From Comamonas sp. SCN 65-56 (lineage in GTDB: Bacteria > Pseudomonadota > Gammaproteobacteria > Burkholderiales > Burkholderiaceae_C), in the NCBI RefSeq assembly GCF_001724135.1, contig NZ_MEDS01000008.1:124001-188000 (forward strand): 64,000 nucleotides of DNA, written 5' to 3'. How positions within the stretch are numbered: position 1 is the stretch's first letter; every line of letters starts with the position of its first letter. Positions 1-64,000 of the stretch are shown one piece after another. The notes beneath the pieces are model-generated. The model was given only the letters and a program-made list of their open reading frames with translations, searched no databases and had not been told where the DNA came from. Made by a program: the position numbers and the translations under genes.

Positions 1-543
1 GACATGGCGGTGCCGGCGCTGATCCCTGGCGCGATGCGCTTTGGCGGCGAGGGTGGCGGCTTCGAGATCTTCATCCCCTACGCTCGCGTGCTGGTGATTG
101 CCGTCACGGTGGTGCTGATGGTGCTGCTCACGCTCTACATCCGCCATTCGCGCATGGGACGCGCCAGCCGCGCCTGCTCGCAGGACATGCACATGGCCAA
201 CCTGCTGGGCATAGACACCAACCGGGTGATTTCCTTCACTTTCATCCTCGGCGCAATGCTGGCGGCCGTCGGCGGCATCCTGATCGCGCTCGCCGTGGGC
301 AAGCTCAACCCCTTCATCGGCTTCATCGCCGGCATCAAGGCCTTTACCGCCGCGGTGCTGGGCGGCATCGGCTCCATCCCCGGCGCCATGCTGGGCGGCG
401 TAATTCTGGGCATTGCCGAGACGCTGGCTGCTGCCTACATCTCGTCGGAATACAAGGACATCGTCGCCTTCGCGCTGCTGGTGCTGATCCTCATGTTCCG
501 CCCCACCGGCTTGCTGGGCAAACCGGAAGTGGAGAAAGTTTGA
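1..543 (+). CDS. livH: Branched-chain amino acid ABC transporter permease LivH, 3' part
   Basis: This is the C-terminal 180 residues of a LivH-type inner-membrane permease. The reading frame is already open at base 1, so the start lies upstream of the window; full-length homologues have about 300 residues. Several hydrophobic segments are visible, and the stretch around [14 protein letters not shown] followed by [19 protein letters not shown] is the usual cytoplasmic-loop region of LivH that contacts the ATPases. LivH and LivM form the membrane channel of the high-affinity Leu/Ile/Val (or related amide/urea) importer. The stop overlaps the livM start (TGATG), so translation is probably coupled. 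The substrate cannot be told because the periplasmic binding protein gene is not in the window. Confidence 0.93.
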
Positions 544-1793
544 TGGCAGCGACGACTCCCTTCGATCTGCGCGCCGCATTGCGCGGCGCGATCTCCGCCA
601 CGGTGCTGGCAGCCATCGTGCTGCTGCCATCGTTCACGCTGCATCTGGAGCGAGCGGGTGCCCGCACCACCATCAGCCCGCACTGGTCGACCTTGGCCTG
701 GGGCTGCCTGGCGGTGTTTCTGGTGCAGCTGCTCAAGCCGCTGCTGGCACCACGCCTGCCTGCGGTCAAGCTGCCCAGCCTGCCCAGTTTCGCGCCGGGT
801 CAGCACCGGCTGCTGATGCTGGCGGTGCTCGTCGCCGCCGTCGTCTGGCCCTTCTTTGGCGGACGCAACTCCGTGGACATTGCCACGCTCACGTTGATCT
901 ACGTGATGCTGGGCCTGGGCCTGAACATCGTCGTCGGCTTTGCCGGGCTGCTCGATCTGGGTTTCGTCGGCTTTTACGCTGTCGGCGCCTACACCTTCGC
1001 CATGCTCTACCACTGGGCCGGCTGGAGCTTCTGGGAGGCGCTTCCGCTCACGGGGGCCATGTCCGCGCTGTTCGGCTTTGTGCTCGGTTTTCCGGTGCTG
1101 CGCCTGCGTGGTGACTACCTTGCGATCGTCACGCTCGGATTTGGCGAAATCATTCGCCTGCTGCTGGTGAATCTGGTCGGCTTCACCGGCGGGCCCGATG
1201 GCATCGCCGGCCTGCCCAAGCCCACCATGTTCGGCCTGCCGATGACGCGCAACCCCGCCACCGAGGGCGGCACGACCTTCCATGCCTTCTTCAACATCGA
1301 ATTCAGCACCATGCACATGGTGGTGTTCCTCTATCTGATGGCGCTGCTGCTGGCCTGCATTACGCTGTACATCAGCAACCGCTTGATCCGCATGCCCATA
1401 GGCCGGTCGTGGGAGGCGCTGCGCGAGGACGAGATCGCCTGCCGCTCGCTCGGCCTGAACCCGATGAAGATCAAGCTCTCGGCCTTCACGCTGGGCGCGA
1501 TGTTCGCAGGTTTTGGCGGTGCGTTCTTCGCCGCGCGCCAGGGCATCGTGAACCCCGAGTCCTTCACCTTCATCGAATCGGCGCTGATCCTCGCCATCGT
1601 CGTGCTCGGCGGCATGGGCTCGCAGCTCGGCGTGATCGTCGCCGCCATCGTGCTCACCGTGCTGCCCGAGCTGGCGCGCGAGTTCTCGCAGTACCGCATG
1701 CTGATCTTCGGCTTGGTGATGATCGTGATGATGGTCTGGCGCCCGCAAGGATTGCTGCCGATGAAGCGCCATCAGGCGGAGGTGCCGCAATGA
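543..1793 (+). CDS. livM: Branched-chain amino acid ABC transporter permease LivM
   Basis: A 416-residue polytopic membrane protein with an N-terminal extension of about 100 residues, as in Gram-negative LivM proteins. The core starts near [20 protein letters not shown] and contains the typical segments [16 protein letters not shown] and [14 protein letters not shown], the latter being the EAA-like loop that docks the ATPase. I chose the ATG at 543 over an in-frame TTG at 540 because it overlaps the livH stop. The 3' end overlaps livG (ATGA). LivM pairs with LivH to form the translocation pore of the importer. Confidence 0.95.
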
Positions 1794-2556
1794 GCGCGCC
1801 ATTGCTCGCCGTCAAAGACCTCAGCATGCGTTTTGGCGGCCTGCTGGCGGTCGATGGCATTGCCTTTGACGTCGCGCCGCAGGAAGTGTTTGCCATCATC
1901 GGCCCCAACGGCGCGGGCAAGACCACGGTGTTCAACTGCATCAGCGGCTTCTACAAACCGACGACGGGCGCCATCGCGCTCGCGGGCAAAAGCATTGCCG
2001 GACACAGCAGCCACCACGTGGCCAATGAAGGCGTGGTGCGCACCTTCCAGAACGTGCGTCTGTTCAAGACCATGACGGTGCTGGAAAACCTGCTGGTGGC
2101 GCAGCACCGTCACCACCAACCGCCGCCGCTGTCGGGCCTGTTCAACACCCGGCGCTACCGCGAGAGCGAGCAGCTCAAGATCTCCAACGCGCTCAAGTGG
2201 CTGGACGTGATGGAGCTGCGCCAGTACGCCAATCGCGAGGCCGGCAATCTGGCCTACGGCCACCAGCGACGGCTGGAGATCGCGCGCTGCATGATCACCG
2301 AGCCACGCCTGTTGATGCTCGACGAGCCCGCAGCCGGCCTGAACCCGCAGGAAAAGAAAGAACTGCAGCAGCTCATAGACCGGCTGCGGCGCGAGTACGG
2401 CGTGACGGTGCTGCTGATTGAACACGACATGGGACTGGTGATGGGCGTTTCCGAGCGCATTCTGGTAATGGAATACGGGCGCCCGATCGCCCTGGGCGTA
2501 CCCGAGGCGATCCGCAACGATGAACGGGTCATCAAGGCCTATCTGGGAGAAGCCTG

Positions 2557-2557
<1 letters not shown>
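1790..2557 (+). CDS. livG: Branched-chain amino acid ABC transporter ATP-binding protein LivG
   Basis: A 255-residue cytoplasmic ATPase. Walker A (GPNGAGKTT) lies near residue 40, followed by [13 protein letters not shown] and the LivG-typical [11 protein letters not shown] degenerate signature ([13 protein letters not shown]) and Walker B ([13 protein letters not shown]) come next, then the H-loop ([11 protein letters not shown]). The ATG at 1790 overlaps the livM stop by four bases and gives a normal N-terminus ([17 protein letters not shown]). Longer in-frame upstream sequence is only read-through of the livM region in another frame. It works as a heterodimer with LivF to energise uptake. 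Confidence 0.96.
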
Positions 2558-3276
<719 letters not shown>

Positions 3277-3290
3277 CAAGGAGCGTACCG

Positions 3291-4220
3291 ATGAGCCTGG
3301 GCATGCGCGCTCTTTCGTGGTACCTGCGCCGCACACGCAAGCCCCTGTGGGCTGATGCCGAGCGCTTTCGCGCTCACGCCCATGGCCCCAAGGCCGACCC
3401 CCAGCCGCCACGTGCGCTGCATCAGCGCCACTCCGTGCATGAGCGCAGCATCCTGGGGTTTCGCCACTACAGCGTCACCCCGCGCCATGGAACTGACCAG
3501 GCCGTCGTGCTGTACCTGCACGGTGGCGGCTATGTGAACGAAATGGTACCCCAGCACTGGCAGTTGGTCTCACGCATGGCCGACGCGGGCCTGCGCGTGG
3601 AGGTGCCGCTTTACGGCTTGGCACCGCAGCATCACTTTGCCGAAGCCTATGCCATGCTGACCACGCTGTACGCCGAACTGCTGGAGCGCCCTGGCACACA
3701 GGTGTTGCTGGCCGGTGATTCGGCCGGTGGTGGCCTGGCATTGGGTTTTGCCCAGACCCTGGCCGCCCAAGGTCTTCGCAGCCCACACGGACTGACGCTG
3801 CTGTCCCCCTGGCTGGACATCAGCTGCACCAACCCCGCCATTGACGCGCTGGAACCTCTGGACCCCTGGCTGGCCAAGCCAGGAGCCATCCTCGCGGGCC
3901 AGCTCTGGTCCAAAGGCACAGACCTCCTCGACCCACGCCTGAGTCCGCTGCACGGCCCGTTGCACGCGCTGCCGCCCATGGATATTTACATCGGCACACA
4001 CGACATCCTCTACCCCGACGTGCTGTTGCTGCAGCAGCGCGTGCACGGCCTGGGTTCCGATGTTGCCGAGCGCCTCCACGTCACCGTCTGTCCTGGTGCC
4101 TGTCATGTCTATCCCCTGCTTCCGGTGAGCGAGGGCAAACACGCTGCACGCCAGTTGGTCGAACGCATGACCGGTTCACTGCAAACCCGCACACCTCAAT
4201 CGGCGACCATCGGAGCGTGA
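3291..4220 (+). CDS. Alpha/beta hydrolase, hormone-sensitive lipase-like esterase
   Basis: A 309-residue enzyme of the HSL (family IV) esterase group. The oxyanion-hole motif HGGGY is seen in VVLYLHGGGYVNE, and the nucleophile elbow is GDSAGGG. The C-terminal Asp/His region is likely IGTHDILYPD and GACHVYPLLP. I chose the ATG at 3291 because AAGGAG sits seven bases upstream, at 3278-3283; a TTG at 3273 lies inside livF. The gene directly follows livF on the same strand and is probably co-transcribed. It should hydrolyse short-chain acyl esters, but the substrate is not evident. A link to branched-chain acid metabolism is only suggested by position. Confidence 0.85.
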   Translation: MSLGMRALSWYLRRTRKPLWADAERFRAHAHGPKADPQPPRALHQRHSVHERSILGFRHYSVTPRHGTDQAVVLYLHGGGYVNEMVPQHWQLVSRMADAGLRVEVPLYGLAPQHHFAEAYAMLTTLYAELLERPGTQVLLAGDSAGGGLALGFAQTLAAQGLRSPHGLTLLSPWLDISCTNPAIDALEPLDPWLAKPGAILAGQLWSKGTDLLDPRLSPLHGPLHALPPMDIYIGTHDILYPDVLLLQQRVHGLGSDVAERLHVTVCPGACHVYPLLPVSEGKHAARQLVERMTGSLQTRTPQSATIGA

Positions 4221-4323
4221 GCGACACCGCCTGATCCGCGACTGGTTTTTGCGCACCCGCAGCAACATGGAGCGGACATGAGAGCGGCCGAGGCAACCCT
4301 AACAACGAAGGCGGCGCAACCCC

Positions 4324-5385
4324 TCAATCCCCCAGGCACACGCCAATGTCACGCGCCATCTTCACCAGCTCATGCGCAGGGCTGACCAGGCGCTGGATAT
4401 TGGCCACATCGGCGATCGGCACGCTCGCCAGGCGCGCGCCGCGCAGCGTCACCATGCGGCCGAACTTGCGCTGCAGCACGAGTTGCGCCGCGCGATGGCC
4501 AAAGCGGGTCGCGAGGATGCGATCAAACGGCGTGGGCTCGCCGCCGCGCTGCACGTGGCCGAGCACCGTCGTGCGCACCTCGCTCTTGAGGTGGGGCTGC
4601 AACTGCAAGCGCAGCACGTGGCCGACGCCGCCCAGGCGCACCGGGTCGGGGCTGCCTTCCACCCGCTCGTGCACCGTCATGCTGGCACCCTGCGCCTTCG
4701 CGCCCTCGCCCATGCAGATGATGGTGTAGCGCTGGCGCTGCTCGCGCTGGCGGCAGTGGCGCACGATGGTGTCCACGCTGTAATCGATCTCGGGCAGCAG
4801 GATGACGTCGGCCGCGCCGGCAATGCCCGATTCCAGCGCCAGCCAGCCGGCGCGCCGCCCCATGGTCTCGACGATCATCACACGGTGGTGACTGCTGGCG
4901 GTGCTCTCGATGCGGCGCAGCGCCTCGGTGGCAGTGGCCACCGCCGTGTCAAAGCCGAAGCTGTGCTCGCAGTGCGCGATGTCGTTGTCTATGGTCTTGG
5001 GCACGCCCACGCAGTGCACGCCGGTGGCTTCGGTCAGGCCATGCGCCAGGCTCATGGTGCCATCGCCGCCGATGACGACGATCACGTCCAGCGCCAGCAC
5101 CGTCAGGTTGCGTGCTACCCGCGCCAGCGTGGTTTGGTTCTTGAGCGGGTTGGCACTGTTGCTGGTGCCCAGAATCGTGCCGCCAATGTGCAGGATGCCC
5201 GAGACTTCGCGCCAGTCGAGCGCTCGCACGCGCGGGGTCTCGCCCATCAGACCATCGAAGCCATCCTGTATGCCGATGACCTCGCACTGGCCGTGGTGGA
5301 TGAGCGACTTCGTGACGGCGCGGATCACCGCGTTGAGGCCCGGGCAATCGCCGCCACCGGTGAGGATGCCGACGCGCAAACTCAA
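4324..5385 (-). CDS. 6-phosphofructokinase, Gly/Lys signature type
   Basis: A 353-residue phosphofructokinase: phosphorylation of fructose-6-phosphate to the 1,6-bisphosphate. The N-terminal [22 protein letters not shown] is the phosphoryl-donor loop, GGDGT is at residues 106-110, PKTIDND at 129-135 and ETMGRRAGW at 174-181. Gly in GGDGT is the ATP-enzyme state, whereas PPi-dependent enzymes have GGDD. Lys in PKTIDND instead of PGTIDND is shared with PPi enzymes and with an ATP-dependent subgroup. ATP use is therefore likely but not certain. The start overlaps the end of nagZ by four bases (ATGA). A PFK is notable because many Comamonadaceae lack Embden-Meyerhof phosphofructokinase. Confidence 0.9.
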
Positions 5386-6464
5386 GGCAGCAGCTCCAGC
5401 GCATGCACATAGGCCGGGTGCAGCATCAGCTCGTCCCAGGGCAGCGGCGGGGTTTGCGGCAGCAAGGCCTGGCGGCGCGCGTCACTCGCCGCGTCGGGCT
5501 GCCAGCGGCCCAGCACCCTGGCGTTGGCAAGACCATTCAAGAGCTCGTCAATCGCCGCGCCGTCGCCCAGGCTCTGGTTGCACAGCAGCACCAGATCACA
5601 GCCCGCATTCAACGCCTCAACGGCGGCGTCGGTGTAGCTGAGCAGCGCGCCATCGATGCGGCGCGCGCCCTCCATGCTCAGGTCATCACTGAAGATGGCG
5701 CCGCCAAAGCCCAGGCGATCGCGCAGGATGCCCTGCAGCCATTGGCTGGAAAAACCCGCCGGGCGGCGATCCACGCGCGGGTAGATGACGTGCGCGGGCA
5801 TCACGCTCGCAAGCGCCGTGGAAAGCCACTGATACGGCGCGGCGTCATCCTGCAGGATGGCGGACAGGCTGCGTTTGTCGATCGGCACCTCGGTATGCGA
5901 ATCGGCGGCGACGAAACCGTGCCCCGGAAAGTGCTTGCCGCAGTTGGCCATGCCCGCTTGCAACAGCCCGTGCATCAGCGCGCGCGCCAGCGCTGCGACC
6001 ACGCGCGGGTCACGGTGAAACGCCCGATCTCCAATCACCGTGCTCTCGCCCCAGTCCAAATCCAGCACCGGCGTGAACGACAGATCGACGCCGCAGGCGC
6101 GCAGCTCTGCCGCCAGCACGTAGCCGGTGGCCGTGGCCGCGTCGAGTGCGCGCATCGCGCCGCTGCCCTCGCCCGCCTTGCCATCGTTCATCCACAGCTC
6201 GCCCAGCGCGCGCATGGGCGGCAGGTGGGTGAAGCCGTCGCTCTTGAAGCGCTGCACGCGCCCGCCTTCGTGATCGACGCAGATCAGCAGATCACCGCGC
6301 AGCGCCTTGATCTCGGCCACGAGCTGTACGAGCTGGGCACGGTTTTCCCAATTGCGGGCAAACAGGATCAGACCGCCGACCAGCGGATGCCTGAGGCGGC
6401 GGCGGTCTGCCGCAGTGAGTTGCGCGCCTGCAATGTCGATGATCAGGGGCGAGTGCTGGTCCAT
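5382..6464 (-). CDS. nagZ: Beta-N-acetylhexosaminidase NagZ
   Basis: A 360-residue cytoplasmic glycoside hydrolase family 3 enzyme that removes N-acetylglucosamine from muropeptides during cell-wall recycling. Diagnostic sequences are [11 protein letters not shown] near residue 85, the KHFPGHG motif carrying the mobile catalytic His, DSHTEVP just after it, and [11 protein letters not shown] containing the nucleophile Asp. The length matches the family. AAGGAA lies about nine bases before the ATG. It is followed, with a four-base overlap, by the phosphofructokinase gene. A palindromic dispersed repeat lies directly upstream (6479-6526). Confidence 0.95.
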
Positions 6465-6478
6465 GTATCAATTCCTTG

Positions 6479-6526
6479 TTTGATAGCTGCTAGCGCTTTA
6501 TGGAAAAGCGCTGGAGGCCGATTTGA
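6479..6526 (+). repeat. Dispersed palindromic repeat, copy 1 (best-preserved)
   Basis: Imperfect palindrome upstream of nagZ. Left half contains AGCTGCTAGCGCTTT and right half AAAGCGCTGGAGGCCGATTT. The core stem is AGCGCTTT (6492-6499) with AAAGCGCT (6505-6512) and a five-base loop. I use this copy as the reference orientation for the family found throughout the window. Confidence 0.8.
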
Positions 6527-6556
6527 CCTGTATATTTTTGGTTCACAAAGGGTTTT

Positions 6557-6663
6557 CCCCCTCCCCCTCTGGGGGAGGGTTGGGGTGGGGGCTTGCGGCG
6601 CCAGAAGACACCACTGCTCGCGCGCACGCCCCCATCCCTACCCTCCCCCAGAAGGGGAAGGAG
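6557..6663. repeat. G-rich/C-rich inverted repeat pair at the 3' end of acpS
   Basis: Two roughly 36-bp arms in inverted orientation, 6557-6592 and 6628-6663, differ at only a few positions and are separated by about 35 bp. Each arm contains the CCCTCCCCCAGA/TCTGGGGGAGGG type core. The right arm encodes the last residues and the TAG stop of acpS. It could form a large cruciform or transcript hairpin between the convergent ends of regulatory space for nagZ and acpS. Confidence 0.75.
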
Positions 6664-7087
6664 TTCGAGGCATGTGCCCGATCAGGGGATCTTGTTCACA
6701 TTTTTCCACCACACAAAAGCTCGCTGCGTAGTCGCTCTCATCGCTCAGGCTCAGGTGGCAGCTGAGCGCGCGCGCGGCAAACCACTCTGCCAATTCGCCA
6801 TGCAGGCGCACGGTGGGCTGGCCGCTGGCGAGTTTGGCAATCTCGCACGCGCGCCAGGTCATGGGCCAGATCATGCCCAGGCCTATGGCCTTGGAAAACG
6901 CCTCCTTGGCGGAAAAGCGCGTGGCGAGGTAGCGCACGCCACGGTCGGGCCAGCGCGCGCTGCGCGCCTGCCAGGTGGCGAGCTCCGCGTCGCACAGAAT
7001 CTTTTGCGCAAAGCGCTCGCCGTGGCGCGCAAGGCTCGCACGAATGCGGCGCACGTCGCAGATATCGGTGCCTATGCCGTAGATCAT
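6638..7087 (-). CDS. acpS: Holo-[acyl-carrier-protein] synthase AcpS, with repeat-encoded C-terminus
   Basis: AcpS transfers 4'-phosphopantetheine from CoA to the ACP serine. The N-terminal [15 protein letters not shown] contains the Mg-binding Asp, and [13 protein letters not shown] near residue 57 is the second metal and substrate motif. Normal enzymes have about 126-130 residues; this one has 149. The extra tail (ending RTPSPSGGG) and the TAG stop are encoded by the G-rich inverted repeat at 6628-6663, so the original stop appears to have been replaced by repeat sequence. The start overlaps the pdxJ stop by four bases. Function is probably intact because the tail follows the last beta strand. 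Confidence 0.93.
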
Positions 7088-7854
7088 GGCTCGCGCTGCG
7101 CCATGCCTTCGTCCAGGCAGGCCAGATAGGCCTGCGTCGTGCGCGCATAGCCCTGCTCCAGCGCATCGGCGATGAAGGCGTGACCGATGGAGACCTCCAG
7201 CAAGCCCGGCACGCGCGCGACGAAGGCCGCCAGGTTGGCGAGGTTCAGATCGTGCCCGGCATTGATGCCCAGGTCCGCATCCAGCGCCGCTTGCGCCGCA
7301 GCGGCAAAGCGCTGGAGCTGCGCGTCTTGCCGATCAGTGCCCCAGGCAGCGGCGTAGGGTTCGGTGTAGAGCTCGACCCGGTCGGCCCCGACGGCGCGCG
7401 CCCCAGCCATCTGTTCGGGCTCGGCATCCATGAACAGGCTCACGCGCACGCCCAGGGCGCGGCATTCGGCGATCAGGGGCGCGAGCTGCTGCGCATCGTG
7501 CGGAAAGCGCCAGCCGTGGTCACTGGTGAACTGGCCCACGCTGTCGGGCACGAAGGTGGCCTGGCTCGGGCGCACGGCACGGATGAAGGCCATCAGGTTG
7601 TGCGTGGGGTTGCCCTCGATGTTGAACTCGCGCCCCGGCCAGGCGACGAGCAGCTCGGCCAGATCGCTCACGTCGTGCGCACGAATGTGGCGCTCGTCGG
7701 GGCGCGGGTGTACCGTGATGCCATGCGCGCCCGCCTCCAGACACAGGCGCGCGGCGCGCAGCACACTCGGAATGCCGAGGTGGCGCGTGTTGCGCACCAG
7801 CGCCACCTTGTTGACGTTGACCGAAAGCAGGGTACGGACTGGAACAGAAGTCAT
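7084..7854 (-). CDS. pdxJ: Pyridoxine 5'-phosphate synthase PdxJ
   Basis: A 256-residue TIM-barrel enzyme that condenses 1-deoxyxylulose-5-phosphate with 3-amino-1-hydroxyacetone-phosphate in vitamin B6 synthesis. It has GADGITVH-type sequence ([16 protein letters not shown]) near residue 43, NIEGNPT and a C-terminal phosphate loop region ([12 protein letters not shown]). The N-terminus carries [10 protein letters not shown] where the Escherichia coli enzyme has NIDHIATLRN. I place the start at ATG 7854 ([12 protein letters not shown]), overlapping the recO stop, rather than at an upstream in-frame codon inside recO. The order pdxJ-acpS after recO is the common proteobacterial order. Confidence 0.95.
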
Positions 7855-8606
7855 AGCGATTGCAGATCCATCAAAAGCTGGCGCGTGCGCAGCGGCGCGC
7901 CGCAATGGTATTGCAGCAGCGCGCGCAGTTGGGCTTTGAGCTCGGCGGCAACCGGGGCGCAGGCGCGCAGCGCTGCGACATAGATCTCATCGCCATCCAG
8001 GGCTTTCTGCAATGCCAGCCAATCGCGCCCGGCCAGCGCCACTCGGTCCTCGGGCGAGGCCCTGCGCAGGCCATCGGCCACGAGCACGTAGGCGGCATCC
8101 GGCGACAAGGGCATCAGTGAGGCCGTTTCAGCGTCCAGCGCGGGCAGCAGTCCGATGTGACGCAGCAGCAACAGCTCGAACGCCCGCAGCACCGGCTCCA
8201 GCGTGTCGCCATGCTCGCCACCGCCGAGCACGCGCACCACGCCCGCATACAGGTCAAACAGCGTCGGGTGCGGATCGTCGCGTGCCAGCAGCCGCATCAA
8301 AAGCTCATTGAGATAGAGGCCGGAGAGCAGCGCATCGCCCACCGGCATGACATGGCCGCCCACCCATTCCGCGCCCTTGAGGGCATGCACCTCACCCTCA
8401 CCGCCGCCCACGCTCCAGGACAGGCGCAAGGGCTGCAAGGGCAGCAGCACCGGGCGGAAGTTCGAAGTCGGTTTCTTGGCTCCCTTGGCCAGCAGCACCA
8501 CCCGGCCATGGCCGCGGGTGAAGACCTCCAGAATCAGGCTGGATTCACTGAAAGGGTAGTTGTGCAGAATGAAGGCCGGTTCATCGGCAATGCGGCGGAC
8601 AGCCAT
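7851..8606 (-). CDS. recO: DNA repair protein RecO
   Basis: A 251-residue RecO: N-terminal OB fold ([35 protein letters not shown]) followed by a helical C-terminal domain. RecO anneals single strands and helps RecR load RecA on SSB-coated gaps in the RecFOR pathway. The [17 protein letters not shown] segment is highly typical. The zinc-finger cysteines present in some bacterial RecO proteins are absent, as in most proteobacteria. It overlaps pdxJ by four bases and follows era after 31 bp, in the standard rnc-era-recO operon order. Confidence 0.94.
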
Positions 8607-8637
8607 GACGGCGTTCGATGCGGACAGTCAGACCGCC

Positions 8638-9576
8638 TCACTCATAGCCGAATGAGCGCACGCGCGCCTCGTCATCGGCCCAGCCGGATCGCACCTTGAC
8701 CCAGATTTCAAGAAACACCTTGGCTTGCATCAGGCGCTCCAGCTCCTGACGTGCCTCGGAGCCGATGCGCTTGAGCAATTCGCCCTTGTCACCAATCACC
8801 ATGGCCTTGTGGCTGTCGCGCTCAACGATGATGGTCGCGGCAATGCGCACGAAGCGCCCATGCTTGGGGCTGGGCTCTTCCTGGATTTGCTCGATGACGA
8901 CCGTGGAGGTGTAGGGCAGCTCATCACCGGTGAGCCGAAACAGCTTTTCACGCACCGTTTCGCTGGCGAGGAACCGCTCGCTGCGGTCGGTCAGCTCATC
9001 CTCTTCGTGCCACCAGTCCTGCTCGGGCAGGTAGTTCTCCACGATGGTCAGCAGCCGCTCGATGTCTGCCGGCTTCTTGGCCGTCATCGGCACGAACTCG
9101 GCAAACGCGTGGCGCTCCTGCATGTCGCGCAGCCAGGGAGCGATCTCCGCACGGCGGTGCACGGTATCGAGTTTGTTGGCCACCAGCAGGGTGGGAATGC
9201 TCTCCTTGAGCAGGCTCAGCACCTTGGCATCCTGGAGCGTGAAACGCCCTGCTTCCACCACGAAAAGCACCACATCCACATCGCTGATGGCACCCATCAC
9301 CGCCTTGTTGAGCGATTTGTTCAGCGCCGAGCCGTGGCGGGTCTGAAAGCCCGGGGTATCGACGAACACGAACTGCGCCGCGCCACGCGTGCGGATGCCC
9401 AGGATGCGGTGGCGCGTGGTCTGCGCCTTGCGGCTGGTGATGGAAATCTTCTGGCCCACCAGCGCATTCATGAGCGTGGACTTGCCGACATTGGGCTTGC
9501 CGACGATCGCAATCAGTCCGCAGCGCCGCTGCGCGGCGTCCGCAGCCTCAGGCAAGGTAGATTCAGGATCGGTCAT
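8638..9576 (-). CDS. era: GTPase Era
   Basis: A 312-residue essential GTPase that binds 16S rRNA and assists 30S maturation. G1 is GKPNVGKST (residues 26-34), G3 is DTPG (73-76), G4 is NKLD (134-137), and SAK-like G5 appears as [10 protein letters not shown]. The C-terminal KH domain contains the RNA-binding [15 protein letters not shown]. The N-terminal extension of about 18 residues is common in betaproteobacteria. The ATG overlaps the rnc stop by four bases. Confidence 0.97.
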
Positions 9577-10256
9577 CGGTACGTTTCCAGACGTTGCAAC
9601 ATGGCTCGGGCCGCCATCTGCTCGGCAGCGCGGCGTGAAGAGCCTTGTCCATTTTCAACCAGCTGTCGCTCCACCACCTCGCAGCGCACTTCAAAAGTCT
9701 GCTCATGCGCCTCGCCGCTCGTGCGCACGACCTCATAACGCGGCAACTGCATACGCCTGCCCTGCAGCCATTCCTGCAGCGCGGTCTTGGCATCCTTGGC
9801 CGCGGTCTGCAGGCGCGCATTCAGCTGCACGCCTTCAAACAGGTGCTCCACCAGCTGCCGCGCGGCATCGTAGCCGGCATCAAGGAAAACTGCGCCTATC
9901 AGCGCTTCGACCGCATCGGCCAGGATGGAAGGGCGCTCGCGCCCGCCCGAACGCGCCTCCCCTTCGCCCAAGCGGATCACCGAGGGCAGGCGCAAGTCCA
10001 GCGCTATGCGGTGCAGCGAATCCTGGCGCACCAGCAGCGCCCGCACGCGCGAGAGCTCGCCCTCTGGCAGATCCTGCATGTGCGTGAACAGAAGGTTGGA
10101 GACCGCCAGCTCCAGCACCGCATCGCCGAGAAACTCCAGGCGCTCGTAGTGCTCGGCGCCAAAGCTGCGGTGCGTCACGGCCTGCTGCAGCAGGCGTTGA
10201 TTGGAAAAACGATGCTGCAGCCGCTGCTGCAGCGCAGCCATCGACGATGTATCCAC
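9573..10256 (-). CDS. rnc: Ribonuclease III
   Basis: A 227-residue double-strand-specific endoribonuclease. The catalytic signature [16 protein letters not shown] begins near residue 38, the second catalytic site is in [16 protein letters not shown], and a dsRNA-binding domain follows ([22 protein letters not shown]...). The first codon at 10256 is GTG and overlaps the TAG stop of the upstream gene; the first ATG is at 10241. I favour the coupled GTG but the alternative start loses only five residues. The gene heads the rnc-era-recO series. Confidence 0.96.
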
Positions 10257-10621
10257 TAATCGACAGAGTCCTGGAAGCGGTAGACCAGATAGGCCGGCCC
10301 GAACAGGGCAATCTCGCGCTCGTATTTGTAAGACACGACCACCTTGTCGTTGCGCTTGGTGATTTCAAGATCCTTGCCGCTGATGGACGTGATGTCATCG
10401 ATGGTTGCGGCACGGTCGAAATCCGCGCGCACGCCGGCGACGGTGGTCTGTTCGCGCGCTGCCTTGGTTGCGGCTTTCTTGATGGCCTGGTACTCGATCA
10501 GGATAGGCACCGATTGACCACCAATCGCAAATATCGCGACAGCAAAAACACCGATGAAAACAAGCCCGAAAAACGACATGCCCCGTTGCCGGGACCGTAG
10601 TGCATTGCGCCGTGCCGCCAT
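10256..10621 (-). CDS. DUF4845 single-pass membrane protein
   Basis: A 121-residue protein with a short basic N-terminus (MAARRNALRSRQRG), one hydrophobic segment (MSFFGLVFIGVFAVAIFAIGG), and a small C-terminal domain predicted outside the membrane. It matches the DUF4845 family that lies between lepB and rnc in many beta- and gammaproteobacteria. I chose ATG 10621 because AAGGGAG precedes it by about five bases; a TTG at 10639 has no such site. Its role is not established. Its constant position suggests a link to signal peptidase or membrane-protein handling. Confidence 0.85.
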   Translation of the reverse strand: MAARRNALRSRQRGMSFFGLVFIGVFAVAIFAIGGQSVPILIEYQAIKKAATKAAREQTTVAGVRADFDRAATIDDITSISGKDLEITKRNDKVVVSYKYEREIALFGPAYLVYRFQDSVD

Positions 10622-10635
10622 AGTTGCTCCCTTTG

Positions 10636-11610
10636 TCAATCGAATGAACCAATGCGCTTGAGGTTACCGAAATTCATCCAGACAAAAAAGGCCTTGCCGA
10701 CGATGTTCTGTTCGGGCACGAACCCCCAGTAGCGCGAATCGAGCGAATTATCGCGGTTGTCACCCATCATGAAATAGTGGCCCGCCGGCACCTTGCACAC
10801 CACGCCCTCGATGCTGTAGGTGCAGTGGTCGCGGTATCGGAATTCGCTCGCCCCCTGCACAAAGGCGGGCACATCCTTGTTCAGGATGATGTCGTGCGTG
10901 TGCAGGCCCAGTTGCTCCTGTCGCCGGGCAAAGTAGCGCATCGCATCCGCATCGAAGAATTCGGGCAAGTCCTTCAGCGGCACTTCCTTGCCGTTGATGG
11001 TCAGGCGCTTGTTCAGATAAGCCACTTCGTCACCCGGCACTCCCACCACCCGCTTGATGTAGTCCAGACTCGGCTGCGGCGGGTAGCGAAACACCATCAC
11101 GTCGCCGCGCTGTGGTGCATTGCCCTGCGTCAGGCGCGTGTTGAACACCGGTAGGCGCAGACCGTAGGTGTATTTGTTGACCAGAATCAGGTCGCCCACC
11201 ATCAAGGTCGGAATCATGGAGCCCGACGGGATCTTGAACGGCTCGAACAGAAACGAGCGCAGCAGGAACACCGCGCAAATCACCGGGAACAGCCCTGCCG
11301 TCCAGTCCAGCCACCAGGGCTGCGCCAGCAGGCGACCCTCGGCCTCTCTGGCGTTGTCATCATCCGTTTTCGCAATACCCATGCGCTCCAGCTCACTGCG
11401 ACGCTGCGCCGCCGCCTGCTGCACCGCCTGCGCCGCACGCCTGCGCTGGGGCAGGAAATAAAACCGCTCGGCCAGCCAATACAGCCCCGTCACCAGGGTC
11501 GCGAGCATGAGCAGCAAGGCGAAATTGCCTTCGATCGCGCCAAAGTACCACGCACCCAGGTAGGCGACAAAGGCCGCGAGCACAACGGCTGTGATGGCTT
11601 GCATAAACAT
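10636..11610 (-). CDS. lepB: Signal peptidase I
   Basis: A 324-residue inner-membrane protease that cleaves Sec and Tat signal peptides. Two hydrophobic segments lie near residues 3-22 and 30-47, followed by a charged cytoplasmic loop and a third hydrophobic stretch. Catalytic Ser131 is in PSGSMIPTL and the general-base Lys186 is in YIKRVVGVPGDEV. Box E is GDNRDNSLDSRYWG. I chose ATG 11610 because it overlaps the lepA stop (TGATG); ATG 11604 is also possible. The lepA-lepB order is conserved. Confidence 0.96.
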   Translation of the reverse strand: MFMQAITAVVLAAFVAYLGAWYFGAIEGNFALLLMLATLVTGLYWLAERFYFLPQRRRAAQAVQQAAAQRRSELERMGIAKTDDDNAREAEGRLLAQPWWLDWTAGLFPVICAVFLLRSFLFEPFKIPSGSMIPTLMVGDLILVNKYTYGLRLPVFNTRLTQGNAPQRGDVMVFRYPPQPSLDYIKRVVGVPGDEVAYLNKRLTINGKEVPLKDLPEFFDADAMRYFARRQEQLGLHTHDIILNKDVPAFVQGASEFRYRDHCTYSIEGVVCKVPAGHYFMMGDNRDNSLDSRYWGFVPEQNIVGKAFFVWMNFGNLKRIGSFD

Positions 11611-13418
11611 CAATCCTCTACTTGCAAGATGGCCAGGAACGCCTCTTGCGGCACCTCGACGGTGCCAATCTGCTTCATGCGTTTCTTGCCGGCCTTCTGC
11701 TTTTCCAGCAGCTTGCGCTTGCGCGTGATGTCGCCGCCATAGCACTTGGCCAGCACGTTCTTGCGCAGCGCCTTCACCGTCTCGCGCGCGATGATGTTGG
11801 CGCCGATCGCCGCCTGGATCGCCACATCAAACATCTGGCGACTGATGATCTCGCGCATCTTCGCGACCACCGCGCGGCCACGGTATTGGGCCTGGCTGCG
11901 GTGCACGATGATGGAGAGCGCATCCACTTTCTCGCCGTTGAGAAGGATGTCCACCTTGACGACGTCGGACGCGCGGTACTCCTTGAAGCTGTAGTCCATC
12001 GAGGCATAGCCGCGCGAGATGGATTTGAGCTTGTCAAAGAAGTCGAGCACGATCTCGCCCAGCGGCAGCTCGTAGGTGAGCATCACCTGGCGGCCGTGGT
12101 ACTGCATGTTCATCTGCACGCCGCGCTTCTGGTTGGCCAGCGTCATCACCGGGCCGACGTAGTCCTGCGGCATGTACAGATGCACGGTGACGATGGGTTC
12201 CCGCACCTCCTCGATGTGGCCCGGCTCGGGCATCTTGGAAGGGTTTTCCACGTGAATCAGCTCACCGTCGCCCTTGAGCACCTCATACACCACGCTCGGC
12301 GCGGTGGTGATCAGGTCCTGATCGAACTCGCGCTCCAGGCGCTCCTGCACGATCTCCATGTGCAGCAGGCCGAGAAAACCGCAGCGAAAGCCGAAACCCA
12401 GCGCTTGGCTGACCTCGGGCTCGAAATGCAGCGAGGCGTCGTTGAGCTGCAGCTTTTCCAGCGCATCGCGCAACTGGTCGTACTGGTTGGCCTCGGTCGG
12501 GTACAGCCCGGCAAACACCTGCGGCTGGATTTCCTTGAAGCCGGGCAGCGCCTGCACCGCGGGCCCGGCGTTGTTGGGCAGCTTTTTCTCCAGCGTGATG
12601 GTGTCGCCCACCTTGGCTGCCTTGAGCTCCTTGATGCCGCAGATCACGTATCCCACTTCACCGGCACGCAATTGTTCGCGCGGCAGATTGGCCGGCGTGA
12701 AGACGCCAATCTGATTGATCTCGTAGGCCGAACCAGTTGCCATCAGCTTGATGCGCTCACCTTTTTTCAGCATGCCATCCACCATGCGCACCAGCATCAC
12801 CACGCCGACGTAGCTGTCGAACCATGAGTCGATGATCATCGCGCGCGGCGGGCCATCGGCATCGCCCCTGGGCGGCGGCACCTTGGCTACCACGGCCTCC
12901 AGAATCTCGTCTATGCCCGTGCCGGTCTTGGCCGAGCAGGGAATCGCATTGGTCGCGTCGATGCCGATCACGTCCTCGATTTCGGCCTTGGCGGTGTCGG
13001 GGTCAGCCTGCGGCAGATCCATCTTGTTGAGCACCGGCAGCACTTCCACGCCCAGGTCGAGCGCGGTGTAGCAGTTGGCCACCGTCTGCGCCTCGACGCC
13101 CTGGCTCGCATCGACCACCAGCAGCGCACCCTCGCAGGCCGAAAGCGAACGGCTCACCTCATAGGAAAAGTCCACATGCCCGGGCGTGTCGATCAGGTTC
13201 AGGTTGTAGATCTGGCCGTCCTGCGCCTTGTATTGCAGCGCGGCGGTCTGCGCCTTGATGGTGATGCCGCGCTCTTTCTCGATCTCCATCGAATCGAGCA
13301 CCTGCGCCTGCATCTCGCGCTCCTGCAAACCACCGCAGCGCTGGATGATGCGGTCGGCCAGCGTCGACTTGCCGTGGTCGATGTGCGCAATGATCGAAAA
13401 ATTCCTGATGTGTTTCAT
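11610..13418 (-). CDS. lepA: Elongation factor 4 (LepA)
   Basis: A 602-residue translational GTPase related to EF-G that acts on ribosomes during stress and 30S assembly. G1 is AHIDHGKST near the N-terminus, with DTPGHVDF (G3) and NKMDLPQAD (G4). The LepA-specific C-terminal domain ends with [22 protein letters not shown] followed by the usual basic/hydrophobic tail. Length matches the family (about 600). An intrinsic terminator separates it from degP upstream, so lepA probably has its own promoter in 13494-13587 or nearby. Confidence 0.97.
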
Positions 13419-13462
13419 CCGACAACCGTATTCATGCGGTTCAGCCTTGCGCCCGACCCATG

Positions 13463-13493
13463 AAAAAGGGCGCGTCAGCGATGCGACGCGCCC
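13463..13493 (-). terminator. Rho-independent terminator downstream of degP
   Basis: On the minus strand a perfect nine-base-pair stem GGGCGCGTC/GACGCGCCC (13485-13493 with 13468-13476) and an eight-base loop are followed by five T residues (13467-13463). It lies 95 bp after the degP stop and before lepA. Confidence 0.85.
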
Positions 13494-13587
13494 CGGATCA
13501 ACTCGCTTGCAAGCGTAGGGGAGCCATTGTAGCGACGCGCTGGCGACCGATGGCCGCCATCCAGGTCGATTTTACCGGGCAGAACAC

Positions 13588-15078
13588 TCAACGTTCCGGG
13601 CGAATCAGGGTGTATTGCGCCCAATCGCCGCGGCGGAACATCACGCTCAGCGGCTTCTTCCCGTCGGCCTTGGCAAGCAGTCCTTCAAACTCGCTGACCG
13701 AGCCGATATCGGTATTGGACAGCGCAAAGATCACGTCGCCGGCCTTCAGGCCCGCACGTGCCGCAGGGCCATCCGAGCTCACAACCTTGACGCCGCCCTT
13801 GATGCGCAACTCCTTGGCTTCATCCGCTGGCAACGCATGCACCACTAGACCCCAGCGCTGTGCCATCTTGGACGGCTTGTCGGCGTGCGACTGGCTGTCA
13901 TCGTCTTTGGCAGCCACTTTCTCGTTCGGCTGCACCTCGGCAATCGTGATGGACAGGTCGCGCGAACTGCCACGGTGCCATACCGTGACCGTGGTCTTGG
14001 TGCCAGGCTTGGTGTTGCCGACCATGCGCGGAAGGTCGGAGAATTTCTCAACCGCCTTGCCGTCGTATTGCGTGATCACGTCACCGGCCTCGATACCGGC
14101 CTTCTGCGCGGGCGAGCCCACTTCCACCCCGCGCACCAAGGCACCCTGCGGCTTGGCAAGGCCCATGGAGTCGGCAATGTCTTTGGTCACCGGCTCGATC
14201 TGCACCCCGATGCGACCGCGGCTGACCCGTCCGGATGTGCGCAACTGGTCGCTCACGCGCATCGCCTCATCGACGGGAATGGCGAACGAGATCCCCATGA
14301 AACCACCCGAACGCGAATAAATCTGGCTGTTGATGCCTACCACCTCGCCGCGCATGTTGATCAGAGGCCCTCCGGAATTGCCGGGATTGATCGCGACATC
14401 GGTCTGGATGAACGGCAGGTAGTCGCCCGTGTCACGCTGCTTGGCGCTGACGATGCCGGCAGTGACGGTGTTGTCGAGACCGAACGGCGAGCCAATGGCC
14501 ATGACCCATTCGCCCACCTTCAGCCGCGAAACGTCGCCGATCTTGACGGCAGGCAGGCCCGTGGCATCGATCTTCACCACGGCGATGTCGGAGCGCTTGT
14601 CGGCGCCGATGATCTTCGCCTTGAACTCGCGCTTGTCGGTCAGCGTCACCATCACCTCATCGGCGCCATCGACGACATGGGCGTTGGTCATCACATAGCC
14701 GTCCGCGGTCAGGATGAAGCCTGAGCCCACGCCGCGCGGCTGCTCCTGCGGTGAGCCGCCGGGGCGCTGGCCACGCCGGCGCGGCATGTTGGGGACGGGG
14801 ATGCCGAAACGCCGGAAGAATTCCAGCATGTCCTCATCCGGTCCGTCAGCAGCGTTGTCGGGATCGACCTTCTCCAGCGTGCGGATGTTCACCACCGAAG
14901 GGCCGACCAGATCCACCAGCTCGGTGAAATCGGGCAGCCCGCGCACCACGGGGGCCGATTGCGCCTGCGCCTGCGTGGGCACCAGCACCGTTGCTGCTGC
15001 GGCCGCGAGCGCAAGTGCGCCCGCCAACGCCACCGACAGTACGCCATCCTTCGCCTTCATGCACCACTTCATTGCCAT
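13588..15078 (-). CDS. degP: Periplasmic serine endoprotease DegP/MucD
   Basis: A 496-residue Do-like protease for envelope quality control. A signal peptide covers about residues 8-40 (basic KAK, long Ala/Leu core, QAQAQS cleavage area). The catalytic triad is His134 (TNAHVV), Asp164 (SDIAVVKID) and Ser235 (GNSGGPL). Two PDZ domains follow, at about 275-370 and 400-490. ATGs at 15078 and 15072 are both plausible; the second has AGGA at better spacing. It follows rpoE and rseA, so it is very likely part of the sigma-E regulon. An intrinsic terminator follows it. Confidence 0.95.
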   Translation of the reverse strand: MAMKWCMKAKDGVLSVALAGALALAAAAATVLVPTQAQAQSAPVVRGLPDFTELVDLVGPSVVNIRTLEKVDPDNAADGPDEDMLEFFRRFGIPVPNMPRRRGQRPGGSPQEQPRGVGSGFILTADGYVMTNAHVVDGADEVMVTLTDKREFKAKIIGADKRSDIAVVKIDATGLPAVKIGDVSRLKVGEWVMAIGSPFGLDNTVTAGIVSAKQRDTGDYLPFIQTDVAINPGNSGGPLINMRGEVVGINSQIYSRSGGFMGISFAIPVDEAMRVSDQLRTSGRVSRGRIGVQIEPVTKDIADSMGLAKPQGALVRGVEVGSPAQKAGIEAGDVITQYDGKAVEKFSDLPRMVGNTKPGTKTTVTVWHRGSSRDLSITIAEVQPNEKVAAKDDDSQSHADKPSKMAQRWGLVVHALPADEAKELRIKGGVKVVSSDGPAARAGLKAGDVIFALSNTDIGSVSEFEGLLAKADGKKPLSVMFRRGDWAQYTLIRPER

Positions 15079-15103
15079 CCTCGCTCTCTCCGATATTCAA
15101 TAA

Positions 15104-15132
15104 CAAGAGCCGCCCCTCCAGGGCGGCCCTTG
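15104..15132 (-). terminator. Strong hairpin between rseA and degP
   Basis: CAAG(A)GCCGCCC (from 15104) pairs with GGGCGGCCCTTG (to 15132), giving twelve pairs with one mismatch. On the minus strand it is followed by TCTTGTTATT, a poor U-tract. It could be a weak terminator or an RNA-processing/stability element that separates rseA from degP expression. Confidence 0.5.
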
Positions 15133-15157
15133 TGCAGCCTCGATGCGCCCGGCACGC

Positions 15158-15760
15158 TCAGCGTCGGGATTGGCCCTGCAAGCCGACATTGCGCAAAAAA
15201 GGCTCGCGCTGCTGCACGCTCATGCCGCCGTAGCGCCCCGATTGACGCATCAGCTCATCGAGCTGCGGATCACGGATCACGCCCTGCGGGTTCACCACCA
15301 ACCGCACCGGGGTCGTCGCCGTGCCCGATGGCACCACGTTGCTTGCCAATTGCATGCCTGCCACCGATGGCGTACCCAGATTGGAATACGCCGTCCAGCC
15401 CAGCGCGACGGCCGCCGTCAGCGACGCGAAACCCGCTGCGAGCTTCCAGTGCCGCACCGAGCCGTTGGCGGCTTCCGTCGCATGCGCCTGAACATTCACC
15501 ACGGGCTCTGCATCAGCAGCCAAGACCACGGAGGGGCGCTCCTGGGCAATCCGCGCGCGCAGCCCCTCCAGCATGGAAACATCCAGCGCAGGCATGGCGT
15601 CCACGCCACGCATCACATCGCCGATCACGTGATAGGTCTGCCACGATGCCCTGCCTTCATCGGTGCGCGCATAGGCCAGCGCCTGTGGGCACTCATGGCC
15701 GGGCAGTTCACCGTCGGCCAGCGCCGACAGGCATTCACGCATTGATACTTCATCGTTCAT
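15158..15760 (-). CDS. rseA: Anti-sigma-E factor RseA
   Basis: A 200-residue inner-membrane anti-sigma factor. The N-terminal cytoplasmic domain begins MNDEVSMRECLSALADGEL, the typical RseA motif that binds sigma-E. A single membrane segment lies near residues 107-126 (LAAGFASLTAAVALGWTAY), and the rest is periplasmic, where DegS-type proteolysis would start release. It lies 33 bp after rpoE. No rseB follows; degP comes next after 79 bp. Confidence 0.88.
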   Translation of the reverse strand: MNDEVSMRECLSALADGELPGHECPQALAYARTDEGRASWQTYHVIGDVMRGVDAMPALDVSMLEGLRARIAQERPSVVLAADAEPVVNVQAHATEAANGSVRHWKLAAGFASLTAAVALGWTAYSNLGTPSVAGMQLASNVVPSGTATTPVRLVVNPQGVIRDPQLDELMRQSGRYGGMSVQQREPFLRNVGLQGQSRR

Positions 15761-15793
15761 GGTGTCATTCCCATTGAGCCAGCTTCACCACCA

Positions 15794-16426
15794 TCACCAG
15801 CGCTTGCCCGACTGGCGCTCCAGCAAGGGCTTGACCTTGGCCGAAATCGCCTCGCGCGCACGGAAAATCCGCGAACGCACCGTACCTATGGGACAAGCCA
15901 TCACCTGCGCGATCTCCTCATAGCTCAAGCCTTCGATCTCGCGCAAGGTCACCGCCTGACGCAACTCCGCCGGAAGCGCCTCAAGCGCCAGATTGACGGC
16001 TTGCGCCACTTCCTGGGCTGCAAGCACGGTTTCAGGCGTTTCGTCGGTGGTTAGTTCACGGGTCAGCACAGAAGTTTCATCATCGTCCTCTGCGGCCCCG
16101 CGCAAGGCGCTTTCCGTGATCAAAGGGTCGCGCTTGAGGTCCATGAGCGACTTTTTCGCCGTGTTGACTGCAATCCGATAGAGCCAGGTATAGAACTGCG
16201 CATCACCACGGAACTGATGCAGGGCGCGGTACGCGCGTAGAAACGTCTCCTGTGCAATATCCTGCACCAGATCCACATCACGCACCATGCGTCCGATCAG
16301 GCGTTCGATGCGCCGCTGGTACTTGATCACCAGCAGCTCATAGGCATGCTGGTCGCCCGCGACCGTGCGCTCCACCAGTTGCAGGTCGCTGTTGGGCGGG
16401 TCGCCGGGCTCCTGTCCGGGGTTCAT
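15794..16426 (-). CDS. rpoE: RNA polymerase sigma-E factor RpoE
   Basis: A 210-residue ECF sigma factor. Region 2 contains YQRRIERLIGRMVRDVDLVQDIAQETFLRAYRAL with the core-binding and -10 recognition helices. Region 4 contains LREIEGLSYEEIAQVMACPIGTVRSRIFRAREAI, the -35 binding helix-turn-helix. It directs envelope-stress transcription and is held by RseA encoded immediately downstream. The ATG overlaps the stop of the upstream YgfX-like gene by four bases, so the two are probably co-translated. Autoregulation is likely from the family, but I did not find a convincing sigma-E promoter. Confidence 0.96.
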   Translation of the reverse strand: MNPGQEPGDPPNSDLQLVERTVAGDQHAYELLVIKYQRRIERLIGRMVRDVDLVQDIAQETFLRAYRALHQFRGDAQFYTWLYRIAVNTAKKSLMDLKRDPLITESALRGAAEDDDETSVLTRELTTDETPETVLAAQEVAQAVNLALEALPAELRQAVTLREIEGLSYEEIAQVMACPIGTVRSRIFRAREAISAKVKPLLERQSGKRW

Positions 16427-16878
16427 GCTCTACCCCTCGCGGCACGATCGGCCGCCAGGGCGCGGCGCAAGCTGGGCCAGCGCTGCGGCAGCAGGCCCTG
16501 CTCAAGCCACAACCATTCACTGGCACCGCCTTGCCGCTCTACACGCAGCAACAGGCTGGACTGAAGGTCCAGGCACACCCGGGGCGACAGGCAATGCTCC
16601 CGCGCCCGCCCTCCCGCCGTGATCCACCAGCCGTCACTGCCACCCCAGGCAAATGCACCGCTGCCGGTGCCACGCCACCAAGTCAGTGCGAGCACGGCGC
16701 TGACCAGCCAGGTTCCCAAACCAAGGATCCAGGGGCCGGGGCGCACCGGCTGAGCGGCGAGCCAGAGCAGCAGCACCCCCAGACCCAGCAACGCTACAGC
16801 CAGTGCTGCGCGCGCGAGCACCCGGGGTCTGGAAAAAGGATAGCTGACTGCAGGTGGCAGGTATGCGGTATCGCGCAT
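16423..16878 (-). CDS. Small membrane protein, YgfX-like
   Basis: A 151-residue protein with two adjacent hydrophobic segments (about 24-44 and 50-67) separated by a short loop (RPGP), then a C-terminal soluble part rich in Trp and Arg (SDGWWITAGG, LLRVERQGGASEWLWLEQGLLPQRW). This layout matches the YgfX/CptA group of small inner-membrane proteins. The assignment rests on topology and pattern, not on a decisive motif. It overlaps rpoE by four bases and is probably the first gene of the rpoE-rseA-degP transcript. Confidence 0.6.
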   Translation of the reverse strand: MRDTAYLPPAVSYPFSRPRVLARAALAVALLGLGVLLLWLAAQPVRPGPWILGLGTWLVSAVLALTWWRGTGSGAFAWGGSDGWWITAGGRAREHCLSPRVCLDLQSSLLLRVERQGGASEWLWLEQGLLPQRWPSLRRALAADRAARGRA

Positions 16879-16926
16879 CTGGAATCGCTTGGGCAGCCCT
16901 GTCCGGCTCCCTAACCGGCGCTCGTG

Positions 16927-18171
16927 TCACACACGCCGGAACACCAGCGTGCCATTGGTCCCGCCAAAGCCGAAGTTGTTCTTGACGGCGATCCTGAGCG
17001 CCATGTCACGCGCCGTGTTGGCACAGTAATCCAGGTCGCACTCCGGGTCCTGATGGGCCAGATTGATCGTCGGCGGCACCTTCTGTTCGCGCAGCGCCAG
17101 CACGGTGAACACGCTTTCGATGCCACCCGCGCCACCCAGCAGGTGGCCCGTCATGGATTTGGTGGAGCTCACGACCACCTTGCGCGCCGCATCGCCCAGC
17201 GCCGCCTTGATGGCGTTGGTTTCATTGATGTCACCCAACGGCGTGGAGGTGCCGTGCGCGTTCAGATAGTCAACCTCGTCGGCGTTGACACCGGCATTGC
17301 GCAAGGCCGCGACCATCGCCCGGCGCGGGCCGTCCATGTTGGGCGCCGTCATGTGGCCGGCGTCGGCGCTCATGCCATAGCCGGACAGCTCGGCGTAAAT
17401 CCTTGCGCCGCGCGCCTTGGCGTGCTCGTACTCCTCGAGCACCATGACGCCGGCGCCCTCGCCGAGCACAAAACCATCGCGGTCCTTGTCCCAGGGGCGC
17501 GAGGCCGCCTGCGGATCGTCGTTGCGCGTGGACAGTGCCCGCATGGCCGCAAAGCCGCCTACGCCGAGCGGCGAGACGGTGGCCTCGGTACCGCCGGCGA
17601 CGATCACATCGGCATCACCGTATTCGATCTTGCGCGCCGCCTCGCCGATGCAGTGCAGGCCCGTCGTGCAGGCCGTCACCACCGACAAATTGGGGCCCTT
17701 GAAGCCAAAACGCATGGACACATGCCCCGCCACCATATTGATGATGGATGCCGGCACAAAAAACGGCGTGATGCGCCGGGGGCCGCGGCTGGCGAGTTCG
17801 GCATGGGTGTCTTCGATCAGCGGCAGGCCGCCGATGCCCGAGCCCACGATGCAGCCTATGCGCTCGGCCAGTTCCTCGCCGAGCGCTTCGCCCGTCGGCA
17901 GCCCCGCATCAAGCACGGCCTCGTCGGCTGCGGCGACACCGTAATGGATGAAGGTATCCATCGTGCGCGCTTCCTTGGGCGTCATGTAGGCGTTGAGATC
18001 GAAACCCTTGACTTCGCCCGCGATGCGGCAGGAAAACGCCGAAGCGTCAAACCGGGTGATGGGACCAATGCCGGAGCGGCCGGCAAGGATGTTGGCCCAG
18101 GCCTCACGCACCGTGTTCCCCACGGGAGTGACACAGCCCAGACCAGTCACGACGACGCGACGTCGGCTCAT
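16927..18171 (-). CDS. fabF: 3-oxoacyl-[ACP] synthase II FabF
   Basis: A 414-residue condensing enzyme that elongates acyl-ACP with malonyl-ACP. The active-site Cys168 is in VVTACTTGLHCIG, and the catalytic histidines are in NAHGTSTPLGD and KSMTGHLLGGAG. The N-terminus MSRRRVVVTGLGCVTPVG is standard and fixes the start at ATG 18171; the upstream in-frame sequence is intergenic. It lies downstream of acpP in the fab cluster, separated by 65 bp that carry a hairpin. Confidence 0.97.
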   Translation of the reverse strand: MSRRRVVVTGLGCVTPVGNTVREAWANILAGRSGIGPITRFDASAFSCRIAGEVKGFDLNAYMTPKEARTMDTFIHYGVAAADEAVLDAGLPTGEALGEELAERIGCIVGSGIGGLPLIEDTHAELASRGPRRITPFFVPASIINMVAGHVSMRFGFKGPNLSVVTACTTGLHCIGEAARKIEYGDADVIVAGGTEATVSPLGVGGFAAMRALSTRNDDPQAASRPWDKDRDGFVLGEGAGVMVLEEYEHAKARGARIYAELSGYGMSADAGHMTAPNMDGPRRAMVAALRNAGVNADEVDYLNAHGTSTPLGDINETNAIKAALGDAARKVVVSSTKSMTGHLLGGAGGIESVFTVLALREQKVPPTINLAHQDPECDLDYCANTARDMALRIAVKNNFGFGGTNGTLVFRRV

Positions 18172-18193
18172 GCGTTCAGCTTTCCAAAGTTGC

Positions 18194-18226
18194 GCCGCAG
18201 GGTCCCCGCCAGTTGCGGGGTGCGGC
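18194..18226 (-). other. Intercistronic hairpin between acpP and fabF
   Basis: CCCCGC/GCGGGG (18204-18209 with 18215-18220) closed by a five-base loop, and an outer GCCGCA/TGCGGC pair with a four-base bulge. There is no real U-tract. It probably protects or attenuates the abundant acpP transcript relative to fabF. Confidence 0.4.
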
Positions 18227-18236
18227 AAAGCGGCGT

Positions 18237-18515
<279 letters not shown>

Positions 18516-18567
18516 CTAGCTGCAAGGGGTAACGCACCCAAAGGCACGGCAGCCAAGTCGCCGCGCA

Positions 18568-19308
18568 TTACATGTGCATGCCGCCGTTGACGTGCAATTC
18601 CTGCCCGGTGACATAGCCCGCGCCATCGCTGGCGAGGTAAGCCACGGCCTGCGCGATGTCCTCGGGACGGCCCAGCGCACCCAACGGAATCTGCGTCAGC
18701 AGCGCCTGCTTCTGCTCCTGCGGCAGACTGGCCGTCATGTCGGTGGCAATGAATCCCGGCGCCACGCAATTGACGGTGATGCCGCGGCTGGCCAGTTCAC
18801 GCGCCAGTGCGCGGGTCATGCCGGCCACGCCGGCCTTGGCAGCTGCGTAATTGGCCTGCCCCGGGTTGCCCGAGGCGCCCACCACGCTGGTGATGCTCAC
18901 GATGCGCCCGAAGCGCTGCTTCATCATGGGGCGAATCACCGCGCGGCTGACGCGAAATACCGCCTTGAGATTGGTATCGATGACCGCATCCCATTCATCA
19001 TCCTTCATGCGCATCGCAAGCTGATCGCGCGTGATGCCGGCGTTGTTCACCAGCACATGCAGGCCGCCATGCTCCTTGACGATGGCATCCACCAGCGCCA
19101 GCACGGCCGCGCCATCGGTCACATCCAGCGACACGCCCTTGCCGCCCTGCGGCGCCAGCGCCGCGCTGATGCGCGCCGCGCCGTCCGCCGTGGTGGCGGT
19201 GCCGATCACGGTGCAGCCACGCGCCGCCAACTCGGCTGCGACAGCGGCGCCAATGCCGCGGGTGGCGCCCGTCACCAGCGCAATACGGTTGGCATCGGGT
19301 GCGTTCAT
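18568..19308 (-). CDS. fabG: 3-oxoacyl-[ACP] reductase FabG
   Basis: A 246-residue short-chain dehydrogenase that reduces 3-ketoacyl-ACP with NADPH. The cofactor motif GATRGIG is at residues 14-20, NNAG at 88-91, and catalytic Ser141, Tyr154 and Lys158 (YAAAK) are all present. The start overlaps the fabD stop by four bases. Confidence 0.97.
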   Translation of the reverse strand: MNAPDANRIALVTGATRGIGAAVAAELAARGCTVIGTATTADGAARISAALAPQGGKGVSLDVTDGAAVLALVDAIVKEHGGLHVLVNNAGITRDQLAMRMKDDEWDAVIDTNLKAVFRVSRAVIRPMMKQRFGRIVSITSVVGASGNPGQANYAAAKAGVAGMTRALARELASRGITVNCVAPGFIATDMTASLPQEQKQALLTQIPLGALGRPEDIAQAVAYLASDGAGYVTGQELHVNGGMHM

Positions 19309-20258
19309 GCGAGCATCTCCTTGATTTCAGCCAGCGACGCCGGATCCTGCAAACAGGCGCTGGCCAAGGTCGCATCAATGCGCTTGACCATGCCGGAAAG
19401 CACCTTGCCCGGGCCGCACTCCACCACATGCGTCATGCCACGGGCCTTGATGGCCTGCACCGTTTCCACCCAGCGCACCGGGCCGAAGGCCTGGCGGTAG
19501 AGCGCATCGCGGATGGCGCCGGCGTCCTGCTGCACCAGCACATCGACGTTGTTGATCACGGGAATCTGCGGCGGCGCCAGATCAAGCTGCTCCAACGCCG
19601 CCTTGAGCTTTTCCGCCGCCGGCTTCATCAGACTGGAGTGAAACGGCGCCGAAACCGGCAGCGGCAGCGCCCGCTTGGCCCCTGCCGCCTTGAGCACCTC
19701 GCAGCCCTTGGCCACGCCGGCAACCGTACCGGCAATCACCGTCTGCGCCGGATCGTTGAAATTCACCGCCTCGACCACCTCGGCGGAACCGGCGCCAAAG
19801 CTCTCGCTGGCTTGCGCGCAGCCGGCCATCACCTGCCCTGCGGGCAGGCCGAGAATGGCGGCCATCGCACCGGTGCCCACCGGCACCGCGTCCTGCATCG
19901 CCTGGGCCCGCAGGCGCACCAGCGGCGCAGCTTGCGCCAGGGTGAGCACCCCGGCCGCCACCAGTGCGGAGTATTCACCCAATGAATGCCCGGCCAGCAC
20001 CAGCGGCAGCGCGCCACCCTCGGCGCGCCAGACGCGCCAGGCCGCCACGCCTGCCACCAGCATCACCGGCTGGGTGTTGGTGGTGAGCGCCAAGGCTTCC
20101 TTGGGGCCAGCGTGGATCAGCGCCGCGACGTCCTCGTGCAGCGCATCGGAGGCCTCGGCCAATGCCTGCGCCACCACGGGATGATCGCCCCACGAATCGA
20201 GCATGCCAACCGACTGCGAGCCCTGGCCCGGAAAGACAAATGCAAAAGGAGATGGCAT
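19305..20258 (-). CDS. fabD: Malonyl-CoA:ACP transacylase FabD
   Basis: A 317-residue transacylase that loads malonyl groups onto ACP. PGQGSQ lies at residues 10-15, the nucleophile Ser92 is in GHSLGEYSA, and the catalytic His is in the APFHSSLM region. I chose ATG 20258 (MPSPFAFVFPGQGSQ); a TTG at 20270 is in frame. No Shine-Dalgarno is visible: the A/T-rich leader is largely made of dispersed-repeat copy 2 (20271-20320), which separates fabD from fabH. Confidence 0.97.
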   Translation of the reverse strand: MPSPFAFVFPGQGSQSVGMLDSWGDHPVVAQALAEASDALHEDVAALIHAGPKEALALTTNTQPVMLVAGVAAWRVWRAEGGALPLVLAGHSLGEYSALVAAGVLTLAQAAPLVRLRAQAMQDAVPVGTGAMAAILGLPAGQVMAGCAQASESFGAGSAEVVEAVNFNDPAQTVIAGTVAGVAKGCEVLKAAGAKRALPLPVSAPFHSSLMKPAAEKLKAALEQLDLAPPQIPVINNVDVLVQQDAGAIRDALYRQAFGPVRWVETVQAIKARGMTHVVECGPGKVLSGMVKRIDATLASACLQDPASLAEIKEMLA

Positions 20259-20270
20259 CGAAAATATCAA

Positions 20271-20320
20271 TCAAATCGGCCGCTAGCGCCCTTTGAATGG
20301 GCGCTAATAGCTACATTTTT
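20271..20320 (-). repeat. Dispersed palindromic repeat, copy 2
   Basis: Inverse orientation relative to copy 1. Stem TAGCGCCC (20284-20291) pairs with GGGCGCTA (20299-20306) with a seven-base loop; the outer AGCTA and GGCCGATTT arms are conserved. The outer TAG of the element is the stop codon of fabH (20311-20313). The stem shows compensatory change from the copy 1 stem. Confidence 0.8.
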
Positions 20321-21291
20321 ACAAGCAAAGAACCCCAGGTGAACCCACCGCCCACGCCTTCCAGCAGCACGTTCTGGCCGGGTTTGATCTGGCCGGCGCG
20401 CACCGCCACGTCGAGCGCCAGCGGCACCGACGCGGCCGAGGTATTGCCGTGCTCGGCCACCGTTACCACCACCTTCTCGGGCGGCAAGTGCAGGCGCCGC
20501 GCGGTGCTGAGCATGATGCGGATATTGGCCTGGTGCGGCACCAGCCAGTCGACCTCGGCCTCGGTCACGCCGGCTTTGGCCAGCGTCGCATGCGCGGTTT
20601 TCTCCAGCACGCCCACCGCCAGCTTGAACACCGCCTGACCGTCCATCTTGAGCAAGGGATCGCCCAGGATGGCGCCACCCGAGACATGGCCGGGCACGCA
20701 CAGCAGGCCGACATGCTGGCCATCGGCGTGCAGATCGCTGGCGAGGATGCCGGGCGTCTCGGACGCCTTGAGCACCACCGCGCCCGCGCCGTCGCCAAAC
20801 AGCACGCAGGTCGTGCGATCGGAAAAATCGAGGATGCGGCTGAAGACCTCACTGCCGACCACCAGCGCCGAGCGCGCGCTGCCCGCCTGCACCATCGCAT
20901 CGGCCACGGCCAGCGCGTAGATGAAGCCGCTGCAGACCGCTTGCACGTCAAACGCCGCGCAGCCATTGGTGATGCCGAGCTTGTGTTGCAGGATCGCCGC
21001 GGTCGATGGAAACACCATGTCCGGCGTCGAAGTGGCCACGATGATGAGATCGATCTCGTCGGGCGCAGTACCCGCCGCGTCCAGGGCCTGGCGCGCCGCA
21101 TGCAGCGCCAGGTCGCTGCTGGCGACATCGGGCGCCGCGAAATGCCGGGCGTGGATGCCGGTGCGCTCGACGATCCAGGTGTCGGAAGTTTCAACGCCGC
21201 GCCGCGCCAGTTCGGCCGCCAGTTCGTCGTTGCTGACTCGGCGCGGCGGCAGATAGCCGCCGGTGCCGGCGATGCGGGAATAGCGTCTCAT
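20311..21291 (-). CDS. fabH: 3-oxoacyl-[ACP] synthase III FabH
   Basis: A 326-residue initiating condensing enzyme using acetyl-CoA and malonyl-ACP. The active-site Cys120 is in [12 protein letters not shown]; the His and Asn are in VPHQANIRI and [10 protein letters not shown] chose ATG 21291, overlapping the plsX stop (TGATG). The final codons AAA ATG TAG merge into repeat copy 2, whose conserved TAG supplies the stop. Confidence 0.97.
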
Positions 21292-22346
21292 CAAAGTCCA
21301 GGAGAGGCGTTGCTTGCGGGTTCGGGCGAAATATCCGCGGCTGCCAGCAAGGGCGCCGCACGCGCAACCTGGGTGCGCACGCGCTCCAGCAGGTCATTGC
21401 GAGCCGCATCATACGCGCGCACCAGCGCCTGTTCGAACGCCAGCGCATCGGCAGAACCGTGGCTCTTGAACACCAGGCCACGCAGACCGAGCAGCGCAGC
21501 GCCGTTGTAGCGCCGGTGATCCATGCGTTTTTTGAGCGCAGATAACACTGGATAAGCGACGATAGCGGCTAATTTTGTGAAAATATTGCGGGAAAACTCT
21601 TCCTTGAGGAAACCGCCAATCATCGAGGCCAGCCCCTCTATGGTCTTGAGCGCGACGTTGCCGACAAAGCCATCGCAGACCACGATATCGGCGCTACCCT
21701 TGAAAATATCGTTGCCCTCGACGTTGCCGACGAAGTTCAAGTCGCCCCGGGCGGCCGCGGCGCGCAGCAATTCGCCGGCGCGCTTGATCTCCTCGCTGCC
21801 CTTGATCGCTTCCTCGCCCACATTGAGCAGCCCCACCGTGGGCCGCGGGTCGTTCTTGAGCACCGACACCAGCGCCGACCCCATCACCGCGAACTGCAGC
21901 AGGTGCTCCGCGCTGCAATCCACATTCGCTCCCAGATCCAGCACCGTAGTGGCGCCGCCCTGCGCATTCGGGATCTGCGTGGCAATGGCCGGGCGATCGA
22001 TGCCATCGAGCGTCTTGAGCAGATAGCGCGCCGTCGCCATCAGCGCCCCGGTATTGCCCGCCGACACGGCCGCCTGCGCCGCGCCATCCTTGACCTGCTG
22101 GATCGCCACGCGCATCGACGAATCGCGCTTGCGCCTGAGCGCCTCCTCCACGGAATCGTCCATGCCCACCACCTGGCTCGCCGCCACCGGCGTGGCACGT
22201 TCGTGCGCGAAAGCCGCCAATGCCTGCGGCTGGCCCACCAGCAGCAGCCGGGCGTCCGGATGGCCATCCAGAAAGCGGCGGCACGCAGGCAGCGTGACAG
22301 ACACGCCGTGGTCACCCCCCATGCAATCGACAGCCAATGTGATCAT
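21291..22346 (-). CDS. plsX: Phosphate acyltransferase PlsX
   Basis: A 351-residue enzyme that makes acyl-phosphate from acyl-ACP for phospholipid synthesis. The N-terminal [15 protein letters not shown] and the motifs [11 protein letters not shown]-like ([15 protein letters not shown]) and [17 protein letters not shown] are diagnostic. It lies between rpmF and fabH, the conserved order. A terminator-like hairpin at 22400-22432 separates it from rpmF, so read-through would set its level. Confidence 0.96.
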
Positions 22347-22399
22347 TCTTCAATTCGTGTTCAATGCAGCCGCCTAGTGTAGGCCGCTGCCACAACGAC

Positions 22400-22432
22400 A
22401 AAAGCCCGCGCTACCGTCACGTAGCTGCGGGC
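22400..22432 (-). terminator. Intrinsic terminator downstream of rpmF
   Basis: On the minus strand GCCCGC-A-GCTAC pairs with GTAGC-G-CGGGC around a six-base loop, followed by four T residues. The short U-tract suggests partial termination, letting some transcription continue into plsX-fabH. Confidence 0.65.
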
Positions 22433-22474
22433 CTTGAGGCACAACCAATGCAGCAGCGCCATAGGCGCCGGGCA

Positions 22475-22666
22475 TCAGACTTCGGCGTCGTCGCCCTTGG
22501 CCTTGATCACCTGGCGCCCACGGTAGTAGCCGTTGGGGCTGATGTGATGGCGCAAATGCACTTCGCCGGTGGTCGGCTCAAGCGCCGTGCCCGGCGCCTT
22601 GAGCGCATTGTGCGAGCGATGCATGCCCCGCTTGGAGGGCGATTTCTTGTTTTGCTGAACGGCCAT
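22475..22666 (-). CDS. rpmF: 50S ribosomal protein L32
   Basis: A 63-residue basic protein, [20 protein letters not shown] at the start, the typical L32 N-terminus. The C-terminus ([20 protein letters not shown]) matches the proteobacterial form without the four-Cys zinc motif. AGGAG lies eight bases before the ATG. The longer in-frame extension upstream is untranslated leader. It is preceded by yceD and followed by a terminator and plsX. Confidence 0.97.
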
Positions 22667-22746
22667 GGTGGGCTCCTGGTGTCTGGGGGAATCGGGCCAA
22701 GCGCTCAGCCCGTCAAAGACACAAGCGCAATTACGCGAAACCAAGG

Positions 22747-22775
22747 ATTGTAAATCATTCGGTGCATTTGCCCAA
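22747..22775 (-). promoter_or_regulatory. Predicted sigma-70 promoter for rpmF
   Basis: On the minus strand, TTGGGC (22775-22770) and TACAAT (22752-22747) are separated by exactly 17 bases. The start would fall about 75 bases before the L32 ATG. It lies just past the yceD stop, so rpmF can be expressed apart from yceD. Confidence 0.5.
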
Positions 22776-22778
22776 GCA

Positions 22779-23330
22779 TCAGTTTTTGGGCTTGTGCATC
22801 TGCAGCCCGGCCAGCGCCGCAAACGGGTTGTTGGCGGGCGCCGGTTCGGGCGCCAGGTCTTCCTCGCCCGCACTCATTTGCACCGGCACCGGGCATTCGT
22901 CGTGGCGCGGCACCAGCGGCAAGTCCAGCAGCAGCTCATCCTCGACCAGCTCGCGCAGGTTGAATTCGCGCGACAGCACCAGCACATCTTCCTCGCTCTC
23001 GCCATCCTGCGCCTCTGCCGTTACCTCGTCGTGCACGAAGCGAAACAGCCGATCGACCTGCAGCGGCACATCCATCGGCTGCATGCAGCGCTGGCAGACC
23101 ATAGGGAACGTCGCCTGCGCCTTCAGATGCAGCCACGGCTGCGGGCTGCTTCCGAGCCGGTCGCGCAATTCGCCCTCTGCAGACCAGTCGACATACAGCT
23201 CCGGGTGCAGCTTGTGCGCGCTCTGCGACAGCCGCTTGTACTTGAGCAATGAATCATGACTGGCAAGGCGCGCCTTCGCCTGCGCGAAGGCCTTGACGTC
23301 AAGCCGGTCAGCAGAGAACTCCTTGGTCAT
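22779..23330 (-). CDS. yceD: YceD/DUF177 family protein
   Basis: A 183-residue soluble protein of the YceD (DUF177) family, which sits just before rpmF in most bacteria and in plants has a 23S rRNA maturation role. The signature CQRCMQPM (two Cys in a CxxC-like pair) lies near residue 79, followed by the acidic segment [20 protein letters not shown]. The exact function in this organism is unknown. It is divergent from maf, with only 25 bp between starts, so promoters for the two must overlap or lie inside the genes. Confidence 0.88.
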
Positions 23331-23355
23331 GAAAGCAGTGTAAGAGAATCAAGGC

Positions 23356-23955
23356 ATGACGCAAGCAGTTCGCATTTCACACCCGCTGATCCTCGGTTCG
23401 ACCTCGCGCTACCGGCGCGAACTGCTGCAGCGCCTGGGGCTGACGTTTGAGGTCGTCGCGCCCGAGGTGGACGAAACGCCGCTGCTCGGCGAAGCGCCGC
23501 GTGCGCTGGCACTGCGCCTGGCGAGCGCCAAGGCACAGGCGGTGGCTTCGCAGCACCCGCAGGCGCTGGTGATCGGCTCCGATCAGGTGGCGGACCTGGC
23601 CGGTGAGCCCCTGGGCAAACCGGGGAGCCACGAGCGCGCCGTGCAGCAGCTCACGCGGATGAGCGGCCAGAGCGTCGTGTTTCACACCGCTGTCACCGTG
23701 GCATGCCAGGCCAGCGGCTTTGCGCAAACCGATCTGGCACCGGTGCGCGTGCGCTTTCGCCCACTCTCGCCTGGAGAAATCGAACGCTACCTGCGCGCAG
23801 AGCAACCCTATGACTGCGCCGGCAGCGCCAAGAGCGAGGGGCTGGGCATCGCGCTGCTGGATGCGATTGAAAGCGACGACCCGACGGCCCTCGTTGGCCT
23901 GCCGCTGATCCGCGTCTGCCGCATGCTGCGCGCTGCCGGGATGGTGCTGCCATGA
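23356..23955 (+). CDS. Maf-family nucleoside triphosphate pyrophosphatase
   Basis: A 199-residue Maf/YceF-type enzyme that hydrolyses non-canonical or methylated nucleotides such as m7GTP. The N-terminal LILGSTSRYRRELLQRLGL is the family motif, with DETPL, the catalytic SDQVADL near residue 77, and the FRPLSPGEIERYL region. Position next to yceD-rpmF is conserved and favours the YceF subgroup. Its stop overlaps the next start by four bases. Confidence 0.92.
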   Translation: MTQAVRISHPLILGSTSRYRRELLQRLGLTFEVVAPEVDETPLLGEAPRALALRLASAKAQAVASQHPQALVIGSDQVADLAGEPLGKPGSHERAVQQLTRMSGQSVVFHTAVTVACQASGFAQTDLAPVRVRFRPLSPGEIERYLRAEQPYDCAGSAKSEGLGIALLDAIESDDPTALVGLPLIRVCRMLRAAGMVLP

Positions 23956-24722
23956 GCCGCCCGACGCCGCCCGGCACGCTCTGGCTGGTGCCGACGCCGC
24001 TGGACTTCGGCTGTGAGCCGCTGGCACCGCTCACCGACGTGCTGCCCGAGGCGACGCTGCAGCGCGCCGCCCAGCTCACGCACTGGATTTGCGAGAACGC
24101 AAAGAGCTGCCGCGCCTATCTGAAGCGCGTCGCGGAGCACCTGCCGCTGGCCGCGCCGCTGCAGGAGCAGCAGATCACCGAGCTGCCGCACGCGGTCCAC
24201 AAGAAAGGGGACCATGCGGGCGGCTTTGACGCTCGCCCGCTGCTCGCGCCGCTGCTGCAGGGGCATGACCTGGGGCTGGTGAGTGAAGCCGGCATGCCTG
24301 CCGTGGCCGACCCGGGCAGCGCGGTGGTGCGCGCCGCGCACGACGCGGGTGCGCGCGTGGTGCCTCTCGTGGGCCCGGTCTCGCTGCTGCTGGCGCTCGC
24401 GGCCAGCGGCCTGAACGGGCAGAACTTCGCCTTCATCGGCTACCTGCCGCAGGATGCGGCCGAGCGTGTGAAGCGGATCCACCAGTTGGAAGCCCTGGCC
24501 CTGAAACACGGCCAGACCCAGGTTTTCATTGAAACACCGTACCGCAACACCGCACTCTGGAGCGCTCTGCTGCAGCACCTGCAGCCGGGCACCCGACTGG
24601 CATGCGCCAGCGGCCTGACGCTGGCACAGGCCCGGGTGCACTGCAGGCCGGTGAGCGCCTGGCGCAAGGCGCACGATGGCGCGGTGCCACGTCTGCCCAC
24701 CGTGTTTGCCATCGGAGCCTGA
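23952..24722 (+). CDS. SAM-dependent tetrapyrrole methylase-fold methyltransferase, RsmI-like
   Basis: A 256-residue protein of the RsmI/tetrapyrrole methylase fold. Visible family sequences are GTLWLVPTPL at the N-terminus, LGLVSEAGMPAVADPGSAVVRAAHDAGARVVPLVGPVSLLLALAASG in two adjacent blocks, and FIGYLP, then an IETPYRN segment. It resembles a second RsmI paralogue found beside maf in betaproteobacteria rather than the main 16S rRNA C1402 ribose methylase. The substrate is unknown. Confidence 0.82.
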   Translation: MSRPTPPGTLWLVPTPLDFGCEPLAPLTDVLPEATLQRAAQLTHWICENAKSCRAYLKRVAEHLPLAAPLQEQQITELPHAVHKKGDHAGGFDARPLLAPLLQGHDLGLVSEAGMPAVADPGSAVVRAAHDAGARVVPLVGPVSLLLALAASGLNGQNFAFIGYLPQDAAERVKRIHQLEALALKHGQTQVFIETPYRNTALWSALLQHLQPGTRLACASGLTLAQARVHCRPVSAWRKAHDGAVPRLPTVFAIGA

Positions 24723-25505
24723 ATGCAAGACGTCCTCTTCGAAGCGCGCGGCCCGGTCGCGCTCATCACCCTGCAGCGCCCGGCGCAACGCAATGCGGTG
24801 CACCGCCCGATGGCGGACGCGCTGCGCTCGGCTTTCGAGCGCTTCGAGGCCGACGACAGCCTGCGCGTGGCGGTGCTGCATGGCGCGGGTGGGCATTTCT
24901 GCGCCGGTGCAGACCTTGCCGCGGTGGCCGACCCGCGGCTGCGCAACGAGCTCGATCCCGCTGGCGGCCCGAACGCACCCATGGGACCGACCCGCATGGC
25001 GCTGACCAAACCGCTCATCGCCGCCATCGAAGGGTATGCGGTCGCTGGCGGGCTGGAGCTGGCGTTGCTGGCCGACCTGCGCGTGGCGGCCGAGGATGCG
25101 CAACTGGGCGTGTTCTGCCGCCGTTGGGGCGTGCCGCTGATTGACGGCGGCACGGTGCGTCTGCCACGCCTGATCGGCATGGGCCACGCGCTCGATCTGA
25201 TCCTCACCGGGCGCGCCGTGGGCGCCGCCGAAGCGCTGTCCATGGGCCTGGTGAACCGCGTCGTTGCGCACGGCGGCGCCTTGGCCGCTGCCGAAATGCT
25301 GGCACGCGAGCTGGCCGCCTTCCCGCAGCGCTGCATGCTGGCCGACCGTGCGTCGGCCTATGCACAGTGGAATCTGTCAGCGCCCGAGGCGCTGTGCCAG
25401 GAAGGGCGCCTGGGCGTGCCCATCGTGGCGGCCGAAGGTGCCGCTGGCGCGGCGCGTTTCACGCAGGGGCATGGCCGGCACGGAGCGGCGGACAGCGGGC
25501 GCTGA
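24723..25505 (+). CDS. Enoyl-CoA hydratase/isomerase (crotonase family)
   Basis: A 260-residue crotonase-fold protein. Oxyanion-hole motifs are HGAGGHFCAGADLAAV near residue 58 and AIEGYAVAGGLELALLADLRVA near residue 103. The usual catalytic Glu positions are partly changed (RRWGVPLIDGG), so hydratase, isomerase or another CoA reaction is possible. The ATG directly follows the previous TGA. The C-terminal tail is unusually Ala/Gly/Arg rich. It ends in a hairpin shared with the convergent sppA stop. Confidence 0.85.
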   Translation: MQDVLFEARGPVALITLQRPAQRNAVHRPMADALRSAFERFEADDSLRVAVLHGAGGHFCAGADLAAVADPRLRNELDPAGGPNAPMGPTRMALTKPLIAAIEGYAVAGGLELALLADLRVAAEDAQLGVFCRRWGVPLIDGGTVRLPRLIGMGHALDLILTGRAVGAAEALSMGLVNRVVAHGGALAAAEMLARELAAFPQRCMLADRASAYAQWNLSAPEALCQEGRLGVPIVAAEGAAGAARFTQGHGRHGAADSGR

Positions 25506-25539
25506 ACGCCGCCCGGCTCGCGCGCCCGGGCAGTTCAGC
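25501..25539. terminator. Symmetric hairpin spanning two convergent stop codons
   Basis: GCTGAAC (25501-25507) pairs with GTTCAGC (25533-25539), and inner GCCCGG (25511-25516) with CCGGGC (25526-25531). It has no U-tract on either side. The TGA of the crotonase gene and the TGA of sppA (minus strand) both lie inside the outer arms. Confidence 0.55.
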
Positions 25540-26587
25540 GCAGCAGTGGTGCGCTGCGCAGCGCCTGAATCGCCCCTGCGCCCAGCGCCGCACCAAAGCG
25601 GCGCGCCAGGCGCTCGGCGAAGTTGTCGCGCTGGGTGTAGTCCACGATGTCCTCGGCCTTCACCACCTCGCGCGCGACATAGTCCAGGCTGCCAAGCTGG
25701 TCCGCCAGGCCCATGGTCACCGCCTGCTGGCCGGTCCAGAACAGCCCGCTGAAGGTCTCGGGCGTGATTTTCAGGCGGTCGCCCCGACCCTTTTTCACGA
25801 CATCGATGAACTGCTGGTGGATCTGCTCCAGCATCTTCAGCGCATAGGCGCGCTGCTCCTCGGACATCGGGCTGAACGGATCAAGGAAGCCCTTGTTGGC
25901 GCCAGCGGTGAGCAAGCGCCGCTCCACCCCCAGCTTGTCCATAGTGCCGGTAAAACCAAAGCCGTCCATCAGCACGCCGATGGAGCCGACGATGCTCGCC
26001 TTGTCCACATAGATGGCATCGGCGGCCGAGGCGATGTAATAGGCTGCCGAGGCGGCGCTTTCCTCGACCACGGCGTACACCGGCTTGTCGTGCTGCTTCT
26101 TCAGACGGAAAATTTCGTCGTTGATGATGCCCGCCTGCACCGGGCTGCCACCGGGCGAATTCACCAGCAGCACCACCGCCTGTGCGCCTGCATCGTCAAA
26201 CGCGCTGCGCAACGAAGCCACCACGCCGTCGGCACTGGTCGGCCCGTCCGCGGCGATCTCGCCCTTGATGTCTATCACCGCGGTATGGGGTGTGCTTTTG
26301 GCAACGCCGGTGAGGTCGCGCGTGGAGCTGGAGATGCCCCACACGATGGCCCCCAGGATCGCCAGCCACAGCAGACGCCAGAAGATGCGCCAGCGCCGCG
26401 CGGCGCGCTGCTCGGCCACGGTGGCGAGCACGAGCTTTTCCAGCACCTCGCGCTCCCAGGGGTCTGCGCGGCCAGCGTTGTCCGTCTTTTCTGCTTTGTT
26501 TTCAGTAGCTGACTGCGCCCACAGGTCGGGCGCTACAGGCGGTTTTTGCTCCAAATCCTGGGATTCGGGGCGATGGGCATCGGTCAT
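25535..26587 (-). CDS. sppA: Signal peptide peptidase SppA-like S49 protease
   Basis: A 350-residue inner-membrane serine protease, short (single-domain) form, degrading cleaved signal peptides. A cytoplasmic N-terminal tail of about 65 residues precedes one membrane segment (IFWRLLWLAILGAIVWGIS). The protease domain has VNSPGGSPVQAG, the nucleophile Ser in EESAASAAYYIASAADAIYVDKASIVGSIGV, and a downstream catalytic Lys in that same conserved region. Residues 14-30 of the tail are encoded by a dispersed repeat copy. It precedes no obvious operon partner except the Rieske gene upstream. Confidence 0.92.
   Translation of the reverse strand: MTDAHRPESQDLEQKPPVAPDLWAQSATENKAEKTDNAGRADPWEREVLEKLVLATVAEQRAARRWRIFWRLLWLAILGAIVWGISSSTRDLTGVAKSTPHTAVIDIKGEIAADGPTSADGVVASLRSAFDDAGAQAVVLLVNSPGGSPVQAGIINDEIFRLKKQHDKPVYAVVEESAASAAYYIASAADAIYVDKASIVGSIGVLMDGFGFTGTMDKLGVERRLLTAGANKGFLDPFSPMSEEQRAYALKMLEQIHQQFIDVVKKGRGDRLKITPETFSGLFWTGQQAVTMGLADQLGSLDYVAREVVKAEDIVDYTQRDNFAERLARRFGAALGAGAIQALRSAPLLR
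26499..26548 (+). repeat. Dispersed palindromic repeat inside sppA, copy 3
   Basis: Stem GCGCCC (26515-26520) with GGGCGC (26528-26533), flanked by conserved AGTAGCT on the left and ACAGGCGG-TTTTTG on the right. It is read in frame as SppA residues 14-30 (QKPPVAPDLWAQSATEN), in the cytoplasmic tail ahead of the membrane segment. Confidence 0.65.
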
Positions 26588-26591
26588 GGAA

Positions 26592-26972
26592 TCACGCGCT
26601 TTGCGGTTGCAGCAGCGCGGCAGTATGCCAGTACACCCTGCCCGCTTCCTCGGTGGTGGTGATCCTGGTCAGCGGCCCGCGCCCCGGGCCTCCGACGCAG
26701 CAACCGGTATCGGGCTCGAACACCGCGCCATGCGTGGCGCAAACCAGCAGCTGGCCGGTGATGTCGAAAAAATGCCCTTCGCGGTAGTCCAGCTCCGTCC
26801 AGACATGGGTGCAGCGGTTCAGGTAGGCCTGCACCTGACCCCGCCAGCGCACGGCGAAGGCGCGCAGCTTCTCGCCGCGGTAGACCACCTCAAACGCGAC
26901 ACCGGTGCCGCCGTCCACCAGTTCGCTGCTGGCGCACAGAAAAATGCGTTCACTCGGGGCGGCTTCAGGCAT
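26592..26972 (-). CDS. Rieske [2Fe-2S] protein
   Basis: A 126-residue stand-alone Rieske domain. The cluster ligands are Cys-x-His in NRCTHVWTEL and Cys-x2-His in VCATHGAVFEPDTG, with the usual spacing of about 17 residues between them. The start ATG 26972 overlaps the phosphatase stop (TGATG); a longer in-frame start lies inside that gene. It may be an electron carrier or a regulatory subunit; no oxygenase partner is nearby. Confidence 0.88.
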   Translation of the reverse strand: MPEAAPSERIFLCASSELVDGGTGVAFEVVYRGEKLRAFAVRWRGQVQAYLNRCTHVWTELDYREGHFFDITGQLLVCATHGAVFEPDTGCCVGGPGRGPLTRITTTEEAGRVYWHTAALLQPQSA

Positions 26973-27640
26973 CACGCATGCTCCGCCAGCCAAGCATCGA
27001 GCCGCGCCACCGTGGGGGCGACGAACAGCGGCGAGAGCGCGGCGAAGCCTTCGCTGTCGTGCGCGCCGTAGGCCACGCCCACGCTGGCACAGGCGGCGTT
27101 GCGCGCCATCTCCAGGTCGTGCGTGGTGTCACCCACCATCAATACGCGCTCGGGCGGCAGGTCAAATTCGGCCATCAGCTCCTGCAGCATCAGCGGGTCG
27201 GGCTTGCCCGCGGTTTCATCGGCGGTGCGCGAGGCGTCGAACACGCCCTTGAGCTGCGCGCTGGCCAGTGCCTGATCGAGCCCGCGGCGGCTCTTGCCGG
27301 TGGCCACGGCCAGCAGGTGGCCGCTGGCTTTCAGGTGCTCCAGCATCGGCAGCACGCCGTCAAACAGGCTCAGGTCGTCCTGGTGCTGCACGTAATGCAC
27401 GCGGTAGCGGTTGGCAAGCTCCGGGTAGTGGCTCGGTGGCACATCGGGCGCGGCGCGCGCCAGCGCCTGCGGCAGCGCCATGCCTATGACCCAGGCAGCG
27501 GCCTCGGGACTGGGCACGGCGCCGCCCACGTCGCGTACGGCCTCCTGGATGCAGCGCACGATGAGCTGGGTGGAATCAAACAGCGTGCCGTCCCAATCGA
27601 AGGCGATCAGGTCAAAGCGGCGGGAAAGGGTAGTGGTCAT
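26972..27640 (-). CDS. HAD-family phosphatase, Gph-like
   Basis: A 222-residue HAD hydrolase. Motif I is DWDGTLFDS (nucleophile Asp) near residue 15, motif II VATGKS, motif III Lys in AGKPDPLM, and motif IV GDTTHDLEMA. The helical cap between motifs I and II is typical of phosphoglycolate or beta-phosphoglucomutase-like enzymes. Its position downstream of rluC with a four-base overlap is common in beta- and gammaproteobacteria. The substrate is not certain. Confidence 0.88.
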   Translation of the reverse strand: MTTTLSRRFDLIAFDWDGTLFDSTQLIVRCIQEAVRDVGGAVPSPEAAAWVIGMALPQALARAAPDVPPSHYPELANRYRVHYVQHQDDLSLFDGVLPMLEHLKASGHLLAVATGKSRRGLDQALASAQLKGVFDASRTADETAGKPDPLMLQELMAEFDLPPERVLMVGDTTHDLEMARNAACASVGVAYGAHDSEGFAALSPLFVAPTVARLDAWLAEHA

Positions 27641-28626
27641 GGAGGTGGGAATGCCGCAAAGGCGGCCAATTCAGCCGGAAGTTCGGCCTGCAGTTGCACG
27701 CGCTCGCCAGTGACCGGGTGGTCAAACTGCAGCCGCCAGGCGTGCAGGAACATGCGCGGCAGGCCGAGCTTTTTCAACCGCTTGTTGAGGTCGAAGTCGC
27801 CGTATTTTTCATCGCCCGCGATCGCGTGGCCCTGGCTTGCGAGGTGCACGCGGATCTGGTGCGTGCGCCCGGTCTTGATCGTAACCTGCAGCAGGCTCAT
27901 CGCGGGCAGCCCCTGGGCATGGCACGCGTCCATCACCCTGGCGCGCTTGACCAGCGTCACCGCGCGCATGCCATCGGGGTCTTCAGCCGTGGTGGTGCGC
28001 ACGCGCCGCTCGCCATCGGGCTGCAGGTACTTGTGCAGCGGGGTGTCGATTACCTTGAGCTTTTCCGGCCAGGTGCCGATCACCAGCGCAAGATAGGTCT
28101 TGCCCGTCGCCCGGTCTCGAAACTGCTCCTGCAGGGCCGTCAGCGCCGAGCGCCGCTTGGCCACCAGCAAAATGCCGGAGGTCTCCCGATCCAGCCGGTG
28201 CACGAGCTCCAGGAATTTCGCCTCGGGCCGCGCGCGGCGCAGCTGCTCGATCACGCCAAAACTCACGCCGCTGCCGCCATGCACCGCCACGCCGGCGGGT
28301 TTGTTCAACGCGATGAGCCAGTCGTCTTCCATCAGGATGGGGAATTCACGCGCCGGAGCAAGCGGCGCCCCGACAGGTTTTTCGACCACGCGCACCGGCG
28401 GCAGACGCACCTGATCGCCCTCGGCCACGCGCGCATCGGCGCTGGTGCGGCCCTTGTTCAGGCGTACCTCGCCGCTGCGGATGATGCGGTAGACATGGGT
28501 CTTGGGCACTCCCTTCAGATGACGCAGCAGGAAATTGTCCAGCCGCTGCCCGCTGGACTCGGCGTCCACCTGCAGCAGCCGGGCGGGCGCGGCGCCGGAT
28601 GGTTTGCCCTCTATAATTGCCGTCAC
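27637..28626 (-). CDS. rluC: 23S rRNA pseudouridine synthase RluC
   Basis: A 329-residue RluA-family enzyme that makes pseudouridines in the 23S rRNA (955/2504/2580 in Escherichia coli). An S4 RNA-binding domain (GQRLDNFLLRHLKGVPKTHVYRIIRSGEVRLNKGR) occupies about residues 26-90. The catalytic HRLDRETSGILLVAK follows, then the family KIDTPLHKYL-like and GRTHQIRVHLASQGHAIAGDEKYG motifs. It is transcribed divergently from rne, the standard arrangement. Confidence 0.94.
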   Translation of the reverse strand: MTAIIEGKPSGAAPARLLQVDAESSGQRLDNFLLRHLKGVPKTHVYRIIRSGEVRLNKGRTSADARVAEGDQVRLPPVRVVEKPVGAPLAPAREFPILMEDDWLIALNKPAGVAVHGGSGVSFGVIEQLRRARPEAKFLELVHRLDRETSGILLVAKRRSALTALQEQFRDRATGKTYLALVIGTWPEKLKVIDTPLHKYLQPDGERRVRTTTAEDPDGMRAVTLVKRARVMDACHAQGLPAMSLLQVTIKTGRTHQIRVHLASQGHAIAGDEKYGDFDLNKRLKKLGLPRMFLHAWRLQFDHPVTGERVQLQAELPAELAAFAAFPPP

Positions 28627-29140
28627 CTGTGTGGAGAGTGTGTAAGTGGTTGAAGTGGCTGAAGTTTAGTGGCCACCCGCCCAACCCGTCGCACAGGCTG
28701 GTGATGCCACCGGGAGTTGACGCCTTTGCAGGCGCCCGTCCGGCGGGCTGTCGCATCGACATACAGCATACGGAATTCAAGGCTGGCCAGCGCTCTACCC
28801 GAGCGCGGCGCCAGCGGATCAAAGCGAAATCATGTGGGTGGTTCTGACGTGGATCTGGTCGCACTGGCACGGGCGCGAGCCTGTGTTTTTTGTGCCAAAA
28901 ACGCCTGAACCGCTTGCCTGGCGGGCGCGAGCAGCTTCTGAAATCATAGTGAAGCCCCTGCCTCTGCCTTTCGCCCACCTCCACGCCCCACCCTTGCGCC
29001 CGCGCAGCTGATTGCTCTGCGTGGGCCGCGGCGAGTGCGCGGCTTCCGTTCCTGTCTCGATCGCCAGCCCCGGCATTTGCGGGTTTGCGCGCGGCGTGGT
29101 GCCGCCTGCGACCCATACAACGGAACAAGGGACACGCATC
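28627..29140 (+). other. Long intergenic region and probable 5' leader of rne
   Basis: A 514-bp gap between divergent rluC and rne. No protein-coding gene is convincing. It holds a clear terminator-like hairpin on the plus strand (28868-28891), a doubtful degenerate repeat copy around 28775-28825, and a perfect TATAAT at 28612-28617 just inside rluC but without a matching -35. Enteric rne has a long autoregulatory 5' leader, and this gap is the right place for one. Confidence 0.6.
28868..28891 (+). terminator. Terminator-like hairpin with GNRA loop upstream of rne
   Basis: CACGGGC (28868-28874), tetraloop GCGA, GCCTGTG (28879-28885) and six T residues (28886-28891). One G-U pair is present. 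An alternative outer pairing, GGCAC (28866-28870) with GTGCC (28892-28896), would compete with it. It lies 250 bases before the rne ATG. Confidence 0.65.
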
Positions 29141-32041
29141 ATGAAACGGATGCTCATCAACGCCACGCAGCCCGAAGAGCGGCGCCTGGCGATCGTCGAC
29201 GGCCAGAAGCTGCTGGACTACGAAATCGAGATCGAGGGGCGCGAGCAGCGCAAGAGCAACATCTACAAGGCGGTGGTCACGCGCGTGGAGCCGTCGCTCG
29301 AAGCCTGTTTCGTCGATTACGGCGAAGACCGCCACGGCTTCCTGCCGTTCAAGGAAATCTCCAAGCAGTATTTCACCGAGGGTGTCTCGCCATCGCAGGC
29401 GCGCATCCAGGACGTGATCAAGGAAGGCCAGGAGCTCATCGTCCAGGTCGAGAAGGAAGAGCGCGGCAACAAGGGGGCGGCGCTCACCACCTTCATCAGC
29501 CTGGCTGGTCGCTACGTAGTCTTGATGCCCAACAACCCGCGCGGCGGCGGCGTCAGCCGCCGCATCGAGGGCGAGGACCGCGCCGAGCTCAAGGAGGCGA
29601 TGGACCAGCTCGAGTACCCCAAGGGCATGTCCATCATCGCGCGCACCGCCGGCATCGGCCGCAGCGCCCCCGAGCTGCAGTGGGACCTGAACTACCTGCT
29701 GAAGCTGTGGAGCGCCATCGACGGCGCGGCCAAGGCGGGCAAGGGCGCCTTCCTGATCTACCAGGAATCGAGTCTGGTGATCCGCGCGATCCGCGACTAT
29801 TTCAGCGCCGACATCGGTGACATCCTGATCGACACCGACGATATCTACGACCAGGCGCAGCAGTTCATGGCGCACGTGATGCCCGAGCATGCGGCCAGGG
29901 TCAAGCGCTATCGCGACGATGCGCCGCTGTTCAGCCGCTTTCAGATCGAGCACCAGATCGAATCGGCCTATGCGCGCATGGTGACATTGCCCTCGGGTGG
30001 CTCGATCGTCATTGACCACACCGAGGCGCTGGTCAGCGTGGACGTGAACTCGGCGCGCGCCATCAAGGGCAGCGACATCGAGGAGACCGCCACCCGCACC
30101 AACCTGGAGGCGGCCGACGAAGTCGCGCGCCAGATGCGGCTGCGCGACCTGGGCGGCCTGATCGTGATCGACTTCATCGACATGGAGGAGTCCCGCAACC
30201 GCCGCGACGTGGAAACCCGCTTGCGCGACGCGCTGCGCCAGGACCGCGCACGTGTGCAGTTCGGCACCATCAGCAAATTCGGCCTCATGGAGATGAGCCG
30301 CCAGCGCCTGAAGCCCGCCCTCTCGGAAGGCGCGCACATTCGCTGCCCGCTGTGCGACGGCACCGGCCACATCCGCGACACCGAAGGTTTCGCGCTGCAA
30401 ATGCTGCGCATGATCCAGGAAGAGTCAATGAAGGACAGCACCGCCGCCGTGCACTGCCAGGTGCCGGTGGAGGTGGCGAGCTTCCTGCTCAATGAAAAGC
30501 GCGCCGAGATCGCCAAGATCGAGCTGCGCCAGCGCATCTCCGTGGTGCTGATCCCCAACAAGTCGCTGGAGACGCCGCACTACAAATTGGAGCGTCTCAA
30601 GCACGACGATCCGCGCCTGGACGACATGGATGCCAGCTACAAGATGGCCGAGGTCGAGGAAGAACAGACGCAGATCACGCGCCGCTCGCAAGAGCCGACC
30701 AACAAGCAGACGCCGGTGATCAAGGGCGTGCTGCCCGATGCCCCGGCCCCGGTGGTGGTGCCCAAGCCCGCGCCGGTGCCGGTGGCCCCGGTCGCGCCAG
30801 TGGCTGCACCCCAGCTGGCGCCGCAACCGGGCTTTCTGGCATGGCTCAAGAATCTGCTCGGCTTTGGCACACCACCGGCCAGCGCGCCGGTCGCTGCGCC
30901 TGTAGCCACGCCCGCCGCCGAACCCGCCGCGCGCGAAGACCGGGGCGGCAATCGCCGCGGTGGCAACCGCCGCGGTGGCAGCCGTGGCGAGCGCGCAGAG
31001 CGCGGCGAACGCGGTGAGCGCAGCGAAGCACGCGAGGGCAACGGCCAGGAGCGCCCGCGCCGCGAACCGCGTGAGAGCGGCCGCGGCAACCGCGAGCGCG
31101 CGAGCACGCGCCCCGCGGATGACGCAACGGCCGCCAGCGCCGGCGTGGGCGCCAGCACTGCCGGCACCAGCAACGACAACGGCCAGGAACGCAGCGCACG
31201 CGACGGCGAGCGCACCAACGGCGAACGCAGCCGCCGCCGCGAACCGCGAGAGCCACGCCGCGAACGCGACAGCGCCGACCTGCCGCAGCCACCGGCAGCA
31301 ACGGGCTCGATCGACGCAGCCGAGCCGGCCAACGCCAGCGAGCAGCCGCTCATCCAGGATGAGAACCGCGACACGGAAACGGGCAGCACCACCAATGGCG
31401 AACGCCGCTCACGCGACCGCTACGGCCGCGACCGCCGCCCGCGCACGCCGCGCGCCAAGCGACCGGCCGACGATGCCACCGCGGTCGAAGCCGACACCGC
31501 CGCGCCCGCCGATTTCGCGCCGACACAGCTCCTGCCCGAGGGCGAGCCCGCGTTCACACCGGCACGCAAGAGCTACTTCGCCACACCGGACGCAGCGAGC
31601 GAACCGGCCACGGCGGCTGCCAACGAAGCCGCTGCGGCCCCAGCCGCCCCGGCAGCGGAGCTGGCACCAGTGATCGACGTCACGGCAGCGCCAGAACCGG
31701 CGACGACGGCAGCGCCTGCACCGCTGCAAGCCCCGGCAGCAGCGCCGGATCATGCCGAGCCCGTTGCCGAGCCCGCTGCCGCGCCAGCCGAACCAGCGTT
31801 TGCCCTGCAAGTGCAGGCCTTGGCCGAAACGGCGCTGGCGTCCGGCCTGATCTGGGTGCAATCGGATGCCGACAAGGTGTCCGCCGTACAGGCGGCGATC
31901 GCCGCCGAACCCCGGCCCATCCATGTCCCGCGCGAACGCCCGGCCCCGGTTGCCATCGACGAAGCCCCGTTGGTGCTGGTGGAAACGCGTCGTGACCTGC
32001 GTCAGGTGCAATTGCCGTTCGATCCACCGGCAACGCATTGA
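29141..32041 (+). CDS. rne: Ribonuclease E
   Basis: A 966-residue endoribonuclease and degradosome scaffold. The catalytic half starts [24 protein letters not shown] and has an S1 domain at about 37-120. The catalytic Mg Asp residues lie in SVDVNSARA and [10 protein letters not shown], and the zinc-link is [12 protein letters not shown]. From about residue 530 it is low-complexity: Pro/Ala rich, then Arg/Gly/Glu rich (about 590-780), then Ala/Pro/Glu rich. The end is a conserved-looking [18 protein letters not shown] chose ATG 29141, where the normal N-terminus begins, and not the earlier in-frame codon at 29012. A strong terminator follows. Confidence 0.96.
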
Positions 32042-32054
32042 TACGCTTCAAATT

Positions 32055-32100
32055 CAGTAGCTGGCATCGCTTGACTGCCAAGCGCCAAAACTGTTTTTGA
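32055..32100 (+). repeat. Dispersed palindromic repeat, copy 4
   Basis: Lies just after the rne stop. CGCTTG (32068-32073) pairs with CAAGCG (32079-32084); left flank CAGTAGCTGG and right flank CTGTTTTTGA are conserved. It sits between the coding region and the terminator. Confidence 0.7.
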
Positions 32101-32117
32101 TGCATGTAGTGCAACAG

Positions 32118-32149
32118 GCCCGCACTGGCTTCAGTGCGGGCTCTTTTTT
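32118..32149 (+). terminator. Rho-independent terminator of rne
   Basis: Perfect ten-base-pair stem GCCCGCACTG/CAGTGCGGGC (32118-32127 with 32132-32141), tetraloop GCTT, then TCTTTTTT. It lies 77 bp after the rne stop. Confidence 0.95.
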
Positions 32150-32202
32150 CGTTCTGTTTCCACGGCGACAATCAAGGCTGACGCTACCGCTTGCCACACG
32201 CC

Positions 32203-32982
32203 ATGCTGTTTCTGCTCTCTCCCGCCAAATCACTGGACTACGAAAGCCCGCTGCCCGCCAGCCTGCCGCACACGCTGCCGCAGTTCATGCCGCAGACCCG
32301 GGCACTGATCGCCACGCTGCGCGAGAAATCGCCGCAACAGGTGGCCAAGCTCATGCAGCTGAGCGACGCGCTGGCGGCGCTCAACGTCGCACGCTACGCG
32401 GCCTTCAGCCCGCGCTTCACCAAGGCCAACGCGCGCCAGGCGGTGCTCGCCTTCAATGGCGACGTTTACGAAGGCCTGCAGGCAGGCACGCTCAGCCAGG
32501 AGGATCTGCAGTGGGCGCAGGCGCATGTCGCTATCCTGAGCGGCCTGTACGGCGTGCTGCGCCCGCTGGACTGGATGCAGCCCTACCGCCTCGAAATGGG
32601 CACGCGCCTGGCCACGGACCAGGGCGACAACCTCTACCAGTTCTGGGGCGCGCGCATCGCCCAATACCTGAACCAGCAACTCGCGGGCAAGTCGGAGCCC
32701 GTCATCGTCAACCTCGCGTCGCAAGAGTATTTCAAGTCCGTCGACCGCAAGGTGCTGGCGGCGCGCGTCGTTGAATGCGTGTTCGAGGACCGCAAGGGCG
32801 CGGACTACAAGATCATCAGCTTCTACGCCAAGCGCGCCCGCGGGCTGATGGCGCGCTGGGCGATAGCGCAGCGGGCCGAAACGCCGCGGCAACTGCAGGG
32901 TTTTGACAGCGCGGGCTACGCCTTCAGCGCCAAGGCGTCAACGCCCGATCGGCTCGTCTTCCGCCGGGAGCATGCCGCATGA
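32203..32982 (+). CDS. yaaA: Peroxide stress protein YaaA (DUF328)
   Basis: A 259-residue protein that in Escherichia coli limits free iron and Fenton damage during peroxide stress. Family motifs are [14 protein letters not shown] at the start, [49 protein letters not shown], and the C-terminal [16 protein letters not shown] chose ATG 32203 ([11 protein letters not shown]) over a TTG at 32191. Its stop overlaps the next start by four bases. Confidence 0.94.
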
Positions 32983-33827
32983 GACAAACGATCACCAACG
33001 AATTGCGCCAGTGGATCGTCTCGCAAGCAGCGGCGGGCGTGACCGCGCCCTCCCTCGTCGAAGCCATGCGCAAGGTCGGCTGGACCGAGGACGTGGCGGT
33101 GGATGCGATCGAACAGGTGCTGCGCGGCCATGTGGACAAGGTGGCCCGGGAGCAGGGCTGGCCCGCGGCCACGCCGGTGCCCGAACCGGCGCTGGACGAT
33201 GCCCCGCTCTTCATCGACGTGGGCGACCGCCGGGTAGAGGTACTGGTGACGCTGGCTTCGCCGCGCGTGGTGCTGTTCGGCAACCTGCTCTCCAGCGAGG
33301 AATCCGAGCAATTGATCGCGCAGGCCCGCCCCCAGCTCAAACGCTCGCTCACCGTGCAAGTCGCCACCGGCGGCAGCGAGGTGAACGCGCAGCGCACCAG
33401 CGACGGCATGTTCTTCGAACGCGGCCAGACGCCGCTGGTCCAGCGCCTGGAAGAGCGCATCGCACGCCTGGTCAACTGGCCGATTGAAAACGGTGAAGGT
33501 CTGCAGATCCTGCACTACCAGCCCGGCGCCGAATACAAGCCGCACTACGACTACTTCGACCCCCAGCATGCCGGCAGCGCCAAGATCCTCGCACGCGGCG
33601 GCCAGCGCGTGGGCACGCTGGTGATCTACCTGAACAACCCCGTCAAAGGCGGCGGCACCATCTTCCCGGATGTGCATCTGGAGGTCTCCCCGCGCCAGGG
33701 CAACGCGGTGTTCTTCAGCTACGAACGCCCCCACCCCAGCACGCGCAGCCTGCACGGCGGCTCGCCCGTGATCGAGGGCGAGAAATGGATCGCCACCAAG
33801 TGGCTGCGCGAGCGCGAATTCCGCTGA
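32979..33827 (+). CDS. 2OG-Fe(II) oxygenase, prolyl 4-hydroxylase alpha-subunit type
   Basis: A 282-residue protein with an N-terminal helical part of about 75 residues and a C-terminal dioxygenase domain. The iron triad is HxD in KPHYDYFD and the distal His in [10 protein letters not shown], with the 2-oxoglutarate Lys in [13 protein letters not shown]. The segment [20 protein letters not shown] is typical of bacterial P4H proteins. The hydroxylated target is unknown; in bacteria it could be a Pro-rich protein or a translation factor. The start overlaps the yaaA stop by four bases. Confidence 0.87.
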
Positions 33828-33860
33828 ACCCCAGCGCCACACTCCATCGATAAATTTTAG

Positions 33861-33909
33861 AAAAATATGGCTCCAGCGCTTGCCCCACAAGCGCAAGCAG
33901 CTATCACTA
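33861..33909 (-). repeat. Dispersed palindromic repeat, copy 5
   Basis: GCGCTTG (33876-33882) pairs with CAAGCGC (33888-33894) around five bases; outer arms GGCTCC and GCAGCTATCA are conserved. The element ends at the queF start codon, so it forms the whole translation leader. Confidence 0.8.
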
Positions 33910-34760
33910 TGGAAACATCCTCTCTCGGCCATTCGCCCCTGGGCCAAGCCAGCACCTACCCCGCGCACTACGACCCCGCACTGCTCTTTCCCATCGCCCG
34001 CAGCCAAGGCCGCTTGGCCATCGGCATCGATGGGGCGCCGCCCTTCTTCGGCGCCGACCTGTGGAACGCCTACGAAGTCTCGTGGCTCGATCCGCGCGGC
34101 AAGCCGCAAGTCGCCATCGCCCGCTTCACCATCGGCTGCGAAACGCCGAATCTGATCGAGAGCAAATCGCTCAAGCTCTACCTCAACAGCCTGAACGCGA
34201 CACGCTTTGACAGCGCCGAGGCGGTGCGCGAGCGCATCCGCACCGACCTGAGCGAGGCCGCTTGGCGCGGCGCCGAGCACCCGGGAACCATAGGCGTGCA
34301 ACTGCTCGCGCCCGAGCAGTTTGGCGATGAGCGTATCGAAGAAATGGATGGCCTGCTGCTCGATCGCCTGCACGTCGAATGCACGCACGACCAGCCCGCG
34401 CCCGAGCTGCTGACTGCCGCGTTTGACGAGGCGCCGGTGGAGGAAGTACTCATGAGCCATCTGCTCAAGAGCAACTGCCCGGTCACCGGCCAGCCGGATT
34501 GGGGCAGCCTCCAGATCAGCTACAGCGGTCCGCAGATCGACCAGGCGGCGCTGCTGCGCTACATCGTCAGCTTCCGCAACCATCAGGGGTTTCACGAGCA
34601 GTGCGTGGAGCGCATCTACATGGATATCCTGCAGCGCTGCGAACCGATCAAGCTGACGGTCTTTGCCCGCTACACGCGCCGCGGCGGGCTGGACATCAAC
34701 CCGCTGCGCACCAGCCACCCGATGCCGCTGCCGCACGCCATGCGCACGGCGCGGCAATAG
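33909..34760 (+). CDS. queF: NADPH-dependent 7-cyano-7-deazaguanine reductase QueF
   Basis: A 283-residue bimodular (long, unimodular-fused) QueF that reduces preQ0 to preQ1 in queuosine synthesis. The QueF motif [13 protein letters not shown] is present, the active-site Cys is in [19 protein letters not shown], and [12 protein letters not shown] carries a substrate-binding Glu. The length from ATG 33909 matches the Escherichia coli enzyme (282). An in-frame ATG at 33867 would add 14 residues read from repeat copy 5, so I reject it. No Shine-Dalgarno is visible before 33909. Confidence 0.94.
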
Positions 34761-34766
34761 CGCCTG

Positions 34767-34929
34767 GGAGCCTGTCGGAATTGGAGCGCCGATAGCGAAA
34801 ATCGGCCCCAGCGAAACCAGTTTTTGCCGGGTTTGCAGCCCAATAGCCGAGCTATTGGGCAAAAAAGCGGTGAAAAATGGGCCGCTGCGGTCGATTTGCA
34901 GCCGACGATTTCCAAGTCCGACAGGCTCC
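34767..34929. repeat. 163-bp MITE-like element with 18-bp terminal inverted repeats
   Basis: Left end 34767-34784 begins GGAGCCTGTCGGA; right end 34912-34929 is its inverse with one mismatch in 18. Inside are the hairpin GCCCAATAG/CTATTGGGC (34838-34846 with 34852-34860) and GCCGAT/ATCGGC near 34788. It fills the gap between queF and the chemoreceptor gene, and its right end touches the receptor's TAG stop. It has no coding capacity. Confidence 0.8.
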
Positions 34930-36485
34930 TACAGCCGAAACACCCCCACGCTGCGCTCCAGCGACACCGAACCGTCGCGCAGCACGGTGGCCGATGCGGC
35001 AGATTCCTCCGCCAGCGCGGCGTTTTGCTGCGTGACGGTATCGAGCTGCGCGATCGCCAGGTTCACCTGGCCAATGCCTTGCGACTGCTCGCGTGCCGCG
35101 GCGGTAATCTCATTGACCTGGGTACTCACATGCTGCACCGAGCGCACCATGTCGTTGATGGTGTCGCCCGCCTGCACCATGCGCTCGGTGCCGTCCTCGA
35201 TGCCCGAGACCATGGTGTGAATGAGCCCGCCGATCTCCTTGGCCGCACCCGCGCTGCGCTGGGCCAGGGCACGCACCTCACCCGCGACCACGGCAAAGCC
35301 GCGCCCCTGCTCCCCGGCACGCGCCGCCTCCACCGCGGCATTGAGCGCCAGCAGATTGGTCTGGAAGGCAATGCTCTCTATGGTGCTGACGATTTCGCCC
35401 ATGCGGTGCGAGGACTTGCGCAGGTTTTCCATCGAAGTGCGCACCTCGGCAATCGCCGTACTGCCCTTGTTCGCCACTTGCGAACTGCGTTCGCTCTCGG
35501 CCGCCATCGCCGTCGTCGCATCGGCGGTGTGCGCAATAGTGCCCGAGAGCTGCTCCATCGCGGCAGCCGTCTCCTCCAGGCTGCTGGACTGGGACTCGGT
35601 GCGGTCCGACAGCGCCGTGCTGCCCTGGGCAATTTCTCCCGCGGCGCGGGTGAAGCCGCGCACCTCGGTGCGCACGTCGCCCACGACAGCCTTGAGGTTG
35701 ACCTGGATCTGGCGCAGCCCGCGCATCACCGCGCCCAGCGTGCCCGGGTAGTTCACGTTCGCTTCGGAGGTCAGATTGCAGCCGGCAATATCGCCCGCAA
35801 AGCTCTCGGCCTCCAGCAAGGCCTTGGCCACATGCCTGTGGAAATAGGCCAGCAGGGCGCCGCCGCCCAGCACCAGCGCCGCTGCGCGCCATGCCAGAGC
35901 CGCCGGGCCCTGCATGCCCAGGGCATCGGGCAACAGCGCCAGCACCGCCATGATGCCCAGCAGCCAGGCCATGCGCGCGGTGAAATCCATCTCACCCACG
36001 CGCTCGAACCAGCCGCGCAGCCCGGTATGAAACACCTTGCCGCCGCGCAGCACAACGGTGGTCTTGCCCGACTCGGCCTCGGCGCGCATCGTGGCGTACA
36101 AGGCCTCGGCTTCAGCGATTTGTGCCTGCGTCGGCTTGATGCGCACCGACATATAGCCTGTGGGCTTGCGCCCCTGCAGCACGGGTGTGAAATTGGCCAG
36201 CACCCAGTAGTGATCGCCATTCTTGCGCCGGTTCTTCACCATGCCGGTCCAGGGTTTGCCTCGGCCTATGGTCTGCCACAGGTCCTTGAAGGCGGCCGCC
36301 GGCATGTCGGGGTGGCGGATGATGTTGTGCGGCTGGCCTATGAGCTCGTCGTACTCGAAGCCGGCCACCCGGGCAAAGGCCGGGTTGCAGTGCGTGAGCT
36401 CACCCTTGGTGTTGGTGCTGGAGACCAGCATCTCGTCGCTCGGATAGTCGTAGTTGTTCTGAGTAACCGGTAAATTGATCCTCAT
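34929..36485 (-). CDS. PAS-containing methyl-accepting chemotaxis protein, Aer-like
   Basis: A 518-residue receptor. The N-terminal PAS domain (about 15-120) begins RINLPVTQNNYDYPSDEMLVSST and contains GQPHNIIRHPDMP and WTGMVKNRRKNGDHYWV, typical of Aer-type FAD or energy sensing. Two membrane segments lie near 160-215, followed by a HAMP-like linker and the signalling hairpin with tip ESIAFQTNLLALNAAVEAARAGEQGRGFAVVAGEVR. No C-terminal CheR-binding pentapeptide is seen. I chose ATG 36485, preceded by AAGGGG, over a start at 36521. The stop abuts the 163-bp repeat element. Confidence 0.92.
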   Translation of the reverse strand: MRINLPVTQNNYDYPSDEMLVSSTNTKGELTHCNPAFARVAGFEYDELIGQPHNIIRHPDMPAAAFKDLWQTIGRGKPWTGMVKNRRKNGDHYWVLANFTPVLQGRKPTGYMSVRIKPTQAQIAEAEALYATMRAEAESGKTTVVLRGGKVFHTGLRGWFERVGEMDFTARMAWLLGIMAVLALLPDALGMQGPAALAWRAAALVLGGGALLAYFHRHVAKALLEAESFAGDIAGCNLTSEANVNYPGTLGAVMRGLRQIQVNLKAVVGDVRTEVRGFTRAAGEIAQGSTALSDRTESQSSSLEETAAAMEQLSGTIAHTADATTAMAAESERSSQVANKGSTAIAEVRTSMENLRKSSHRMGEIVSTIESIAFQTNLLALNAAVEAARAGEQGRGFAVVAGEVRALAQRSAGAAKEIGGLIHTMVSGIEDGTERMVQAGDTINDMVRSVQHVSTQVNEITAAAREQSQGIGQVNLAIAQLDTVTQQNAALAEESAASATVLRDGSVSLERSVGVFRL

Positions 36486-36631
36486 GAGCCGCCCCTTTGA
36501 ATTGAATATTTCACGGTTCAAACAATGTCACATGCGCGTCACTATCGTACCGGTAGGGCGCGGGTTTGCGGTGCAACCGGGTGCCATTGCGGCAACGGCG
36601 CAACACATGACGGCAGCAAGTCCCCGGCGGA

Positions 36632-37822
36632 TCAGAACAAGGCGTCAACCGGCGCGCTCGGCGCGCCTGGCGCTGCAGCCAGCCGTTCCAGACCCGTCAC
36701 GCGCACGCCCAGCAAACGCAGGCGCTGCTGCAGCGGCGCGCGCTTGAGGCACAGCCCGGCCACACGGCGAATCAGCAGCGCATCTTGCGTCGGCTGCGCT
36801 ATGCTCTGGTCACGCGTGGCAATCCTGAAATCGTCATAGCGCAGCTTGATGCCTATGGTGCGCCCGGCATAGCCCTTGCGCTGCAAATCCTGCGCCACCT
36901 GTTGGCACAGCTCGGTGAAGATCTGCCCCAGCAGCTGCCGGTCGTGCACCGCATGCAGGTCACGCTCGAAGGTCGTCTCGCGGCTCAGCGATACGGGCTC
37001 GCTGCGGGTCTCGACCGCCCGCTCGTCGCGCCCCCAGGCGGCATCGCGCAGCCAGGCACCATGCGACTTGCCAAAGGCTTGCACCAAGCTCTCGCGCGAT
37101 CGCGCCGCGAGCTCCCCAATGGTGTGAATGCCCAGCGCCTGCAGGCGGGCATCGGTCTTGGGGCCGACGCCATTGATCTTGCGGCACGCCAGCGGCCAGA
37201 TACGCGCTTGCACATCCTCGGGCATCACGACCGCGATGCCGTTGGGCTTGTTGAATTCGCTGGCCATTTTGGCGATCAGCTTGTTGGGCGCCACACCGAC
37301 CGAGCAGGTCAGGCCGGTGGCGTCAAAGATGCTTTTCTGGATCAGCCGCGCCAGCACCCGCCCGCCCTCGCGCTGTCCGCCCGGCACCTCGGTGAAGTCG
37401 ATGTAGACCTCATCGACACCGCGATCCTCCATCACCGGCGCGATGCCCAGAATCACCTGCTTGAAGCGGCGCGAATAGCGCCGGTACTCGGCGAAATCCA
37501 CCGGCAGCAAAATGGCCTGCGGGCACAGGCGCGCCGCCTTCATCAGGCCCATCGCCGAGCCCACGCCGAACGCGCGCGCCGGATAGGTCGCGGTGGTGAT
37601 CACGCCCCGGCCGACATAGCTGGCAAGGCGCGCAAAGGAAGCTACGGGAATTTCATGCAGACACCCGGCAAACGCCTGGCTGCGCGCCACCTCCTCTTGC
37701 GTTGGCGCGCCGCCTATCACCACCGGCAGGCCCTTGAGTTGCGGGTAACGCAGCAGCTCCACCGACGCAAAGAACGCGTCCATGTCCAGATGGGCGATGC
37801 GACGCAAGGAAGGCAAAGACAT
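36632..37822 (-). CDS. dinB: DNA polymerase IV DinB
   Basis: A 396-residue Y-family translesion polymerase. Catalytic Asp is in AHLDMDAFFASVE, and the second acidic pair lies in RGVDEVYIDFTE. The little-finger domain and a degenerate C-terminal region follow. About 30 residues are inserted after LPVVIGG before GRGVITTATYPARAFGV, compared with the Escherichia coli protein, as in other Burkholderiales DinB proteins. The ATG at 37822 was chosen over a TTG just upstream. The 5' flank is the heptamer-repeat array. Confidence 0.94.
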   Translation of the reverse strand: MSLPSLRRIAHLDMDAFFASVELLRYPQLKGLPVVIGGAPTQEEVARSQAFAGCLHEIPVASFARLASYVGRGVITTATYPARAFGVGSAMGLMKAARLCPQAILLPVDFAEYRRYSRRFKQVILGIAPVMEDRGVDEVYIDFTEVPGGQREGGRVLARLIQKSIFDATGLTCSVGVAPNKLIAKMASEFNKPNGIAVVMPEDVQARIWPLACRKINGVGPKTDARLQALGIHTIGELAARSRESLVQAFGKSHGAWLRDAAWGRDERAVETRSEPVSLSRETTFERDLHAVHDRQLLGQIFTELCQQVAQDLQRKGYAGRTIGIKLRYDDFRIATRDQSIAQPTQDALLIRRVAGLCLKRAPLQQRLRLLGVRVTGLERLAAAPGAPSAPVDALF

Positions 37823-37828
37823 CAAACA

Positions 37829-37977
37829 GGTTGAGCGTTGAGCGTGCGAAGAGGCGAGGCGTTTCCAGGAATTTCACGCTGAACGCCAAACGCTGAACCT
37901 CTTTTCCACGCTGAACGCCAAACGCTCAACGCTGAACCTCTTTTCCACGCTGAACGCCAAACGCTCAACGCTCAACC
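37829..37977. repeat. Heptamer-based repeat array with 17-bp terminal inverted repeats
   Basis: The ends GGTTGAGCGTTGAGCGT (37829-37845) and its exact inverse (37961-37977) bound a 149-bp region. Three direct units begin CACGCTGAACGCCAAACGCT at 37875, 37907 and 37946. They are built from heptamers such as AACGCTG, AACGCTC and AACGCCA, joined by CCTCTTTTC. The right end encodes the last two codons and stop of the lldD-like gene. Confidence 0.85.
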
Positions 37978-39131
37978 GGATACGTTCCCGGCACCAGAAT
38001 CGAGCGATCCACCGTCTCGATCCGGGTATGACCACAGAAGGCCATGCTGGTATCGAGCTCCTTGTGCAGGATCTGCAACGCCTTGCTCACACCCTCTTCA
38101 CCAAACGCACCCAGACCGTAGAGCATGGCGCGCCCGGAAAGCACGCCGCGCGCCCCCAGTGCCCAAGCGCGCAGCACATCCTGACCGGTGCGGATGCCGC
38201 TGTCCATCCAGACCTCGACCTGGTCGCCCACGGCCGCGACGATCGCCGGCAGCGCCTGGATGGCCGAAGGCGCACCATCGAGCTGGCGCCCGCCGTGATT
38301 GGAGACGATGATGGCGTCCGCGCCATGCTGTGCGGCCAGCTGCGCGTCTTCGACTTCCATGACGCCCTTGAGGATCAGCTTGCCGCCCCATTGCTCCTTG
38401 ACCCAGTCGACATCGGCCCAGGAGAGCGTCGGGTCGAACTGCTCATTGGTCCAGGAGGCCAGCGACGACATGTTCTCCACGCCTTGCACATGGCCCACGA
38501 TGTTGCCGAAGCTGCGCCGGCGGGTGCCCAGCAGCCCCAAGCACCAGCGCGGCTTGGTCATCAGGTTGAGGATATTGGCGAGGGTCGGCCTGGGGGGTGC
38601 CGACAGGCCGTTCTTGATGTCCTTGTGGCGCTGGCCTATCACCTGCAAGTCCAGCGTGAGCATGAGCGCGCTGCAGCCCGCAGCCTTGGCGCGCCCGATC
38701 ATGCGTTTCATCGATTCGCGGTCGCGCATCAGATAAAGCTGAAACCAGAACGGCCCGCCGACCTGCTCGGCGATGTCTTCCATCGAGCAAATGCTCATGG
38801 TCGAGAGCGTGAACGGAATGCCGAATTTTTTCGCGGCGCGCGCCGCATGGATTTCCCCATCGGCATGCTGCATGCCCAGCATGCCCACGGGCGCAATCGC
38901 CAGCGGCATCGCCACCTTCTCGCCCACCATCGTCGTGGCGGTGCTGCGGTTTTCCATGTTCACCGCCACGCGCTGGCGAAACAGGATGCGCTGCAGATCG
39001 GCGCTGTTGGCGCGATAGGTGCTTTCCGTCCAGGAGCCGGTATCGGCATAGTCGTAGAACATGCGCGGCACGCGGCATTCGGCCACCTGGCGCAGGTCTT
39101 CGATGCAGGTCATCTTGTCAATCGACGGCAT
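37965..39131 (-). CDS. lldD: FMN-dependent alpha-hydroxy acid dehydrogenase, LldD-like
   Basis: A 388-residue enzyme of the lactate dehydrogenase/glycolate oxidase family. FMN-site motifs are MPLAIAPVGMLGMQHADGE, TLSTMSICSMEDIA, and the active-site His in IVSNHGGRQLDGAPS with downstream VWMDSGIRTGQDVLRAWALGARGVLSGRAMLYGLGAFGEEGV. It probably oxidises L-lactate or a related 2-hydroxyacid to the ketoacid. The start MPSIDKMTCIEDLR matches family N-termini. The last two codons come from the heptamer repeat. Confidence 0.9.
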   Translation of the reverse strand: MPSIDKMTCIEDLRQVAECRVPRMFYDYADTGSWTESTYRANSADLQRILFRQRVAVNMENRSTATTMVGEKVAMPLAIAPVGMLGMQHADGEIHAARAAKKFGIPFTLSTMSICSMEDIAEQVGGPFWFQLYLMRDRESMKRMIGRAKAAGCSALMLTLDLQVIGQRHKDIKNGLSAPPRPTLANILNLMTKPRWCLGLLGTRRRSFGNIVGHVQGVENMSSLASWTNEQFDPTLSWADVDWVKEQWGGKLILKGVMEVEDAQLAAQHGADAIIVSNHGGRQLDGAPSAIQALPAIVAAVGDQVEVWMDSGIRTGQDVLRAWALGARGVLSGRAMLYGLGAFGEEGVSKALQILHKELDTSMAFCGHTRIETVDRSILVPGTYPVER

Positions 39132-39159
39132 GGTGCTAACCCTGATACTGAACCGCTCA

Positions 39160-40143
39160 TCATCCGCGCACGGACACCACGACACGCCCGCGCACCTTGC
39201 CTTCAAGCAACTGGGGGGCGAGGCTGAGGGCGTCAGCCAGCGTGGCATCCTGCGTCAGGCTCTCAAGCAAGGCAAGATCCAGGTCTTGCGCCAGCCGCTG
39301 CCAGGCCAGCAGCCGCTCGGCTCGCGGTGCCATCACGCTGTCCACCCCCGCCAGCGTCACGCCGCGCAGGATGAAAGGCGCTACCGTCGCCGGAAAATCC
39401 ATGCCCGAGGCGAGACCGCAGGCCGCCACCACGCCGCGATAACGCATCGCCGCGCAGACATTGGCCAGCACATGACCACCCGCCACGTCGATGGCGCCAG
39501 CCCATTGCTCCTTGGTCAGCGGCTTGCCCGGCGCGCTCAGGCTGGCACGCTCGACGATGTGCTGGGCACCGAGGTGTTTCAGGAAATCTGCCTGCTCGGA
39601 CCGCCCGGTGACGGCGCTCACCTCATAGCCCAGTTTGGCCAGCACCGCCACCGCCACGCTGCCCACGCCACCCGCCGCCCCGGTCACCACCACCGGGCCG
39701 GATGCGGGCGTGAGGCCGTGGCGCTCCAGCGCCAGCACGCACAGCATCGCCGTGTAGCCCGCCGTACCTATGGCCATCGCCTGGCGCAGCGTGAAGGGCG
39801 GCTGCAGCGGTACCAGCCAATCACCGCTGACGCGGGCATATTCCGCCAACCCGCCCCAATGCTTCTCGCCCACGCCCCAGCCGTTGAGCACCACCGAATC
39901 GCCGCTTTTGTATCGGGGATCAGCGGAGGTCTCGACCACGCCGGCAAAATCAATACCCGGCACCAGGGGAAACTGGCGCACCACGGGCGATGCGCCGGTG
40001 ATCGCGAGCGCGTCCTTGTAATTGAGCGTGGAGTGGCTCACGCGCACCAGCACGTCGCCTTCGGGCAACTGCTCCTTGTTGATGCCGCGCAGCTCGGCAC
40101 GGTACTGCCCGTCTTCCTTGTTGACCCAGATGCCTTGGAACAT
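39160..40143 (-). CDS. acuI: Acryloyl-CoA reductase AcuI/YhdH family oxidoreductase
   Basis: A 327-residue medium-chain dehydrogenase/reductase without the zinc site. The cofactor motif [21 protein letters not shown] lies near residue 152, and the N-terminal [15 protein letters not shown] is specific to YhdH/AcuI proteins, which reduce acrylyl-CoA with NADPH. It follows lldD in a minus-strand run with only 28 bp between them. The paired presence with a lactate oxidiser could point to 3-carbon acid metabolism but this is inference. Confidence 0.88.
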
Positions 40144-40172
40144 TGGCTACCTCCTGTTGCAATGGCAAAAGC

Positions 40173-41333
40173 TTACACCGATGCCAGAGCCTCGTTCTCC
40201 TGCACGGCCGGCGCCTTCTCGCGCCGCGCCGCCACGGCATCGGCCAGGGTTTGCAGGCAACCCAGCGAATCTTCCCAGCCGAGGCAGGCGTCGGTGATGC
40301 TCTGGCCGTAGACGAGCTGGTGCGGATCGTCCTTGCCCGGGTTGAATTTTTGCGCCCCCGGCACCAGCGCGCTTTCGATCATCACGCCAAAGATGCCCTG
40401 CGTGCCGCCTGTCACCTGCGCACTGATGTCTGCCACCACCTCCATCTGCCGCTCGTGCTGCTTGCGGCTGTTGGCGTGGCTGGCATCGATCATCAGCGAA
40501 GGCGTGAGGCCAGACTCCTGCAACTGTTGGCAGGCCGCTGCCACGTTGGCGGCGTCGTAGTTGGGCTCCTTGCCGCCGCGCAAAATCACGTGGCAATCCT
40601 GGTTGCCAGCGGTGTGTACGATGGCAACCAGGCCATTTTTCTGGATCGACAGGAAGTGGTGGCCACGACTCGCGGACTGGATCGCGTCGGTGGCGATGCG
40701 GATATTGCCATCGGTGCCGTTCTTGAAGCCTATTGGCGCCGACATGCCCGAGGCCAGCTCGCGGTGCACCTGGCTTTCCGTGGTGCGCGCGCCGATCGCA
40801 CCCCAGCTGATCAGATCGCCGATGTACTGCGGGCTGATGGTGTCAAGCAGCTCACTGGCCGCCGGCACGCCCAGGCGGTTGATGTCGATGAGCAGCTGGC
40901 GCGCGATGCGCAGGCCCTCGTCGATGCGGTAGCTGCCATCGAGATAGGGATCGTTGATCAGGCCCTTCCAGCCCACGGTGGTGCGCGGCTTCTCGAAGTA
41001 CACCCGCATCACGATCTCCAGCCTGTCCTGGTATTGCTCGCGCACGGCCTTGAGCTTGCGCGCATATTCGATCGCCGCATCCGGGTTGTGAATGGAGCAC
41101 GGGCCGATGATGACCAGCAGGCGATCGTCCTCCCCGCGCATGATGCGGTGGATGCGCCGGCGTGTGTCGGCGATCAGGGTCTCGACGGCGGTGCCGCGGA
41201 TCGGGAAGAAGCGGATGAGGTGTTCCGGAGGGGGCAGCACGGTAATGTCCTGGATGCGTTGGTCGTCGGTGGCACTCGTCGTCGGTGTGCTGCCGTACTG
41301 CCAGTTTTCGTTCTTGCTGCTGGGGGGAGTCAT
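40173..41333 (-). CDS. aroG: 3-deoxy-7-phosphoheptulonate (DAHP) synthase, class I
   Basis: A 386-residue enzyme for the first step of the shikimate pathway. Motifs include LLVIIGPCSIHNPDAAIEYA, MRVYFEKPRTTVGWKGLINDPYLDGSY, SWGAIGARTTESQ, PIGFKNGTDG and the metal-binding DASHANSRK. ATG 41333 is preceded by AAGGAAG at good spacing; ATG 41369 lies right after a U-run and has none. It is longer than the 350-residue Escherichia coli enzymes by an N-terminal stretch of about 35 residues. Feedback specificity cannot be told. It is preceded by a leader peptide and attenuator, so expression probably responds to charged aromatic tRNAs. Confidence 0.95.
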   Translation of the reverse strand: MTPPSSKNENWQYGSTPTTSATDDQRIQDITVLPPPEHLIRFFPIRGTAVETLIADTRRRIHRIMRGEDDRLLVIIGPCSIHNPDAAIEYARKLKAVREQYQDRLEIVMRVYFEKPRTTVGWKGLINDPYLDGSYRIDEGLRIARQLLIDINRLGVPAASELLDTISPQYIGDLISWGAIGARTTESQVHRELASGMSAPIGFKNGTDGNIRIATDAIQSASRGHHFLSIQKNGLVAIVHTAGNQDCHVILRGGKEPNYDAANVAAACQQLQESGLTPSLMIDASHANSRKQHERQMEVVADISAQVTGGTQGIFGVMIESALVPGAQKFNPGKDDPHQLVYGQSITDACLGWEDSLGCLQTLADAVAARREKAPAVQENEALASV

Positions 41334-41369
41334 GGGTGTCTTCCTTGCTGTGGAGGGTTTGAAAGCCAT

Positions 41370-41401
41370 AAAAAAACCGCCGGGCTGTTCGCTGCGGCGG
41401 T
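41370..41401 (-). terminator. Attenuator terminator of the DAHP synthase leader, with antiterminator pairing
   Basis: On the minus strand ACCGCCG (41401-41395) pairs with CGGCGGT (41382-41376) around a twelve-base loop, followed by seven T residues (41376-41370). The same 5' arm can instead pair with GGCGGU in the leader (41450-41445), which spans the Gly-Gly codons just before the leader stop. The terminator ends one base before an in-frame ATG and 37 bases before the aroG start. Confidence 0.9.
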
Positions 41402-41441
41402 CTTTTGTAGAGAAGGGGCTCAATGCATGTGCGCGTACCTC

Positions 41442-41498
41442 TCAACCGCCTTGGGTCGAGAACCAAAAGTAAAAGTAGAAAGCGCTGTTCGAAGCCAT
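41442..41498 (-). CDS. Aromatic amino acid attenuation leader peptide
   Basis: An 18-codon ORF, MASNSAFYFYFWFSTQGG, directly upstream of the attenuator terminator of the DAHP synthase gene. Residues 7-13 are an unbroken run of Phe-Tyr-Phe-Tyr-Phe-Trp-Phe: four Phe, two Tyr and one Trp. Shortage of any of the three charged tRNAs would stall the ribosome there. It is too short for normal gene calling. No Shine-Dalgarno is present; the predicted transcription start is the A of its ATG. An in-frame upstream ATG at 41534 would give 30 codons, but lies upstream of the predicted transcription start. Confidence 0.9.
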   Translation of the reverse strand: MASNSAFYFYFWFSTQGG

Positions 41499-41504
41499 GC
41501 GTTC

Positions 41505-41531
41505 AATGTAGCACGATTTGCGGCAGTGCAA
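41505..41531 (-). promoter_or_regulatory. Predicted extended -10 promoter of the aroG leader
   Basis: TGC-TACATT on the minus strand (41513-41505) is an extended -10. TTGCAC (41531-41526) is a -35 candidate at a short 15-base spacing. Counting from the -10 box, +1 falls at 41498, the A of the leader ATG. Confidence 0.55.
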
Positions 41532-41560
41532 CATGGGGCGTTGCCGCAGCGCTACAGCCA

Positions 41561-43021
41561 TCATGCGGTGCCGCCCACAGTCAGCCCGTCAATGCGCAGC
41601 GTCGGCATGCCCACGCCCACCGGGACGCTCTGGCCTTCCTTGCCACAGGTGCCTACGCCGCTGTCGAGCCCCAGGTCGTTGCCTATCATGCGGATCTTCT
41701 TCAGCGCATCGGGCCCGTTGCCCACCAGCGTGGCGCCCTTGACCGGATACTGCAGCTTGCCGTTTTCCACCCACCAGGCCTGGCTGGCGGAGAAGACGAA
41801 TTTGCCGCTGGTGATATCCACCTGCCCGCCGCCGAAGTTGGTGGCGAACAGGCCTTTCTTGATGCTGGTGACGATCTCCTGCGGGTCTTTGTCGCCGCTG
41901 AGCATGTAGGTATTGGTCATGCGCGGCATGGGCACATGGGCATAGCTCTCGCGCCGGCCGTTGCCGGTGCGTGGCACGCCCATCAGCCTGGCGTTGAGCG
42001 CATCCTGCATGTAGCCCTTCAGGATGCCGTCTTCGATCAGCACGTTTTTCTGTGTGGCGTGACCCTCGTCGTCGATATTGAGCGAGCCGCGCCGCTCGGC
42101 CATCGTGCCGTCGTCCAGCACCGTCACCCCCTTGGCCGCGACACGCTCGCCGATGCGGCCAGAGAACGCCGATGATCCCTTGCGATTGAAATCACCCTCC
42201 AGACCATGGCCCACCGCCTCGTGCAGCAGCACGCCGGGCCAGCCGGGGCCCAGCACCACCGTCATCTCGCCCGCGGGCGCGGGGCGCGACTCCAGGTTCA
42301 CGAGGGCAGCATTCACGGCCTCATCCACGTACTGGCCGATCTGCTCGTCGCTGAAGTACGCCAGGCCAAAGCGCCCGCCGCCACCGGCCGAGCCGACTTC
42401 GCGCCGACCTTTTTGCTCGGCAATCACCGTGATCGACAGGCGCACCAGCGGGCGCACGTCAGCGGCCAGCGTGCCATCGGCACGCGCCACCAGCACCACG
42501 TCGTATTCACTAGCCAGGCCCGCCATCACCTGCACGACGCGCGGATCGCGTGCCCGCGCGGCACATTCGGCGCGCTCCAGCAATTGCACCTTCTCGGTGC
42601 TGCCCAGGGACGCGATCGGGTCCAGTTGCGGGTACAGCGCGCGGCTTTTGCTGATTTTTTTGAGAGCTACCCGCGCCCGCCCCGCCTTGCCTGCGGCCGA
42701 AATTGACCGCACAGTGCGCGCCGCATCGAGCAGCGAGGCCTCGGAAATGTCATCGGCATAGGCGAACGCCGTCTTCTCGCCGCTCACCGCGCGCACGCCC
42801 ACACCCTGGTCGATGGAGAACGAGCCGGTCTTGACGATGCCCTCCTCCAGGCTCCAGCCCTCGCTGCGCGTGTACTGGAAGTACAGGTCGGCGTCATCCA
42901 CGCGGTGCGCGCGGATTTCGTCGAGCGCGCAGCCCAGGTGGGTTTCATCCAGGCCAAAGGGTTCAAGCAGCAGCGCGCGGGCCGTGGCCAGGCGCTCGAT
43001 CGTGGGTTCGCGTGAAATCAT
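41561..43021 (-). CDS. tldD: Metalloprotease TldD
   Basis: A 486-residue zinc metalloprotease subunit, partner of TldE/PmbA, that processes peptides such as microcin precursors and degrades CcdA in Escherichia coli. The HExxxH motif is in VLLHEAVGHGLEGDFNRKGSSAF, with the downstream Cys region in SGKFVFSASQAW and GLDSGVGTCGKEGQSVPVG. Residues 106-123 are encoded by a dispersed-repeat copy in a variable loop. It lies 22 bp after rodA and before the aroG promoter. No tldE is in the window. Confidence 0.95.
   Translation of the reverse strand: MISREPTIERLATARALLLEPFGLDETHLGCALDEIRAHRVDDADLYFQYTRSEGWSLEEGIVKTGSFSIDQGVGVRAVSGEKTAFAYADDISEASLLDAARTVRSISAAGKAGRARVALKKISKSRALYPQLDPIASLGSTEKVQLLERAECAARARDPRVVQVMAGLASEYDVVLVARADGTLAADVRPLVRLSITVIAEQKGRREVGSAGGGGRFGLAYFSDEQIGQYVDEAVNAALVNLESRPAPAGEMTVVLGPGWPGVLLHEAVGHGLEGDFNRKGSSAFSGRIGERVAAKGVTVLDDGTMAERRGSLNIDDEGHATQKNVLIEDGILKGYMQDALNARLMGVPRTGNGRRESYAHVPMPRMTNTYMLSGDKDPQEIVTSIKKGLFATNFGGGQVDITSGKFVFSASQAWWVENGKLQYPVKGATLVGNGPDALKKIRMIGNDLGLDSGVGTCGKEGQSVPVGVGMPTLRIDGLTVGGTA
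42655..42706 (+). repeat. Dispersed palindromic repeat inside tldD, degenerate copy 6
   Basis: Outer arms TTTTGAGAGCTA and GCGGCCGAAATTGA match the family well; the core stem is worn (GCGCCCGCC against CCGCCTTGC). It is translated as TldD residues 106-123. Confidence 0.5.
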
Positions 43022-43043
43022 GGCGAAGATTGTCCTACACCGG

Positions 43044-44219
43044 CTACAACGGCGCCGGCAGCCCCTCGGGTTCCTGGCGCTGCGCCCGGGCGATCGACAT
43101 CAGTACGCCAAGTGCAAATCCGAGCGTCACCGCGGCCGTCCCGCCGTAGCTCACGAACGGCAGCGGCACACCCACGACGGGCAGCAGGCCGCTGACCATG
43201 CCCATGTTGACGAAGGCGTAGGCGAAGAAAATCATCGCCACCGCCCCCGCCACCAGGCGCGAGAACAGCGAGGTGGCGCGCAGCGCGATGGCGAGCCCGC
43301 GCCAGACCAGCAGCAGAAAGCAGGTGATCAGCACCAGGTTACCCACCAGCCCGAACTCCTCGGAAAACGCGGCGAAGATGAAGTCCGTCGTGCGTTCGGG
43401 GATGAACTCCAGGTGCGTTTGCGTGCCGGACATGAAGCCCTTGCCCCAGAAGCCGCCCGAGCCGATGGCGATCATGCCTTGGATGATGTGAAAGCCCTTG
43501 CCCAGCGGGTCGCGCGAGGGGTCGAGCAAGGTGCACACGCGCTGCTGCTGGTAGTCGTGCAGCAACGGCCAGTTCACGCCCTGCGCGCACAGTTGCGGCT
43601 CGAAGGCGACGAGCAACGCTATCCCGATGGCGCCCAGCACCACCGGCGGCAGCACCAGCTTCCACGGCAGGCCGGCAAAAAAGATCACCGACAGGCCCGC
43701 CGCCAGCACCAGCAGCGACGTGCCCAGATCGGGCTGCTTCATGATGAGGCCTACCGGCAGCACCAGCAGCAGAGCGGCGACGCCGAAATCCAGCGCCCGC
43801 AACTGCCCTTCGCGGTGCTGGAACCACCAGGCGAGCATCAACGGCATGGCAATCTTCATCAGCTCGCTGGGCTGCACCACCACGCCGACATTGATCCAGC
43901 GCTGCGCCCCCTTCTTGGTGATGCCGAACAGCGCCACCGCAATCAGCAGCGCCACGCCGATGGCGTACAGCGGTGCGGAGATCGCCATGAGTTTTTGCGG
44001 CGGCACCTGCGCCACGACAAACAGAATGCCCAGCGCCAGCAGCAGGTTGCGCAGATGATCGCTGAAGCGGTGGGCAAAGTCGTAGCCCGACGAGTACATG
44101 GCCACCAACCCTATGCCCATCAACGCAGCGATCAGCAGCAGCAAGAGCATGTCAAAGCCGCGCAGCAGCGGCACGATGCGCTGCAGCAGCGTGGGTTTGT
44201 CAAAGGTATCCAGCGGCAT
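43044..44219 (-). CDS. rodA: Rod-shape peptidoglycan polymerase RodA
   Basis: A 391-residue SEDS family glycosyltransferase that polymerises lipid II in the elongasome. About ten membrane helices are visible. Family motifs are GAQRWINVGVVVQPSELMKIAMPLMLAWWF, the catalytic Asp loop in MKQPDLGTSLLVLAAG, GSGGFWGKGFMSGTQTHLEFIPERTTDFIFAAFSEEFGL, and the C-terminal GVPLPFVSYGGTAAVTL. I chose ATG 44219 (MPLDTFDKPTLLQRI). The usual partner PBP2 (mrdA) is not adjacent; it is divergent from the yqiA-like gene. Confidence 0.95.
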   Translation of the reverse strand: MPLDTFDKPTLLQRIVPLLRGFDMLLLLLIAALMGIGLVAMYSSGYDFAHRFSDHLRNLLLALGILFVVAQVPPQKLMAISAPLYAIGVALLIAVALFGITKKGAQRWINVGVVVQPSELMKIAMPLMLAWWFQHREGQLRALDFGVAALLLVLPVGLIMKQPDLGTSLLVLAAGLSVIFFAGLPWKLVLPPVVLGAIGIALLVAFEPQLCAQGVNWPLLHDYQQQRVCTLLDPSRDPLGKGFHIIQGMIAIGSGGFWGKGFMSGTQTHLEFIPERTTDFIFAAFSEEFGLVGNLVLITCFLLLVWRGLAIALRATSLFSRLVAGAVAMIFFAYAFVNMGMVSGLLPVVGVPLPFVSYGGTAAVTLGFALGVLMSIARAQRQEPEGLPAPL

Positions 44220-44290
44220 GGGCGCGCAATTATGGCAACGCCGCACCCTGCCTCAGGCACCCGTCGCCCTCCAGGGTCCACAATCGCCCC

Positions 44291-44875
44291 ATGCCCACCA
44301 CCCACCTGCTCTACCTGCACGGTTTTCGCTCCTCGCCGCAGTCCACCAAGGCGCGACTGGTGGCGCAGGCGGTGGCGCAGCGACACCCGCAGGTGCTGTT
44401 CTGGTGCCCGCAGCTGCCGCCCTCACCGCGCGAAGCGATGGCGCGGGTGGCCGCTGGCATCGCCGGCTGGCCCGGCAGCCGGATGGCGGTGATCGGCTCC
44501 TCGCTGGGCGGCTACTACGCCAGCTGGATCGCCGCGCGCAAGCGCTGCGCCAGCGTGCTGCTCAACCCGGCTGTCCATCCGGCGCGCGATCTGGTGCAGT
44601 ACATCGGAGAGCAAAGCAGCTGGCACCAGCCTGAAGACCATTTCTGGTTTCGCGAGGAATACATCGCCGAATTGCAGGCGCTGGACCTGCGCGCCAGGGC
44701 ACCCGCAGGGCCCGAACTGCTGGTGGCGGCCCGGGGCGACGAAGTATTGGACTGGCGCGAGATGCTGGCACGCTACCCGCAGGCCGAGCAGATCGTGCTG
44801 GAGGGTGGCGACCATGCGCTTTCCGGCTTTGACGCGCTGCTCGATCGCGTTCTGGGGTTCTGTGCACTCGCGTAG
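44291..44875 (+). CDS. YqiA/YcfP-type alpha/beta hydrolase
   Basis: A 194-residue small esterase. The N-terminal LLYLHGFRSSPQSTKA, the nucleophile elbow GSSLGGYYASW (Ser near residue 71), LNPAVHPA and a C-terminal Asp/His pair (AARGDEVLDW, EGGDHALSGF) match the YqiA group. Activity on acyl-CoA or short esters is known for relatives. Its start is about 70 bp from the divergent rodA start. Confidence 0.87.
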   Translation: MPTTHLLYLHGFRSSPQSTKARLVAQAVAQRHPQVLFWCPQLPPSPREAMARVAAGIAGWPGSRMAVIGSSLGGYYASWIAARKRCASVLLNPAVHPARDLVQYIGEQSSWHQPEDHFWFREEYIAELQALDLRARAPAGPELLVAARGDEVLDWREMLARYPQAEQIVLEGGDHALSGFDALLDRVLGFCALA

Positions 44876-44938
44876 CAGGGCTGCGCAGGCTGCCGTATCC
44901 TTGGCGGCAGTTCCGTGTTCCAGCTTGTTCGACACGCC

Positions 44939-45700
44939 ATGAAGATCGCCCTGCTCTCCGACCTGCACCTGTCCGTTCAAACGATGGAGCCACCGCCCAC
45001 CGAGGCCGATGTGGTGGTGCTCGCCGGCGACCTGCACCGGCCCGAGCAGGCCATGGCTTGGGCGCGCCAGTACCGCCAGCCCACGCTGTTCGTTGCCGGC
45101 AACCACGAATTTTTTGGCAGCGACCTGGTGGGCACCGACCGGGCCTTGCGCCAGCACGCCGCCGGCAGCACGGTGCGCATCCTGGAGCAGGACGAATGGC
45201 GCCATCAGGGCGTGCGCTTTCTGGGCTGCACGCTGTGGTCCGACTTTCGCCTGCTCGCCTCGCGCGAGGAACGCGACGCAGCGATCCAGAAGATCACGCA
45301 ATTTGCCCGCGACTACACGCGCATCACTGTGGCGCCGGAATTTGCCGACTGCTTCAGCCCGGCGGTGTCGCAGCTGCTGTTCGACCAATCCGTCGCCTGG
45401 CTGGAAAAGCGCTTTGCCGAGCCGTTTGACGGCCCTACCGTCGTCATCACGCACTTTGCGCCCGCGCGCGGCAGCATTGCCGCCAAGTTTGCCGGCTCGC
45501 CCATCAACGCCGCCTTCATCTCGGATCTGGAACCACAAATTCAGCGCTGGCAGCCCGCGCTGTGGCTGCACGGCCATGTGCACGACAGCTTCGACTACCA
45601 CATCGGCCGCACGCGCGTGGTGGCCAACCCGCGCGGCTATGCGCGCGATGGCGTGAATGAAAACGTGAATTTCGACCCGCAGCTGGTGCTGCAGGTCTGA
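44939..45700 (+). CDS. Calcineurin-like metallophosphoesterase
   Basis: A 253-residue two-metal phosphoesterase. Motifs in order: LLSDLHLS (D-x-H), VVLAGDLHRP (GD-x-H variant), FVAGNHEFFG (GNHE), VITHFAPARGS, and LHGHVHDSFDY (GHxH). I chose ATG 44939 because MKIALLSDLHLS is the normal start; an in-frame TTG upstream adds eight residues. Substrate unknown; relatives act on cyclic nucleotides or phosphodiesters. Confidence 0.88.
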   Translation: MKIALLSDLHLSVQTMEPPPTEADVVVLAGDLHRPEQAMAWARQYRQPTLFVAGNHEFFGSDLVGTDRALRQHAAGSTVRILEQDEWRHQGVRFLGCTLWSDFRLLASREERDAAIQKITQFARDYTRITVAPEFADCFSPAVSQLLFDQSVAWLEKRFAEPFDGPTVVITHFAPARGSIAAKFAGSPINAAFISDLEPQIQRWQPALWLHGHVHDSFDYHIGRTRVVANPRGYARDGVNENVNFDPQLVLQV

Positions 45701-45730
45701 GGCGGCACAGCGCATGGGAAAATTCGCCCC

Positions 45731-47800
45731 ATGCATGCATTGTTTGAAGACGCTGGCAAGTTCCACGCCGGGCGCATCCTCTCCGAGACCGACAGCTCCG
45801 CGCAGGTGGAGCTCAGCAGCGGCAAGCGCGTCAAGGTCAAGGGCGCGGCCCTGTTGCTGAAGTTCGAGCAGCCCGCGCCCGACGAACTGCTGGCGCAGGC
45901 GCAGCAGCTGGCCACCACGGTGGAGCTGCCGCTGGCCTGGGAGTTTGCGCCTGACGGTGAATTCGGCTTTGCCGAGCTGGCGCACGAGTATTTTTCCGAC
46001 AAGGCACCGGCGCCGGAGCTGGCCGGCATGCTGCTCGCCTTGTTTGAGGCGCCGCATTACTTTCGCCGTGCGGGCAAGGGGCGGTTCAAGAAGGCGCCGC
46101 CCGAAATCCTGCAACAGGCGCTGGCCGCGATCGAGAAGAAAAAGCAGGTCCAGGCCCAGATCGACGCCTGGGCGGGCGAACTCGCTGCCCAGGCATGCCC
46201 GGCGCCCATCCGCGAGCAGCTCTACAAAATTCTCTTCAAGCCGGACAAGAATGCGCCCGAGTACAAGGCGGTGGTGGAGGCCAGCCGCAGCGCGCACAAG
46301 GCGCCGCTGGCGCTGCTGCAGGAGGCAGGGGCGATTGCCTCGGCTTACGACTTTCACTGGCAGCGCTTTCTGTTTGAATGGTTCCCCAAGGGCACGTGCT
46401 TTGCGCCCATGGCCGCACCCGAGCCGCCGCAGGATCTACCGCTGGCGCCCGTCACGGCGTATTCAATCGACGACTCGGAGACCACCGAGATCGACGACGC
46501 GCTCTCGGTGCAGGGCCTGGGCAGCGGGCGCGTCACCGTGGGTATCCATATCGCCGCACCCGGGCTTGCCATCCAGCCGGGCGACGCGCTGGACGCGATC
46601 GCACGCCAGCGCCTGTCCACCGTCTACCTGCCGGGTCACAAGATCACCATGCTGCCGCCCGAGGTGGTGCAGCTCTACACCCTGGACGCCGAACGCGCCA
46701 ACCCTGCAGTCTCGCTGTACGTCACCTGGGACGAGGCGACTCTGGAAGTGCTGGCCAAGGAAACCCGGCTGGAGCGCGTGCAGGTGGCGATCAACTTCCG
46801 CCACGACCAGCTCGACGCCATCGTCACCGAGGACTGGATCACACAGCCGGAAATTTCAATCGAAAACACGCCCCAACCCTTGCTGGACAAGCGCGAAGAG
46901 CTCACTTTTTTATACAAGCTGGCACGCCACCTGAAGGCCGGGCGCGAAGAGGTACGCGGCAAGCCCGAGCACTTCAACCGGCCGGACTACACCTTCCGCC
47001 TCACGGGCGGCGGTGGCGAGGAGCCCGACGGCAGCGAGACGGTAGCCATCACCACCCGCAAGCGCGGCGCGCCGCTGGACCTCATCGTCGCCGAGGCGGC
47101 CATCGTCGCCAACAGCAGCTGGGGCCGCATGCTGGCCGAGCACGGCGTGCCCGGCATCTACCGCAGCCAGGCCAGCCTGGCGCCGGGCGTGAAGGTGCGC
47201 ATGGGCCTGAAGGCGCTGCCGCATGCCGGCATAGGCGTGCCCTGCTACGCCTGGGCCACCTCGCCGCTGCGCCGCTATGTCGACTTGCTCAACCAGTGGC
47301 AGATCATCGCCTGCGTGCGCCACGGCACCACGGCGGCCCTGGCCGCGCCCTTCAAGCCCAAGGACGCCAACCTGTTCGCCATCATCAGCAGTTTTGACGC
47401 CACCTACGGCGCCTACAACGCCTACCAATCCAGCATGGAGCGCTGGTGGACGCTGCGCTACCTCAGGCAGCAAGGCATCACCGAACTCGATTGCGCCGTC
47501 ATCCGCGATGGCATGAACGGCGATTGCCTGGTGCGCGCCGATGCGCTGCCGCTGGTGTTGCCGGTGCTCGGTGCGCAGGGCCTGCCGCGCGGTGCGCGCG
47601 TGCGCGTGCATCTGGGCACGGCGGACGAAATCACGCTGGAGATCAACGGCACGCTGGCCGGGCGCCTGGATGATCCGCTGGACGCGAGCGACGATGCGGT
47701 GATCGACGATGAAGACGCCGAAGCCCCGCAAGCCACGCTGTCGATTGCGGTGGACGTGAACGAAGGCGCGGATGCCGCCGCGGAGGCTCCCGCGCCGTGA
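45731..47800 (+). CDS. RNB-domain exoribonuclease (RNase II/R family)
   Basis: A 689-residue 3'-5' exoribonuclease. The RNB catalytic domain begins near residue 240 with SIDDSETTEIDDALSV, carrying the four metal-binding Asp residues, and continues through GVPGIYRSQ, YAWATSPLRRYVDLLNQWQ. The N-terminal region is not a clear cold-shock domain, so it is a diverged form rather than classical RNase R. A short acidic C-terminus replaces the S1 tail. Residues about 375-394 fall on a degenerate repeat copy. It overlaps the tonB-like gene by four bases. Confidence 0.9.
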   Translation: MHALFEDAGKFHAGRILSETDSSAQVELSSGKRVKVKGAALLLKFEQPAPDELLAQAQQLATTVELPLAWEFAPDGEFGFAELAHEYFSDKAPAPELAGMLLALFEAPHYFRRAGKGRFKKAPPEILQQALAAIEKKKQVQAQIDAWAGELAAQACPAPIREQLYKILFKPDKNAPEYKAVVEASRSAHKAPLALLQEAGAIASAYDFHWQRFLFEWFPKGTCFAPMAAPEPPQDLPLAPVTAYSIDDSETTEIDDALSVQGLGSGRVTVGIHIAAPGLAIQPGDALDAIARQRLSTVYLPGHKITMLPPEVVQLYTLDAERANPAVSLYVTWDEATLEVLAKETRLERVQVAINFRHDQLDAIVTEDWITQPEISIENTPQPLLDKREELTFLYKLARHLKAGREEVRGKPEHFNRPDYTFRLTGGGGEEPDGSETVAITTRKRGAPLDLIVAEAAIVANSSWGRMLAEHGVPGIYRSQASLAPGVKVRMGLKALPHAGIGVPCYAWATSPLRRYVDLLNQWQIIACVRHGTTAALAAPFKPKDANLFAIISSFDATYGAYNAYQSSMERWWTLRYLRQQGITELDCAVIRDGMNGDCLVRADALPLVLPVLGAQGLPRGARVRVHLGTADEITLEINGTLAGRLDDPLDASDDAVIDDEDAEAPQATLSIAVDVNEGADAAAEAPAP
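46855..46911 (-). repeat. Dispersed palindromic repeat inside the RNB gene, degenerate copy 7
   Basis: Reading the minus strand, AAAAAAGTGAGCTCTTCGCG, CTTGTCCAGCAA, and a GTGTTTTCG flank follow the family pattern, but the right stem arm is lost. It is translated within a variable linker of the exonuclease. This is the least certain listed copy. Confidence 0.35.
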
Positions 47801-48666
47801 ACTGGCAGCAGCCTCTGCGCCAGCTCGGCACGCTGCAGATCGCGCTGGGCATCTCGATTGCAGTGCATGCGGCACTGCTGACGGTGCGCTTCGTCGCGCC
47901 GGCGGCGTTTGACCGCATCTTTGAAGACACGCCGCTGGAGGTGATCCTCGTCAACGCCAAGGGCAAGGAGGCGCCGGAAAAAGCGCAGGCCGTGGCGCAG
48001 ACCGCTCTGGCCGGCGGCGGCGATGCTGACAAGGGCCGCGCCACCAGCCCGCTGCCCTACTCGGCATTGACCGCCGTGGGCGACGACAGCGAAGACGCCC
48101 GCAAGCAGATGGACCAGATGCTGCAGCAGCAGAACCAGCTGCTGACGCAGGTGCGGCGCCAGCTGGCCATGCTGCCCGAGCCCGATCCGCACCAGGCCAA
48201 CCCAAGCCCCGAAGGCCGCGCGCAGGAAGAAAAGCGCCGCCAGCTGATCCGCCTGCTGGCCGAAATTGAAAAGCGCGTGAACGAGGAAAACGCCCGCCCG
48301 AGGAAGCGCTACATCAGCCCCGCCACGCGCGAGGCGGTGTATGCGCTGTACTACGACCAGCTGCGGCGCAAGGTGGAAGACAAGGGCACGCGCAACTTCC
48401 CCGAAGCCGGTGGCAAAAAGCTCTATGGCAACCTGGTGATGATTCTCACGGTGAACTTTGACGGCAGCGTGCTTTCGACGGAAATCGTGCAAGGCTCGGG
48501 CAACAAGCTGCTGGACAGCCGCGCCGAAGCCATCGCGCGCGCCGCCGGTCCGTTTGGCCCGTTCAACGCCGAGATGCGCGCCAAGACCGATCAGCTCGCC
48601 GTCGTCGCGCGCTTCAAGTTCACGCGTGAACAGGTCCTGCAAACCAAAGTCATGGAGCCGCAATGA
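47797..48666 (+). CDS. TonB-like C-terminal domain protein
   Basis: A 289-residue protein with one N-terminal membrane segment (LGISIAVHAALLTVRFVA), a periplasmic spacer with a coiled-coil (QMDQMLQQQNQLLTQVRRQL and RRQLIRLLAEIEKRVNEE), and a C-terminal TonB fold (KLYGNLVMILTVNFDGSVLSTEIVQGSGNKLLDSRAEAIARAAGPF). The start is a GTG overlapping the previous stop. It may energise an outer-membrane receptor, but no ExbB/ExbD genes are nearby and the Pro-rich spacer is missing. Confidence 0.85.
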   Translation: MNWQQPLRQLGTLQIALGISIAVHAALLTVRFVAPAAFDRIFEDTPLEVILVNAKGKEAPEKAQAVAQTALAGGGDADKGRATSPLPYSALTAVGDDSEDARKQMDQMLQQQNQLLTQVRRQLAMLPEPDPHQANPSPEGRAQEEKRRQLIRLLAEIEKRVNEENARPRKRYISPATREAVYALYYDQLRRKVEDKGTRNFPEAGGKKLYGNLVMILTVNFDGSVLSTEIVQGSGNKLLDSRAEAIARAAGPFGPFNAEMRAKTDQLAVVARFKFTREQVLQTKVMEPQ

Positions 48667-49502
48667 CAGGCACCGACCGCTACTGCGTGATGGGCCACCC
48701 GATCGCCCACAGCCGCTCGCCCTGGATCCATGCGCGCTTTGCCGCGCTCACGGGCGAGCTGCTTGGCTACGACGCGCAGCTCGTGGCGCTCGATGGTTTC
48801 GCCGCTGCCGTGCGCCAGTTTGCCAACGCCGGCGGGCGCGGCTGCAACATCACCATCCCCTTCAAGCATGAGGCCGCGCAGCTGGCCGATACGCGCAGCG
48901 AACGCGTGGCGCAGGCGGGCGCCGCCAACACCCTGGTGCTTGCCGGTGGGCGCATCCATGCCGACAACACCGACGGCCTGGGCCTGGTGGCCGACATCGA
49001 GCAGGGCGCAGGCGTGCCGCTGGCCGGGCGCGACGTGCTGCTGATCGGCGCGGGCGGCGCAGCCGCCGGGGCGCTGGCGCCGCTGCTGGCGCGCGCTCCC
49101 CGACGCCTGGCGGTGTGCAATCGCACCCAGGCGCGCGCCGAGGCGCTGGTGGCACGCCACCTCGACCTTGCAAAGCTATCAAATACAGAGCTATTTGCGC
49201 TTGATCAGAAAGCGCCAGAGGCCGATTTCGATGTAATCATCAACGCCACCAGCAGCAGCCTTGCCGGTGGCGGCATCCCAGTGCCTGCATCGGTGCTGCG
49301 CCCCGGCAGCCTGGCCTGCGACATGATGTACGGCGCCGCTGCCCAAGGCTTTCTGGACTGGGCCACGCAGCATGGCGCGCGCGCCCGCGATGGCCTGGGC
49401 ATGCTGGTGCAGCAGGCGGCCGAATCCTTTCTGCTATGGCGCGGCGTGCGCCCGCCCGCAGGCCAGGTGCTCGGCGAGCTGCGCGCGTTGCTGGCCTCAT
49501 GA
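48663..49502 (+). CDS. aroE: Shikimate dehydrogenase AroE
   Basis: A 279-residue NADPH enzyme converting 3-dehydroshikimate to shikimate. Substrate residues are in HSRSP, catalytic Lys68 in NITIPFKHEA, and Asp104 in ADNTDGLG. The cofactor loop is GAGGAA (129-134) with NRT at 153-155. Residues 173-190 are read from a dispersed repeat and end exactly where the conserved FDVIINATSSS begins. It overlaps tonB and mtgA by four bases each. Together with DAHP synthase, it gives the window two shikimate pathway genes. Confidence 0.95.
   Translation: MTGTDRYCVMGHPIAHSRSPWIHARFAALTGELLGYDAQLVALDGFAAAVRQFANAGGRGCNITIPFKHEAAQLADTRSERVAQAGAANTLVLAGGRIHADNTDGLGLVADIEQGAGVPLAGRDVLLIGAGGAAAGALAPLLARAPRRLAVCNRTQARAEALVARHLDLAKLSNTELFALDQKAPEADFDVIINATSSSLAGGGIPVPASVLRPGSLACDMMYGAAAQGFLDWATQHGARARDGLGMLVQQAAESFLLWRGVRPPAGQVLGELRALLAS
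49179..49231 (+). repeat. Dispersed palindromic repeat inside aroE, copy 8
   Basis: Stem GCGCTT (49197-49202) with AAGCGC (49210-49215) around a seven-base loop, flanked by AGAGCTATTT and CAGAGGCCGATTT, close to copy 1. It encodes AroE residues 173-190 (SNTELFALDQKAPEADFD), a variable linker before the conserved beta strand. Confidence 0.8.
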
Positions 49503-50233
49503 AAGGCCTTCTGCGCTGGCTGGCGCTGGTGCTGCTGGCCTTTGTGGCGCTGCAGCTGTTTTTCGTAATGCGCATCGCGCTCATGGCGCGCCTGGACCCG
49601 GCATCGACCAGCTTTGAGCGCAGCGCGCTTTGGCAGCAGTGGCGCTCCCCCGAAGCGCTGCACTGGCAGCAGCAATGGGTGCCCTACGCGCGGATTTCCA
49701 CCCAGCTCAAGCGCGCCGTCATCGCCTCCGAGGACGATGGCTTTACCCAGCACGACGGCGTCGAATGGACGGCGATCGAAAAGGCCTGGGAACGCAATGC
49801 CGCCGCACGCGAGCAAGCCGCGCAGGCACAGCAGCGCCCGGGCCGCCGGCGCGTGCGCGCGCTGCGGCTGCACGGCGGTTCCACCATCACCCAGCAGCTG
49901 GCCAAGAACCTGCTGCTGTCGGGCGAGCGCACGCTGCTGCGCAAGGGCCAGGAGCTGCTGCTGGCCTACACTCTGGAGGCTTTCCTCAGCAAGCAGCGCA
50001 TCCTCGAGCTCTACCTGAATCACGTCGAATGGGGCAACGGCATCTGGGGCGCCGAAGCCGCAGCGCAGCACTACTACCGCAAGCACGCCAGCCAACTCAG
50101 CGCCGCCGAAGCCGCGCGCCTGGCCGTTATGCTGCCCGCGCCGCGCCGGTTCGAGAAAACGCCCCAATCGGCCTACCTTGCCGGGCGCACACGCACCATC
50201 CTGGCGCGCATGCCGGCGGCGCAATTGCCGTAA
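49499..50233 (+). CDS. mtgA: Monofunctional biosynthetic peptidoglycan transglycosylase MtgA
   Basis: A 244-residue GT51 enzyme with one N-terminal membrane anchor (LLRWLALVLLAFVALQLFFVM). The catalytic Glu is in RAVIASEDDGFTQHDGVEW, with GGSTITQQLAKNLLLSGERTLLRKGQELLLAYTLE and LNHVEWGNGIWGAEAAAQHYY following. It polymerises glycan strands from lipid II. The ATG overlaps the aroE stop, the conserved aroE-mtgA arrangement of betaproteobacteria. A basic, Arg-rich insert (AQQRPGRRRVRALRLHGG) precedes the conserved QQLAKN block. Confidence 0.94.
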   Translation: MKGLLRWLALVLLAFVALQLFFVMRIALMARLDPASTSFERSALWQQWRSPEALHWQQQWVPYARISTQLKRAVIASEDDGFTQHDGVEWTAIEKAWERNAAAREQAAQAQQRPGRRRVRALRLHGGSTITQQLAKNLLLSGERTLLRKGQELLLAYTLEAFLSKQRILELYLNHVEWGNGIWGAEAAAQHYYRKHASQLSAAEAARLAVMLPAPRRFEKTPQSAYLAGRTRTILARMPAAQLP

Positions 50234-50259
50234 GCTTGTGCACGCCATCCCGCATGTCA

Positions 50260-50313
50260 CCCTCGCCCCTTTGGGGCTGAGGGCTGCGGCTCTCGTTGCG
50301 CATGTGCGCAACG
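50260..50313. repeat. Two palindromes downstream of mtgA
   Basis: Hairpin CCCTC-g-CCCC/GGGG-ct-GAGGG (50260-50283) and palindrome CGTTGCGCA/TGCGCAACG (50294-50302 with 50305-50313). A looser match GCTGCGGCTCT/AGAGCGCAGCG links their flanks. Neither is followed by a U-tract. They fill the 204-bp gap before ruvC together with repeat copy 9. Confidence 0.55.
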
Positions 50314-50382
50314 GGACAGCCCGAAGAGCGCAGCGTCCCGCTGCTGCCCCCGGGAGGAGTGAAGGGCTTGCGCAAACCGTGC

Positions 50383-50434
50383 ATATTCGGCCCAATCGAC
50401 AGTCCATCAAGCGCCAGCCGCTCTCATTTCAAAA
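50383..50434 (-). repeat. Dispersed palindromic repeat upstream of ruvC, copy 9
   Basis: The half AAGCGCCAGCCGCT with an A/T-rich end (TCATTTCAAAAG) is well kept; the other half keeps ATTCGGCC but the stem arm is mutated (ATCGACAG). It runs to within four bases of the ruvC ATG, which has no visible Shine-Dalgarno. Confidence 0.55.
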
Positions 50435-50437
50435 GCA

Positions 50438-51001
50438 ATGAAAATCCTCGGCATTGACCCCGGCCTGCAAACCACCGGCTTCGGCGTGATCGAAGCCCAC
50501 GGCGCGCGCCTGGCCTATGTCGCCAGCGGCACCATACGCACCACGCGCCGCGGCGGCTCGGATCTGGCACTGGGTGATCTGCCCGGGCGGCTCAAGCTGC
50601 TGTTTGACGGCATCAGCGAGGTGGCCGAGCGCTACGCGCCCGACTGCGCGGCGGTGGAGATCGTCTTCGTCAACGTCAACCCGCAGTCCACGCTGCTGCT
50701 GGGTCAGGCGCGCGGCGCGGCGCTCACCGCGCTGGTGCACGCCAGCCTGCCGGTGGCCGAGTACACCGCATTACAGATGAAGAAAGCCGTCGTCGGCCAC
50801 GGGCGCGCGGCCAAATCGCAGGTGCAGGAGATGGTGCGTCGGCTCCTCAACCTGCCCGGTCTGCCCGGTACCGACGCGGCCGACGCGCTGGGCCTGGCGA
50901 TCACGCACGCGCATGCGGGCGCCGCGATGGCCCGCGTGGGCGAGGTGGCCACGCTGCACCGGCGCCAGCACGCGATGTACAAGGGCGGGCGCAGTTACTG
51001 A
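50438..51001 (+). CDS. ruvC: Holliday junction endonuclease RuvC
   Basis: A 187-residue resolvase. Catalytic acidic residues are Asp7 ([16 protein letters not shown]), the Glu in [22 protein letters not shown], and the Asp pair in [16 protein letters not shown]. It cuts four-way junctions with RuvAB, which are not in the window. The C-terminus overlaps the convergent DsbA-like gene by seven bases. Confidence 0.96.
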
Positions 51002-51663
51002 GCTTGCGCCGCAACCTGGCGCAAGGCCTGCTCGAAGACTTCCACCGGCTGCCCGCCCGAGATCAGGTGACGGTCGTTGAGGATGATGGACGGCACCGAG
51101 CGGATACCCAGGCGCTGGTAATGCGCCTCCTCGGCGCGCACGGCATCGGCGTATTCATCACTCGCCAGAATGGCTGCCGCACGCGCTTGATCCAGCCCCA
51201 AGCGAGCGACGATGGCCAGCAGCACGGCGTGATCGGACGGATTCCTGCCCTCGGTGAAATACGCCGCCAGCAGCGCATGCTTGAGCGCGCGCTGCTGCCC
51301 ATCCTGACCCTCTTCGCCCAGCCAGTGCAGCAGGCGGTGCGCGTCGAACGTGTTCCAGGTGCGCGAGCGCTGATCCAGGTGAAAGGTGAAGCCCACCTCG
51401 GCGCCGCGCGCGGTGATGAGCTCGCGCATCTGAGCCTGCTGCCCGGGCGTGGAGCCGTATTTTTCATGCAGGTGCTCGGCCATGTCCTGCCCCTCGGGCG
51501 CCATGCCGGGGTTGAGCTCGAAGGGCCGAAAGTGCCATTCCAGCACCACCTCATCCTTGAGCGCCTCGGCCGCGCGTTCAAGTGCGTGCAGGCCCACGGC
51601 GCACCAGGGGCAGACCACGTCGGAGACGAAATCGATTTTCAGGGTGACGGGCGTGGCGGGCAT
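50995..51663 (-). CDS. DsbA-family oxidoreductase, FrnE-like
   Basis: A 222-residue thioredoxin-fold protein with active site CPWC in [18 protein letters not shown] near residue 18. No signal peptide, so cytoplasmic. The helical insertion and the C-terminal [25 protein letters not shown] (cis-Pro loop) are typical of FrnE/2-hydroxychromene-2-carboxylate isomerase relatives. Likely a disulfide isomerase or redox protein; substrate unknown. Confidence 0.87.
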
Positions 51664-51794
51664 GGTTTCCTTTCAAGCAATGCAAAGCGTGCACAGATAC
51701 GATGACCACAGGCCACCAGAGTTCGCGGATGAAATAGCTCATCCGCCTCGAACTCACCATCGACCTGCGGCAACGCCAGCTTGACCTTGCCCAT

Positions 51795-53306
51795 CTACCC
51801 TATCCGTGCCCGCAACTCCGTCTTGAGCACTTTGCCGTAGGCATTCTTGGGCAGCGCAGGCAGCCAGCGGTAGTGCTTCGGCCGCTTGAACCGCGCGATG
51901 TGCGCGAGGCACAGCGCGTCCAGCTCGGCATCGGGCACGGGCTCGCCGTCGGCGACGAGGAAGGCAACGACGATCTCGCCCCAGTCCGCATCGCGCTCGC
52001 CGACCACCGCGACCTCGCTCACGCGCGGGTGCAGCAGCAAGATTTCTTCCACCTCGCGCGGGTAGATGTTGGAGCCGCCGGAGATGATCATGTCCTTGCT
52101 GCGGTCGCGCAGCGTGAGGAAACCCTGGGCATCCAAGCTGCCGATGTCGCCCGTGTGCAGCCAGCCGCCGCGCAGCGTCTGCTTCGTGGCCCCGGGGTTG
52201 TTCCAGTAGCCGGCCATCACCGTCTCGCCGCGCACCAGCACCTCGCCGAGCTCGCCCGTGGGCAGGTCGCGGTCTTCACTGTTCGCCACGCGCACCTGCA
52301 CGCAGGCATGCGCGACGCCGACCGAGGCGATGCGCTCAGCCCAGCGCGGGTGATTGGTGGCGGCCAGGTGCTCGCGCGAGAGTGCGGTGATGGTCATCGG
52401 GCTCTCGCCCTGGCCATAAATCTGAACGAATTTCTGGCCCATCACAGCCAGCGCCTGGCGCAGGTCTTCGACATACATCGGCCCGCCACCATAGACGATG
52501 GTCTTGAAGCCCTCACCCCCTTGTCCGGTCTGCTTCAGGTGCGCCACCAGCCGGTGCACCATGGTCGGCGCGGCGAACATCGAAAGATGACCTACCTCTT
52601 TCGCCAAACTGGCCAGTTCCGCCGGATCAAACCCGCCGGACTCAGGCACCACGTGGCGCGCGCCGCGCAGGATGTGCGCGTAGTTGTACAGCCCCGCGCC
52701 GTGCGACATCGGCGCGGCGTAGACCATCGCATCGTTTGCCGCGACATCATCCACGTCGGTGAAATAGGCCATGGTCATCGCCAGCAGGTTGCGCTGGGTC
52801 AGCATCACGCCCTTGGGCCGCCCGGTGGTGCCCGAGGTGTAGAACAGCCAGGCCACGTCCTCGGGCGCACTGTCGTGCAGCGCCATGGCCGCGCCGCTGG
52901 CCGCGCGCTCCCATTCGGGGCTGGCCAGAACCCGCAGGCAATCGGGCGCGGTGCCCGCCTCAAGCGCCGCTTCGCGCAGCTCGGGCGAGGCGAGAACCAC
53001 GCGCGCGCCGCTGTCTTGCAGCACGTAGGCCAGCTCCTTGGCGTGCAGCTTGTAGTTGACCGGCACCGTCACCGCGCCGCACCAGTGGATCGCCTGCTGC
53101 GCTTCCAGATACGCGGGCGCGTTGGCGCTGTAGATCGCCACGCGCTCGCCCGGCGCGACCGCGCATGCATCGCGCAGGTGGGCGGCGAGCGCGGCCACCC
53201 GCGCGCCCAGTTCGCCATAGGTGTGGCGCACGCGCGCGCCGTGCAGCAGCGCCGGGCGTTCGGGGTAGAGCTTGGCGGCACGTTCAAGCAGGCTGGCAAT
53301 GTTCAT
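51795..53306 (-). CDS. AMP-dependent acyl-CoA synthetase/ligase
   Basis: A 503-residue ANL-superfamily enzyme that activates a carboxylic acid as acyl-AMP and transfers it to CoA. The P-loop is YTSGTTGRPKG (about 150-160), A5 IYGQGESP, A7 WLHTGDIG, hinge DRSKDMIISGG, and the catalytic Lys in PKNAYGKVLKTEL. The chain length specificity cannot be told; GESPMTIT suggests medium or aromatic acids, but weakly. It stands alone, 138 bp after pbpC, with a REP-type palindrome between. Confidence 0.9.
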   Translation of the reverse strand: MNIASLLERAAKLYPERPALLHGARVRHTYGELGARVAALAAHLRDACAVAPGERVAIYSANAPAYLEAQQAIHWCGAVTVPVNYKLHAKELAYVLQDSGARVVLASPELREAALEAGTAPDCLRVLASPEWERAASGAAMALHDSAPEDVAWLFYTSGTTGRPKGVMLTQRNLLAMTMAYFTDVDDVAANDAMVYAAPMSHGAGLYNYAHILRGARHVVPESGGFDPAELASLAKEVGHLSMFAAPTMVHRLVAHLKQTGQGGEGFKTIVYGGGPMYVEDLRQALAVMGQKFVQIYGQGESPMTITALSREHLAATNHPRWAERIASVGVAHACVQVRVANSEDRDLPTGELGEVLVRGETVMAGYWNNPGATKQTLRGGWLHTGDIGSLDAQGFLTLRDRSKDMIISGGSNIYPREVEEILLLHPRVSEVAVVGERDADWGEIVVAFLVADGEPVPDAELDALCLAHIARFKRPKHYRWLPALPKNAYGKVLKTELRARIG

Positions 53307-53401
53307 GGCGTGTGATTCCCGAATGGCTCGCGGATCACGTCACTATAGGAGCGTGCCGCACGATCTGCTGCACACGGCAAACCGCAGCCCGGTTTCATTG
53401 G

Positions 53402-53427
53402 GTGGGAGGGGCTTGAGCCGCTCCCAC
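53402..53427. repeat. REP-type palindrome
   Basis: GTGGGAG (53402-53408) and CTCCCAC (53421-53427) enclose GGC-TTGA-GCC, a form common among repetitive extragenic palindromes of pseudomonads and relatives. It lies between pbpC and the acyl-CoA synthetase gene. Only one copy was seen. Confidence 0.6.
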
Positions 53428-53444
53428 AGTCCATGCAGGATTCC

Positions 53445-55721
53445 TCAGCGCGACGGCAGCACGGCTGCTTTCGAACCCGCGCCGCGCACCTCCAGCCGCA
53501 CCCTGTCGAGCACCACCCCGCCCGCGTCGACGAGCTGCACCTCATGGCGCCCCGGCCACGGCAGCCAGGCCACACGCGGGCCGCGCCCCACCGGCTTGCC
53601 ATCGATGTGCCAGGCCGCGGCCGCGGCGCCCGCGGCCTCGAACCAGACGCGCTGGTGGCTGGGCGGAATGTCGGGATCGAGCGCCAGGATGGTGCCCGAC
53701 GCCGGCGCCAGAATGCGCCCGCGTGCGAGCGGGTTCACGCCAATGGATTCAGGATGATTTACAGCTGTAGCGCTTGCTGTACCCGCGCTTCCAGCTCCTG
53801 TTTTGATGGAGAAAAGTGCCTGCTGCGTCCCCCGCACAAACCACTCGTCGCGCGGCGCCTCCGCGCTCGGTGCGGCAAAGCGCACGGCGGCGCGCACCAC
53901 ACCCGCAGGTGGCTCGGGGGCGTGGCTGGGCACACCACGGTGCAGCCAGCCCATGAGCTCGGCCCAGATCGGCGCCGCGCCGCTCACCCCGCTGACATCG
54001 TGCATGGCGCCGCCCGCCGCATTGCCCACCCACACGCCGACGGTGTAGCGCGCCGACCAGCCGGCGGTCCAGTTGTCGCGCATGTCCTTGCTGGTGCCGG
54101 TTTTCACCGCGGTCCAAAAGCGAGTGTTCAGCACGCTGTCCGGCCCGAAGGTCGGCACGCGGGCATTGGCGTCGGCAAGCATGTCAGCGACGATGAAGGC
54201 GGCAGCCGCTGGCACCACCTGCACCGGCCGCGTTGCGGCCTGCCCCAGGCGCAGTGCGGGCGGCGTGTAGCGCCCGCCATTGGCCAGCGTGCGGTAGGCA
54301 TTGGTCAGCTGCAGCAGTGGCACCTCGGCCGCGCCCAGCGCCAGGCTGTAGCCGTAATAGCCGCCCGATTCGCGCAGCGGCAAGCCGAGCGCGCGCAGCT
54401 GCGCAAAGAAGGCATCGGGCGAGACCATCACCAGCGTGCGCACCGCCGGCACGTTGAGCGACGAGGCCAGCGCCGTGCGCACGGAGACCCAGCCCTTGAA
54501 GTGCCGGTCGTAGTTCTGCGGGATGTAAAGCCCACCCGCGGTGGGGATCTGGGTCGGCGCATCGTGCACCAGCGAGGCGGCGGCAAGGCGCTGCTCGGCG
54601 ATCGCCTGCGCGTACAGAAACGGCTTGAGCGTGGAGCCGGGCTGGCGCAGCGCCAGCACGCCATCGACTTCGGGCGCCGCGCTCAGACTGCCAGAGGAGC
54701 CGACCCAGGCCAGCACCTCGCCGCTGGCGTTGTCCAGCACCACGATGGCGCCATCGTGCACATTGCGCCCGCGCAGCTCGCGCAGATGACGCTGCAGCAA
54801 CTCCCCTGCAAAGCGCTGCAGCGGCGCGCTCAGCGGCGTGCGTTCGCCTTTGGCGTGGGCGGTCTTGAGCCACTGGCGCGCAAAGTGCGGCGCAATGCCT
54901 TCGGCTGTGTCAAACGCCCGGCGCTTGAGCGCTGCCTCGGTGAAGAAATCCAGCGCCTCGCAATCCGCCGCCGTCTGCATCAGGCGCAGCACGCCGCAGG
55001 CCCGGCGCGCCACCGCCTGCGCCTTGGCATTGGGTGCGCGCACCAGCGCCACGGCCACCGCCCCCTCGCGCGCATCCAGCCCATGCGCCGCCTTGCCAAA
55101 CAGCGTGCGGCTCAGCGCATCGATGCCCACCAGCTCGCCGCGAAACGGCACCAGGTTGAGATAGGCCTCCAGGATCTGGTCCTTGCGCCAGCCCTGCTCC
55201 AGATCGCGCGCAGCCAGCGCCTGCCCGGCCTTGGCGGTCAGGCTGCGCCCGCCGCTGCTGGCACGCAGATCCTCATCGAGCAGGCCCGCAAGCTGCATGG
55301 TGATGGTGCTCGCACCGCGCGTCTTGCGGTTGAGCAGATTGGCCCAGGCTGCCGCCGAAACCGCCGCCCAATCGACGCCGCTATGCTCGTAAAAGCGCTT
55401 GTCCTCGCTGAGGATCAGCGCCTGGCGCAGCGCGGCGGACATCTCGGCCAAGGCCACCCACTGGCCCCGGCGCACCGTGGCATCGGTGCGCATGCGCTGC
55501 AGCACCGCGCCCTCGCGCGAGAGCAGCAGGGTCTCGGACGAATGGAAACCGTCACGCACCGCGTCGAAGCCGGGCGAGGCCAGCGCCGGCGCCGCCGCCA
55601 GCGCAAGAGCGGCGCCGAACAGGCCGGCCAGCCACCGGCACCCGCGCAGCACCGCCTCGCGGCCCGAACGCACACCGCCCGTTCGCGCCACCAACCCGCT
55701 ACCCGATACACCGCACCGCAT
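53445..55721 (-). CDS. pbpC: Penicillin-binding protein 1C
   Basis: A 758-residue class A PBP. An N-terminal hydrophobic anchor lies near 28-50. The GT51 domain has catalytic Glu106 in LSEDKRFYEHSGVDW and GASTITMQLAGLL; the transpeptidase has Ser363-Thr-Leu-Lys366, SLN at 421-423 and KTGT at 540-543. A C-terminal PBP1C_C domain ends the protein. Residues about 639-656 come from a dispersed-repeat copy in the linker before it. I placed the start at ATG 55721; the longer in-frame extension overlaps the divergent gene. The alpha-2-macroglobulin partner lies 4.6 kb away. Confidence 0.94.
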   Translation of the reverse strand: MRCGVSGSGLVARTGGVRSGREAVLRGCRWLAGLFGAALALAAAPALASPGFDAVRDGFHSSETLLLSREGAVLQRMRTDATVRRGQWVALAEMSAALRQALILSEDKRFYEHSGVDWAAVSAAAWANLLNRKTRGASTITMQLAGLLDEDLRASSGGRSLTAKAGQALAARDLEQGWRKDQILEAYLNLVPFRGELVGIDALSRTLFGKAAHGLDAREGAVAVALVRAPNAKAQAVARRACGVLRLMQTAADCEALDFFTEAALKRRAFDTAEGIAPHFARQWLKTAHAKGERTPLSAPLQRFAGELLQRHLRELRGRNVHDGAIVVLDNASGEVLAWVGSSGSLSAAPEVDGVLALRQPGSTLKPFLYAQAIAEQRLAAASLVHDAPTQIPTAGGLYIPQNYDRHFKGWVSVRTALASSLNVPAVRTLVMVSPDAFFAQLRALGLPLRESGGYYGYSLALGAAEVPLLQLTNAYRTLANGGRYTPPALRLGQAATRPVQVVPAAAAFIVADMLADANARVPTFGPDSVLNTRFWTAVKTGTSKDMRDNWTAGWSARYTVGVWVGNAAGGAMHDVSGVSGAAPIWAELMGWLHRGVPSHAPEPPAGVVRAAVRFAAPSAEAPRDEWFVRGTQQALFSIKTGAGSAGTASATAVNHPESIGVNPLARGRILAPASGTILALDPDIPPSHQRVWFEAAGAAAAAWHIDGKPVGRGPRVAWLPWPGRHEVQLVDAGGVVLDRVRLEVRGAGSKAAVLPSR
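53756..53806 (+). repeat. Dispersed palindromic repeat inside pbpC, copy 10
   Basis: AGCGC (53769-53773) and GCGCT (53785-53789) form the core; flanks ACAGCTGT and CCAGCTCCTGTTTTGA match the family. It is translated as PBP1C residues 639-656 (IKTGAGSAGTASATAVNH), a low-complexity linker between the transpeptidase and C-terminal domains. Confidence 0.7.
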
Positions 55722-55784
55722 GCGCGCAAGTATGCCCGCCGGCCCGCGCCGAGCGCGATGGGTGAGGCAGATAATCGGCCCGCC

Positions 55785-57080
55785 ATGCCCCCTGCGTTCC
55801 CCGATTTTTTGCTCGACGGCTCGTTCAAGAGCTTTCCACAGACCGCCGCGCCCTGCGCCGCCAGCGCCATCGCCGAGCGTGGCTGGAACCTGCTCGCGGG
55901 CGACCTGCCGCTGCCGCTGGCGGTGCTCAAACGATCGGCGCTGACGCACAACCTCGCGTGGATGCAGGATTTCGCGCGGCGCAAGGGCGTCTCACTCGCG
56001 CCCCACGGCAAGACGACGATGGCGCCCGCGCTGTTCGCCCTGCAGCTGCAAGCGGGCGCCTGGGGCCTGACCTTCGCCACCGCGTTCCAGGCGGCGGTGG
56101 GCGTGGCCGCCGGCGCGCGCCGCATCGTGATCGCCAACCAGGTGGTCTGCGACGCCGATTTCGATGTGCTGGACGCGCTGCTCACGCGCCACCCCGATCT
56201 GTGGCTGTGCTTTCTCGTCGATGCCCCGGCGCAGCTCGCGCTGCTCGAAGACTGGCAGCGCCGGCGCGCCAGCGCCCGCGTGTTCGATGTGCTGCTCGAA
56301 ATCGGCGAGCCCGGCGCGCGCACCGGCTGCCGCAGCGCAGAGCAGGCGCTGACGCTGGCGCGCGCCATCGCGGCCAGCGGCGCCGCGCGCCTGGCGGGCC
56401 TGGAGTGCTACGAAGGCGTGGCGGCGCACTGCGACAGCGCGCACGATGCCGACGCCGTCGGCGACCTGGTGCGCCGCGCGCTCGCCGTCGCGCACGCCAT
56501 CGACGCCGAGCGGTTGTGGGCCGCATCGGCGCCGGAGATCGTGCTCAGCGCCGGCGGCTCGGCGGTGTTCGACCTCGTCGTGCCGCTGCTGCAGGCGCGC
56601 GGCCTGTCGTGCCCGGTGCGCGGCGTGCTGCGCTCAGGCTGCTACCTCACGCACGACCACGGCAACTACCGGCGCTATCTGCACCTGGTGGAGCAGCGCG
56701 AGGGACTGCAGGATTCACTGCTGCCCGCGCTCAGCGTCTGGGCCATGGTGCAGTCGCTGCCCGAGCCCGGCCTGGCGCTGCTCGGCTGCGGCAAGCGCGA
56801 CATTTCCCATGATCTGGAAATGCCGATCCCCATCGGCCTGGCGCGGCGCGGCGCGCTCGAAAGCGTGGCGGCGCCGCCCGACTGGCGCATCAGCGCACTC
56901 AACGACCAGCATGCCTATCTGCGCTTTCCCCCCGGCGCGCACGCCAGCGCCTTGCCGCGCATCGGCGACCGCGTCGAGCTCGGCATCTCCCACCCCTGCA
57001 CCACCTTCGACAAATGGCGCTGGATGCCCATCGTCGAGGACGACGGGCGCGTGAGCGGCGCGATCCAGACGTTTTTCTGA
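55785..57080 (+). CDS. D-threonine aldolase/D-serine dehydratase-like PLP enzyme
   Basis: A 431-residue fold-III (alanine racemase-like) PLP enzyme. The Schiff-base Lys is in LAPHGKTTMAPALF, the N-terminal barrel continues to GLECYEG, and a C-terminal beta domain holds the metal-site His and Cys region (SGCYLTHDHGNYRRY and ISHPCTTFDKWRWMPI). It belongs to the amino acid deaminase/DSD1 group acting on D-serine or D-threonine type substrates. ATG 55785 is used; an in-frame ATG at 55758 would add nine residues. It interrupts the pbpC-macroglobulin pair and points the other way. Confidence 0.87.
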   Translation: MPPAFPDFLLDGSFKSFPQTAAPCAASAIAERGWNLLAGDLPLPLAVLKRSALTHNLAWMQDFARRKGVSLAPHGKTTMAPALFALQLQAGAWGLTFATAFQAAVGVAAGARRIVIANQVVCDADFDVLDALLTRHPDLWLCFLVDAPAQLALLEDWQRRRASARVFDVLLEIGEPGARTGCRSAEQALTLARAIAASGAARLAGLECYEGVAAHCDSAHDADAVGDLVRRALAVAHAIDAERLWAASAPEIVLSAGGSAVFDLVVPLLQARGLSCPVRGVLRSGCYLTHDHGNYRRYLHLVEQREGLQDSLLPALSVWAMVQSLPEPGLALLGCGKRDISHDLEMPIPIGLARRGALESVAAPPDWRISALNDQHAYLRFPPGAHASALPRIGDRVELGISHPCTTFDKWRWMPIVEDDGRVSGAIQTFF

Positions 57081-57087
57081 TGCCGCG

Positions 57088-60000
57088 CTACGGCGCCGGC
57101 GAGCGGCGCACCAGCGCGGTGAATGCGTCCACCGGCAGCGGCTTGCTGAACAGATAGCCTTGCCAGGTATCGCAGCCGTGGCGCTGCAGAAAGGCGCGCT
57201 GCGCCTCGGTCTCCACGCCCTCGGCGATCACGCGCAAATTCAGGCTGGTGCCCAGTGCGACGATGGTGCGGGCAATCGCCGCGTCGTTGGGATCGACCAG
57301 CACGTCGCGCACAAAGCTCTGGTCGATCTTGAGCTGATCCAGAGGCAAGCGCTTCAAGTACGCAAGCGAGGAATAGCCGGTACCGAAATCGTCCAGTGAA
57401 AAATCCAGCCCGTAGGCCTTGAGCTGCGTCATCTTGGCGATCGTGCCCTCCAGGTCCTGCAGCAGCAGCCCCTCGGTCAGCTCCAGTTCCAGCCGCCGCG
57501 GATCGGCCCCGCTGCTGGCCACCGCCGCCAGCGTCAACGCGACAAAATCGCTTTGTGAAAATTGGCGCGGGCTGATGTTCACCGCCAGTTTCAGCGCCGC
57601 AAACAGCGGCTCGCCCGCCCAGGCCGCCAGCTGGGCGCAGGCGGTCTCAAGCACCCACTGGCCAATGGCCAGAATCAGCCCGGTGTCTTCCGCCAGCGGG
57701 ATGAATTCGGCGGGCGAGATGAAGCCGCGCACCGGGTGGCGCCAGCGCAGCAGCGCCTCCGCGCCGGTGATGGCGCCGCCCTGCACCTGCGCCTGGTAGT
57801 GCAGCTCGAACTGCCGCTGTTCCAGCGCCGCGCGCAGATCGCGTTCGAGCTGGACGCGCGCCTGCACGCGCTGCTGGATCTGCGGGTCGTAAAAGCACAG
57901 CGTATCGCGCCCTGCGGCCTTGGCCTGGTACATCGCCATGTCGGCCCGCTGCAGCAACTCATCCACCTTCTCGTCGCTGCCGCGAAAGACGGCGGCGCCG
58001 ACGCTGGCGGTGCTGTGGTAGTGCTCGCCATCCAGCGCAAACGGTGCGCGCAGCGCTGCCAGAATGCGTTCGGAGACCGCACGCGCATGGGTTGCCGCAT
58101 CCTGCAGCGAGGTCTGCGCGCCCGCCAGCACCACCACGAATTCATCATCGCCGTGGCGCGCCAGCATGTCGTCGGCGCCGACGCAGCCGCGCAAGCGCAC
58201 AGCCACCTGGCGCAGCAGCGCATCGCCGCAGTCGTGGCCGCGCGTCTCGTTGAGCGTCTTGAAGTGATCCAGGTCCAGCATCAGCACCGCGCCGCACTGG
58301 CCATTGGCGGCACTGGCTGCCAGCACATGGTCCAGGCGCTCCGTCAACAAACGCCGGTTGGCCAGGCCGGTGAGCCGATCGTATGAGGCAAGGTAGTTGA
58401 TCTCATCCTCGGCCGCACGGTGCAGGCTCAGATCCTCGACGATCAACAGCAGCGATTCCTGAAAGCGCACGCCGGAAATGCCCAGCGGCTTGGTTTCGCC
58501 ATCCGCGCAGCGCACCTCATGCTCGGACCACTCGACGCTGCCACCGGATGACTGCGCCAGCATGCGTTCGCGTACGACTTGATCCGGGTAGACCAGGCGC
58601 CACCACTGGTCGACATGGCTGAGCCTGGCCTCGTCGTAGCCTGTGATCTCCACGAACTGGCGGTTGCGATAGACCACGCCGCCGCTGCGCTGCCACACCA
58701 CGATGCCCACCGGCAGGTGATTCAGAATCGCGCGCAGGCGCTGTTCGTTCTCACGCAGCGCCTCTCTCATTGCGCGCCGCTCGGTGATGTCCTGGATCAC
58801 GCCGATGTTGTAGCGGATGGTCTCGTCCTGCTGCACCACCGGCGAGACGGTCAGATCGACCCACACCTGCGAACCGTCCTTGCGCAGCAGGCGCTTTTCC
58901 AGGTGAAAGGCCGTGATCTCGCCGCGGCCCAGGCTGGCCCGCAGGGCGAGGTTCTCCGCCTGGTCCTCGGGCGCGGAGATGCTCTCGACGGTGCGGCCGA
59001 GCAATTCTTGCTGCGTGTAGCCCAGGATGTCGCAGTACTTCTGGTTCACGCGCTCGAAAGTCGCGCTCGTCATGTTCACGAGCACCATGCCCACCGCGGC
59101 TTGCTCGAACACCGCGTGCAGCCGCTCTTCACTGGCGCGGCGCACGCGTTCAGCCGCCTCGCCGCGCGCTATCGCTTGAGATCGCTGACGCAACAGCAGT
59201 CCTGCCGCCAGCGCCAGCACCAGCGAAAACAGCAGGCCCGCACCAGCGATCCAGCTCGGCAGGGTGCGCTCGGCCTGCGACAGCAGCGCAAGCGTGGGCG
59301 CATAGCTCAGGCGCCAGCGCCTGCCGTGCACCTCCAGCGTACGCACCACCTCGCCCGCAGCAAAGCGCTGGCGCAGCGCCGCCACATCCGCCGTCTGGCC
59401 CATGAACGCAGGCGCAGCGCCGGCAACTGTCCCCACGTCTTCCAGCCGCAGCGCCAGGCCGTCGAGCACGCCGGCGCGTTGCAGTGCATCGAGCATGTCG
59501 CTGACGCGGATGGTGGCGGTCACGGTGCCGACGAAAGGGCGCTGGCCCGGCGCATCGGCATCGCCCCAGACCGGATAGCGCAGGGTGTAGCCCTCGGGAT
59601 GCACCGGCAAATCGCGCAGTGTGATGGGCGGCGACGCCACCGCTGCACCGCCCTCACCTGCCGCTCGTGCCGCGGCCAGTAACAGGGGGCGATCGGCGAG
59701 ATCGAGACCCCAGATGGAGTCCTGCTCATCCCATGGCCACAGGTATTCGACGATGAAGTGCTCGGGGGCATCGACGTGCGGATGGATGATGGCGCCCGCC
59801 ACCTCGCGCCCGGCCTCGCGCGCCTGCGCCGCGAGGCGTCGCTCGAACGCGGGCAGATCAGCCTGCGGCACCCGGCGCGCGAAGGACAGCCTGCGCATCT
59901 CGGGGTAGGCGCGCTGGAAATCGCGCTCATCCGCCACCCGATTGAAGCGCTGCCAGCCCAGATCCGGCGCGGCGGTGAACAGATCACGCATGCCGGCGAC

Positions 60001-60222
60001 GATGTTGGCATGGCCCTTCAGACGCGCCGCCAGAATGTCGGTGGCCGCGTTCACCTCGTTGGCAAAACGCTCCTGCGCAGCGTGCTCATTGGTGCTGCGC
60101 TGCTGCAGCACCAGCAGCCACGTCACGGCCGCGCCAGCGATCAGGATCGCGGCGGCCGTCAGCCAATGGGCTGCAGGACGTGGCAAGGGCACAACAAGCT
60201 CCCGCTGGTGGATACACGGCAC
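57088..60222 (-). CDS. CHASE-PAS-PAS-GGDEF-EAL cyclic-di-GMP signalling protein
   Basis: About 1044 residues. A first membrane helix (18-40), a periplasmic CHASE sensor (about 75-290), a second helix (about 325-348), two PAS domains (370-490, 495-610), GGDEF (620-785) and EAL (800-1035). The GGDEF motif is GDDEF in RHGDDEFVVVLAG, so cyclase activity is doubtful. EAL residues are intact: EALLRW, VNISPRQF, ELELTEG, DDFGTGYSS, KIDQSFV, AEGVET and QGYLFSKP. It is probably a c-di-GMP phosphodiesterase. The listed start is GTG 60222; GTG 60192, with GGGAG six bases upstream, is at least as good. Confidence 0.93.
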   Translation of the reverse strand: MPCIHQRELVVPLPRPAAHWLTAAAILIAGAAVTWLLVLQQRSTNEHAAQERFANEVNAATDILAARLKGHANIVAGMRDLFTAAPDLGWQRFNRVADERDFQRAYPEMRRLSFARRVPQADLPAFERRLAAQAREAGREVAGAIIHPHVDAPEHFIVEYLWPWDEQDSIWGLDLADRPLLLAAARAAGEGGAAVASPPITLRDLPVHPEGYTLRYPVWGDADAPGQRPFVGTVTATIRVSDMLDALQRAGVLDGLALRLEDVGTVAGAAPAFMGQTADVAALRQRFAAGEVVRTLEVHGRRWRLSYAPTLALLSQAERTLPSWIAGAGLLFSLVLALAAGLLLRQRSQAIARGEAAERVRRASEERLHAVFEQAAVGMVLVNMTSATFERVNQKYCDILGYTQQELLGRTVESISAPEDQAENLALRASLGRGEITAFHLEKRLLRKDGSQVWVDLTVSPVVQQDETIRYNIGVIQDITERRAMREALRENEQRLRAILNHLPVGIVVWQRSGGVVYRNRQFVEITGYDEARLSHVDQWWRLVYPDQVVRERMLAQSSGGSVEWSEHEVRCADGETKPLGISGVRFQESLLLIVEDLSLHRAAEDEINYLASYDRLTGLANRRLLTERLDHVLAASAANGQCGAVLMLDLDHFKTLNETRGHDCGDALLRQVAVRLRGCVGADDMLARHGDDEFVVVLAGAQTSLQDAATHARAVSERILAALRAPFALDGEHYHSTASVGAAVFRGSDEKVDELLQRADMAMYQAKAAGRDTLCFYDPQIQQRVQARVQLERDLRAALEQRQFELHYQAQVQGGAITGAEALLRWRHPVRGFISPAEFIPLAEDTGLILAIGQWVLETACAQLAAWAGEPLFAALKLAVNISPRQFSQSDFVALTLAAVASSGADPRRLELELTEGLLLQDLEGTIAKMTQLKAYGLDFSLDDFGTGYSSLAYLKRLPLDQLKIDQSFVRDVLVDPNDAAIARTIVALGTSLNLRVIAEGVETEAQRAFLQRHGCDTWQGYLFSKPLPVDAFTALVRRSPAP

Positions 60223-60270
60223 ATGGGCGAAGACACCACCGCTGCCGCGACGGTGATGTCCGGTTTATAA

Positions 60271-60323
60271 CAAAAAACGGCTTCTGCGCTTGCCATTGCA
60301 GCGCAACAAGCTATTGTTTTTGA
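60271..60323 (-). repeat. Dispersed palindromic repeat, copy 11
   Basis: TGCGC (60285-60289) with GCGCA (60301-60305) and outer arms CAAAAAACGGCTT and AAGCTATTGTTTTTGA. The outer TAG on the minus strand (60313-60311) is the stop codon of the alpha-2-macroglobulin gene, as for copy 2 and fabH. Confidence 0.75.
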
Positions 60324-63300
60324 CTATCGACCGATTGCACCCGCACCCGCGCATTCGGCACTTCACCAAACATCTCGGGCGCATACAGCGCCTCGATGCG
60401 CGTGGGCGGCAACGCAAAGCTGCCAACGTTGTTCAGGCGCAGCGTGTACTGCAGCCGCGTCTTGCCCTTGGGCAGGTATTGGTAGTACGCGCGGTACGCC
60501 TCGAAGCTGCGCTCCTCGAACGCCAGCCAGCCATTGCCCTGCGCCTCTTCACCGCGTGCAGCGATCTCCGAATCACGCCCCAGGCCGCCGCCCAGGATGG
60601 TCGCGCCGCCGGGTACCGGGTCGCTCAAGACCACCCAGGTCATGTCGGTTTGTGCATCCACTTCCAGCGTGACGCGCAACACGTCGCCGCGCGCATGCTG
60701 CCCGTCAGGCAGGTTTTTGTCGGCCTGCTCCACCGGCGTGACGCTGCGCGTGACGGTGTAGCCCGCACTGAACGGCGCCTTGAGCGCCACGGCCGCTACC
60801 GACTGCAGCGTGAGCCAGGGCTTGCCGCTGCCTTCGTGCGTGACCAGCAGATCGCCGCCCGTCGCCGTCTTGCCCCAGGGCATGAACATGGTGTTGTTCA
60901 GGTAGTTGCCCGCGGCCGTGGGCGCGCCGAACCAGGTGGTCTGGTGCATTGCACCGCCTTCATCCGCGGCCTTGGCGCTCACCACCCTGGACCAGTCCAC
61001 GCTGGCCCTTGCATCCCCCATGACAGCGCGCGTCACTCCGGTCACGGGTGCGGATTCGAACTTGGCACTGAAGGCCTCCAGCGCCAGCAAGCCCCAGAGA
61101 TTGGCCGTGGTGGTGTGCCAGGCGCCGCGCTGCTGGCGCGCGATGAAGCCATTGGCCAGGCGCCCCATGTCGTCCTTCCAGGCGGGGTCGTCCATCACCG
61201 TCAGGATCAGGCGCGCCAGGTTCACGTCGCCGTTTTGCATCAGCCACCACCAGTAGTCGCTCTGCTCGGTGCTGAAGGCGGCGCGCGTACCCTGCCAGGA
61301 CAGGCGCGCGCGCAGGATTTGCATCGCCTCGTGCAGGCGCTGCTCGCGCTGCGGCACGGCGCGTCCGCGCTGCAGGATGCTGACCCAGTCGATCACCGCG
61401 TGCGTGGGCCACTGGTTGGGAGCGATGGTGATGGACTGCAGCCAGCGCGCATCGGCCTTGCCATAGCGGGCGAGTGCCTCGATCGCCGCCAGCTTGCGCA
61501 GCTCGAGGTCTTTGCGCGGGCTCCAGAACCGGCGCTCTATCCGGCCTTCGACAAACGCCGTCAAGCCCTGCTGCATGGCCTTGAGAGCATCGGCAGGCAG
61601 CGTGAACTCCGGGTGCAGGCGCGCGGTCTCATGGCTGGAAGCCAGCAGGTAGGCGGTCAGCGTGTCGCTGCCGCGGTGCGCATCGCCCGCGCGCGGCGGA
61701 AAGTAGGTGGCTAGGCCATCTTCGTCCAGGTAGGTCGGCAGTTGCGCCGCCAGTATCTTCCACGCCGCGGCATCGTTCATGCCTATCGCCTTGCCGACCT
61801 TCTGCTCCAGGCAGGCAAACGGGTAATTGGCCCACCAATCGCGCACGCCGGGCAGACCTTCGGCCAGCCTGGGCTGCAGCGCCAGCCTGAGGCCGCCGCG
61901 GCCGGGCAGCGCATCCGCGGGCGCCGCGACCGGCAGGTTGAAGAAGCCATCGAGCTGCACCAGCGTGGCCTGCTGCACCGTGAGCGGCACGGCAGGCAGG
62001 ATGCGCTGGCTCACCTTGAGCGCATCGCGCGCCTTGCCCTGCGTATCGCGTGCGGCGATCTCCCAGAGCAGCTCCTGCAAACGCGTCTGCCCCAGCTGTT
62101 CAGGCGCGGTCACGTTCCATGCCAGCTCGCGCGCCCCGCCTGCGGGAATGTCCACGCTCTGCTGCTCCAGCGTCAACAGCGTGGCGCGTGGCGCCACCTC
62201 CACCTTCATGGCCTTGTCGGTGGTGTTGCGCAGCGTGATCTGGGCGCGGAAGGCATCGCCCTCGCGCACCAGCGGCGGCAGGCCGCTGATGATCTGCAGA
62301 TCCTGGGTGCTGCGGATGCTGGCCTTGCCGGTGCCGAAAAAACCCACGCCGGCATCGGCAACGGCGACGATCTCGAAGGTGGTGAGCGCGTCGTTGAGCG
62401 GCACTTCGACCTGCGCGCGCCCGTTGGCATCGAGCTCCACGACCGGTTTCCACAAGAGCAGCGTATCGAGCAGTTCGCGCGTGGGCGCGTGGCCGCCGCC
62501 GCCGCCGGCGGGCACGGCCTTCCTGCCGTAGTGGCGCCGCCCGACGATGTCCATCTGCGCCGTGGAGGTACTGACACCCCAGGCCCGCGTGCCCAGCATG
62601 CGTTGCAGCAGATCCCAGGTGCCGTTGGGCGCCAGCTCCAGCAAGGCCTTGTCCACCGCAGCGACCGCCACCTCGGCATGTGCGGCGGGCTGGCCGTCGG
62701 GCAGCTTCGCTTCTATGCTTACCCTGGCCTTGCCGCGCACCTCATAGGTGGGCTGATCGGCCTTCACCTGCACATCCATCTGGTGCGCCTTCAGGCCGAC
62801 GTCGATCATGGCCGCGCCAAAGCGAAAGCTGGGTTTGGAGAGATCCACCATCGCCGTCGGCGCGATGTATTCCTTGCTGTCGACGCGAAACGCGCGCCAC
62901 CACTGCCTCGGCTCCCGGAAGCCCCAGGTGAAGAAGCTGTACCACGGCACCTCGCTCAGCCGCCCGCGCAGCACCAGAGCACTCACATAGACATTGGGCG
63001 CCCAACCGCCATCGACCGTGAGCGCTATCGTCGGGTCCTTGCCATCGAGCTCCATCACCTGGCTGCGGATGATGCCCTCGCGCTCCACGCTCACCAGCGC
63101 CGTGGCGTGGCGATACGGCATGCGCACCTGCAGCCTGGCCGTCTCGCCGGGCTCGTAACGCTTTTTCTCGGGCAAGAGATCAATGCGGTCGTGGTTCTCG
63201 CCGCCAAACCAGAGTTCGCCCTCCTGCGTGATCCAGATCGAGGTCGCGGCTTTCGCCTCGTTGCCGCTCTTGTCTCGCGCGGTGGCGACCAGCTGCACCT

Positions 63301-64000
63301 CGCCGGCCTGCTCCAGCCTGGCATCGCACAGCACCAGGCCGCGGCTGTCACTCACACCCGTGCAGACGGTGCCCAGATCCTTGGTCTGGGTCTGGTTGTC
63401 GTAGCTGTAAAAGCCTCCTACCAGGCGCTTGCGGCTGGTCGTCGTGGTGCGTGCAATCGCCTGCACCGAGAGCGGCACACCCTTTTGCGCCGTGCCGTCG
63501 GTGGACAGCGCCAGTGCCTGGAAACGCAGCTTGCTGCCGCTCGATGCCCAGCCTTCGGTCTTGATGCCGGCCACCACCGCCGCCGGCCAGAGCGTACGCG
63601 TGCTGCGCAGCGACTGCACCTCGCCGTTGGGATCGGCGTAGCTGGCTTCCAGCACCAGTTCCATGGGCTCGCGCACGGCCGGCAAATCGGTCAACGTGAC
63701 CTGACCCTGGCCATTCTTGTCCAGCGTGAGCGCCAGCTTGTCGGCCACCACGCGGGCCGACGATGCGGCAGGCGGCGCGTCCTCATCGCCCTGCACCTGC
63801 GCGTCCGCCGCCGGCACGCCAAAGCTGAATTCACCGTAACCGTCAAACATCAGTCCCTTGTCCCGCACCATCGCCGAGACACGCACCGGCAGCTGCGCCG
63901 CCGGCGCACCTGCACCAGCGGCCCGGCTTCGGCCGGCGCAACGCTGCCGGTGAACACCGGCAGGCGGAATTCCTCCACGCGAAAGCTCGCGCCGTAAAAG
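60311..64000 (-). CDS. Bacterial alpha-2-macroglobulin, 3' part, with an apparent frameshift near its 5' window edge
   Basis: The C-terminal 1191 residues in one frame of a bacterial macroglobulin (YfhM type), a periplasmic lipoprotein that traps proteases; families run about 1600-2000 residues. The thioester CLEQ is in YPFACLEQKVGKA, so this is the thioester-bearing, PBP1C-linked class. The complement-like all-helical domain and receptor-like C-terminus follow. At about 63905-63912 the good frame breaks: upstream, residues such as GASFRVEEFRLPVFTGSVAPAEAGPLVQ lie in another frame. One missing G would restore it. The start lies beyond the window. The stop is from repeat copy 11. Confidence 0.9.
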   Translation of the reverse strand, partial: LLRRELSRGGIPPAGVHRQRCAGRSRAAGAGAPAAQLPVRVSAMVRDKGLMFDGYGEFSFGVPAADAQVQGDEDAPPAASSARVVADKLALTLDKNGQGQVTLTDLPAVREPMELVLEASYADPNGEVQSLRSTRTLWPAAVVAGIKTEGWASSGSKLRFQALALSTDGTAQKGVPLSVQAIARTTTTSRKRLVGGFYSYDNQTQTKDLGTVCTGVSDSRGLVLCDARLEQAGEVQLVATARDKSGNEAKAATSIWITQEGELWFGGENHDRIDLLPEKKRYEPGETARLQVRMPYRHATALVSVEREGIIRSQVMELDGKDPTIALTVDGGWAPNVYVSALVLRGRLSEVPWYSFFTWGFREPRQWWRAFRVDSKEYIAPTAMVDLSKPSFRFGAAMIDVGLKAHQMDVQVKADQPTYEVRGKARVSIEAKLPDGQPAAHAEVAVAAVDKALLELAPNGTWDLLQRMLGTRAWGVSTSTAQMDIVGRRHYGRKAVPAGGGGGHAPTRELLDTLLLWKPVVELDANGRAQVEVPLNDALTTFEIVAVADAGVGFFGTGKASIRSTQDLQIISGLPPLVREGDAFRAQITLRNTTDKAMKVEVAPRATLLTLEQQSVDIPAGGARELAWNVTAPEQLGQTRLQELLWEIAARDTQGKARDALKVSQRILPAVPLTVQQATLVQLDGFFNLPVAAPADALPGRGGLRLALQPRLAEGLPGVRDWWANYPFACLEQKVGKAIGMNDAAAWKILAAQLPTYLDEDGLATYFPPRAGDAHRGSDTLTAYLLASSHETARLHPEFTLPADALKAMQQGLTAFVEGRIERRFWSPRKDLELRKLAAIEALARYGKADARWLQSITIAPNQWPTHAVIDWVSILQRGRAVPQREQRLHEAMQILRARLSWQGTRAAFSTEQSDYWWWLMQNGDVNLARLILTVMDDPAWKDDMGRLANGFIARQQRGAWHTTTANLWGLLALEAFSAKFESAPVTGVTRAVMGDARASVDWSRVVSAKAADEGGAMHQTTWFGAPTAAGNYLNNTMFMPWGKTATGGDLLVTHEGSGKPWLTLQSVAAVALKAPFSAGYTVTRSVTPVEQADKNLPDGQHARGDVLRVTLEVDAQTDMTWVVLSDPVPGGATILGGGLGRDSEIAARGEEAQGNGWLAFEERSFEAYRAYYQYLPKGKTRLQYTLRLNNVGSFALPPTRIEALYAPEMFGEVPNARVRVQSVDSQKQ

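Follow-up and report, generated by a model that had tools for sequence, protein, structure and literature searches.

The DAHP synthase (DAHPS) gene of Comamonas sp. SCN 65-56 is very probably controlled by a ribosome-mediated transcription attenuator of the trp-leader type, a reading to which sequence comparison leads us to assign a probability of about 0.9. In the 64,000-nucleotide stretch of contig NZ_MEDS01000008.1 that was analyzed (hereafter the window), a minus-strand leader ORF carrying a run of aromatic codons lies between tldD and the DAHPS gene and is accompanied by RNA segments that can pair in mutually exclusive ways (Table 1).

Table 1. Elements of the DAHPS leader region and their positions in the window.
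Feature	Positions	Strand	Basis
Predicted promoter: -35-like TTGCAC (41531-41526) and extended -10 TGCTACATT (41513-41505)	41505..41531	-	sequence
Leader peptide ORF MASNSAFYFYFWFSTQGG, 18 codons plus TGA	41442..41498	-	sequence; aromatic-rich counterparts at related DAHPS loci
Seven aromatic codons in a row (FYFYFWF), codons 7-13	41460..41480	-	sequence and positional conservation; proposed tRNA-charging sensor
Segment 1 UUCUCGACC, codons 13-15	41454..41462	-	9-bp pairing with 41447-41439; fold
Segment 2 GGCGGUUGAGAGG, overlapping the last two leader codons and the stop	41438..41450	-	GGCGG conservation
Segment 3: CUUCUC (41415-41410) and GACCGCC (41402-41396)	41396..41415	-	2:3 fold; family pairing
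Segment 4 (CGGCGGU) and seven-U tract, intrinsic terminator with segment 3	41370..41382	-	fold z -4.0
Shine-Dalgarno-like AAGGAAGA before the DAHPS ATG	41346-41339	-	sequence
aroG-type DAHP synthase, proposed regulated gene; ATG 41333-41331	40173..41333	-	NCBIfam TIGR00034 equivalog

The product of the downstream gene scored 528 bits against NCBIfam TIGR00034 (aroFGH; cut-off 173.2). It is the sole DAHP synthase detected in the genome, which is 95% complete, so one more may be missing. P0001 had one match in the genome, and no type II DAHP synthase was found in the 95% that is covered. One further PF00793 match, located after a CTP-synthase-like ORF, is presumably a KDO-8-phosphate synthase, as its position and sequence suggest. 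Because the Shine-Dalgarno-like AAGGAAGA lies before 41333, two in-frame upstream starts of the DAHPS gene (TTG 41423 and ATG 41369) were not adopted. The second of these, the ATG at 41369-41367, directly follows the U-tract of the terminator and is likely unused.

The leader ORF MASNSAFYFYFWFSTQGG had been recognized in the preliminary description as 18 codons with four Phe, two Tyr and one Trp in succession, and this composition was found exactly where it had been placed. A scan of short ORFs in the 64-kb window returned only five start codons followed by seven aromatic residues per eight codons, all of them being the leader ORF or its in-frame upstream starts (41564, 41561, 41534, 41531 and 41498); the runner-up short ORF reached five aromatic residues. 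Five Phe or Tyr codons followed by Trp occur once in the 3.6-Mb genome, as does the reversed control pattern, and by itself this uniqueness proves little. A chance origin of the window leader is ruled out because it is conserved in relatives, as described below.

The same description had placed a terminator with a seven-U tail before the DAHPS start and had pointed to complementarity between GGCGGU in the leader and ACCGCC in the terminator, and both features were recovered. The terminator spans 41401-41376, with seven T at 41376-41370, and folds with -18.0 kcal/mol (z -4.0); GGCGGT at 41450-41445 is the exact complement of ACCGCC at 41401-41396. The antiterminator (2:3) folds with -17.7 kcal/mol (z -1.8) and proved longer than previously proposed, consisting of GGCGGUU/GACCGCC plus GAGAGG/CUUCUC. 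Segment 3 thereby has two partners, since it pairs with segment 2 in the antiterminator and its GACCGCC part alternatively pairs with segment 4 in the terminator. A consensus terminator scan with a loop limit of 8 did not list the window terminator, probably because its loop exceeds that limit. A previously described Rfam element at the leader was rejected, as Rfam release 15 gave no match at the gathering score on either strand of the whole window.

Conservation was assessed at 150 related DAHPS loci, made up of 80 named genome contigs, 30 loci including the window's own (L082) and 40 stretches. They are partly non-independent owing to duplicate genomes (e.g., L007/L095 and L026/L119), and L035 was retained although its upstream sequence measures only 46 nt. 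Upstream of 127 of these loci lies a short ORF with five or more aromatic residues per eight codons, and six or more are reached at 115 of the 150. Shuffled upstream regions gave five aromatic residues in 0.95% and six in none (n=740). Among 20 paralogous DAHPS upstreams, five were reached once, in a weak case (L167), and the terminator motif was absent from all 20. A terminator lies between the aromatic run and the gene in 126 of the 127 related leaders. One could read the hairpin as a terminator that always ends the transcript of tldD (41561-43021), which is located upstream of the leader on the same strand, with the aromatic ORF as an incidental neighbor. This is hardly credible, as the aromatic ORF and a second copy of the terminator arm are conserved at fixed spacing across many families of the order, and shuffling produces almost no such ORFs.

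The pairing on which attenuation would depend is conserved as well. A free-register arm search mixed registers, and a fixed register was used instead, in which 176 of 182 leaders (the 127 plus 55 additional ones, with 172 distinct peptides among the 182) were usable; L049, L075, L138, L241, L254 and L258 were dropped for want of a canonical fixed-register terminator, and L252 and L255 were dropped for their weak ORFs. With segment 2 defined as whichever 5-mer pairs best in the first 27 nt or so after the aromatic run, its five-base-pair core paired fully with the 5' arm of the terminator in 169 of the 176 leaders (160 by Watson-Crick pairs and nine with one G-U), compared to Watson-Crick pairing in 8.5% of shuffles of the stretch after the run. 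Pairing was incomplete in the other seven (L013, L080, L107, L116, L141, L229 and L249). Changes on both sides that keep the pairing were limited to four loci because the core hardly varies: L099 and L100 have GACGG/CCGUC, and L114 and L150 have AGCGG/CCGCU. L115 was excluded from this group, its picked 5-mer lying downstream of its GGCGG. The inner antiterminator helix was examined separately because plain RNAalifold recovered only the outer four pairs of the antiterminator; it reached at least 4 bp in 64% of 121 leaders versus 28% in shuffles. A lack of conservation of the ORF or of the pairing in relatives had been named beforehand as a result that would refute the attenuation mechanism, and the outcome was favorable to it on both counts. 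The region has the short ORF, the aromatic run, the terminator and the mutually exclusive pairing of a trp-type attenuator.

Position and coding context of segment 2 indicate what is being conserved. It starts 8-14 nt past the last aromatic codon in 153 of 176 leaders, and does so in 106 of 121 when the comparison is made on 121 of the 127 leaders; this distance is about the downstream reach of a stalled ribosome. Exact GGCGG was present in 159 leaders, 76 times in frame 0, 77 times in frame 2 and six times in frame 1 of the leader, and the peptide after the run differs accordingly among leaders (PGG, PLADREG, SPLAVE, RPAAGE). Since GGCGG occurs in all three frames while the peptide changes, it is conserved as RNA. 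Codon choice agrees with this. In 81 leaders with Gly-Gly after the run, picked on the peptide alone and irrespective of pairing, the first Gly codon was GGC in 79 and GGT in two, its third base being one that has to pair, and the second was GGA in 49, GGT in 23, GGC in seven and GGG in two. The outcome was the same with loci picked by pairing.

The peptides themselves leave room for a different kind of sensor, in which the nascent leader would arrest the ribosome through a free aromatic amino acid bound in the exit tunnel, in the manner of TnaC or SpeFL, and so drive the RNA switch. A hydrophobic peptide whose best conserved part is its aromatic 3' end (Y-F-W-F, often followed by S) would suit such an arrest. 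However, the aromatic residues vary in order and number (FYFYFWF, FFGFYFWF, YFFAYFWF, FYFYFFW), residues outside the run are poorly conserved, the sequence after it is kept as RNA and not as peptide, as the frame changes show, and induction by a free product would have the wrong sign for a biosynthetic gene. We therefore regard exit-tunnel arrest as improbable and favor stalling at codons of the aromatic run.

Attenuation by alternative 2:3 and 3:4 pairing, as first proposed for this leader, is in line with the full pairing in 169 of 176 leaders, but the proposal was incomplete because the window also has a 9-bp 1:2 hairpin. Segment 1 UUCUCGACC pairs over 9 bp with GGUUGAGAG, and the hairpin folds with -11.7 kcal/mol (z -1.7). 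With this helix, the four-segment layout of trp-type leaders is complete in the window. Across the family, comparative support for the 1:2 helix is moderate. Folding of the region gave a mean z of -1.35. Minimum-energy folds had at least three pairs across GGCGG in 121/121 real leaders versus 92% with shuffled flanks, and at least six pairs in 115/121 versus 72%, so that the count of 1:2 pairs in such folds is a poor discriminator. In one group of leaders, which we take to be Oxalobacteraceae-type, UUCUC/GAGAG is swapped for UUCCA/UGGAG. Exchanging arms among the 121 loci, with a helix of at least 4 bp as threshold, the GAGA group gave 0.91 with its own pairs and 0.91 when swapped within the group, and the other group (18 loci) gave 0.67 and 0.55, respectively. 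Swaps across groups gave 0.32 for the left arm of the small group with the right arm of the large one, and 0.53 for the reverse.

The predicted extended -10 of the window ends 6 nt upstream of the leader ATG, where a Shine-Dalgarno sequence is absent, and transcription is predicted to start at or adjoining 41498. A consensus promoter scan found no promoter at the leader; the 15-nt spacing of the predicted one lies outside the coverage of the scan. Among the 127 related leaders, a -10-like hexamer ends 6-8 nt before the ATG in 94, compared to 2% in shuffles, and 93 of the 98 -10-like hexamers found carry the TGn extension. A Shine-Dalgarno-like motif precedes the leader in one of 127, versus 9.7% of random upstream windows; 108 of 127 DAHPS genes have a Shine-Dalgarno-like motif before some in-frame start candidate, a figure that is an upper bound as several starts were allowed. 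An extended -10 just before the ATG and the near lack of Shine-Dalgarno sequences make a leaderless leader mRNA probable, with leaderless translation likely in the window and its family but not throughout the order. In the more distant set, a -10-like hexamer lies near the ATG in 28 of 55 leaders and a Shine-Dalgarno-like motif in five of 55, approximately the random rate. Several Burkholderia and Caballeronia loci have, by eye, a TATAAA-like box about 40 nt upstream. There is a precedent in Sinorhizobium meliloti, where the trpL transcript begins at the ATG of the leader ORF, according to excerpts of the source (PMC7298713). That leader transcript is leaderless, as the Comamonas one would be; it differs in sensing Trp and controlling trpE(G).

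The likeness to S. meliloti trpL raises the question of whether the terminated leader RNA or its peptide might have its main role in trans, like rnTrpL and peTrpL of that bacterium. The predicted transcript would be short, terminated and probably leaderless, as is described for trpL (PMC7298713). Two observations speak against such a role and make it rather implausible as the main function. Pairing in cis accounts for the conserved parts, and the element stays with its gene, as 57 of 60 examined matches to a leader model (R1) adjoin DAHPS directly upstream, the three exceptions being the weakest ones. The 60 are part of the full-length R1 matches listed. R1 was built from a MAFFT alignment of 115 of 117 reference leaders (L052 and L141 were left out); about a dozen of its rows are, by eye, shifted by one at GGCGG, and it served for finding loci only.

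R1 matched in 158 of 399 genomes of the order, many of the weak matches covering the terminator part only; strong full-length matches were seen, by eye, in at least about 100 genomes among the matches listed. Named carriers include Acidovorax, Comamonas, Variovorax, Polaromonas, Massilia, Janthinobacterium, Burkholderia sp. and Bordetella genomosp. 2. By the criterion used, a leader is absent at 23 of the 150 related loci. These include Polynucleobacter L033, L034 and L038 and Cupriavidus L031 and L032, as well as L035 with its short upstream sequence, and at least L010 and L112 look like weaker variants. The Polynucleobacter and Cupriavidus copies that lack a leader by this criterion are close aroG homologues (69-70% identity), and aroG regulation in these copies may differ. 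Outside the order but in the same class, a leader was found at two of 40 DAHPS upstreams; most of the 40 came from the top scorers among 130 matching genomes, and one (L283) is short. Both leaders come from one family: L273 (G467) and L289 (G619) have RFYRWYYFPKPPAEEG and SFYFWYYFPKPLAEEG, respectively, resembling the Bordetella type, which may reflect transfer of the gene together with its leader, or else the genomes may be oddly placed. Aromatic leaders with beta-like DAHPS (60-62% identity to that of the window) were also observed in MAGs labelled Anaerolineae (L075) and Devosia (L080), as a result of either contamination or transfer.

As to which amino acids are sensed, 119 of the 172 distinct peptides contain Phe, Tyr and Trp, 47 contain Phe and Tyr only and six contain Phe only, and 53 of the 172 therefore miss at least one of the three. 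At the final aromatic position F is commonest (137/172), and at the three positions before it, going backward, W (75), F (123) and Y (89). Should segment 2 become free only when a stalled ribosome covers segment 1, the last aromatic codons alone would be effective. We infer that a single leader may sense all three aromatic tRNAs.

In the mechanism that these elements and their conservation suggest, RNA polymerase would initiate on the leader ATG or beside it, and a ribosome would translate the 18-codon peptide. Shortage of charged Phe-, Trp- or Tyr-tRNA would stall the ribosome within the aromatic run. A stall on the last codons (Y-F-W-F) would cover segment 1 and leave segment 2 free for segment 3, so that the antiterminator forms and aroG is read through. 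With all three tRNAs charged, the ribosome would reach the stop codon inside segment 2 and cover that segment, and the 3:4 terminator would form. Once the ribosome had departed, or if it had never loaded, the 1:2 hairpin would hold segment 2 and termination would again be favored.

Leaders with 1:2, 2:3 and 3:4 logic are represented in Escherichia coli by trpL, pheL and pheST, where the leader is Shine-Dalgarno-led, one amino acid is sensed by each, and the target genes are others. The E. coli leaders resemble the mechanism proposed here in that ribosomes stall at cognate codons and a terminator precedes the gene (PMC11802643). Before DAHPS genes, the established precedent is the aroR leader upstream of the aroF operon of Corynebacterium glutamicum, reportedly described by Neshat et al. 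in 2014. In excerpts, aroR is presented either as ribosome-mediated attenuation that responds to Phe limitation and not to Tyr (PMC11802643) or as negative translational control by Phe and Tyr (PMC7356990). It resembles the Comamonas leader in placing a leader peptide with consecutive Phe and Tyr codons (FYF) before a DAHPS gene; it differs in that the excerpts name three aromatic residues and no Trp, and it belongs to an unrelated phylum and is likened by description only. The uORFC-13-1 motif, with 24 representatives in Acholeplasma and environmental sequences, is located upstream of aroF (excerpts of PMC8632094). Here the likeness, again by description only, lies in a predicted uORF that contains Phe codon(s) and is accompanied by a terminator before a DAHPS gene, whereas the excerpts stress at least one Phe residue alone and the lineage is another. 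Attenuation has also been hypothesized for E. coli aroF (cited in excerpts of PMC8632094), which would be attenuation-based control of a proteobacterial DAHPS gene, as a hypothesis only.

The general kind, an attenuated DAHPS leader, is already known. The preliminary remark of knowing no described leader of this composition for DAHPS needs a qualification: DAHPS leaders exist, though their composition is another (aroR, uORFC-13-1 and the E. coli aroF hypothesis). Neither aroF, aroG nor DAHP appears in the main text of Naville and Gautheret (2010; PMC2965389). Seliverstov et al. (2005; PMC1262725) reported no conserved RNA structures upstream of Phe/Tyr operons in Actinobacteria, and aroF and aroG are absent from that paper. 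The terms DAHP, 3-deoxy, aroF and aroH are absent from a Streptomyces lividans paper (PMC8079986). Among the matches listed in open-licence literature, titles and abstract openings gave no Burkholderiales DAHPS attenuator and no RNA-level control of DAHPS in beta-proteobacteria. As far as these searches show, the Burkholderiales DAHPS attenuator, often with all three aromatic residues (119/172 peptides), is widely conserved and new.

A bolder view, to which we would give somewhat less than even odds, is that the leaderless attenuator is ancestral to much of Burkholderiales, acts as an OR gate for three amino acids, and is the main transcriptional control of the only DAHPS detected in this genome. 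In such a gate a ribosome stalled on any of the last aromatic codons, typically Y-F-W-F, would cover segment 1, and a lack of any one charged tRNA among those for Tyr, Phe and Trp would be enough to open the step with which the common pathway begins. The flux into Phe, Tyr and Trp synthesis is set by DAHP synthase, and a single run that samples three tRNAs would naturally serve as a multi-input sensor. With the layout conserved, the relevance of individual codon positions is directly testable, and L099, L100, L114 and L150 are suitable material for compensatory-mutation tests. The leader might also serve as a part in engineering this group for the production of aromatics. Its probable effect in Comamonas and many of its relatives is that the pathway is switched on when charged aromatic tRNAs run short.
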